A DNA stretch of 33,358 bases, from the NCBI GenBank assembly GCA_016178305.1, contig JACOTM010000025.1, positions 1 through 33,358 on the forward strand. Reading direction: 5' to 3'. Under the pieces are notes generated by a model. The model was not told the origin of the DNA, did not search any database, and saw only the letters and a list, made by a program, of their open reading frames with translations. Below are positions 1-33,358 of this stretch, in pieces. Origin of the DNA: Flavobacteriia bacterium (lineage in GTDB: Bacteria > Bacteroidota > Bacteroidia > Flavobacteriales_D > Crocinitomicaceae). The translations under genes and the position numbers were made by a program. Every line of letters begins with the position of its first letter. Position 1 is the first letter of the stretch.

Positions 1-2
1 AC

Positions 3-113
3 TTCGTACACATTTCAGGTCTAATTGACGAAATCAGAGAAAATGACGAAGTTACTTTCGAACTTCAAGACGGAAAAAAAGGATTAAATGCAGTAAACGT
101 TAAACAAGCGTAA
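3..113 (+). CDS. cold-shock domain protein, C-terminal part (cut by window start)
   Basis: The last 36 codons of a gene whose start lies outside the window. The visible protein begins FVHISGL, the RNP-2-like nucleic-acid-binding strand of CspA-type cold-shock domains, and continues to GKKGLNAVNV, the usual end of these small OB-fold proteins. Family members are about 65 residues and bind single-stranded RNA or DNA as RNA chaperones. The stop is TAA at 111-113, and a clear hairpin terminator follows. Which csp paralogue this is cannot be told from the fragment, and a longer protein ending in such a domain is not excluded. Confidence 0.85.
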   Translation, partial: FVHISGLIDEIRENDEVTFELQDGKKGLNAVNVKQA

Positions 114-144
114 GCTTTCACGATACTTTAAATTTATGAAATTT

Positions 145-173
145 AAGCCTTCGATTTATCGAGGGCTTTTTTT
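145..173 (+). terminator. intrinsic terminator of the cold-shock gene
   Basis: An 11-bp stem (AAGCCTTCGAT / ATCGAGGGCTT, one G-T wobble) with a 2-base loop at 145-168 is followed by a T run. It lies 31 bases after the cold-shock stop. It abuts the stop codon of the converging msrBA gene at 172, so it may also help end that transcript, although the T run is much weaker on the minus side. Confidence 0.85.
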
Positions 174-1254
174 ATTTTATTCTTTCCTTGAATACCTTTT
201 CAAATTTTTCTAGTTTAGGCTGAATTACCATTTTGCAATAGCTTTCCTCTGAATTATTGAGATAATAATCTTGATGCTCTTTATCTGCAAGATAAAACGT
301 TTTTAATTTTTCCAGTTTAGTTATTATTGGGTTTGAATAAACTTTTGCTTTATTCAATTCTAAAATCAATTCGTTTGCAATGTTTTTTTGGTTTTCATTC
401 GCATAAAAAATAACCGAACGATATTGTGTACCAACATCAGCTCCTTGTCGATTTAAGGTGGTTGGATCATGAACAGTAAAAAACACTTTCAATATTTCAT
501 TTAAATTTGTCAAAGATGGATTGTATATAATCCGTACAACCTCTGCGTGGTTCGTTGTTCCGCTGCAAACCTGCTTATATGTTGGATTTGCAATCCAACC
601 ACCTGAAAATCCAGATTCCACAGAGATCACTCCTTTTAATTCTTCATAAACGGCTTCAACACACCAATAACACCCGCCACCCAACACAATTGTATCTAAA
701 TGCATTGAATTATCAATGGTTTGCAGAACAGACAAAGGAACAAAATCCAACGCAATTGAATTCATACAATAGCGCTTTCCAGTTGGTTCAGGACCATCAT
801 CAAACAAATGACCTAAATGACTATCACATCTTCCACATAACGCTTCACTACGCAGCATCCCGTGAGAATTATCCGCTTTAAAAACGATACTTTTTTTATT
901 TTTTTGTTCGAAAAAACTAGGCCAACCACATTCACTCGAAAATTTAGAATCAGATTGGAACAATTCGTTTCCACAAGCAGCACAATAGTAAGTACCTTTC
1001 TGATTAAATTCCCAATATTTACCCGTAAATGGACGTTCTGTATCTTTTAATCGCGATACCGCATATAAGTCTGCGCTCAATACTTTTTTCCATTCAACAT
1101 TCGAAACAAAAAGATGATTTGTATCTGTTCGGGAATAATATGGATTATTAAATGGCGAATTTGCTTCTTTTACATCATGTTCATTTTGTCCACAAGCAAG
1201 AAAAATGGAGCTAATCACAAAAATAATAGCAATAAAATTAAATGTTTTTTTCAT
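172..1254 (-). CDS. msrBA: bifunctional peptide methionine sulfoxide reductase MsrB-MsrA, lipoprotein
   Basis: Reduces methionine sulfoxide in proteins: the MsrB domain acts on the R epimer and MsrA on the S epimer. The 360-residue protein starts with a lipoprotein signal (hydrophobic run, then LAC with Cys21), so it probably works outside the cytoplasm, anchored in a membrane. MsrB comes first, at about 45-172. It has two CxxC zinc motifs (C91/C94 and C140/C143), GWPSF at 110-114 and catalytic C163 in RYCMNS. MsrA follows at about 187-330 with GGGCYWC, where C195 is the expected nucleophile. The B-then-A order is the reverse of the well-known A-B fusions. The gene stands alone and diverges from the antiporter gene. 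The ATG start is fixed by the signal peptide. Confidence 0.95.
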   Translation of the reverse strand: MKKTFNFIAIIFVISSIFLACGQNEHDVKEANSPFNNPYYSRTDTNHLFVSNVEWKKVLSADLYAVSRLKDTERPFTGKYWEFNQKGTYYCAACGNELFQSDSKFSSECGWPSFFEQKNKKSIVFKADNSHGMLRSEALCGRCDSHLGHLFDDGPEPTGKRYCMNSIALDFVPLSVLQTIDNSMHLDTIVLGGGCYWCVEAVYEELKGVISVESGFSGGWIANPTYKQVCSGTTNHAEVVRIIYNPSLTNLNEILKVFFTVHDPTTLNRQGADVGTQYRSVIFYANENQKNIANELILELNKAKVYSNPIITKLEKLKTFYLADKEHQDYYLNNSEESYCKMVIQPKLEKFEKVFKERIK

Positions 1255-1434
1255 TTCAATTTGAATTTAATTATTTCACTTGTATGCTGATTTGACTTGT
1301 GAATAACACACAATTATTACAACGAAAAAGATCTTTCGACATTGTACTAATTAACAAAAATTAAGTATTTCATTCGATTGTAACAAAAAAAGAAACATTT
1401 ACGCCAAGTTCTCGTTAAATTAACAACTTATACG

Positions 1435-1442
1435 TACTTTTG
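1435..1442 (+). promoter_or_regulatory. Bacteroidota-type -7 element before the antiporter gene
   Basis: TACTTTTG matches TAnnTTTG, the -7 consensus of Bacteroidota housekeeping promoters, 22 bases before the start codon. No clear TTTG is seen 19 bases further upstream, so only half of the promoter is supported. An SD-like AGAGG lies between it and the ATG. Confidence 0.5.
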
Positions 1443-1464
1443 CAAAAAATTAAGAGGTAACAAA

Positions 1465-3636
1465 ATGAATTATTTTTTCGAACATTTTCTGAAAGCTTTT
1501 CAATTACCACTTAAAAATCCTGTTTTAATATTTTCAACAATTTTATTTATTATTTTACTGACTCCAATTGTGTTGCGTAAAATGAAAATTCCAGCAATTA
1601 TTGGTTTAATTATTTCAGGAGTTATTATCGGACCAAACGGATTTGGAATAATCGGAGAAAAATTATTAGAGTCGGACGGTTCTGTAAAACTATTCTCTAC
1701 TATTGGCTTACTTTACATCATGTTCATGGCAGGTTTAGAGCTTGATATGAAAGAATTTAAAAAATACCGTACTAAAAGTTTTACATTTGGATTTTTAACC
1801 TTCATCATTCCAATATCTTTAGGATTTCCAATTTGTCATTATGGACTTGGTTTAAATTTAACGGCAAGTATTTTAACCGCGAGTATGTTCGCAACACACA
1901 CGTTGGTAGCATATCCAATAGTTAGTAAATTAGGGATTTCAAAAAATGTAGTTGTAGCTGTTGCAGTTGGAGGAACGATTTTAACAGATACCGCAGTATT
2001 AATCATTTTAGCGATAATATCCAGTTCTGTTGAAGGACAATTGGATTTTTCTTTTTGGTTGAGATTAATTACCTCTTTAGCGATTTTCACATTTATCATG
2101 TTTGCGATTATTCCACGAATTGCACGTTGGTTTTTTAGTAAATTAGAAAGTGAAAAAACTGCCCATTACATTTTTGTCCTTTCAATTATTTTCTTTGCTG
2201 CATTTTTAGCTGAAATGGCTGGTGTTGAACACATTATAGGAGCTTTTGTTGCGGGATTGGTTTTAAATAAATTAATTCCACATACTTCTGCTTTAATGAA
2301 TCGTATTGATTTTATTGGAAATTCGTTATTCATTCCTTTCTTTTTAATTTCAGTAGGAATGATCGTTGATTACAAAGTACTTTTTCAAGGACCTTGGGCT
2401 TTGATTGTAGCAGGAGTTTTAACCACGTTTGCTTTAATTAGTAAATGGTTGGCAACATTTGTAACGCAATTAATTTTCAAAATGACGAACACAGAACGTC
2501 AAGTCATTTTTGGTTTAAGTTCAGCTCATGCAGCAGCAACATTGGCAATTATTATTGTAGGTTTTGAAAAAGGAATATTGAATAGTCAAGTAGTTAACGG
2601 CACGATATTGTTAATTTTAGTAACATGTATGGTCGCTTCATTTGTAACAGAAAATGCAGGAAAAAGATTACTTATTCAATTAGCTGAATCGGGTGAAGAA
2701 TCTGAATTAATACAAGTTTCAAGAAATCAACATTTATTGATTGCAATTAATGAGTTGAAAGGAAATGAACGCTTAATCGATTTGAGTGTTTTGATTACGG
2801 ATAAACGAGTTTTGAATCCTATTTCTGTTGTCAGTGTCTTGCCAAACAACCAAGAAGCCGAACAACGCATTCGAACTTCTCGAAAAGAAATGGATGAAAT
2901 CGTGAAACATTTTTCAGATGGAGAATTTACGGTAAATGTTGTCACGACCATAGATCACAATCAATCATCTGGTATTGCAAGAGTTTCGAAAGAATTATTT
3001 ACGGATATTTTAGTATTAAATGATAGTCGCAAGATTAATTTATTAAAACGTTTTGTAGGAGATGATCGTAATCATTTATTAGATGTTTGTGACAAAACAA
3101 TTTTTTTCTGTCAATTGGAAAAACCAACTGTATCTTATCAGAAAATTAAACTTATTTGTCCGCCTTTAGCTCATCTAGAAACAAGTTTTATAAGTTGGAG
3201 TGAACGTATATTACGATTAGCTAAAGAATTAAACATTACTATTGAATTTATTGGTACTTTAGAAACATTTGAAGCAATAAAAAAAGTAAAAAAAGCGGTT
3301 AAATTATCCGTCACAACTAAACATATTGAATTAAATGAATTAGAAGAATATTTTCTACTTAATCAAATTGTAACAGAAGATGAATTAATCGTATTTTGCT
3401 CTGCTCGTTCAGGTTCTGTTTCATATCTTTCATTTGTAGATTCTTTTCCTAATAAAATTGAAAAAGCATACCCGGATAATGATTTTATTTTGATTTATCC
3501 TTCGCAAGAAATCAGCAGCAATGCTTTTACAGCCTACGAAGATTTTGATAATTCCCCACTTTCCAAAGGTGTTGAAACGATTCAAAAAATAGGAAAAGAA
3601 GTTGGAAGTATTTTCAAAAAAAATGAACAAAGCTAA
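1465..3636 (+). CDS. cation:proton antiporter, CPA2 (KefB-like) family
   Basis: A 723-residue inner-membrane protein. The first 400 residues or so hold about 12 hydrophobic segments and read as a Na+/H+ exchanger domain, with conserved stretches IGLIISGVIIGPNGFG, LYIMFMAGLELD, ATHTLVAYPIV and GLSSAHAAATLA. It would exchange Na+ or K+ for H+ and help control pH and ion balance. The remaining 300 residues are soluble and look like tandem universal-stress-type (Usp) domains, an arrangement common in antiporters of this phylum; I see no TrkA-N nucleotide-binding motif. The start is the ATG after AGAGG. The flavoprotein gene begins 8 bases after its stop, so the two are probably co-transcribed. 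The ion carried cannot be told from sequence. Confidence 0.9.
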   Translation: MNYFFEHFLKAFQLPLKNPVLIFSTILFIILLTPIVLRKMKIPAIIGLIISGVIIGPNGFGIIGEKLLESDGSVKLFSTIGLLYIMFMAGLELDMKEFKKYRTKSFTFGFLTFIIPISLGFPICHYGLGLNLTASILTASMFATHTLVAYPIVSKLGISKNVVVAVAVGGTILTDTAVLIILAIISSSVEGQLDFSFWLRLITSLAIFTFIMFAIIPRIARWFFSKLESEKTAHYIFVLSIIFFAAFLAEMAGVEHIIGAFVAGLVLNKLIPHTSALMNRIDFIGNSLFIPFFLISVGMIVDYKVLFQGPWALIVAGVLTTFALISKWLATFVTQLIFKMTNTERQVIFGLSSAHAAATLAIIIVGFEKGILNSQVVNGTILLILVTCMVASFVTENAGKRLLIQLAESGEESELIQVSRNQHLLIAINELKGNERLIDLSVLITDKRVLNPISVVSVLPNNQEAEQRIRTSRKEMDEIVKHFSDGEFTVNVVTTIDHNQSSGIARVSKELFTDILVLNDSRKINLLKRFVGDDRNHLLDVCDKTIFFCQLEKPTVSYQKIKLICPPLAHLETSFISWSERILRLAKELNITIEFIGTLETFEAIKKVKKAVKLSVTTKHIELNELEEYFLLNQIVTEDELIVFCSARSGSVSYLSFVDSFPNKIEKAYPDNDFILIYPSQEISSNAFTAYEDFDNSPLSKGVETIQKIGKEVGSIFKKNEQS

Positions 3637-3644
3637 GTTGATTC

Positions 3645-4820
3645 ATGTCAACAAAAATTGTGCATATCATTGGAACTGGTCCTGCTGCTTTAATGGCCGG
3701 AACACAATTAGCTGAAAAGGGAATCAAAATACATTTTTACGACCAAAAAACAACACCAGCCCGTAAATTTTTGGTTGCTGGAAATGGTGGTTTTAATTTG
3801 ACCCACTCAGAATCGTTGAGTGAATTTATAAAAAAATACAATCGTTCTGAAATACAAAAAGCCGTTGAACAATTTACCAATATCGATTTTGTTCAGTTTC
3901 TAAAAAAAATAGGAATTGAAACTTTTACAGGAAGTTCGGGTAAAATTTTTCCTAAAAAAGGAATAAAACCCATTCAAGTAATTCAAGCATGGATTAGATA
4001 TTTAAAAAATCACAACGCTGAATTTCATTTTCAATATCGTTTTATAGATTTCAATGAGGTAACTTTTTGTGTAAAAGTTGAAGAATCAAAAAAAGTGATA
4101 CCTTATGAAAGACTTATTTTTGCTTTAGGAGGAGCTTCTTGGAAAAAAACTGGTTCAACTGGTGAATGGCTATCGCTATTTAAAAGGAAAGGAATTCAAT
4201 GTTCTGAATTTGAACCGAGTAATTCTGGCTTTGAAATTAGTAATTGGGAAATAAATGCAAAATATGAAGGTGAAGTATTCAAAAATTGTGTCGTTTCAAT
4301 CAATGGTGTTTCAAAATTAGGAGAAATTGTTTTAACCAAATATGGTTTAGAAGGAAGCCCTATTTATTTCCTAAATAAAGCTTATCGGATAAACCAAAAA
4401 TCATTATTACACTTAGATTTCAAAGCAACGAAAACAGTAGATGAGATCAAATTAATACTCCAAAAATCCAAAAATCATTCCGAAGGATTGAAAAATTTAA
4501 ATCTCTCAAAATTTGTTCAAGCATTTCTAAAAAACAATACTTCTAAAGAAATATTTTCATCTATTGATGCATTAGCAACAATAATTAAGGAATTTCCACT
4601 AACGATTCAATCACTACGTCCTATTGATGAAGTTATATCAACAATCGGTGGTATTTCTATGGATGCCATCAATTCTCAATTTCAATTAAAGCAATACCCA
4701 AATATTTCAGTATGCGGCGAAATGTTGGACTGGGATGCACCCACAGGTGGGTATTTAATTCAAGCAGCCGTTTCAAGTGGATTTATAGTTGGGAGATCAA
4801 TAAGTAAAGATTTAATTTAG
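3645..4820 (+). CDS. FAD-dependent oxidoreductase, TIGR03862-type flavoprotein (HI0933/BaiN superfamily)
   Basis: A 391-residue predicted flavoprotein. The N-terminus has a dinucleotide-binding Rossmann motif, GTGPAALMAG starting at residue 10. The family signature ARKFLVAGNGGFNLTHSE follows, and a C-terminal block GEMLDWDAPTGGYLIQAAVSSG matches the TIGR03862 branch of HI0933-like proteins. The physiological substrate of this branch is not established, so no reaction is assigned. It lies 8 bases downstream of the antiporter gene and converges with the helicase gene 13 bases further on, with no obvious terminator between them. Start: the first ATG after the antiporter stop. Confidence 0.85.
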   Translation: MSTKIVHIIGTGPAALMAGTQLAEKGIKIHFYDQKTTPARKFLVAGNGGFNLTHSESLSEFIKKYNRSEIQKAVEQFTNIDFVQFLKKIGIETFTGSSGKIFPKKGIKPIQVIQAWIRYLKNHNAEFHFQYRFIDFNEVTFCVKVEESKKVIPYERLIFALGGASWKKTGSTGEWLSLFKRKGIQCSEFEPSNSGFEISNWEINAKYEGEVFKNCVVSINGVSKLGEIVLTKYGLEGSPIYFLNKAYRINQKSLLHLDFKATKTVDEIKLILQKSKNHSEGLKNLNLSKFVQAFLKNNTSKEIFSSIDALATIIKEFPLTIQSLRPIDEVISTIGGISMDAINSQFQLKQYPNISVCGEMLDWDAPTGGYLIQAAVSSGFIVGRSISKDLI

Positions 4821-4833
4821 AGATGTTCACGCT

Positions 4834-7119
4834 TTAAACCATTGTCGAAGCCCGAAATAATTTGAGTTCTTCCCAAGTTACTAAATCCCCTAATTTCTCT
4901 TTTAATGGCGTTAAGGAAAGTTCTCGATAATCTTCAAAATAATCTTCTAATTCGGAAATTCTATCTGAATCCATTACATCACTTAATTCAATTTTTTCAA
5001 GTTGAATTAATTTGGTTAAATGGCTATAAATAGTGTTTAAAGATAATTGGCGCATTATAGAAATCTCTTCGATACTTATTCCTTCTTTAACTAAGTCATA
5101 AGTAATATCATAAGTTAATTTTTTCTCTTTTTTGATTGTTTTTTCTTTTTTCTGTATAATTATTATCTCTTCTTCATCAATATCTAGTAAAGACCTATTT
5201 TGTCGTTTTTCATTTTTAATTAATGCCAATTTCGTGACTTTATAATTTTTGATTTCTTCATTCCAAATTACTTCCTTTGTAATATTTCGTCCAGCTAAAG
5301 TTGCTTCCATAAATAAACGGGCTCTTTTTAACTTCAATACTACTTCTGTTTGAATTTCATCTAGTTCTTCTAATTCTTCCATAAAATTTTTGATTTTTGG
5401 CTTTCTACTAATCTCCTCCATTTTTTTCAATGTAGCATATACCAATCCATCTAAAATTTTATAAAAATAACCGTAAGCTGCTTGAACTCTATCGTGGATA
5501 AATTCTAAATCTATTTGAGTTTGATGAAGTAAATTCGTAAGTTGTTGTTGAAATTTCCGAGCTGCTTCTCTTGTATTTTGAACCATATTAAGTTGATGCG
5601 CTGCCCATGATTTCTCTGCTCCTTTAACTGATTTTGTTGGTAAATTCTTATAGCTTACTTCATGAATAATCCATTTATCAATCAAATTTCCCCATTCAAA
5701 TGCTGCGTGCAATTGTTCCAACAAATATATTCTGGAAGCAATCTCTAAATTATTAGCTAATATATTATCGTCCATTTTTTGATTGGTATAGGACACCACA
5801 TCTATATCATTTACTAAGCCATTCATGCGAATTGGACATGTTAATACCAGACCATCTAAAGTACGTAATCTTGATAAAGCAACATAAGCTTGCCCAGGAG
5901 CAAAAACTTGTGACACATCTAAAACGGCTTTATCAAAAGTCAATCCCTGACTTTTATGAACCGTAATTGCCCATGCTAATTTTAAGGGATAATGTGTGAA
6001 TGTCCCTAAAGTTTCTTCTATTATTTCGCCAGAATTTTCATCAATGGTATAGCGTATATTTTCCCACTCATACTTTTCAACTTCAATTGTTTTATTTTCT
6101 TCTGGAAAATGTACATATATTTCATCTTTTCCTAATGATTTTATTATTCCCATTTTCCCATTGTAAAAACATTTATCAAACGACAAATCATTTTTAATAA
6201 ACATAACTTGAGCTCCTAATTTTAACTCCAATATTTCATCAATCGGATAAGTATGTTTAGGGAAATCATCTATAATTTCTGCTTTATATTGATGTTTTTT
6301 CCCTTCTAATGTTGCCAAAGCTTTTGTATTAATTTCATCAGCTTTGTGATTGTGCGTTGTTAATGTTATATAACCCTCATGCTCTGTTGAAATAAAATTC
6401 GGTTGAACAAATCGATTCAACAGTTCTACATCTTTTTGTGCAATTTTATTTTCTCGTAAATTATTTAAGACTTCAATAAAATCTTGGTCATTTTGTCTGT
6501 AAATTTTTGAAAGTTCAATATAAGTTAACGGCATTTCCTGAATAACTTGCGCATGAAAAAAGTAAACTCCTCTGTAATAATTTCGCAAAACACTCCATTC
6601 TTCGGGTTTTATAACGGGAGGTAATTGCAATAAATCACCGATAAATAATACTTGTACGCCACCATAAGGTTTATTTACTTTACGAACATTTCTCAAAGTC
6701 CAATCCATTGCATCTAATAAATCTGCACGCAACATACTGACTTCATCAATGATTAATAATTCAAAATTTCGAATGATGTTCAAACGTTGTTTATTCATAT
6801 TAAAATGGCGCATTAAACTATCTTTCGTTTCCATTTTTATAGAATCTGTAAATTGAGGAGCAACATTAAAAGCTGGAATAAAACTCCCAAATGGCAATTG
6901 AAAAAATGAATGAATTGTAACACCTCCAGCATTCAATGCGGCGATACCAGTTGGTGCAACAATTACAACTTGCTTAAACGTTGAAGCTATTATTTTTTTT
7001 AAAAGAGTTGTTTTACCTGTACCAGCTTTTCCAGTTAAAAAAACGGATTGATTTGTTTGGTTAATAAACTGCTCCGTAAATGTCGCAGGATCGAGGTTCT
7101 GTGTATTTTCCTTTTTCAT
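4834..7119 (-). CDS. PIF1-like superfamily I DNA helicase with C-terminal helix-turn-helix
   Basis: ATP-driven DNA helicase of 761 residues. Walker A is GKAGTGKTT at 30-38 and Walker B is DEVS at 125-128, followed by the PIF1/RecD2-type block HKSQGLTF...AYVALSRLR around 390-415. The region after about 460 is specific to this bacterial branch. Residues of about 665-755 resemble the helicase-associated HTH domain also found at the end of RecQ proteins (EGISIEEISIMRQLSLNTIYSHL). A role in replication-fork or G-quadruplex processing is inferred from the family only. It lies downstream of the ATP synthase operon but is separated from it by a terminator, so it should have its own promoter; none matches the consensus clearly. 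ATG start with SD-like GGAAAA just inside the gene. Confidence 0.88.
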   Translation of the reverse strand: MKKENTQNLDPATFTEQFINQTNQSVFLTGKAGTGKTTLLKKIIASTFKQVVIVAPTGIAALNAGGVTIHSFFQLPFGSFIPAFNVAPQFTDSIKMETKDSLMRHFNMNKQRLNIIRNFELLIIDEVSMLRADLLDAMDWTLRNVRKVNKPYGGVQVLFIGDLLQLPPVIKPEEWSVLRNYYRGVYFFHAQVIQEMPLTYIELSKIYRQNDQDFIEVLNNLRENKIAQKDVELLNRFVQPNFISTEHEGYITLTTHNHKADEINTKALATLEGKKHQYKAEIIDDFPKHTYPIDEILELKLGAQVMFIKNDLSFDKCFYNGKMGIIKSLGKDEIYVHFPEENKTIEVEKYEWENIRYTIDENSGEIIEETLGTFTHYPLKLAWAITVHKSQGLTFDKAVLDVSQVFAPGQAYVALSRLRTLDGLVLTCPIRMNGLVNDIDVVSYTNQKMDDNILANNLEIASRIYLLEQLHAAFEWGNLIDKWIIHEVSYKNLPTKSVKGAEKSWAAHQLNMVQNTREAARKFQQQLTNLLHQTQIDLEFIHDRVQAAYGYFYKILDGLVYATLKKMEEISRKPKIKNFMEELEELDEIQTEVVLKLKRARLFMEATLAGRNITKEVIWNEEIKNYKVTKLALIKNEKRQNRSLLDIDEEEIIIIQKKEKTIKKEKKLTYDITYDLVKEGISIEEISIMRQLSLNTIYSHLTKLIQLEKIELSDVMDSDRISELEDYFEDYRELSLTPLKEKLGDLVTWEELKLFRASTMV

Positions 7120-7193
7120 AAGCTATATGAAGATAGTGAATTAGATTAAATATTTCTAGAAAAAAATAAAAATTCTTCGAATATAACCTTACA

Positions 7194-7222
7194 AAAAAAG
7201 CTACCCAATTGGATAGCTTTTC
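7194..7222 (-). terminator. intrinsic terminator of the ATP synthase operon
   Basis: On the minus strand, 20 bases after the atpG stop, AAAAGCTA and TAGCTTTT (7196-7203 and 7214-7221) pair around CCAATTGG-type inner pairs. A T run follows in the minus direction. This separates the atp genes from the downstream helicase gene. Confidence 0.85.
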
Positions 7223-7240
7223 AACGTATTTATTTTAATT

Positions 7241-8113
7241 TTAGTTATTCAAAGCCTCAGCACCACCAACGATTTCCAAGATTTCACTTGTAATAGCCGC
7301 TTGACGAGCTTTATTATATCCTAACGTTAAGTTTTTCTTCATTTCAGCTGCATTATCAGTTGCTTTGTGCATAGCAGTCATACGTGCGCCATGTTCAGAA
7401 GCATTTGAATCCAATAAGCCTTTGTACAGTTGAATTTTTAATGATTTTGGTATTAAATCACTAACGATTTCTTCTTTCGAAGGTTCGAAAATGTAATCTC
7501 CTGCAGTTTCAGTTTCGCTAACAGTTGATTCAATTGGTAATAATTGTTCTGTTCGAACATCTTGAACTGCTGCATTGATAAATTTGTTATAAACAACAAT
7601 TATTTTATCAAATTCTTTATTTTTAAAACATTCCATTAAAGAAGTTGCAATCGTTGAAGAGTTTGCAAAATTTAAATTGCTAAAAATATCTTCAACCGGT
7701 GCAATAGCATCATTGATGTAATAATGATCTGTTTTTTTGTAAGGTTCTCTAATTTTTTTACCTAAACCAAGTACTTTAACATTGACGTCTTTGTATTCTT
7801 GATTCACTAAATAACTTACTCTTTTCAAGATATTGTTATTAAATCCACCGCATAAACCACGATTAGAAGTAACCCCAACAATTAATACATTTTTTACCTC
7901 ACGTTGTTCAGAATAAGCATTCTCAGATAAATCCAATGAACCGCTTAAATTACCAAGAATTTCTTGTAATTTTTCAGCATAAGGACGCATTTGAGTGATT
8001 GCATCTTGCGCTCTTTTCAATTTTGCAGCTGATACCATTTTCATGGCAGAAGTGATCTGCATCGTTGAACCAACTGAAGCTATGCGATTACGTATTTCTT
8101 TTAAATTTGCCAT
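7241..8113 (-). CDS. atpG: F-type ATP synthase gamma subunit
   Basis: Central stalk of F1, turned by the c-ring and driving conformational change in alpha3beta3. The 290 residues match the usual length. Both diagnostic ends are present: the N-terminal helix MANLKEIRNRIASVGSTMQIT with SAMKMVSAAKLKRAQ, and the C-terminal helix AAITSEILEIVGGAEALNN. It is the last gene of the atpB-E-F-H-A-G operon and is followed by a terminator. The 90-base gap to atpA contains a hairpin and a repeat-like sequence, unlike the tight spacing elsewhere in the operon, so its expression may be set separately. Confidence 0.97.
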   Translation of the reverse strand: MANLKEIRNRIASVGSTMQITSAMKMVSAAKLKRAQDAITQMRPYAEKLQEILGNLSGSLDLSENAYSEQREVKNVLIVGVTSNRGLCGGFNNNILKRVSYLVNQEYKDVNVKVLGLGKKIREPYKKTDHYYINDAIAPVEDIFSNLNFANSSTIATSLMECFKNKEFDKIIVVYNKFINAAVQDVRTEQLLPIESTVSETETAGDYIFEPSKEEIVSDLIPKSLKIQLYKGLLDSNASEHGARMTAMHKATDNAAEMKKNLTLGYNKARQAAITSEILEIVGGAEALNN

Positions 8114-8141
8114 TTGATTTGACTTGAAGAATCAAGATTGA

Positions 8142-8180
8142 AAGACTTAAGACTCCAAGTTTTTTTTGTCTTGAAGTCTT
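8142..8180 (-). repeat. hairpin in the atpA-atpG intercistronic gap
   Basis: AAGACTTAAGAC at 8142-8153 pairs with GTCTTGAAGTCTT at 8168-8180 (12 bp with one bulged base) around a loop containing a run of T on the plus strand. The stretch is built from degenerate AAGACTT/TCTTGAA units that recur at 25390-25447. On the minus strand, the operon's coding strand, it has no following T run. A processing or stability element, or simply a small repeat, is therefore more likely than a terminator. Confidence 0.5.
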
Positions 8181-8186
8181 TTGTCT

Positions 8187-8206
8187 TTATATCTTGTATC
8201 AAATTA
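8187..8206. repeat. 20-base repeat, copy 1 (after atpA)
   Basis: TTATATCTTGTATCAAATTA overlaps the atpA stop codon (TAA on the minus strand). It differs at one base from the sequence at 16471-16490 upstream of sprE. Confidence 0.55.
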
Positions 8207-9778
8207 ATATTTATCAGCTATTTCTTTTGCTACTTTCGATAAAGTATCAGTAATTTCATCTGTATATTTACCAGCTTTCAATGCTACCAATACATCTTTA
8301 TGTTTTGCTTCTAAGTAATTTAAGTATTCTTTTTCAAATTCTTTTACCTTCGCTACAGGAACTCTTTGAATTAATCCTTTTGTTCCAACATAAATAATTG
8401 CAATTTGCTTTTCAACTGGGTATGGATCACCTTCTCTTTGTTTCAAGATTTCAACGTTTCTTGAACCTTTATCCAATACTGCTTTAGTTGAAGCATCTAA
8501 ATCTGAACCAAATTTAGCGAAAGCTTCTAACTCACGGTATTGAGCTTGATCTAATTTCAACGTACCAGCAACTTTTTTCATTGATTTAATCTGAGCATTA
8601 CCTCCAACACGTGATACAGAAATACCTACGTTAATTGCTGGACGAATACCAGAGTTGAATAAATCTGACTCTAAGAAAATCTGACCATCTGTAATCGAAA
8701 TTACGTTTGTTGGGATATATGCAGAAACGTCACCTGCTTGCGTTTCAATGATTGGTAAAGCTGTTAATGAACCTCCACCTTTTACTCTTCCTTTCATGGA
8801 AGCTGGTAAATCATTCATTTGAGCTGCAATTGTATCATCAGCGATAATTTTTGCTGCTCTTTCCAACAATCTTGAGTGTAAGTAGAAAACATCACCTGGG
8901 TAAGCTTCACGACCTGGAGGACGACGTAATAATAACGAAACCTCACGGTAAGCAACTGCTTGTTTAGATAAATCATCATAAACAATTAATGCTGGTTTTC
9001 CAGAATCACGGAAAAACTCACCAATAGCAGCACCTGTCATAGGAGCATAGAACTGCATCGGAGCTGGATCAGCTGCATTTGAAGCTACAACAACTGTATA
9101 AGCCATTGCACCTGCATCTTCTAGTTTTTTAACAATTCCTGCAACTGTTGAACCTTTTTGGCCAATAGCTACATATATACAGAAAACAGTCTCACCTCTA
9201 TCGTAAAACTCTCTTTGATTAATGATTGTATCAATCGCAACAGTTGTTTTACCAGTTTGACGGTCACCAATAATTAACTCACGTTGTCCACGACCTACTG
9301 GAATCATAGCATCAACCGCTTTAATTCCTGTTTGTAATGGTTCCGTAACTGGTTGACGGAAGATAACTCCTGGAGCTTTTCTTTCGATAGGCATTTCGAA
9401 CAATTCACCTGTAATTGGTCCTTTACCATCAATTGGATTCCCTAAGGTGTCAACAACACGTCCGATCATTCCTTCTCCTACGTTAACAGAAGCGATACGT
9501 CCTAAACGTTTTACTGTATCACCTTCTTTTACACCTGAAGAACGTCCTAAAAGAACGGCTCCAACATTGTCCTCTTCAAGGTTTAATGCAATCCCTTGCA
9601 ATCCACCATCAAATTCAATTAATTCACCGTATTGAACTCCTGTTAGTCCATAAATACGAGCAATACCATCCCCAATTTGAAGAACGGTTCCTACTTCTTG
9701 AAGTTCTGCTTCAGATCTGAATCCTGAAAGCTGCTCTCTTAAAATTGCAGAAACTTCTGCTGGTTTTACATCTGCCAT
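8204..9778 (-). CDS. atpA: F-type ATP synthase alpha subunit
   Basis: Non-catalytic nucleotide-binding subunit of F1, 524 residues. The P-loop GDRQTGKTT is at 171-179. VSRVGG, which carries the arginine finger reaching into the catalytic beta site, is present in [12 protein letters not shown]. The N-terminal beta-barrel ([10 protein letters not shown]) and the C-terminal helical domain are intact. It lies between atpH (36 bases upstream) and atpG. The catalytic partner, beta (atpD), is not in this window. ATG start matches the family N-terminus. Confidence 0.98.
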
Positions 9779-9814
9779 GTGTTATGAAGTTTTACCTGAT
9801 TCCGTGTATTCGGA

Positions 9815-10348
9815 TTATCTTGTTAAACGTTGCTTTAAATTATTAAATTGACTTGCAACTGAAGCGTCAATCTGTTTATCTCCCATTCGAACGATAAAAC
9901 CACCGATTAGTGATTCATCGATCAATTCTTTTACCTCTAATTGACCATGAACTGATCCTTCAATCTTTGCAAGTATAGAACTTCGAACTGAAGCGTCCAT
10001 TGGACTTGCTGTTGTTATAGTCACAGGTACAATTCCTTTAAATTCTTTCACTTGTTTGTCAAAAGATTCTGCAATTGTTGGCAAGTAACTTTCTCTTCTA
10101 TTTTTAGTAATCAATTTTATAAAAGACATCGTTACATCTTCAAATTGACCAAATATTTCATTAAAAATAGCAATTTTTTTATCAGAATTGATAATAGGAC
10201 TATCAATCAACAATTGGAAATCAATTGTTTCATTATTTGCTTCTAACAAATAATTCATGTCTCCTGCTACTTGCTCCAATTTGTTTTGCTCAATTGCAAT
10301 TTCTAACAAAGCAGTTGCGTATCGACTTGCTGTTTTAGTTCCTTTCAT
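9815..10348 (-). CDS. atpH: F-type ATP synthase delta subunit
   Basis: Peripheral-stalk subunit linking b to the top of F1 (OSCP-type). The 177-residue protein has the characteristic N-terminal pattern TASRYATALLEIAIEQNKLEQV and the C-terminal signature DESLIGGFIVRMGDKQIDASV, in which GG is near-universal. The start codon lies 11 bases from the stop of atpF, so translation is probably coupled. The middle is variable, as is usual for this subunit. Confidence 0.95.
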   Translation of the reverse strand: MKGTKTASRYATALLEIAIEQNKLEQVAGDMNYLLEANNETIDFQLLIDSPIINSDKKIAIFNEIFGQFEDVTMSFIKLITKNRRESYLPTIAESFDKQVKEFKGIVPVTITTASPMDASVRSSILAKIEGSVHGQLEVKELIDESLIGGFIVRMGDKQIDASVASQFNNLKQRLTR

Positions 10349-10359
10349 TATTCAACTGA

Positions 10360-10854
10360 TTAATTCAAGTTAATATCTCCAGCTAATTTCTCAGCTAAGT
10401 CTTTTTGTTTTGTATCTGAAGATAATTCTCCTCTTACAACTTTCTCAGCAATTTCGATAGATAAAATTGCAACTTGATTTTTCAATTCAGCAATAGCAGA
10501 AGCTTTTTCACTGTTAATTGTTTCTCTTGCACCTGCTAATACTTTTTCAGCTTCAACTTTTGCAGTTGTTTTAGCATCTTCAACCAAACGTACTGAAATT
10601 TCTTTCGCTTCTTTTAAAATATTATCTCTCTCTGCTCTAGCTTCTTTTAACAAATTTTCATTCGATGCTTGTAAAACGATCATTTCTTTTTTTGTTTTTT
10701 CAGCTAATTCTAAAGCTTCTGTAATATTTTGCTCCCGTTTGTTAACGGCTCCTAAAACAGGTTTCCAAACAAATTTTGTAAGGATGAATAACAAACAAAT
10801 GAATACAATCGATGTCCAAAAAATAAGACCTAAGTCTGGTGTAACGATTCCCAT
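10360..10854 (-). CDS. atpF: F-type ATP synthase b subunit
   Basis: Peripheral stalk of Fo. The 164 residues begin with one membrane helix (LGLIFWTSIVFICLLFILTKF), then a charged helical coiled-coil rich in Ala, Glu and Lys that reaches up to F1, ending in GDINLN. Length and layout match bacterial b subunits. A single b-type gene is present, which implies a homodimer. It follows atpE after a 72-base gap that holds a perfect 14-bp hairpin, the only strong structure inside the operon apart from the atpA-atpG gap. Confidence 0.95.
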   Translation of the reverse strand: MGIVTPDLGLIFWTSIVFICLLFILTKFVWKPVLGAVNKREQNITEALELAEKTKKEMIVLQASNENLLKEARAERDNILKEAKEISVRLVEDAKTTAKVEAEKVLAGARETINSEKASAIAELKNQVAILSIEIAEKVVRGELSSDTKQKDLAEKLAGDINLN

Positions 10855-10877
10855 ATCTTTTTTATTTAATTTTTAAT

Positions 10878-10910
10878 AAACATGTTGTAACCAACCGTTA
10901 CAACATGTTT
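10878..10910 (-). repeat. perfect 14-bp hairpin between atpE and atpF
   Basis: AAACATGTTGTAAC (10878-10891), a 5-base loop, then the exact complement GTTACAACATGTTT (10897-10910). On the transcript it starts 17 bases after the atpE stop. What follows on the minus strand is TTATTAAAAATT rather than a clean U run. It could be a leaky terminator or a 3' stabiliser that raises c-subunit mRNA relative to downstream genes; that role is an inference. Confidence 0.75.
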
Positions 10911-10926
10911 TAGTTTTTTAGAAAAA

Positions 10927-11154
<228 letters not shown>

Positions 11155-11175
11155 TTAATTAAAAAAAATTACTAA

Positions 11176-12276
11176 TTAATGATGATGTTCTTCTACCGCT
11201 GCACTAATGAACAACGAAGTTAACATCGCGAATAAATATGCTTGTAAAAAAGCAACCAAAATTTCTAACACTGAAATAAACAAGGCCATAGGAACTGATA
11301 AGAATCCCCAAGCAGCGCTTTGATTTATGAAAATAATAGAAATTAATGCTAAAATAATAATGTGACCAGCCGTCATGTTCGCAAACAAACGAATCATTAA
11401 AGCGAATGGTTTTGTGAAAATACCAACGATTTCAATTGGAATCATAATGATTAACAAAGGAACTGGCACACCTGGAGTTGCAAAAATATGTTTCCAATAA
11501 TTTTTATTACCAGAGAAAACAGTCGCAAATAAAGATGCTACAGCTAAAACCAATGTAACAGCAATATTACCTGTTAAATTAGCTCCTCCTGGAAATACAG
11601 GAATCAAACCTAAAATATTATTAATTAAAATGAAAAAGAAAATTGTCAATAAAAAGGGCGTGAATTTTTTGTATTTATGCTCTCCAATATTTGCCAAAGC
11701 AATTTCATCGCGTACAAAAACTATTAATGGTTCAATAAATTTCGCTAATCCTTTAGGAGCTACAGATCCATTTTTCTTGTAATATTTAGCAACAGTCAAC
11801 ATTACTAAAATCAATAAGGTCGCTCCAATTAATAGAGACATTGTATTTTTAGTAATTGATAAATCCAAAGGTTTTGCATTTGTAGGATGTCCATTATGAA
11901 AATCCAATTCACCATTCGCATTTAACTTGTAAATTTTTTCATGAAACATTGCATAACCATTTGTTTCATCAGCAATATATGTAATTTCTTCTCCTGCTTC
12001 ATCTGTTGCAGTCAATATTTTTCCATGGTATAAACTTGAAGAATTAAACATTTTCAAGCCTCCATCTACTAAAATAACTGGTAAAGGAATTGAAACTGCG
12101 TCATGATGCCCTCCCATAATGTGCCACTCATGCGCATCACCAATATGGTGCATTATCATCTCGCTAACATTAAATTCTTCTTTTTTCTCTCCATTGTTGG
12201 CGAAAGAAGTATTAAATGTAAGAACTGTCAAACAAGTTAAAACAATTGATTTTACTGCATTTCTTAAATTCATCAT
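11176..12276 (-). CDS. atpB: F-type ATP synthase a subunit
   Basis: Proton-channel subunit of Fo. The C-terminal half has five to six membrane helices, including the helix with the essential arginine (LMIRLFANMTAGH) and GAWGFLSVPMALFISVLEILVAFLQAYLF-type endings. The N-terminus starts MMNLRNAVKSIVLTCLTVLTFNTSFANN, a signal-peptide-like stretch, followed by a His-rich extramembrane region of about 120 residues seen in this phylum. The open frame continues to a TTG at 12408, but a consensus promoter at 12313-12342 lies within that extension. The ATG at 12276 (or its neighbour at 12273) is therefore the start, giving about 366 residues. The C-terminus is HHH-rich. Confidence 0.94.
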   Translation of the reverse strand: MMNLRNAVKSIVLTCLTVLTFNTSFANNGEKKEEFNVSEMIMHHIGDAHEWHIMGGHHDAVSIPLPVILVDGGLKMFNSSSLYHGKILTATDEAGEEITYIADETNGYAMFHEKIYKLNANGELDFHNGHPTNAKPLDLSITKNTMSLLIGATLLILVMLTVAKYYKKNGSVAPKGLAKFIEPLIVFVRDEIALANIGEHKYKKFTPFLLTIFFFILINNILGLIPVFPGGANLTGNIAVTLVLAVASLFATVFSGNKNYWKHIFATPGVPVPLLIIMIPIEIVGIFTKPFALMIRLFANMTAGHIIILALISIIFINQSAAWGFLSVPMALFISVLEILVAFLQAYLFAMLTSLFISAAVEEHHH

Positions 12277-12312
12277 ACTATTTTTTCGAATGTAAGTCTT
12301 CAAATTTTGGCG

Positions 12313-12343
12313 CAAAGGTAGGGAATCTTTGTTTATGAACAAT
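12313..12343 (-). promoter_or_regulatory. consensus promoter of atpB
   Basis: On the minus strand TTG (12340-12342), 19 bases, then TACCTTTG (12313-12320): an exact match to the Bacteroidota TTTG-N19-TAnnTTTG layout except for the first T. Transcription would start near 12306, about 30 bases before the atpB ATG. This also shows that the atpB operon can be transcribed independently of the genes upstream. Confidence 0.8.
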
Positions 12344-12454
12344 AAAAAAAATGAGATAAAATGAGTTTTAAATGGAAATAATTGAAACAAAGGTTTCTTA
12401 AGTACCAATATTTTGAAATTTTAAATTCAAAAACATACTATTTTGAAGCAAATA

Positions 12455-12832
12455 TTACTTCGAATTTACAAATTTTAGAAGCAAAAGTGATTGTGCTACC
12501 ATTAGGAGAATAAAAACCGAAAGAGAATGGAGTACAACGGTTTGAGCATCGGGAAATTTCACATAAATAACTGCTGCAAAGACAGCTAAAACAGACAACA
12601 TCTGAACGGTTGTTAACACTAAAAATCTTCCCACAAAATTTTTAGGTTCTTTCTTTAAACCTGGTGCAATAATTATCGTCCCTAGAATAAATAGAAATAA
12701 AATGATGCTATCCAACACAGTTATACTTCTCAAAGATATGTGTGGAAAAAGAAAGGGAGAAAGAAATAAATCCGCTCCAATGATACTGATAGCTACAATT
12801 AAAAAAAAAAGCGTGTATTTTTTAGTTTTCAT
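12455..12832 (-). CDS. small membrane protein, UncI/AtpI-like, upstream of atpB
   Basis: A 125-residue protein with four hydrophobic segments (about 7-30, 40-62, 68-93, 101-123) and few charged residues between them. I do not recognise a catalytic motif. Its position, directly after atpZ and before atpB, is where the AtpI (subunit I) gene sits in other atp operons. AtpI is a membrane protein implicated in c-ring assembly and Mg2+ supply, so this is probably its lineage counterpart; that is inference from context. Its ATG overlaps the end of atpZ by 11 bases, indicating translational coupling. The atpB promoter lies downstream of it, so it need not be made at the same level as the synthase. 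Confidence 0.8.
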   Translation of the reverse strand: MKTKKYTLFFLIVAISIIGADLFLSPFLFPHISLRSITVLDSIILFLFILGTIIIAPGLKKEPKNFVGRFLVLTTVQMLSVLAVFAAVIYVKFPDAQTVVLHSLSVFILLMVAQSLLLLKFVNSK

Positions 12833-13046
12833 CTTCGTTACTCATTTTAATCACATCTCTAATCGCAAGAACTAAAGCTGCTGTTACTCCAAACAAAGAT
12901 AATCCAATTGTCCACCATGGCGTTTTTGAAGCGTATTTTTTATCTAAAAAAGTTCCTAACCAAGTAAAAAAAGCAATTGTTCCAGCCATTTGAAATCCCA
13001 TTGCCGAAAAACGAATGAATTTCGATGTTTTATCTTTTTTTTCCAT
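12822..13046 (-). CDS. atpZ: AtpZ/AtpI-family protein
   Basis: A 74-residue protein with two membrane helices (about 11-31 and 44-64) in the pattern KFIRFSAMGFQMAGTIAFFTWLGTFLDKKY...PWWTIGLSLFGVTAALVLAIRDV. This matches the putative F1F0-ATPase AtpZ family, whose known members help Mg2+/Ca2+ handling with AtpI. The frame extends to a TTG at 13064, but the ATG at 13046 gives the normal N-terminus. It overlaps the next gene by 11 bases. A weak -7-like element, TAATTTTG at 13093-13100, lies about 50 bases upstream. Confidence 0.85.
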   Translation of the reverse strand: MEKKDKTSKFIRFSAMGFQMAGTIAFFTWLGTFLDKKYASKTPWWTIGLSLFGVTAALVLAIRDVIKMSNEDEN

Positions 13047-13108
13047 GATTTTTGTTTTTAGCAAAACGTAATTTTCACTTGTGGAGCGAATGCAAAATTA
13101 GACACTTT

Positions 13109-13540
13109 TTAATAAACTAAGTCGTCTTTTTCTTCCATTTTTTTAGAAGTAATTGTTGATTTATTTGAGGCATTTTGATTAACTGAATATCCTGCCATTT
13201 TACATGATCCCACGAAAACTGCTCCTTCCTCAATTTGCAATTTAGTAGTCATAATATCACCTACAATTTTTGATTTTTCTCTTAAAACCAATAAGTCTTC
13301 TATTTCTAATTTCCCGTTAACATTTCCTTCAATATCGGCTTCTACACAAGAAATATCACCAAGAATAACACCTGTTTCACCAATTACTACCTTTGATCTT
13401 GAAATAACATTGCCTGTAATTTCACCATCAATTCTTAAATTAGAATCAGTAATTAAATCACCAATAATTTTAGTTCCTTCAACAATTCTATTTAATCGAT
13501 CTGGACTTTCAAACTGTACTTTATCTTTTCTTTTAAGCAT
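13109..13540 (-). CDS. bactofilin family cytoskeletal protein
   Basis: A 143-residue polymer-forming protein. The core, about 20-115, is a run of short beta-strand repeats typical of the bactofilin beta-helix (GTKIIGDLITDSNLRIDGEITG, then similar IxGxI-type turns). A short disordered, Ser/Lys/Glu-rich tail follows. Bactofilins form filaments without nucleotides and act as scaffolds for envelope or shape proteins. Here it sits upstream of the atpZ-atp cluster, 62 bases from atpZ, possibly in one transcription unit. No M23 peptidase partner gene, often adjacent elsewhere, is present. Confidence 0.92.
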   Translation of the reverse strand: MLKRKDKVQFESPDRLNRIVEGTKIIGDLITDSNLRIDGEITGNVISRSKVVIGETGVILGDISCVEADIEGNVNGKLEIEDLLVLREKSKIVGDIMTTKLQIEEGAVFVGSCKMAGYSVNQNASNKSTITSKKMEEKDDLVY

Positions 13541-13762
13541 ATTTCATGTAATTAAGAGCAAATAATTATCATCTGCAATTCTTAATTTACGAAAAATAAA
13601 AAAAGAGGTTACATTAGAGCCTACTAAAATTTCTTTTTCTAACTTTTGAATTTATTGGTGAAATGCAAACAAAATACGAATGTTTGATTCATCATCTACC
13701 CAAGAGGTATTTTACATCAGGAATTGAAATATTAAGATCCTTTCAAGATTAACTTAGTTCGA

Positions 13763-16414
13763 TTAATAATGCTCATTATAGAAATCTTCATATTCCTCTA
13801 ACTTTTGTGTTTGGAATAATATTTTTAAATTTTCTTGTGTAATAACGAGAATTTTAGCTTTTTGCAATTCAAATAAGTGCTTTCTGGTTTTTTTGTAAAA
13901 ACGCACATAATCCTTAGCTTTTAAATCCGTATCAAATTCTTGGATTAAAACAATACTTTCATCATCTCCAAAAATTTTAGAGCTTATTTTTAATTTTTCT
14001 CTGCTGAAAAACTCTCTATTGAAATCCGAAATCTTTGTTTTAGCGGCACTAGATGTTTCATCTTTACCTACAAACACAATAATCCATTGTTTGACTTTAT
14101 CATCATAGTTATATAACGATTTTTTTGTAAAATCAACGGTATGGTTTGTAGAAACACCTTCTTTTAATATTTTTAACAATTCTGTTGCTCTTTGGGCTTC
14201 AGGAGATTTGGGATATTCAACAATTAATTTTTCTAAAACGGGAATCATTTCTTGTTTGTTATCGGTTGTTTGACCGATACACATTGCTTTTAAAAGTAAA
14301 TATTTAGAGCGATAGACATTCTCTTTTTCTGAATCTATAACAATATCAGCTTTAGCAATTACAGGGTAATAAAGTTTGCGATTATAGCGGTCTAAGATTG
14401 CTAAATATTCTTTTTCAGACAATGCATCAATTTCTTTTTTCTTAATAAAGAAATCAGGATCTCTTAAAAAGTTTGCATAATCTGAATTTGGGAAATGATT
14501 TAAGATATAATCTTTGTATTCAATTGCTTTTGGTTCATCAGATTTTTCAAACATTCGATACATTTGGAAAGCAGCAAGCAATTTAAAATCCGTTTTAAAT
14601 TCTTTATCTAAAATGGATTTAAATTCTTTTATTGCCATTTGATTTTCAAACAATTGATCTTTATAAATCAATCCTGCATCATAATGTGATTTCATTGATC
14701 GCTCAATTGAAATTGCAAATAATGAATCCGATAATGGTAATTTATTTGTTAAAAACTCAACTGTTAAGGTATCTTTTTCTTCTTCTAAAGGCTCTTCAAC
14801 TTTTAAGGTGTCTCCATTTTCATCAACGTGAATATTAAATGTTAGCACAACTTTTTCACTTCTTCTCCAATCATCTTCATTTTCACGGGTTCCCCACACT
14901 TTTTTAAATTCTTCAAACCCATCCGTTCTTGTTTTAGTATTCGTGAAATACCATTTGCTTCCATTTCCATTATTAGCTGTTAAAGCTTGATTTTGTTGCA
15001 ATTCTCTTAATCTTTCAGCTTCTAATTTTTTACGTTTTTCTTCCTCTTCTTTTGTTTTTTTAATTACATTTTTAACAAAATCTTCTCTTTCTAATTCTGG
15101 TAATTTTGCAACTCTTTGAACACTATCTTCATAATTCGCAGTTACAACAGCTATTACTAAATCATTTAGTTTTTCAGCTTTATTACGAATTCCATCTGCA
15201 TTTGGGTAATCTTCTTTGATTACATTGGCACATTCTTTATAATATTTTTGAGCTTGAACATAATCTTTTTCTTTGAAAGCAAGATCTCCTAATCTTTCAT
15301 AAGCCATTCCTTTCTGACGTATGTTTGTTGTGGAGTAAAATCCAGATTTCGTCAGATATTCTTTTGCTAGAGGAATGTTTCCATTTTGAATTTCAATATC
15401 CGCTAATGCATAATAAATTTGATCTTTATATTCAGCATTTTTAGCATCTTTCAACATTCTTAATAAATCTTTATGCAATTTTGTGCTGTTCCCTAAAAAT
15501 GCTCTTTTTATACGAGCATTAAAGGCCATTTCATATTTTACATTGTACTTTAATACTTTCGAAAAATGTTCTGATGCCAAGGTTCTATCTCCATTTTCTT
15601 CATACAATTGACCTAAAATAAAATTAACTCTTGCTTTATCTTTTTGTTTTTTTGCAAATTTTAAGGATGCTTCTAAAAATTCAATAGCTTCCTTTTTTTC
15701 ATTTTTCTTTAAACATAAATCTGCTTTTGTGATTTCTAGGTCAAATCTTAATTTTTTAGGAAAGCTTGCAGCTTTATCTTTTTTCTTCGTCTTACTTTTA
15801 GAATCAGATTTTTCTTCTTTTTCTTTCTTTGCTTTTTCTTCTTGCTCTTTGATTATATTATCCAGATTTGTTAAATTAAAATTGGCTTCGGTGTATTTTC
15901 CTAAAGCAATATTAATTTTTGCCATCCATAATTCACTGATATAAATCGAAGGGTCATTTTCGTAAAATTTCTTTACAAATAAGAACTTTTTAAATGCTCC
16001 TTCATAATCTCTTCGATAATAATCTGCTTTTCCAATCGTTATCCAATTTTCATCAATCCAAGTATTATATTCAACTGTTTTGGCAGAAGGTTTATCATTA
16101 CTAGGCATACAATGTTTTTGAATCACTTTTGTACACTTTGCTACAGCTGTATCAATTGGAGAATATAAACTTTTTACTTCATCTTCATTCGGCAAAGCAA
16201 CTATTGGAAGTATTGAATAATAATCTTCTTTTAAATTTGTTTGATAATCATTTATCGCTACTTTCAGTAATTCATTTGCATTGAAATTCCCATTATAACG
16301 AGCATTTAAACTATGATAAGAACGGTTAATAAAAGTATTATTTTCCGTTGAACACGAGAAAACAATCATTACTACACCTAGAACAACAAAGATGTTTTTT
16401 ATTAGATTTTTCAT
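13763..16414 (-). CDS. sprE: gliding motility / T9SS-associated TPR lipoprotein SprE (PorW)
   Basis: An 883-residue periplasm-facing lipoprotein: hydrophobic signal, then VFSC with Cys21. The mature start CSTENNTFINRSYHSLNARYNGNFNANELL is characteristic of SprE of Flavobacterium (PorW of Porphyromonas). The body is helical with TPR-like repeats (for example YALADIEIQNGNIPLAKEYL, then GDLAFKEKDYVQAQKYY) and a Lys/Glu-rich low-complexity stretch near 195-215. SprE/PorW is needed for protein export and gliding through the type IX secretion system. A T9SS cargo gene lies at 20488-21912, so the pathway is in use. It forms a single-gene unit with a probable promoter at 16458-16487. Confidence 0.88.
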   Translation of the reverse strand: MKNLIKNIFVVLGVVMIVFSCSTENNTFINRSYHSLNARYNGNFNANELLKVAINDYQTNLKEDYYSILPIVALPNEDEVKSLYSPIDTAVAKCTKVIQKHCMPSNDKPSAKTVEYNTWIDENWITIGKADYYRRDYEGAFKKFLFVKKFYENDPSIYISELWMAKINIALGKYTEANFNLTNLDNIIKEQEEKAKKEKEEKSDSKSKTKKKDKAASFPKKLRFDLEITKADLCLKKNEKKEAIEFLEASLKFAKKQKDKARVNFILGQLYEENGDRTLASEHFSKVLKYNVKYEMAFNARIKRAFLGNSTKLHKDLLRMLKDAKNAEYKDQIYYALADIEIQNGNIPLAKEYLTKSGFYSTTNIRQKGMAYERLGDLAFKEKDYVQAQKYYKECANVIKEDYPNADGIRNKAEKLNDLVIAVVTANYEDSVQRVAKLPELEREDFVKNVIKKTKEEEEKRKKLEAERLRELQQNQALTANNGNGSKWYFTNTKTRTDGFEEFKKVWGTRENEDDWRRSEKVVLTFNIHVDENGDTLKVEEPLEEEKDTLTVEFLTNKLPLSDSLFAISIERSMKSHYDAGLIYKDQLFENQMAIKEFKSILDKEFKTDFKLLAAFQMYRMFEKSDEPKAIEYKDYILNHFPNSDYANFLRDPDFFIKKKEIDALSEKEYLAILDRYNRKLYYPVIAKADIVIDSEKENVYRSKYLLLKAMCIGQTTDNKQEMIPVLEKLIVEYPKSPEAQRATELLKILKEGVSTNHTVDFTKKSLYNYDDKVKQWIIVFVGKDETSSAAKTKISDFNREFFSREKLKISSKIFGDDESIVLIQEFDTDLKAKDYVRFYKKTRKHLFELQKAKILVITQENLKILFQTQKLEEYEDFYNEHY

Positions 16415-16457
16415 TTAATTAACCAAAACGCTTTAAAAAGAATTATATAAACTCGAA

Positions 16458-16487
16458 AAAAGGTAAATTATTATATCTTGCATCAAA
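16458..16487 (-). promoter_or_regulatory. probable sprE promoter
   Basis: On the minus strand TTTG (16484-16487), 18 bases, then TACCTTTT (16458-16465). This is one base short of the usual 19-base spacing and one mismatch from TAnnTTTG. It lies about 45 bases before the sprE ATG and overlaps the 20-base repeat shared with the atpA-atpG gap. Confidence 0.5.
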
Positions 16488-16490
16488 TTA
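16471..16490. repeat. 20-base repeat, copy 2 (upstream of sprE)
   Basis: TTATATCTTGCATCAAATTA is identical to 8187-8206 except for one C/T change, and in the same orientation. Two near-exact 20-base copies in short intergenic gaps suggest a dispersed repeat, though the low complexity weakens the case. Confidence 0.5.
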
Positions 16491-16491
16491 T

Positions 16492-16535
16492 AAAAAAAAT
16501 GCTGTCTTCGACTACGCTCAGACAGCATTTTTTTT
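16492..16535 (-). terminator. bidirectional intrinsic terminator after yebC
   Basis: ATGCTGTCT and AGACAGCAT form a 9-bp stem (16499-16507 / 16520-16528), with A runs on one side and T runs on the other, so it works in both directions. It lies just after the yebC stop. The loop carries CTTCGACTACGCTCAG-like sequence, a word I recognise as frequent in intergenic DNA of this phylum. Confidence 0.88.
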
Positions 16536-16550
16536 TAATTTTTTTATATT

Positions 16551-17258
16551 CTAAGCGATATTCGTAAATACTTGCTGAATATCATCGTCATCTTCTATTC
16601 TGTCTAACATTTTTTCAATATCAACCAATTGTTCATCTGTGAATTCAACAGGTGAAGTTGGGATTCGTTGTAAATTTGATTTAACAACTTCAACATTCAA
16701 ATCTTCTAATGCTTTAGCAACTGTTCCGAAAGAAGTATAATCTCCGTAAATAAATATCTTATCTTCAATTACTTCAATTTCTTCACAACCAGCATCAATT
16801 AGTTCTAATTCTAATTCTTCTGCATCTAATTCTCCTTTTTCAATTTCGAAGACACATTTACGATCAAACATAAATTCTAAAGAACCATTTGGAACAACTC
16901 CACCACCTGCTTTGTTGAAGTACATTTTCACATTAGCAACTGTTCTTGTTGGATTATCCGTAGCGCATTCAACATATACTAAAACGCCGTGTGGACCTTT
17001 TCCCTCATAATTCACTTCTGTAAAAGCTGCTATATCTTTTTGAGTTGCGCGCTTAATTGCGGCATCAATATTATCTTTGGGCATATTTTCAGATTTTGCA
17101 TTCTGAATAGCCGTTCTTAATTTTCCGTTCATTGAAGGGTCGCTACCACCTTCTTTTGCAGCCATCGTAATTGCTTTTCCTAATTTAGGAAACACTTTCG
17201 ACATTTTATCCCATCTTTTTTCTTTTGCCGCGCGGCGATATTCAAACGCTCTTCCCAT
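16551..17258 (-). CDS. YebC/PmpR-family DNA-binding protein
   Basis: A 235-residue member of the YebC family, with the typical start [23 protein letters not shown], the K(A/G)GGxxPxxNxxLRxAI-type block ([23 protein letters not shown]) and the acidic C-terminus. Members are described as transcription regulators and, more recently, as ribosome-associated factors easing translation of difficult motifs, so the exact role is open. It has its own consensus promoter (17281-17311) and a terminator, so it is a monocistronic unit. Confidence 0.95.
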
Positions 17259-17280
17259 TGATATCTATTTTTTTCAGGAG

Positions 17281-17311
17281 CAAATGTAAACAATTTTTGA
17301 AATTTCACAAA
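17281..17311 (-). promoter_or_regulatory. consensus promoter of yebC
   Basis: On the minus strand TTTG (17308-17311), 19 bases, then TACATTTG (17281-17288): a full match to the Bacteroidota promoter consensus, 22 bases upstream of the yebC ATG. The leader would be only about 15 bases and includes CTCCTGAAAA. Confidence 0.8.
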
Positions 17312-17350
17312 GATTGATTGCAGTTAAAATCTTTTCATTAACACTTCTTT

Positions 17351-18490
17351 TTAAGCGAAAGCTTGTGCTAAATCTTCTATTAAATCTTCAACGTCTTCAA
17401 TACCGACACTTAATCTAATTAAGGAATCTACAATTCCTGTTTTTTCTCGTTCTTCTTTTGGAATTGAGGCATGTGTCATTGTTGCAGGGTGACCAATTAA
17501 GGATTCTACTCCACCTAAAGATTCAGCCAAAGCGAAAAGCGATACTTTTTTGACAATTTCATGCGCATCTTGTAATTTATTTCCTTTCAATGTAAATGAA
17601 ATCATACCACCAAAACCTCTCATTTGACGCTTTGCAACATCATGATTTGGATGGGATTCGAACCCTGGCCAATATACTTTATCTATTTTCGGATGTTTTA
17701 CTAAAAACTGTGCTACTTTTTCTCCGTTCTCACAATGGCGTTGCATACGTAGATGTAAGGTTTTTATTCCTCTTAAAACCAAAAATGAATCCATTGGAGC
17801 AGTGATAGCTCCTGAAGAATTTTGAATTCGATACATTTCTTTTGAAATCGCTTCATCGGAAGTAATTAAAGCTCCCATCACAACATCTGAGTGACCTCCT
17901 AAATATTTTGTAACAGAATGCATCACGATATCAGCTCCTAAATCTAATGGGTTTTGAAGGTAAGGCGTTGCAAACGTATTATCAACTGCTAACATGACAT
18001 TTGCTTTTTTAGCAACCTTCGCTATTGCTTCAATATCAATAATATTCATCATTGGATTTGTTGGAGTCTCAACCCAAATCAATTTTGTATTTGATGTAAC
18101 TAGTGCCTCAACATTTGCAAGATTATTCATATCTACAAAATGAAAAACTATTCCATATTTTTCAAAAATTGTTTTAAATAACCTATAGGAACCGCCGTAT
18201 AAATCATTCGTAGAAATTACCTCATCACCAGGATTCAACATTTTAATGACACAATCAATGGCAGCTAAACCGGAGCCAAAACATGCACCATATTTACCAT
18301 TTTCTATTGCCGCAATATTTTTTTCCAAGGCATGACGCGTTGGATTCAATGTTCTAGAATATTCATACCCTTTATGATTTCCAACACCATCTTGAACATA
18401 CGTTGATGTTTGATAAATTGGGGTCATAATTGCTCCTGTAGATTCATCTGGATGAACACCAGCATGGATTGCTTTTGTGCCGAATTTCAT
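17351..18490 (-). CDS. cystathionine gamma-synthase / gamma-lyase (PLP-dependent Cys/Met metabolism)
   Basis: A 379-residue PLP enzyme of the Cys/Met metabolism family. The PLP lysine is K195 in HSVTKYLGGHSD. Other family blocks are YEYSRTLNPTR (44-52), the phosphate-binding ACFGSGLAAI (69-78), WVETPTNPMMNIIDI and the C-terminal ESLGGVESLIGHPATMTHASIP. The sequence fits cystathionine gamma-synthase (O-acyl-homoserine plus cysteine to cystathionine, methionine synthesis). Gamma-lyase and gamma-synthase are hard to tell apart here, so I leave the symbol blank. It is a single-gene unit with a consensus promoter at 18530-18560 and no methionine riboswitch, since the leader is only about 35 bases. 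Confidence 0.92.
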   Translation of the reverse strand: MKFGTKAIHAGVHPDESTGAIMTPIYQTSTYVQDGVGNHKGYEYSRTLNPTRHALEKNIAAIENGKYGACFGSGLAAIDCVIKMLNPGDEVISTNDLYGGSYRLFKTIFEKYGIVFHFVDMNNLANVEALVTSNTKLIWVETPTNPMMNIIDIEAIAKVAKKANVMLAVDNTFATPYLQNPLDLGADIVMHSVTKYLGGHSDVVMGALITSDEAISKEMYRIQNSSGAITAPMDSFLVLRGIKTLHLRMQRHCENGEKVAQFLVKHPKIDKVYWPGFESHPNHDVAKRQMRGFGGMISFTLKGNKLQDAHEIVKKVSLFALAESLGGVESLIGHPATMTHASIPKEEREKTGIVDSLIRLSVGIEDVEDLIEDLAQAFA

Positions 18491-18529
18491 TTCTTAAATA
18501 TTTGATTTATTTTCTTTTATAAGGTGCAA

Positions 18530-18560
18530 CAAAGGTAATAGAATACGCTAGGAAAACAAA
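18530..18560 (-). promoter_or_regulatory. consensus promoter of the cystathionine gamma-synthase gene
   Basis: On the minus strand TTTG (18557-18560), 19 bases, then TACCTTTG (18530-18537): an exact consensus match about 40 bases before the ATG. The predicted start near 18523 leaves a short AT-rich leader with no room for a SAM riboswitch. Confidence 0.82.
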
Positions 18561-18583
18561 AATACATATCCCTATCACTTTTA

Positions 18584-19882
18584 TCATTTCAACAAAAAGG
18601 GAGAGAAATTTTCTATTGTTCCTTGATTATATATTCTAATTTGATAAAAATTCAAAAAGATAAAGCATAGTGCAACACTATAAATAATAATATTTTTCTT
18701 GAATGACATGATATATTGAATTATACAAGCCAAAGGCAATGCAAACACAGGATAGCTATGTGTCAGCGCTCTTGTTGAATAACTAGCTCCATACCTCCAA
18801 TCTGACCAAGAAATTACAATCCATATATTTAATAAACAAAATGTTAATACAGATTTTTTAAATTTTGTTCCCTTCAATTTAAACATTCCAAAAATCATTA
18901 ATAATGCAATCGGCGTGTATAAAAACCATCCTTTTTCAGGACCAATTAACACTCTAAACCAAGGATTTAAAAAATACCATTTACTTCCAACATCAAAAAC
19001 AAATTGACCTGTTGTGTATTTCCAATAAGCAAATTGAGGTAACAATGCAATAATTCCACCTGCAACGCAAAGACACAAATGTAATTTATTCTTTTGAACC
19101 ATTTGCCATTTCATTTTTTTAGCAATTTTATCACTCGTATCCCAAAACAAAGGAATAAAAATAATAATCAATTCAGTTGGTCTGGATATAACACAAAGTC
19201 CTATTATAAAACCAAGTAAAAAAGCTATCCACATTTTTGGAGTTTCATGCCATATTATTGTTAACCAAAGGACAATAGCATACAATGGGAAAATATATGC
19301 ATGACTCATTCCTGAATCTATAGCAACATATTGAATTAAATTACTTGCTAAAGCAATTAATATTAGTGTCAATGCAGCTACCTGATCATTAAAAAATTTT
19401 AATAATACCTTTCGGAGAAAATAAAAGCCTAAAACAGCCCAAGAAATTGCAGCAAACATAATCGAAAATTGATACGGCCAAGAAAACCCATCAAGCGGTT
19501 CATGAAATAATTTCGCTAATTGATGACCTATAAAAAAGAAAGGACTTTGCATTATTGCCACACCTGTAAGATACCTATTGGTAAAAGTGTTTTTACTTTT
19601 TTGTATAGAAATTGCTTGATATAAGTTACCACCTGTCACATGATAATTTGAGTCAATTTTTGAAATCCAATTAAGATTTTTTACATCTTTATATATAAAT
19701 TCACTTGGTAAATACATATAATAACCAAAAGCATCCCAAGTGGTAACTATTTTTTGACTAGAATTTGAATTAATTGTAGAAAATCTCAAAGACAAAAAGC
19801 TAATCGCAATGATTATTAGAGCAATAAATGATTGTATATTTTTCAATTTTTTGAATAAAAGTATAAAAAATATCTTATTCAA
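18584..19882 (-). CDS. polytopic membrane protein, GT-C/PMT-like (possible lipid-linked sugar transferase)
   Basis: A 432-residue protein with about ten hydrophobic helices. After the first helix comes the acidic motif TTWDAFGYYMYLPSEF, resembling the first periplasmic loop of GT39/GT-C glycosyltransferases, where an Asp is catalytic. The family call is tentative, and the sugar and acceptor are unknown. The frame opens with TTG at 19880-19882, directly after an in-frame stop, and the first in-frame ATG is only about 55 codons in, after the first helix. TTG is thus the likely start; an upstream frameshift is the alternative. A short reading frame starting with ATG just upstream overlaps this start in another frame. 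It ends at 18584, only 23 bases from the next gene's promoter. Confidence 0.75.
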   Translation of the reverse strand: MNKIFFILLFKKLKNIQSFIALIIIAISFLSLRFSTINSNSSQKIVTTWDAFGYYMYLPSEFIYKDVKNLNWISKIDSNYHVTGGNLYQAISIQKSKNTFTNRYLTGVAIMQSPFFFIGHQLAKLFHEPLDGFSWPYQFSIMFAAISWAVLGFYFLRKVLLKFFNDQVAALTLILIALASNLIQYVAIDSGMSHAYIFPLYAIVLWLTIIWHETPKMWIAFLLGFIIGLCVISRPTELIIIFIPLFWDTSDKIAKKMKWQMVQKNKLHLCLCVAGGIIALLPQFAYWKYTTGQFVFDVGSKWYFLNPWFRVLIGPEKGWFLYTPIALLMIFGMFKLKGTKFKKSVLTFCLLNIWIVISWSDWRYGASYSTRALTHSYPVFALPLACIIQYIMSFKKNIIIYSVALCFIFLNFYQIRIYNQGTIENFSPFLLK

Positions 19883-20157
19883 CTAATCCTTTGTTCTTCA
19901 TTCCAAATGAAAATATAAAATACAATAAGATTTGTGGAGGTTTAATTAAATTATCGAAATCATTATTTTGAAATGCGAATGAAAAATTACTTCTAAAAAA
20001 CTCAATTCATTAATCCAATTGTCAAGTGAAACTGCTCAACAAAGTTCTCACTTCGTGCTTGGTGGAATTCTGAAAGATTTAAAATTTCACTTCGAAAAAT
20101 AAAACAGTTGGAAAAACTTTACAGGTATTGTGCTCACAGTACCAAAACAATCTTTTA
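19883..20157. other. gene-free AT-rich stretch
   Basis: No convincing coding frame is seen on either strand. A small imperfect palindrome GGTATTGTG-CT-CACAGTACC lies at 20124-20143. Promoters matching TAnnTTTG were not found for the membrane-protein gene to its left. Together with 20158-20487 this makes the longest internal gap in the window. Confidence 0.6.
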
Positions 20158-20430
20158 TTATTAACCTCAGAGTTCGATTAATATTTTACACTAAGATTTT
20201 AATTAAATTTGAAAGGACAAGACGTGTTTTCGCAGGTTTAACGGGCTAAATCAAGAAGACGCAACGAAGGCTTTTCGAATTTAATTGAAAAGCATTTTGT
20301 ACATTTCACCTATAAAAAGTGATTTACTTCCCAAAAGCCTCTTGAAATAGCCCGCTATTCCTTCTAGTCTTTTAGTCGTAACTCCCTATTTTAGGCGATC
20401 TGATTGCAAAATATTAATCGAGGTTATTAA
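20158..20430. repeat. about 270-base imperfect palindromic element
   Basis: The outer arms are CGATTAATATTTT at 20175-20187 and its exact complement at 20408-20420, extended by TTATTAACCTC / GAGGTTATTAA (one mismatch), with six extra bases in the left arm. A second pair, 20242-20258 (CGGGCTAAATCAAGAAG) and 20338-20354, matches at 14 of 17 positions. It sits at almost equal distance (54-53 bases) inside the outer arms, so both pairs share a centre near 20298. A hairpin GCTTTTC / GAAAAGC (20270-20276, 20287-20293) lies near the middle. No open frame. It resembles a miniature inverted-repeat element or a large structured RNA; no transposase is near. Confidence 0.6.
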
Positions 20431-20432
20431 CC

Positions 20433-20467
20433 AAAAAGAGGCTACCTTTCACTGGATAGCCTCTTCA
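20433..20467 (-). terminator. intrinsic terminator of the T9SS cargo gene
   Basis: AAGAGGCTA (20436-20444) pairs with TAGCCTCTT (20457-20465), and a T run follows on the minus strand. It lies 20 bases beyond the stop of the gene at 20488 and abuts the palindromic element. Confidence 0.85.
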
Positions 20468-20487
20468 AAATTATCTATTAAATAGAG

Positions 20488-21912
20488 TTATTTCACAATA
20501 ACTTTTTGGGTCAACATATTGTCTCCAATTTTTACTTTCACAAAATAAACACCATTTGTGTAATTTGAAGTGTTCAACTTAATGGTATGAACACCATCTT
20601 TCATTAATCCTAAATTATCTTCTTCAACTTGTTGTCCTAAAGTATTTAATACAGAATAAGAAACGTTCGCTGCTTTTGGTAAAGCGATTTTCAAATTAGC
20701 ATCTCCAACAGTTGGATTTGGAAATATATTCACCGTTGCTTCTGAAAGTACTATTTGTTTCACACCAACATTTCCTCCAGAAAATTGCAAATTATCAATT
20801 AACAACTGAGATCCACCTATATTTCCTCCAGAAATTGTTACTATAATTGTATCTGGTGCAGTAGCTAAAGTGATTGGTAAGGTAAATTGTGTATAAGTAG
20901 ATTTTGCAACTGTAAAAATTGAATCAACTGCATACAATGAAGTACCTGCATTTTGAAAAGAAATTTGAATACTTGCTGTATCACCATTCACTGGCGCCCA
21001 TTTATAATAACCTGTAAAACTTGTAGGTGATGCAACAAATGGTTTTCCAGTAATATTTCCTGTATTTAAATCAAAATTTCCATATACTGCTAAACCAGGA
21101 ATATAACTAGGACTTCCTCCTCCCATAGCCAATGAATCCGGCTGAAGTTTTAAGGCATAAGCTCCTTCTTGTGCATCTGTAGATTTAATAGCTGTTGTAA
21201 AGTTTGATGCTGCAAACATATCTGCAAAAGTAAACCAACCATTTAGATCTTCTGAAACAATATCCGTCCAAGTTTCAAAACTTGGATTTGGTATTGGAGA
21301 AGATAAAGAAGTTCCATTCGCAAAACGAATATTATCCAACATGAACCATGAACCTACTGCTGCCCCATTATTTTGTGTTTCTGAAGAAGTGAAACCTAAA
21401 ATTAATGAATCAGGTGTCAAATTAAACGGGTTTATTTTTAAAGCAAAACGATTCCATGATGCTTGAGTTCCTCCTAAACGGAAAATGTTCATATCAATGA
21501 TAGACCCACTGTTTTTCAATAAAACATAAATGTTTGCTGAATCTCCAGCTTGTATATTAAATTTTGCATCAAAAACGATTGAATCGGCAGATAATGTAAA
21601 TGGAACTCCACCATTAGGTCCACCATTGCCTAATCCACCAAGTAATACAAATCCAAAATCAACGCCATTATTTCCTGCAACTGAATTCAGTTTTACAGAG
21701 CTTAATAAATTGGTTGCATCTGTTGATTTTTCAACTACTTGTGGCGTCGTGTTTGGGTTAGAGTATTGATCATACGAACAAAGCCAAGTTCCTGGTCGTT
21801 GAGCAATCGTGTTTGTTGTCCAAGCATTAAACCCTGAATTTGATAATTGATCTTGTGCCTTAAGACCAAAAATGGAGGTGGTTAATAAAATAGTAAGTAA
21901 TGTTTTTTTCAT
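20488..21912 (-). CDS. secreted protein with T9SS type A C-terminal sorting domain
   Basis: A 474-residue exported protein. A Sec signal peptide MKKTLLTILLTTSIFGLKAQ is followed by two related beta-rich modules, about 20-195 and 205-380. Each begins NxGFxxWT- or NPSFETWTD-like, includes GSWFMLDNIRF- or SQLLIDNLQF-type strands and resembles jelly-roll carbohydrate-binding folds. The last 80 residues are a type IX sorting domain (VNIFPNPTVGDANLKI, LNTLGQQVEE, YTNGVYFVKVKIGDNMLTQKVIVK), which is cleaved after transport across the outer membrane. The ligand or substrate is unknown and I see no catalytic motif. It is a clear client of the pathway that needs SprE. It diverges from the helicase gene 86 bases away. 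Confidence 0.88.
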   Translation of the reverse strand: MKKTLLTILLTTSIFGLKAQDQLSNSGFNAWTTNTIAQRPGTWLCSYDQYSNPNTTPQVVEKSTDATNLLSSVKLNSVAGNNGVDFGFVLLGGLGNGGPNGGVPFTLSADSIVFDAKFNIQAGDSANIYVLLKNSGSIIDMNIFRLGGTQASWNRFALKINPFNLTPDSLILGFTSSETQNNGAAVGSWFMLDNIRFANGTSLSSPIPNPSFETWTDIVSEDLNGWFTFADMFAASNFTTAIKSTDAQEGAYALKLQPDSLAMGGGSPSYIPGLAVYGNFDLNTGNITGKPFVASPTSFTGYYKWAPVNGDTASIQISFQNAGTSLYAVDSIFTVAKSTYTQFTLPITLATAPDTIIVTISGGNIGGSQLLIDNLQFSGGNVGVKQIVLSEATVNIFPNPTVGDANLKIALPKAANVSYSVLNTLGQQVEEDNLGLMKDGVHTIKLNTSNYTNGVYFVKVKIGDNMLTQKVIVK

Positions 21913-21997
21913 GCGTTAGTGTTTTTTTGTATTTCTTTGTAAGCGAATATCGTAATTTTATTCTGAAATTTATTCATCTTTTTGATTTTTTTAACAT

Positions 21998-24799
21998 TTG
22001 AGTTTATCGATTAAACATAGCATTACAAGTATTTTGAATGAATTAAACAATTTCACTCAAAACGACATTCTTGTAAATGTACTTTCAGAAAAAGTTATAA
22101 ATCTTGATAAAATGAGCGATGAAGACTCTTTTATTCTACAAAATCTACCAGAATTAAATATTATCGTTCAAAAAACAGAAACGTATTATCGGGAGTCAGG
22201 AATAAAAGCAATTTGTTTAGCGGATGGAATTTTAGAGTTGAATTATAAGGGAAAAATAGTACAATCTCCAATTTTTATTACGCCCTTAGTTTATCAAAAA
22301 AACAGCATATTAAATGAATTTACTTTTGAAAAATTAGGCGATGCTCAATTTATCAATCCTTTCGTTCAAAAGTATTTACTCAACCAGTATAATTTAGTCA
22401 TCCCTGATATTGATTTATTTCAAAATAAATTGGAATTATTTCAAAATTGGTTACATTCTATTCAGCTCGATATTCAAGTTAAAAAAGAGCAATATTTAGG
22501 AAATTTTCATTACCATCGTTTTCATATTATCAAAGATTTAGAAGAACTATCAACTGCAAATACGCTAAATCAAAACGTAGCACAAATAGTAGGAAATGAG
22601 GAACAAAAAACAGAATTTAAGTTGCCTTTAACCAAAAAAATTCTATTTCCTTCAGACAACAACCATCTGCAAGTTTTTAAGACTATTGCAAACGAAAATT
22701 GCGTCATTCAAGGCCCTCCTGGAACTGGAAAATCTCAAGTATTAAGTAATGTAATCGGAAAATCATTGTATGATTCAAAAGCTACATTAGTTATTTCAGA
22801 AAAGAGAGTTGCTTTAGAAGTTTTACAAAAAAAATTAGCTACCTATCAATTAGATTCATTTTTATTCATTACAACTTCAGAAACTGTTTCTCAAGATTTT
22901 TTAAAATCTCTTGAAAAAACGTGGTATGAAATAGAAAATTATATTCCAAAAAACATACAATCAATCCAACTTTCAGAGCAATATAAAGATTATTTGCAAT
23001 TACAATTGGATTTATTATCCAAAAAGGAATTGATTGGCGGAGTTACTTTTGATGAATTTCAACATTTAGCTAAAAAAATAGATTTTGATACTGTAAATTA
23101 TTTAAGTGATGTTCCTAAAATAACAGATTGGCAAACCTATTATTCCATTATTCAGCGTTTATACGATTCCAAATGTCACTACTTACTTCCCTATTTTAAG
23201 TTTTCTTTTGTATGTTCTCCTGCTTTTGAAAATTTAGATATTATTGCACGCGAATGGCATAAAATAATTGTAAAGTTACATGCTGTTTTCCAGATAAATA
23301 CCTTGGAAGACCTTGATTTTGCGATAAAAAAGGCTTCTGTCTGTCAATTAATTACCAATGAAAGTCAGAAATTTTATTTTCCAATATTAATCCCAAATTC
23401 TAGGGAACAAAAGAAATATTATTCTTTAAAAAAGAAATATATCAAATGCCTACAATCGCTATCACGTTTAGAAAATGAGCAATTAAACTGGAAAGAATTT
23501 CCTTCTGCCAATGAAGTTAATATTCTTTTAGCACAATTGCAAAAAGGATCTTTTTTCCAAAAAAGAAAAGCCAAAAAACGAATTTCTAAATTAGCAAAAT
23601 CTTCCTTTATTCATCAGGAAGAAGCATTAATTAATTGGAAAGCATATTTAGAAATTTCAACACAATTAACAATACTTCAATTTGAATTTAAAGAAATTGG
23701 GTGTACAGATTTGGAATTGGATTTTTCACTAATCGATCTTCTATTAATGCAAATCAAAGAAAATGATTGGCAAATTTATTTCAATCTTACTGTCGAAGAA
23801 AGAGACTTATTTAACCAATATCATTCTGACTTAGGAAAATTAAAATCCATTTTTAAATCCTATTTTTCCATTTCAGAGCAAGAGAATATTCATCCCATTT
23901 TCGAGCAAATTACAATTCATTTTGAAGACGCGAAACTGCAATTACAAAACATTCAATCTTTACCTGAATCGCTGTTTAAATTGCTTTCTAAAGCTCCTGA
24001 TTATTCCTCTTTCGAAAAATTAATTTTTAAAGGAAATTGGGTTCAATTTGAACGGTATTTTCCAGAATTAGCAAAATTTAAACCTGAACAAATAGGTTTT
24101 AAAATTCAAGAAATTTTGAACTGCGAAAATGAAGAATATCAACAATTTGCAACAGAAATCCGCCAAAGAGTTTTTCATAAATTTCAAGAATATCATCGGA
24201 TATTACAAACTTCTACCGTGAAATTGACAACGGAAGAAAAAAACTTGAAAAAACAATTGAAAAAAGGGAAATCTATTTTAGTAAAGGAATTTGCCAAAAC
24301 CAGAAGTCACCCCACGATTCGAGAATTATTGCAAACCGAAGCGACTGTTTGGATTCAATTGCTAAAACCAATTTGGCTCAGCAATCCTGTACAAGTTTCT
24401 AAATGTTTTCCTTTAAATCCAAATTTATTTGATCTGGTAATATTTGATGAGGCTAGTCAAATACCTTTAGCGCATGCTTTGGGTTCAATACAACGGGCAA
24501 AACGAATTATTATAGCTGGAGATGAACAACAAATGAGTCCAAGTAATTTCTTTAAAACTGGGAATTCAGAAATTGTTGATTTATTACACCAAGCAGGGTT
24601 TTATTGGAAAACGGTTTCTTTACAACATCATTATCGAAGTCAATTCCCTGAACTGATTGAATTTTCGAACAAACATTTTTACAATCATTCTCTAATTACT
24701 TATCCTTCTGCAAATGCAGTGAAATATCCTATTCAACGACATTATTGTTCAAAGGGAATTTTTGAAGAGAATCAAAATAAAGAAGAAGCAAAAAAATAG
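21998..24799 (+). CDS. UPF1/DNA2-like superfamily I helicase, N-terminal 933 residues (frame-interrupted)
   Basis: Walker A GPPGTGKSQ lies at about 240-248, after a 230-residue N-terminal domain. Walker B DEASQ is at 817-821 in VIFDEASQIPLAHALG, followed by AGDEQQMSP. This is the UPF1/DNA2 pattern with a long insertion between motifs that is rich in Gln, Lys and Leu and partly coiled-coil. The frame ends GCA AAA AAA TAG at 24788-24799, before the last helicase motifs; these continue in the -1 frame to 25380. The start is TTG at 21998, directly after an in-frame stop, and the first ATG is only at codon 38, so the N-terminus is uncertain. Function, probably nucleic-acid unwinding, is inferred from the family. 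Confidence 0.8.
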   Translation: MSLSIKHSITSILNELNNFTQNDILVNVLSEKVINLDKMSDEDSFILQNLPELNIIVQKTETYYRESGIKAICLADGILELNYKGKIVQSPIFITPLVYQKNSILNEFTFEKLGDAQFINPFVQKYLLNQYNLVIPDIDLFQNKLELFQNWLHSIQLDIQVKKEQYLGNFHYHRFHIIKDLEELSTANTLNQNVAQIVGNEEQKTEFKLPLTKKILFPSDNNHLQVFKTIANENCVIQGPPGTGKSQVLSNVIGKSLYDSKATLVISEKRVALEVLQKKLATYQLDSFLFITTSETVSQDFLKSLEKTWYEIENYIPKNIQSIQLSEQYKDYLQLQLDLLSKKELIGGVTFDEFQHLAKKIDFDTVNYLSDVPKITDWQTYYSIIQRLYDSKCHYLLPYFKFSFVCSPAFENLDIIAREWHKIIVKLHAVFQINTLEDLDFAIKKASVCQLITNESQKFYFPILIPNSREQKKYYSLKKKYIKCLQSLSRLENEQLNWKEFPSANEVNILLAQLQKGSFFQKRKAKKRISKLAKSSFIHQEEALINWKAYLEISTQLTILQFEFKEIGCTDLELDFSLIDLLLMQIKENDWQIYFNLTVEERDLFNQYHSDLGKLKSIFKSYFSISEQENIHPIFEQITIHFEDAKLQLQNIQSLPESLFKLLSKAPDYSSFEKLIFKGNWVQFERYFPELAKFKPEQIGFKIQEILNCENEEYQQFATEIRQRVFHKFQEYHRILQTSTVKLTTEEKNLKKQLKKGKSILVKEFAKTRSHPTIRELLQTEATVWIQLLKPIWLSNPVQVSKCFPLNPNLFDLVIFDEASQIPLAHALGSIQRAKRIIIAGDEQQMSPSNFFKTGNSEIVDLLHQAGFYWKTVSLQHHYRSQFPELIEFSNKHFYNHSLITYPSANAVKYPIQRHYCSKGIFEENQNKEEAKK
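24790..24799 (+). promoter_or_regulatory. possible -1 frameshift site A AAA AAA followed by UAG
   Basis: Seven A at 24790-24796 fall in the zero frame as (GC)A AAA AAA, the X XXY YYZ arrangement of slippery heptamers, with the stop UAG next. A -1 slip reads ATA GCG CTA and joins the two helicase halves in frame. A GCGCTA-type palindrome follows, but no strong stem-loop or upstream SD stimulator is evident. A one-base deletion in an A8 run, or a sequencing error, would look the same. Confidence 0.4.
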
Positions 24800-25380
24800 C
24801 GCTATTAATTACTGAAAAAATTCAATTTGAAAATCCTTCCATTGGCATTGTTGCTTTTTCACAGACACAATTAAATTGTATTTGGAATCATTTGGATAAC
24901 AATACCCAAAATAAACTTCAAGATTTGATTGATTTAAATCTTGCTTTTTTTAAGTCATTGGAAAATGTACAAGGTGAAGAATGTGATTTTCTATTTATTA
25001 GTTTAGGATACGCCAAAAATGAAACTGGCGATTTTCACATGCGCTTTGGTCCAATCAATCAAAAAACGGGAACAAAACGTTTGAACGTTCTATTAACACG
25101 CGCTAAAGTGTCTATTGATTTTGTATGTTCCGTTCAATCCACGGATTTCAAACTTACAACAAATGAATCTATTCGCTTACTTCAATTGTTTTTACAACAA
25201 ATTGAAAACCCAAAAGCACAAATATTAAATGCTTTCCCTCATCAACTCACTCCCAGCATTAATTACACAACGAAGACTTCTACCTTTACTTCAATAACAA
25301 ACACATTAAATAATGTTAATGAATTGGTTACACTTCAAAGAGTATTACAAAACAGAGGTTGGAATGTAAAATATAATTAA
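24796..25380 (+). CDS. UPF1/DNA2-like helicase, C-terminal part in -1 frame
   Basis: About 194 residues in the -1 frame, starting from the A run. They hold the missing motifs: IGIVAFSQTQLNCIW, then ENVQGEECDFLFISLGY (motif V, with VQGxE) and GTKRLNVLLTRAK (motif VI, arginine finger region). The end VLQNRGWNVKYN is typical of these helicases. The two parts together give about 1,127 residues, the expected size for an intact protein. On its own this part has only a TTG (24892) as a plausible initiator and would lack the ATPase core. It therefore either depends on frameshifting, or the gene is damaged, or there is a base error. Confidence 0.75.
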   Translation: MALLITEKIQFENPSIGIVAFSQTQLNCIWNHLDNNTQNKLQDLIDLNLAFFKSLENVQGEECDFLFISLGYAKNETGDFHMRFGPINQKTGTKRLNVLLTRAKVSIDFVCSVQSTDFKLTTNESIRLLQLFLQQIENPKAQILNAFPHQLTPSINYTTKTSTFTSITNTLNNVNELVTLQRVLQNRGWNVKYN

Positions 25381-25389
25381 TTCAAAATC

Positions 25390-25447
25390 AAATGAATCTT
25401 AAAGTCCTAAGTCATATAGTCTTAAAATCTTGAATCTTGAATCTAAA
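25390..25447. repeat. degenerate AAGTCTT/GAATCTTGA-type repeat between converging genes
   Basis: The 74-base gap between the helicase and nuclease genes is made of units such as GAATCTTAAAGTCCTAAGTC and TCTTGAATCTTGAATCT. The same words occur, in part inverted, in the atpA-atpG gap (8118-8180). No T-run terminator is visible. Confidence 0.45.
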
Positions 25448-25454
25448 AAAAACA

Positions 25455-26873
25455 TCAGCAATAACTACAAAATGAAAATTGCTTCTCTTTATGCTCAAAA
25501 TTTTCTTCTGGATTATAAATAGACTCTAAAATTTCGGTTAATAAATCTGGAAATATTTCAACTAATTCGGCCAAGGTTTTTCCTCCTGTATTTAACTGAA
25601 AAGTTCCGTTTTGGATATTGATAAAAGAAATAATATCAACGGAATCAGGGAGTTCATTAAATTTTTGTTTATATAAAAAGGCATACATTACTAATTGCAA
25701 CACGTGTTTCTTTGTCAATAAAGCTTTGATAAATTCTTCATTTGATTTCGCTCGGGGACCAATTTTTGTGTCATCCTCTCCAACTTTTCCTGATTTATAA
25801 TCAATTATTCTTATTTTGCCGCCAATTGAATCTATTCGATCAATAATTCCTTTGACCGTTATTTTTTTCTTTTCACCAACTATTTCTACTTCCAATTCAT
25901 GAATAAATGTCTGTTCTAAACTTTCGATAAAAACAGGTTCCGTTTGTTGCATTAAAAATTCTTTTTCTTTTAATAAAAACCTGTGTGTCAATTCATTTGC
26001 CATTTTGAAACTCAATAAATTTTTCCCTTTTGTGAAGGATTCTTTATCGTTGTTGAAATGCAACATAAATTGATCTCTTATTTTTTCTTGATAATATTCC
26101 AACATCTTATCGATATCAAATGAAGTGATTGATTTTGGGGCAATACTTTTTAAATTCCCTTCTTTATCGTGTCTCGAAAAAGGTTCATACATAAGTTCTA
26201 AAGCATTGTGTATAAACGTTCCAAATGTATTATTTTCAACTTCTTCTTCAACCTTGTCTTCTTCTCCAAATTCTAAAACGTCTTTGTAATAAAAATCTAA
26301 CGGACATTGTGCAAATCGCTTTAAAAGTGAGGCCGAAGTCGATTTTTGAAACAAGGCATCTAAACGTAAAATAATTTCAGGTGACTTGGTAATTGCTATT
26401 TTTACTTTACTGCTTTTCTCTTGTGGGATTGTATAAAAACTTTTGGTAAGTTTTATATTGGGATTGATTCGACTTAATTCTAATTCTAATTGTAATAAAT
26501 ACCGACTTGCTTCATTGCTTCCAATCATTTCTTGTGCACTGGTATAAGTCACATACATTTTTTGGCAAGTATGCAATAATCTGTAAAAATGATGTGCAAA
26601 AAGACCTTGTTTTTCGCGAGGAGTGGGCAAACCAAAATAATTTCTCAAATCCATTGGAATCATTGATTGAATAGGGTTTGTTGGTGGCATTTTTCCTTCA
26701 TTCATACCCAAACAAATTATTGTTTCAAAATCCAACAAACGAGTTTCTAACAATCCCATAATCTGTAATCCTTCAAGCGGATTTCCGTGATAAGCTATAC
26801 TTTTCTGACTCCAATGTTGTTGAAACAATTTTTTGAAACTACCTAAACTCATTGCAGGCAAACCTTCTTTCAC
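25455..26873 (-). CDS. AddB-like PD-(D/E)XK nuclease, C-terminal half (frame-interrupted)
   Basis: The larger, C-terminal part of a RecB/AddB-type double-strand-break-processing protein. The helicase-like blocks LLETRLLDFETIICLGMNEGKMPP and DLRNYFGLPTPREKQGLFAHHFYRLL come first, and the nuclease domain occupies about the last 280 residues. Its catalytic pattern is visible as RIDSIGGKIRIIDYKSGK (D...D-x-K). Cysteines in AQCPLDFYY and in CSYC at the extreme C-terminus could hold an AddB-style iron-sulfur cluster, although the usual four-Cys set is not complete in what I see. The frame opens with GTG at 26873, but coding-like sequence (EFEKAVIQGYDEALIDFENI) continues upstream to about 26945, so GTG is not a genuine start. 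Convergent with the helicase gene. Confidence 0.78.
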   Translation of the reverse strand: MKEGLPAMSLGSFKKLFQQHWSQKSIAYHGNPLEGLQIMGLLETRLLDFETIICLGMNEGKMPPTNPIQSMIPMDLRNYFGLPTPREKQGLFAHHFYRLLHTCQKMYVTYTSAQEMIGSNEASRYLLQLELELSRINPNIKLTKSFYTIPQEKSSKVKIAITKSPEIILRLDALFQKSTSASLLKRFAQCPLDFYYKDVLEFGEEDKVEEEVENNTFGTFIHNALELMYEPFSRHDKEGNLKSIAPKSITSFDIDKMLEYYQEKIRDQFMLHFNNDKESFTKGKNLLSFKMANELTHRFLLKEKEFLMQQTEPVFIESLEQTFIHELEVEIVGEKKKITVKGIIDRIDSIGGKIRIIDYKSGKVGEDDTKIGPRAKSNEEFIKALLTKKHVLQLVMYAFLYKQKFNELPDSVDIISFINIQNGTFQLNTGGKTLAELVEIFPDLLTEILESIYNPEENFEHKEKQFSFCSYC

Positions 26874-26937
26874 AATATTTTCAAAATCAATTAAGGCTTC
26901 ATCATAGCCTTGAATGACCGCTTTTTCGAATTCAAAT

Positions 26938-28122
26938 TCATTTGTTAGATATAATTTCCTGCTCTTTTTGTATAATAATTTCTTTCTCTTTTTGTGGAAG
27001 AATTGCTGAAATAAAAGGATGATTCCAAACTTTTTGGAGGTCTTGGAAATACATTCCTTCTGATTTAAAGCGTCTTTTATTTTCTTGAATACTGAAAATT
27101 AAATCAACCCATGACCTTAATGAAGTATTTTTTAAAGGTAATCCTAAAGTAATATTTGCTTTTCCTATTTTGTGAGGCAAGGTTTTTAGAAGAGGAACAA
27201 TTAAACTTTCATCTGCCAGTAAAACCAAAGTATTTTGAATAGTACTTTCGTCCATTTGATCTAATATTGTGCCGGCAACTTTCACTTGACCTGTAAACTG
27301 AGCACATTCAATAATTTCAATTTCTTTTGGTTCTTTCGTCAAAACATCTTCCACATAAGCCAATTTTTTATCATCCAATTGATGCTTTAAATCTCTTAAA
27401 AAACGTCCTGCTTCATGACTCTCACTTTCCAAATAAAATTTATCTGCATTGATTAAGATGTGACCTCTCCCCATTTTATTTAATTGCTTCATAATGGAAG
27501 TTTCCGCAGGAGAAAGCGCATTAAATCCTGCAAACAGAAAATGTGCTTCTTTATCTTCTTTGAATACACAATCCAAATTTTCACAGACAAAGCGGTAAGC
27601 TTTCCCCATATAATGTGAATTTTCACTTGCCAATTTTTCATTAAGAGCAGTATAATACCCTGGCAATCTATCCCAAAATTCAATAAACCTTTTTTGTCCT
27701 TCGCTTAAATTTTCTGCTCCAAAACTCCAATTTTCAATTTCTTTAATGTCTGCTAGATTACCAAAAAGTTCTTTTGAATTCAATAAATACCGGTCTAATT
27801 CATCAAAATCAGACAGTAACATATTGCCCCAAGTAATAAATTCATCAAAAGAATAATCAATATTTTTTTCAGCTTTATCTAGTTGAATTTCAAATAAACG
27901 GATTAAGGCTCTTGTTTTATCAATAATTACTTTTTCAGATAATTCTCTCACCCATCTATCTATCGTTATCATTTTGGGTGCAATCAAAGGCTTTTGATAG
28001 GCTTTATATAAGGAATTGGCAATGTATTTTTTTGCTCTTTCAGAGGGTAAAACAATCGTTAAATGTTGAAGATTTAGCGCTCTATCTTTAATATATGTCG
28101 CTATTTGGTCTGTAAAATGCAT
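26938..28122 (-). CDS. AddB-like helicase/nuclease, N-terminal half (frame-interrupted)
   Basis: The 394-residue N-terminal part, starting MHFTDQIATYIKDRALNLQHLTIVLPSERAKKYI and including HFLFAGFNALSPAETSIMKQL and TLVLLADESLIVPLLKTLP, typical of the inactive-helicase-like N-terminus of AddB proteins in this phylum. It runs into TGA at 26938-26940 after EQEIISNK. Removing one A from the AAC AAA TGA junction would give IISNNEFEFEKAV and continue into the downstream frame, making one protein of about 890 residues. The ATG at 28122 is supported by homology-like sequence from its first residues. No AddA-type partner lies in this window. Confidence 0.78.
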   Translation of the reverse strand: MHFTDQIATYIKDRALNLQHLTIVLPSERAKKYIANSLYKAYQKPLIAPKMITIDRWVRELSEKVIIDKTRALIRLFEIQLDKAEKNIDYSFDEFITWGNMLLSDFDELDRYLLNSKELFGNLADIKEIENWSFGAENLSEGQKRFIEFWDRLPGYYTALNEKLASENSHYMGKAYRFVCENLDCVFKEDKEAHFLFAGFNALSPAETSIMKQLNKMGRGHILINADKFYLESESHEAGRFLRDLKHQLDDKKLAYVEDVLTKEPKEIEIIECAQFTGQVKVAGTILDQMDESTIQNTLVLLADESLIVPLLKTLPHKIGKANITLGLPLKNTSLRSWVDLIFSIQENKRRFKSEGMYFQDLQKVWNHPFISAILPQKEKEIIIQKEQEIISNK

Positions 28123-28248
28123 TCCTTGATCTGTTAAATTATTCGATAGGTAAATTTAAGAATTAATTTACAAGAATATCTTTTTGAAATTGATAACTGC
28201 ATTTATTTTATGCTTATAGTTACAACACATCAACTCAAAATTCATTAC

Positions 28249-28256
28249 TATATTTG
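28249..28256 (+). promoter_or_regulatory. -7 element upstream of mfd
   Basis: TATATTTG matches TAnnTTTG, 32 bases before the mfd ATG. No TTTG is found at the expected -33 position, so this is half a promoter. The 166-base gap also has to serve the divergent nuclease gene, for which no clear promoter was seen. Confidence 0.5.
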
Positions 28257-28288
28257 CATTTTTTATTAATTCTTCCTTCTCCAAAACA

Positions 28289-31200
28289 ATGGACTTAAAA
28301 GAACTCAAACAAAAATACGCTTCTTACAATCATGTTGAATCTTCTGCGAATGAATTGCAGATTGTAGGTTCTCGTGTACATTGGAAAGGATTAGTGGGTT
28401 CTTCAAAAGCGATTTGTTCTGCTGCTTTAGCCGAGCAAGTTCCTGGTCATCATTTATTTATATTAAACGACAAGGAAGAAGCGGCCTATTTCTTGAACGA
28501 TTTAGAAAGTTTCTATCCAAATGAAAATCGTGTTTTATTTTACCCTGCATCGTACCGTGTTCCTTATCAATTGGAAGAAACGGATAATGCGAATGTCGTT
28601 GCACGTGCAGAAGTATTAGAAAAGTTAAGTTCAGGTAAAAACGGTTGGATCGTAACTTATCCCGAAGCGTTATTTGAGCGTGTACCTACTAAGAAAAATC
28701 TACAAGAAAACACCTTATTAGTTCAAGTTGGAAAATCGTATTCGATAGACTTCATGAACGAATTATTGTTGGAATACCATTTCGAACGTGTTGATTTTGT
28801 TTACGAACCGGGACAATTTTCAATTCGTGGTGGTATTGTGGATGTGTTTTCTTATTCAAATGATTTTCCTTTCAGAATTGAGTTTTTTGGTGACGAAGTG
28901 GATTCGATTCGAACGTTCGATCCAAGTTCGCAGTTATCCATCAAAAAAATGGATCATTTCAACATCATTCCGAATGTACAGGGTAAAATGTCTTTTGAAG
29001 GAAATGGAACATTCTTGAGTTTTTTAGGCAAAAATGCTACCATTTGGTTATCTTCTTACAGTAAAGTTGAAAGTGTACTGGAGAAAGAATATCAGAAATC
29101 AGTTAAAATATACGACCAATTAAATTCAACGGTAAAGCATACCATTCCCAGTGAATTATACATGCACCCAACAGATTTAAAAGCTGAAATTCAGCATTAT
29201 TCGACCATTGAATGCGGACCTGAATATTTCTTTAAAGCGACTTTTGAAAGACAATTTACATTTCAACCGCAACCAAGCTTTAATAAGAATTTTGAAATTC
29301 TTCGTACCGATTTAATAGCACGGAAAAAAGCTGGATTTACGAATTTAATTTTCTCCAATCAACCGAAACAAATCGATCGTTTGGATCAAATTTTCCAAGA
29401 TATTGGTGGTGAAGTTGAATTTAGTCCGATGCACTTAGCTTTACATGAAGGTTTCATCGATCCAACTTTGAAAATCGTTTGCTACACGGATCATCAATTA
29501 TTCGAACGTTACCATCGTTTCTGTTTAAAAGAAGGATTCCAACAAGCAAAACAAGCCTTTACTTTAAAAGAAATTTACAATCTTCAAAAAGGAGATTACA
29601 TTACGCATATCGATCATGGAGTTGGTCAATTTTCTGGTTTACAAACCATTGATGTAAACGGAAAACCACAAGAAGCAATTCGTTTGTTATACAAAGATGG
29701 TGATGTACTTTATGTTGGAATTCACTCCTTGCACCGCATTTCTAAATTTACGGGTAAAGATGGTATTCCACCTAAAATGAACAAATTAGGTACACAAACA
29801 TGGACTACTCTAAAAAACAAAACGAAAACGAAAATCAAGGAATTAGCCTTTGATTTAATTCAATTATATGCCAAACGTAAATCTCAACCAGGATTTGCTT
29901 TTTCGCCTGACACATACATGCAAAATGAGTTGGAAGCATCATTTATGTATGAAGATACACCCGACCAATTAAAAACAACGCAAGCCATCAAGGAAGATAT
30001 GGAGTCTTCAACACCAATGGATCGTTTGATTTGTGGTGATGTAGGTTTTGGAAAAACAGAATTGGCTGTTCGAGCTGCGTTCAAAGCAGTTGCAGATAGT
30101 AAACAAGTTGCAGTATTAGTTCCAACAACGATTCTATCGATGCAGCATTATCGAAGTTTTGCAAAACGTTTGGAAGATTTTCCGTGTAAAGTCGATTATA
30201 TCAACCGCTTTAAATCAGCAAAACAAACGACAGAAACGTTGAAGAAACTGGCTTCTGGCGAAATCGATATTTTAGTAGGTACACACGCCATCGTTTCCGA
30301 AAAGGTAAAATTCAAAGATTTAGGATTGATGATTATCGATGAAGAACAAAAATTTGGTGTTGCGGTAAAAGATAAATTAAAAACCATACGGGCAACAGTT
30401 GATACCTTGACATTGACTGCTACGCCTATTCCGAGAACATTACAGTTTTCGCTGATGGGTGCACGAGATTTGAGTTTAATCAACACTCCTCCTCCGAATA
30501 GACAACCTGTTCTAACAGAGATCATTCAGTTCAATGAAGAAACTATTCGTGATGCCGTTGCTTATGAAATTTCAAGAGGCGGACAAGTATTCTTCGTTCA
30601 CAATCGTTTAGCCAATATCAAAGAAGTTTCGGGAATGTTACAACGACTTTGTCCTGGAATTCGAGTTGCGATTGGTCACGGACAAATGGACGGTAAAGAT
30701 TTAGAAAAAATAATGATGGATTTCATCAACCATGAATACGATGTTTTGTTGGCGACAACCATCATCGAATCTGGAATTGATATTTCCAATGCAAATACTA
30801 TCATCATCAACGATGCACACAACTTTGGATTGAGTGATTTACACCAATTAAGAGGTCGTGTTGGTCGTTCCAACAAAAAAGGGTTCTGTTATTTAGTCGC
30901 ACCAAAATTCTCTGTGTTGACTTCCGAAGCCAGAAAACGTTTAGAAGCCTTGGTTCAATTCTCCGATTTAGGTGCAGGTTTCAACATTGCCATGAAAGAT
31001 TTAGACATTCGTGGAGCTGGAAACATGTTGGGCGGTGAACAAAGTGGTTTCATTTCTGAAATTGGATTTGAGATGTATCAAAAAATCTTGAACGAAGCCA
31101 TGGAAGAATTGCGTGAAGAAGAATTCAAGACTTTGTTTGAAGAAAGAAACACTGATTCAATGACTTCTTTCATTCGTGAATGCGTTTTAGAAACAGATTT

Positions 31201-31648
31201 GGAAGTTAGAATACCCGATGACTATGTTAACAACGTAGCCGAGCGTTTAAGTTTGTACCAAGAAATGGACAACTTAGCCAACGATGAAGCTTTGACAAAA
31301 TTCACTGAATCATTAATTGATCGTTTTGGACCATTACCAAAAGAAGTGAAAGAATTGATTTTATCTTTCAAATTACGTTGGATGGCACAAGAATTAGGAT
31401 TAGAGAAATTAGTCTTAAAAAGCGGAAAAATGATTGGTTACTTCATTTCAAATCCTCAATCTGTTTATTATGAATCTCCTATTTTCACTGGAGTATTAAA
31501 CTATATTCAACGTGGACCAAAAGATTGCAAAATGAGTGAAGCCAACGATAAATTACGCATCATTTACGATAACGTGCAACACCTAAGAATGGCTTATGAA
31601 CGCTTGGAGGAAATTAAGATGATGGTGAATGTTACGGTTGAGAAATAA
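28289..31648 (+). CDS. mfd: transcription-repair coupling factor
   Basis: A 1,119-residue SF2 translocase that removes RNA polymerase stalled at DNA damage and recruits UvrA. The N-terminal UvrB-homology region occupies about the first 330 residues, including FVYEPGQFSIRGGIVDVFS and FRIEFFGDEVDSIR. The RNA-polymerase-interacting domain is at about 430-500 (KGDYITHIDHGVGQFSGL). In the motor, Walker A is GDVGFGKT at 583-590 and DEEQ is at 684-687, with TATPIPRTLQ and HQLRGRVGRS. The C-terminal TRCF domain is at about 960-1100. All parts are present. The 3' end (31529 onward) is partly duplicated after the next gene. No terminator follows the stop. Confidence 0.97.
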   Translation: MDLKELKQKYASYNHVESSANELQIVGSRVHWKGLVGSSKAICSAALAEQVPGHHLFILNDKEEAAYFLNDLESFYPNENRVLFYPASYRVPYQLEETDNANVVARAEVLEKLSSGKNGWIVTYPEALFERVPTKKNLQENTLLVQVGKSYSIDFMNELLLEYHFERVDFVYEPGQFSIRGGIVDVFSYSNDFPFRIEFFGDEVDSIRTFDPSSQLSIKKMDHFNIIPNVQGKMSFEGNGTFLSFLGKNATIWLSSYSKVESVLEKEYQKSVKIYDQLNSTVKHTIPSELYMHPTDLKAEIQHYSTIECGPEYFFKATFERQFTFQPQPSFNKNFEILRTDLIARKKAGFTNLIFSNQPKQIDRLDQIFQDIGGEVEFSPMHLALHEGFIDPTLKIVCYTDHQLFERYHRFCLKEGFQQAKQAFTLKEIYNLQKGDYITHIDHGVGQFSGLQTIDVNGKPQEAIRLLYKDGDVLYVGIHSLHRISKFTGKDGIPPKMNKLGTQTWTTLKNKTKTKIKELAFDLIQLYAKRKSQPGFAFSPDTYMQNELEASFMYEDTPDQLKTTQAIKEDMESSTPMDRLICGDVGFGKTELAVRAAFKAVADSKQVAVLVPTTILSMQHYRSFAKRLEDFPCKVDYINRFKSAKQTTETLKKLASGEIDILVGTHAIVSEKVKFKDLGLMIIDEEQKFGVAVKDKLKTIRATVDTLTLTATPIPRTLQFSLMGARDLSLINTPPPNRQPVLTEIIQFNEETIRDAVAYEISRGGQVFFVHNRLANIKEVSGMLQRLCPGIRVAIGHGQMDGKDLEKIMMDFINHEYDVLLATTIIESGIDISNANTIIINDAHNFGLSDLHQLRGRVGRSNKKGFCYLVAPKFSVLTSEARKRLEALVQFSDLGAGFNIAMKDLDIRGAGNMLGGEQSGFISEIGFEMYQKILNEAMEELREEEFKTLFEERNTDSMTSFIRECVLETDLEVRIPDDYVNNVAERLSLYQEMDNLANDEALTKFTESLIDRFGPLPKEVKELILSFKLRWMAQELGLEKLVLKSGKMIGYFISNPQSVYYESPIFTGVLNYIQRGPKDCKMSEANDKLRIIYDNVQHLRMAYERLEEIKMMVNVTVEK

Positions 31649-31697
31649 TTCCAATTTTTTAGGTAAATTAATTCTTAATTCTATTTGTTGAAATGAA

Positions 31698-31724
31698 CTT
31701 TTTCACTAACTTAAAGTGAAAAAG
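31698..31724 (+). promoter_or_regulatory. inverted repeat immediately upstream of the DUF1016 gene
   Basis: CTTTTTCACT, a 7-base spacer, then AGTGAAAAAG: perfect 10-bp arms ending 8 bases before the ATG. The right arm overlaps the only purine-rich RBS-like stretch (AAAAAGAAGA). It could be an operator or an mRNA hairpin hiding the start; there is no T run, so it is not a terminator for mfd. Confidence 0.6.
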
Positions 31725-31732
31725 AAGATTTT

Positions 31733-32758
31733 ATGAGTACAAATTCACCTAAAGAAACCACCAAATTAATCAATGAAATTAAAGGGATAATAAGCCTTTC
31801 AAGAGAAAATGCTATTCGTAAAGTTGATTCAGAACGTACTTTGATGTATTGGAAAATTGGAAAGCGCATTTTTGAAGAAGAACAAGCAGGAAAAGACAGA
31901 GCAGATTATGGAAAATATGTTGTTAAATTATTAGCTGAAAAATTACAACCTGAATTTGGAAGGGGATTTAGTATTAGACAATTAGAACGATATCGTCAGT
32001 TTTATAGAGTTTTTCCAATTGCGTCCGCAGTGCGGACGCAATTGAATTGGACACAATATAAACTTTTGTTAAGCATTGAAAATAAAGATAAAAGAACTTT
32101 TTATATTGCAGAATCAGTGAAAAATAATTGGTCTTCACGTCAAATGGAAAGACAGATTAATAGTCATCTTTTTGAAAGATTGTTAATGAGTAATGACAAA
32201 GAATCAGTATTAGCTGTTGCGCTAAAAGAACAAAAACCTAAAGAAGGAAAAGAAATTATTAAAGATCCTATGATTTTGGAATTTTTAGGTTTGAAACAAG
32301 AAAGCTCTTATTATGAACAAGAATTAGAGTCTGCTATCATTTCACATCTTCAAGATTTTCTTTTAGAATTAGGAAATGGATTTTCATTTGTAGCTCGACA
32401 AAAAAGAATTCATATTGAGGGAGATGATTTTTTCATTGATTTAGTTTTCTATAATCGTATTTTAAAATGCTTTGTTATCATTGAAATTAAAACCGAAAAA
32501 CTAACTCATTTACATTTAGGACAACTTCAAATGTATGTCAACTATTTTGACCGAATTGAAAAACTTGAAGATGAAAACAAGACAATTGGTATATTATTAT
32601 GCGCAGACAAAAATGATGCAGTTGTAAAATTTAGTTTACCCGAAAATTCAGAGAATATTATTGCAAGCAAATACCATCTTTATTTACCAACTGAAAAACA
32701 ATTATTATCTGAACTTGAAAATGAATTGAATTCTTTTATGAAAAATCTTGTAAAATGA
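31733..32758 (+). CDS. DUF1016 (YhcG-type) PD-(D/E)XK nuclease domain protein
   Basis: A 341-residue protein with the two-part DUF1016 layout. The N-terminal helical domain is at about 8-165 (RTLMYWKIGKRIFEEEQ, GFSIRQLERYRQFY, QLNWTQYKLLLSI). The C-terminal PD-(D/E)XK domain is at about 185-330, with D236 in FFIDLVFYN and E251-x-K253 in VIIEIKTEKL as the expected active site. Such proteins are common in accessory DNA beside restriction systems, and some act in phage defence; the role of this one is not known. No methylase or other partner is present. Odd points: a perfect 29-base palindrome covers codons 96-104 with GC-rich codons unlike the rest, and the gene is bracketed by two copies of the mfd 3' end. 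Confidence 0.92.
   Translation: MSTNSPKETTKLINEIKGIISLSRENAIRKVDSERTLMYWKIGKRIFEEEQAGKDRADYGKYVVKLLAEKLQPEFGRGFSIRQLERYRQFYRVFPIASAVRTQLNWTQYKLLLSIENKDKRTFYIAESVKNNWSSRQMERQINSHLFERLLMSNDKESVLAVALKEQKPKEGKEIIKDPMILEFLGLKQESSYYEQELESAIISHLQDFLLELGNGFSFVARQKRIHIEGDDFFIDLVFYNRILKCFVIIEIKTEKLTHLHLGQLQMYVNYFDRIEKLEDENKTIGILLCADKNDAVVKFSLPENSENIIASKYHLYLPTEKQLLSELENELNSFMKNLVK
32016..32044. repeat. perfect 29-base palindrome inside the DUF1016 coding sequence
   Basis: CAATTGCGTCCGCA, one G, then TGCGGACGCAATTG: 14-bp exact arms with a single central base. It encodes residues 96-104 (I-A-S-A-V-R-T-Q-L) in a part that fits the family, so it is in frame and not an obvious disruption. Its core is about 75% G+C in a gene that is otherwise strongly AT-rich. 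Confidence 0.9.
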
Positions 32759-32811
32759 GCGAAGTCAACGATATGTTACACATTATGGAAAGTTATACTC
32801 AGTATTTATAA
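32752..32811 (+). pseudogene. diverged duplicate of the mfd 3' end
   Basis: From AAAATGAG at 32752, 29 of 35 bases match mfd at 31529-31563. In the mfd reading frame this piece gives KMSEVNDMLHIMESYTQYL and then a stop, against KMSEANDKLRIIYDNVQHL in mfd. The similarity begins exactly at the last codons of the DUF1016 gene, whose TGA stop overlaps the ATGA. The copy has no mfd upstream sequence, so it cannot be functional. It looks like the remnant of the original 3' end, left when DNA carrying the DUF1016 gene entered. Confidence 0.55.
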
Positions 32812-32892
32812 TAAAAATATTAATTATCAGTATGTTATAAAATAATTTAGAAATTATTATTGAAAAAATTTAGATTATAAATATTTTCCTCG

Positions 32893-32900
32893 TATCTTTG
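32893..32900 (+). promoter_or_regulatory. orphan TAnnTTTG promoter element
   Basis: TATCTTTG is an exact -7 match; TTTAG, a degenerate -33, ends 19 bases upstream at 32873. No coding frame follows; instead a strong terminator begins 37 bases downstream. Confidence 0.5.
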
Positions 32901-32906
32901 ACCTGA

Positions 32907-32971
32907 TTTAGGTGGTTAGGTTAGGTTGATTAAAAGAAAGCGATAGGACGCCCGTTCTATCGCTTTTTTTG
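32907..32971 (+). ncRNA. candidate short RNA of about 65 nt (promoter directly followed by terminator)
   Basis: A start about 7 bases after TATCTTTG would give a transcript with a GGTTAGG direct repeat (GTGGTTAGGTTAGGTTG) and no start codon with a plausible RBS. It would end in the strong hairpin at 32937-32966 plus U run. No known RNA family is recognised. Alternatively it is a transcript leader, or a remnant of a gene's leader and terminator left by deletion. Confidence 0.35.
32937..32971 (+). terminator. strong intrinsic terminator
   Basis: AAAGCGATAG (32937-32946) pairs exactly with CTATCGCTTT (32957-32966), extended by three more pairs to a GCCC loop, and is followed by seven or more T. 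It would end any transcript from the orphan promoter or read-through from the DUF1016 gene. Confidence 0.9.
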
Positions 32972-32984
32972 ATTTATTTTTATT

Positions 32985-33124
32985 CGCTCCCGACTGGTCG
33001 GGTTGCGAAAAGGTCTATTTTTTTGGTTTTCCGTTATTCCGCTTAATTTCTTTCCGACTGGTCGGAAGAAATTTTGAAAATTGGGAGGCTTCCGTCAAAG
33101 CCTCTACCGACTTGGTCGGTAGGC
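32985..33124. repeat. cluster of three CCGAC-TKG-GTCGG palindromes
   Basis: The copies are CCCGACTGGTCGGG (32989-33002), TTCCGACTGGTCGGAA (33052-33067) and CTACCGACTTGGTCGGTAG (33104-33122). Each shares the core CCGAC, a 2-3 base centre and GTCGG, but has different outer arms that also pair (for example AATTTC/GAAATT around the second). The changing arms with a constant core imply compensating changes, so the fold matters, or independent copies of a mobile palindrome. A fourth hairpin, GAGGCTT/AAGCCTC, overlaps the third copy at 33085-33104. Confidence 0.75.
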
Positions 33125-33358
33125 GGAAACAAATACTTTGACCCCTCTAAGTGGTTATTTTTTCTCTCTCTCTTTCACGAATTTTTTAGAATAGCTTTAC
33201 AAGGATTTTTTGAATTTTTCGGCTTATTTTCTTCTCATTTTACAACCTGGAGATTCCGGTCATGTTGACCTCCTAATCCCGAAAATCATTGACCAGGTAT
33301 TTTATGATTCTCCAAAAACACCTAAAACAACAACTAACATACTGATTCAAAATTAAAT
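33125..33358. other. gene-free window end, possible mobile-element or leader remnant
   Basis: No convincing gene. There is a CT-rich tract at 33166-33176. A 54-base segment, 33245-33298, is bounded by ACCTGG/CCAGGT and contains the palindrome GGTCA-TGT-TGACC (33258-33270), with TCATTGACC nearby. On the minus strand an open frame enters from the window end and stops at 33273-33275, but its composition is not protein-like. The general look, palindromes plus short non-coding segments, recalls ends of insertion sequences in this phylum; I cannot assign a family. Confidence 0.3.

Follow-up and report, generated by a model that had tools for sequence, protein, structure and literature searches.

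Insertion of a DUF1016 gene with a substitute 3' end into mfd, and similar footprints at other gene ends

How did a single DUF1016 nuclease gene come to lie between two copies of the 3' end of mfd? The question is raised by the window, i.e. the whole stretch of 33,358 nt analysed here (contig JACOTM010000025.1, assembly GCA_016178305.1). A sequence-only reading had noticed the repeat and interpreted it as the footprint of DNA that entered mfd at its 3' end and supplied a replacement end. The features concerned are the following, G000 being the genome of the window and G008, G009 and G010 the relatives compared.

28289..31648, plus strand: mfd (transcription-repair coupling factor) with a substitute 3' end; ORF with TRCF, UvrB_inter, CarD_TRCF_RID, DEAD and Helicase_C domains.
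31519..31563, plus strand: functional (left) copy of the repeated mfd segment, from repeat search and alignment.
31624..31648, plus strand: terminal stretch of mfd inferred to be insert-borne, left edge approximate, from the alignment of G000, G008, G009 and G010.
31649..31732, plus strand: intergenic stretch, part of the carried unit, matched in G010, G008, G006 and G001.
31691-31707/31715-31731: inverted repeat within the intergenic stretch.
31733..32758, plus strand: DUF1016/YhcG PD-(D/E)XK nuclease gene, 341 aa (PF06250, E 9e-58; PF17761, E 2e-42).
32016..32044, no strand: perfect in-frame 29-bp palindrome CAATTGCGTCCGCA-g-TGCGGACGCAATTG (residues 95-104, PIASAVRTQL).
32742..32811, plus strand: native mfd 3'-end remnant, of which 45 nt are recognisable (to 32786), with the mfd frame open up to a stop ending at 32811.

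The repeat in the window is real. The match of 29 of 35 bases claimed between 31529-31563 and 32752-32786 was reproduced, and it reaches 10 bases further to the left (31519-31563 against 32742-32786, 36/45 bases, 80%). In the shuffling control that the sequence-only reading had suggested, the local alignment of the 3'-terminal 420 nt of mfd with 32752-32900 scored 40 and the best of 2000 dinucleotide-preserving shuffles 35, while the whole of mfd against 31649-33358 scored 45 and the best of 300 shuffles 41; the real score was thus beaten by none of them (0/2000 and 0/300). A direct-repeat search missed the pair at a seed of 9 and found it at a seed of 6. The two copies code for similar peptides in the mfd frame, as had been claimed (KDCKMSEAND in the first, KSCKMSEVND in the second). 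The statement that the nuclease gene fills exactly the space between them also holds, because the second copy starts within the last DUF1016 codons and its first bases supply the stop codon (TGA) of that gene. No ORF of at least 60 aa other than DUF1016 was found between the repeats, and an Rfam search of 31500-33358 up to an E value of 1 gave a sole match, below the gathering score, at 32851-32967. The remnant of the window is short and 80% identical, and without G008 and G010 there would be no proof of replacement.

In G008 and G010, mfd and DUF1016 are followed by a mfd 3'-end remnant that is longer than that of the window and is full-length. G009 lacks DUF1016, and its mfd leads directly into the gene found behind the G008 remnant (acyl-carrier-like, named by eye); it is the predicted relative with a single mfd end and no insert behind it. 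The mfd terminus of G009 resembles the G008 remnant and not the functional terminus of G008. The remnant behind DUF1016 in G008 ends with ...EEIKLMISVVS*, whereas the functional mfd end is ...KLLVSVTVEK* in G008 and, similarly, ...KMMVNVTVEK* in the window, as expected from a replacement 3' end. The compared mfd sequences are ~94% identical, and the final ~25 nt of the window gene are unlike those of G009 in kind. In a tree built from only 1.8 kb of mfd, G009 falls outside the carriers (split of {G000, G010, G008} against G009 and outgroups, support 0.908). Since the site is empty in G009, its terminus matches the remnant and G009 lies outside the carriers, these comparisons show that DUF1016, together with a substitute mfd end, took the place of the native one in an ancestor of G000, G008 and G010. 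The interpretation as DNA entry into the mfd 3' end with a replacement end is therefore supported. The carried unit, for which ~1.2 kb without an integrase had been proposed, measures at least 1.1 kb and contains no integrase or transposase ORF. Decayed pieces of it were detected by blast behind mfd of G001 (DUF1016 fragments 94-100% identical over 47 and 24 bases, mfd 79%), and behind mfd of G006 the intergenic part was found by blast and the DUF1016 gene start by eye. The expectation of other cargo at the same place was met only in part: at mfd only the same DUF1016 unit was seen, and varied cargo occurs at the oxidoreductase site described below.

The window protein meets membership of the DUF1016/YhcG family, with a DUF1016_N N-terminal domain and a YhcG_C PD-(D/E)XK domain. 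Its residues E212, D236, E251 and K253 make up the E-D-ExK motif, which has been described for the family along with predicted DNA cleavage (PMC1189080, available in part only). It is also a member, by PADLOC HMM (E 2e-142), of the phage-defence candidate PDC-S02, whose defence activity is only a candidate one. No solved homologues were found by sequence, and the structure model (pLDDT 74, pTM 0.44) gave nothing firm on the N-terminal domain; its matches, to NucS/EndoMS-type endonucleases, were merely weak and partial (TM 0.24 relative to the query). In the literature examined, which was partly accessible, no demonstrated function was found for this predicted nuclease family. With megablast, E. 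coli yhcG was matched in 4417 of 5426 genomes, at a median of one place, and DUF1016 matches were present on 459 plasmid records.

The flanks of 170 DUF1016 loci (167 distinct genes) were then searched for direct repeats (E<=1e-4, 1.5 kb on each side). Such repeats were detected at 33 loci (16/55, 9/45 and 8/70), compared to 4/172 control ORFs of genome-contig loci and 1/41 in another control set. According to our reading, 20 of the 33 are duplications of a gene end, spread over 15 host places, and the remaining 13 are dispersed or unclear. The 20 repeats, 22-259 bp long and 80-100% identical, are not all independent (mfd and the oxidoreductase three times each, an arsC-like gene twice); three are located at 5' ends (L101, L159 and L164) and one overlaps the 3' part of a tRNA-Leu. 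The footprint is not exclusive to DUF1016. It is also present with KilA-N genes, and Abi_2 genes show a similar rate (5/25, three of them by eye at the 5' ends of hsdR/hsdS-type genes), which weakens the idea that it is a property of DUF1016 itself; because Abi_2 genes have no palindrome excess (see below), neither the DUF1016 nuclease nor the palindrome is required for it. The ORF6N repeats (6/26) include tandem ORF6N paralogues and were excluded from the argument. That accessory genes generally leave such footprints was not borne out, as Fic genes had none (0/30).

The arsC-like (LMWPc-family) gene gives a second empty-site series. A second 3' end is found in G156 and G204, which carry DUF1016, and in G232, whose DUF1016 has an internal deletion. 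In G202, G146 and G215 there is a single end, and directly behind it lie a terminator-like hairpin and a peroxidase gene, the latter being found behind the remnant in G156 as well. In genus g2, a luciferase-like oxidoreductase gene is occupied by DUF1016 (three species), KilA-N (three) or RhuM (one), and its remnant starts at one identical base behind DUF1016 (G077, G012, G065), KilA-N (G088, G105, G049) and RhuM (G112). The G088 cargo has a Pfam match to KilA-N only. The RhuM and DUF1016 inserts may go back to a single insertion whose cargo changed later, since the sequence adjacent to the joint is, by eye, also common to both; at this site KilA-N alone is clearly separate from the DUF1016 event. 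Because KilA-N and RhuM use the same landing site and the same break point, DUF1016 is likely not the sole driver but one among several solitary cargo genes with this mode of spread.

A covarying in-frame palindrome was found in DUF1016, KilA-N and ORF6N genes, mostly at one site per family, the DUF1016 site being homologous across phyla. Arms of at least 10 were present in 64/170 DUF1016, 19/29 KilA-N and 14/30 ORF6N genes, against 3/340, 0/58 and 0/60 of the respective synonymous shuffles, and the excess was replicated in viral contigs. Such arms occurred in 0/25 Abi_2 and 1/30 Fic genes, and no perfect one was seen in RhuM (n=4), HipA (n=6) or hsdS (n=8) ORFs. Imperfect palindromes of the four RhuM genes were slightly above shuffles (11.0 vs 9.5 of 13), a number of genes too small to judge. 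No copy of the window palindrome with up to 3 mismatches was found elsewhere in the window's genome. A looser-anchor set comprised 97 distinct sites, four of them chance matches by eye. Re-anchoring on peptide motifs gave 117 distinct sites from 191 DUF1016, 45 from 109 KilA-N and 33 from 75 ORF6N sequences, the motif being absent from the other sequences or these being duplicates. Some residues of the KilA-N and ORF6N motifs lie within the palindrome, and the ORF6N centre was chosen as the best of three, which somewhat favours pairing. Mismatches of G:U versus C:A type numbered 67 vs 58 in DUF1016, 16 vs 13 in KilA-N and 2 vs 16 in ORF6N (42 vs 47 in the looser-anchor set). In the absence of a consistent G:U bias, an RNA structure was rejected and a DNA dyad preferred. 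The palindrome is most likely a DNA dyad to which a dimer binds, probably of the encoded protein itself, and thus an operator or cut site travelling in the gene, although this last point is only a hypothesis. It might also lack a function, template switching during replication repeatedly turning imperfect palindromes into perfect ones, as considered for the palindromes in mitochondrial coding sequences of Nematomorpha (PMC6649704, in the part available). We regard this as unlikely, given that the DUF1016 site is homologous across phyla and that three families show an excess as opposed to none of the 25 Abi_2 and one of the 30 Fic genes.

Taken as a whole, it appears probable that a unit with a substitute mfd end was placed in the mfd 3' end by homology and a second joint, along a route shared with other cargos, with the palindrome as a DNA dyad. 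As the comparisons show, the unit of at least 1.1 kb, made up of the substitute mfd 3' end, the intergenic stretch and the DUF1016 gene, was placed inside the mfd 3' end; mfd reads into the substitute end, and the native end was left behind DUF1016 as the now decaying remnant. How it entered is inferred: a double-strand break close to the end of the gene would initiate the process. On one side, the unit's own copy of the host gene end would undergo homologous exchange with the resident gene, and on the other a specific or microhomology (or illegitimate) joint would be formed. Direct evidence is lacking for cleavage, for circular forms and for movement.

Chance similarity, or tandem duplication without insertion, can practically be dismissed: the window repeat taken alone is short, but it outscores every shuffle, and the full-length remnants of G008 and G010 and the empty site of G009 are not accounted for. 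The least improbable alternative is homology-facilitated illegitimate recombination, in which a donor mfd-DUF1016 fragment would use homology in mfd and a random far joint, with the cargo passive. Such events yield one homologous and one illegitimate joint (PMC3240628, as far as this source was available), and the occurrence of the footprint with Abi_2 and KilA-N is in line with them. However, random joints should not recur, yet the cargos of the oxidoreductase gene share one break point (one gene, two clearly separate cargo types), and the lack of repeats at the Fic loci also speaks against it.

Rather doubtful is a homing-type activity, in which DUF1016 would cut, close to the gene end, the allele that lacks it and the unit would be copied in by repair, and for which the PD-(D/E)XK residues of the window protein, the recurrence at 15 host places, an anatomy resembling that of mORF gene hybrids (PMC3630166, accessible in part) and the higher identity of the G001 DUF1016 fragments than of mfd can be cited; the KilA-N cargo of G088 nevertheless gives the same footprint, and no common target motif is visible by eye at the right joints. 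We give less credit again to minimal elements, similar to cis-mobilizable ones, that are delimited by attachment sites at the 3' ends of genes and moved by the recombinase of another element. Landing at 3' ends, substitute ends, the fixed break point and the case overlapping tRNA-Leu would fit, but no integrase was recognised by eye among the insert ORFs (without an HMM search), the host genes are diverse, the 20 repeats vary in length and identity rather than forming a constant core, and three of them are at 5' ends. Placement of a unit with its own gene end, by homology and a second joint, therefore remains our preferred explanation. Beyond it, we propose only tentatively, and as improbable in its entirety, that single-gene cassettes without an integrase (DUF1016, KilA-N, ORF6N and perhaps others) hop between conserved gene ends, bring replacement ends and have an in-frame DNA dyad of 24-37 bp in common, which would serve as the recognition site of a mobility or self-control machinery, the stretch coding for part of the N-terminal or DNA-binding domain being itself the bound site. 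Insertion at gene ends, as described here, would explain the spread of lone accessory and candidate defence genes without recombinases, and also why core genes such as mfd can differ abruptly in their final codons from one species to a closely related one. The palindrome offers a candidate binding or cutting site for each DUF1016 subfamily, readable from the gene itself, and DUF1016 biochemistry is thus directly testable.

Integrative and cis-mobilizable elements land at gene 3' ends and bring a replacement end. The DUF1016 insert does the same, but it is a single gene of about 1.1 kb, without an integrase seen, and its repeats vary in length and identity; the end repeats are 80-100% identical, and att cores that were once identical would have diverged in old insertions. 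With homology-facilitated illegitimate recombination it shares one homologous and one non-homologous joint and the lack of an integrase (PMC3240628, in its available part), and differs by its recurrence at gene ends and, within a single gene, by a break point that different cargos have in common. The coding palindromes of Nematomorpha mitochondria are likewise inverted repeats in translated genes with both arms coding (according to the accessible portion of PMC6649704), whereas those described here span only about 24-37 bp, mostly occupy a single site in each family and occur in three bacterial or phage gene families. The mORFs of fungal mitochondria (atp6, atp9, cox2 and nad3 gene hybrids; Allomyces atp6) are mobile ORF endonuclease elements, proposed to cut the insert-free allele, whose repair then copies the element in (PMC3630166, partial source). 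Unlike them, the mfd-DUF1016 unit is in a bacterial chromosome, has a PD-(D/E)XK instead of a LAGLIDADG or GIY-YIG nuclease, for which cleavage was not shown here, and non-nuclease cargos occupy the same kind of place. As in the mORFs, so far as that source could be consulted, an endonuclease ORF lies at a gene 3' end, a foreign C-terminal part is in frame, the native one is downstream, and the native copy is nearer to the insert-free relative, here the G008 remnant to G009.

Behind mfd, the sequence-only reading had placed a nuclease gene between two copies of the mfd 3' end, on the strength of a 35-base match. The features concerned are:

28289-31648 (+): mfd, transcription-repair coupling factor
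31519-31563 and 32742-32786: 45-base match, 36/45 identical
31733-32758 (+): DUF1016/YhcG PD-(D/E)XK nuclease gene (profile match; PADLOC PDC-S02)

The 29/35 identities were confirmed within this longer repeat. None of 2000 dinucleotide-preserving shuffles reached the real local alignment score when the mfd tail was compared with 32752-32900, nor did any of 300 when the whole of mfd was compared with 31649-33358. The content between the copies is limited to 84 intergenic bases and the DUF1016 gene, with no integrase ORF in the unit. The second copy starts within the final codons of the nuclease gene, whose stop codon it provides; in locus L204 the cargo stop codon likewise comes from the remnant of the host gene.

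Past the mfd remnant, towards the end of the contig, lie three CCGACT(T)GGTCGG palindromic repeats (32979-33128), and it is perhaps owing to them that this contig (C18) stops at 33358. A weak Rfam match to the Bacteroides sRNA BTnc231 (32851-32967; 23.5 bits against a gathering threshold of 80.4) overlaps a terminator-like hairpin (32933-32970). A helicase-like gene (21998-25380, by eye) is present as two ORFs of 933 and 162 aa, possibly through a frameshift, the first matching PADLOC PDC-S37.

The mfd C-terminus was searched in 40 genomes (12 of the window's genus, its own included, and 28 others) and matched in 35. The DUF1016 gene follows mfd in the window's genome, G008 and G010, the nuclease DNA of the latter two being 94% and 92% identical to that of the window. 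Their second mfd 3' ends, behind the nuclease, are 81% (G008) and 83% (G010, 103 bases) identical to the window's mfd, and both remnants have common changes absent from that of the window (by eye). At a contig start of G011, a short mfd-like stretch comes after the last part of this nuclease gene (by eye); neither G011 nor G003 matched the searched mfd C-terminus. The predicted insert-free relative was found in G009, which has no nuclease gene at the site and whose mfd ends in ...EEIKLMISVVS (stop), followed by an acyl-carrier-like gene. G008 has the same ending and the same acyl-carrier-like gene, but after the second mfd copy, its functional first copy ending in ...KLLVSVTVEK (stop), similar to ...KMMVNVTVEK (stop) in the window. 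Since the G009 ending is that of the second copy of G008 and not of the functional one, the new end came with the insert and the native end stayed behind, which bears out the expected replacement of the mfd 3' end. Between G009 and the carriers, functional mfd differs in kind only in the last ~25 bases (by eye). In a tree built from 1.8 kb of mfd, G009 falls outside the three carriers (support 0.908 for that split), among which the window's genome groups with G010 (0.984). Because of this outside position, G009 is better read as the state before insertion than as a case of loss.

Other members of the genus hold pieces of the unit directly behind mfd: nuclease-gene pieces (24/24 and 44/47 bases) and the intergenic part in G001, and the intergenic part (blast) with the nuclease gene start (by eye) in G006, mfd in these two being only 78-79% identical. 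No match to unit pieces was found behind mfd in G002, G004, G005 and G007. The sequences suggest that the unit has moved between clades to the same place behind mfd, with the reservation that the pieces are short. In four other genomes (G016, G017, G018 and G037) the stretch searched contains a stop codon in frame with the mfd match, perhaps just the normal stop, past which the search had read.

A second insert-free series was obtained with an arsC-like gene in genus g35 (71 genomes, match in 39). In G156 and G204 this gene is followed by DUF1016 and then by a second copy of its 3' end; the arrangement recurs in G232, where the nuclease gene is internally deleted (repeat of 152 bases, 97%). 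In G202, G146 and G215 a single arsC-like end is directly followed by a terminator-like hairpin and an opposite-strand peroxidase gene (PF00141), which in G156 comes after the remnant.

An oxidoreductase gene searched in genus g2 (present in 9 of 13 genomes) has different cargo at its 3' end: DUF1016 in G077, G012 and G065, KilA-N in G088, decayed KilA-N in G105 and G049, and in G112 a RhuM gene with a 122-aa ORF, a DUF1016-like ORF starting only past the remnant. G126 has a HipA gene at the site without a repeat, and G137 has no cargo of the kind there. The remnant starts at the same base in 7/7 carriers, the substitute ends of the DUF1016 group differ from those of the KilA-N group, and the RhuM and DUF1016 inserts have joint-adjacent sequence in common (by eye). 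This common break point is evidence against random joints, but comes from a single gene and from only two types of cargo that are clearly separate; no common motif was seen at the joints in other host genes. The G049 oxidoreductase gene with the KilA-N scar (L359) is itself frame-broken.

Recurrence was assessed by searching direct repeats between the 1.5 kb upstream and the 1.5 kb downstream of each gene (blastn, E<=1e-4), loci with short flanks being left out. Such repeats were found around 33/170 full DUF1016 ORFs (167 distinct genes; one locus entered the count twice), distributed over three sets as 16/55 (59 given), 9/45 (of 48) and 8/70 (of 80); other boundaries gave 12/72 in the last set. 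The controls were 4/172 for other ORFs of the same loci, 1/41 for a second ORF set, 0/30 for Fic genes and 5/25 tested (of 30) for Abi_2 genes. KilA-N genes elsewhere gave 6/28 tested, of gene-end type by reading in L373, L387 and L396. By reading, 20 of the 33 DUF1016 repeats duplicate the end of a gene or the sequence immediately beyond it, at 15 host places, and 13 are dispersed or unclear (L097, L112, L117, L134, L161, L188, L207, L208, L239, L241, L244, L250 and L257). An automatic classifier returned 22 3' ends and 2 5' ends; it places several of the 13 at a neighbouring ORF and omits the window's mfd case, and the counts rest on reading.

Host places of gene-end duplications around DUF1016
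mfd: 3 genomes
tRNA-Leu: identity tested
N6-methylase (hsdM-type): family tested
ribosomal protein L25 and its terminator: L25 family tested
Eco57I-type methylase: family tested
acetyl-CoA synthetase: family tested
luciferase-like oxidoreductase: 3 cases, family tested
LMWPc-family arsC-like gene: 2 cases, family tested
AAA helicase: family tested
ribonucleotide reductase: family tested
terminator of a TonB-type gene: named by eye
sequence immediately beyond hisB (only 22 bp): named by eye
three 5' ends (L101, L159, L164): genes named by eye

Two loci fall short of the final test: L033, which concerns an hsdM-type gene of the genome that the window comes from (69% identity over 78 bases, E 1.6e-4), and L168, whose repeat appeared in an earlier run. 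In Necropsobacter rosorum (L123, 5894-7045) DUF1016 has a hisB-like gene on one side and a hisH-like gene on the other, and is flanked by a perfect repeat of 22 bp. This repeat contains AAGTGCGGT, the uptake signal of Pasteurellaceae, a hint that natural transformation may serve as a vehicle. In an Omnitrophota locus (L173, 4800-5360) the insert that follows the ribonucleotide reductase gene also holds an ORF for a small membrane protein and a fragment resembling a zeta toxin (by eye); units can thus hold more than one gene. One control ORF (L055 of G015, 3373-4570, MNTDKSHIIQ...) lies between the two copies of a direct repeat (261 bp, 98%) and may be another gene of the end-duplicating kind.

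Within the nuclease gene lies a perfect palindrome of 29 bases (32016-32044), which occurs once in the window's genome. Palindromes of other bases with kept symmetry occupy the same place in DUF1016 genes of Bacteroidota, Chlorobium, Treponema, Omnitrophota, clostridial and Pasteurellaceae records (taxa from record titles). The mean arm at this alignment column is 6.8, every other column giving 1.8 or less, and all four Watson-Crick pairs are found at positions 3 to 8 from the centre. A few genes have a palindrome elsewhere, additionally or instead (L033, L083), and in one survey 14/128 had no good site.

Palindromes by family: perfect arms of at least 10 vs synonymous shuffles; the same for distinct genes of IMG/VR contigs (a few at other sites); paired positions of 13, peptide-motif anchoring vs right arms dealt among sequences (sd 0.13 to 0.21)
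DUF1016: 64/170 vs 3/340; 8/21 vs 0/63; 10.1 vs 6.5
KilA-N: 19/29 (one at another site) vs 0/58; 19/53 vs 1/159; 11.6 vs 8.6
ORF6N: 14/30 vs 0/60; 15/41 vs 1/123; 11.8 vs 9.5
Fic: 1/30 vs 0/60
Abi_2: 0/25 vs 0/50

The dealing of arms leaves relatedness among the sequences in place. Mismatches show no consistent G:U preference, and the palindrome was therefore read as DNA rather than RNA. In 2.08 Mb of DUF1016-centred DNA, 60 of the 81 ORFs with perfect arms of at least 11 are DUF1016-like by pattern, the other 21 being mostly DUF1016, KilA-N or ORF6N by eye, with a handful of exceptions. ORF6N genes form tandem arrays of three in G188:C37, G177:C17, G165:C24 and G136:C15.

The data document an insertion with a replaced end and a remnant, its recurrence, the palindrome, and the lack of an integrase in the window's unit. 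Entry is inferred to proceed by homologous exchange where the substitute end lies, and through a joint of limited specificity on the opposite side. The nuclease may start the insertion by a break, but the same footprint is also left by a cargo in which no nuclease domain was recognised. As a hypothesis, a dyad to which a dimer binds is the best explanation of the palindrome; an operator located within the coding sequence would accompany a gene that lands behind foreign promoters. Palindrome and mobility may or may not be linked: Abi_2 has the footprint and no palindrome.

The portions available of the DUF1016 literature, including PMC4316617 and PMC11341870, do not describe such footprints, and those of PMC1189080 predict DNA cleavage and report no conserved neighbours. 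Literature on KilA-N/ORF6N palindromes, coding palindromes and YhcG yielded nothing on these palindromes or footprints, and none was found on single-gene defence hotspots, subscription papers being mostly not covered in either case. Recombination with one-sided homology is already known, according to the accessible part of PMC3240628, and the mORF gene hybrids of fungal mitochondria, as far as the available text of PMC3630166 goes, are equal in anatomy to the mfd-DUF1016 insert.
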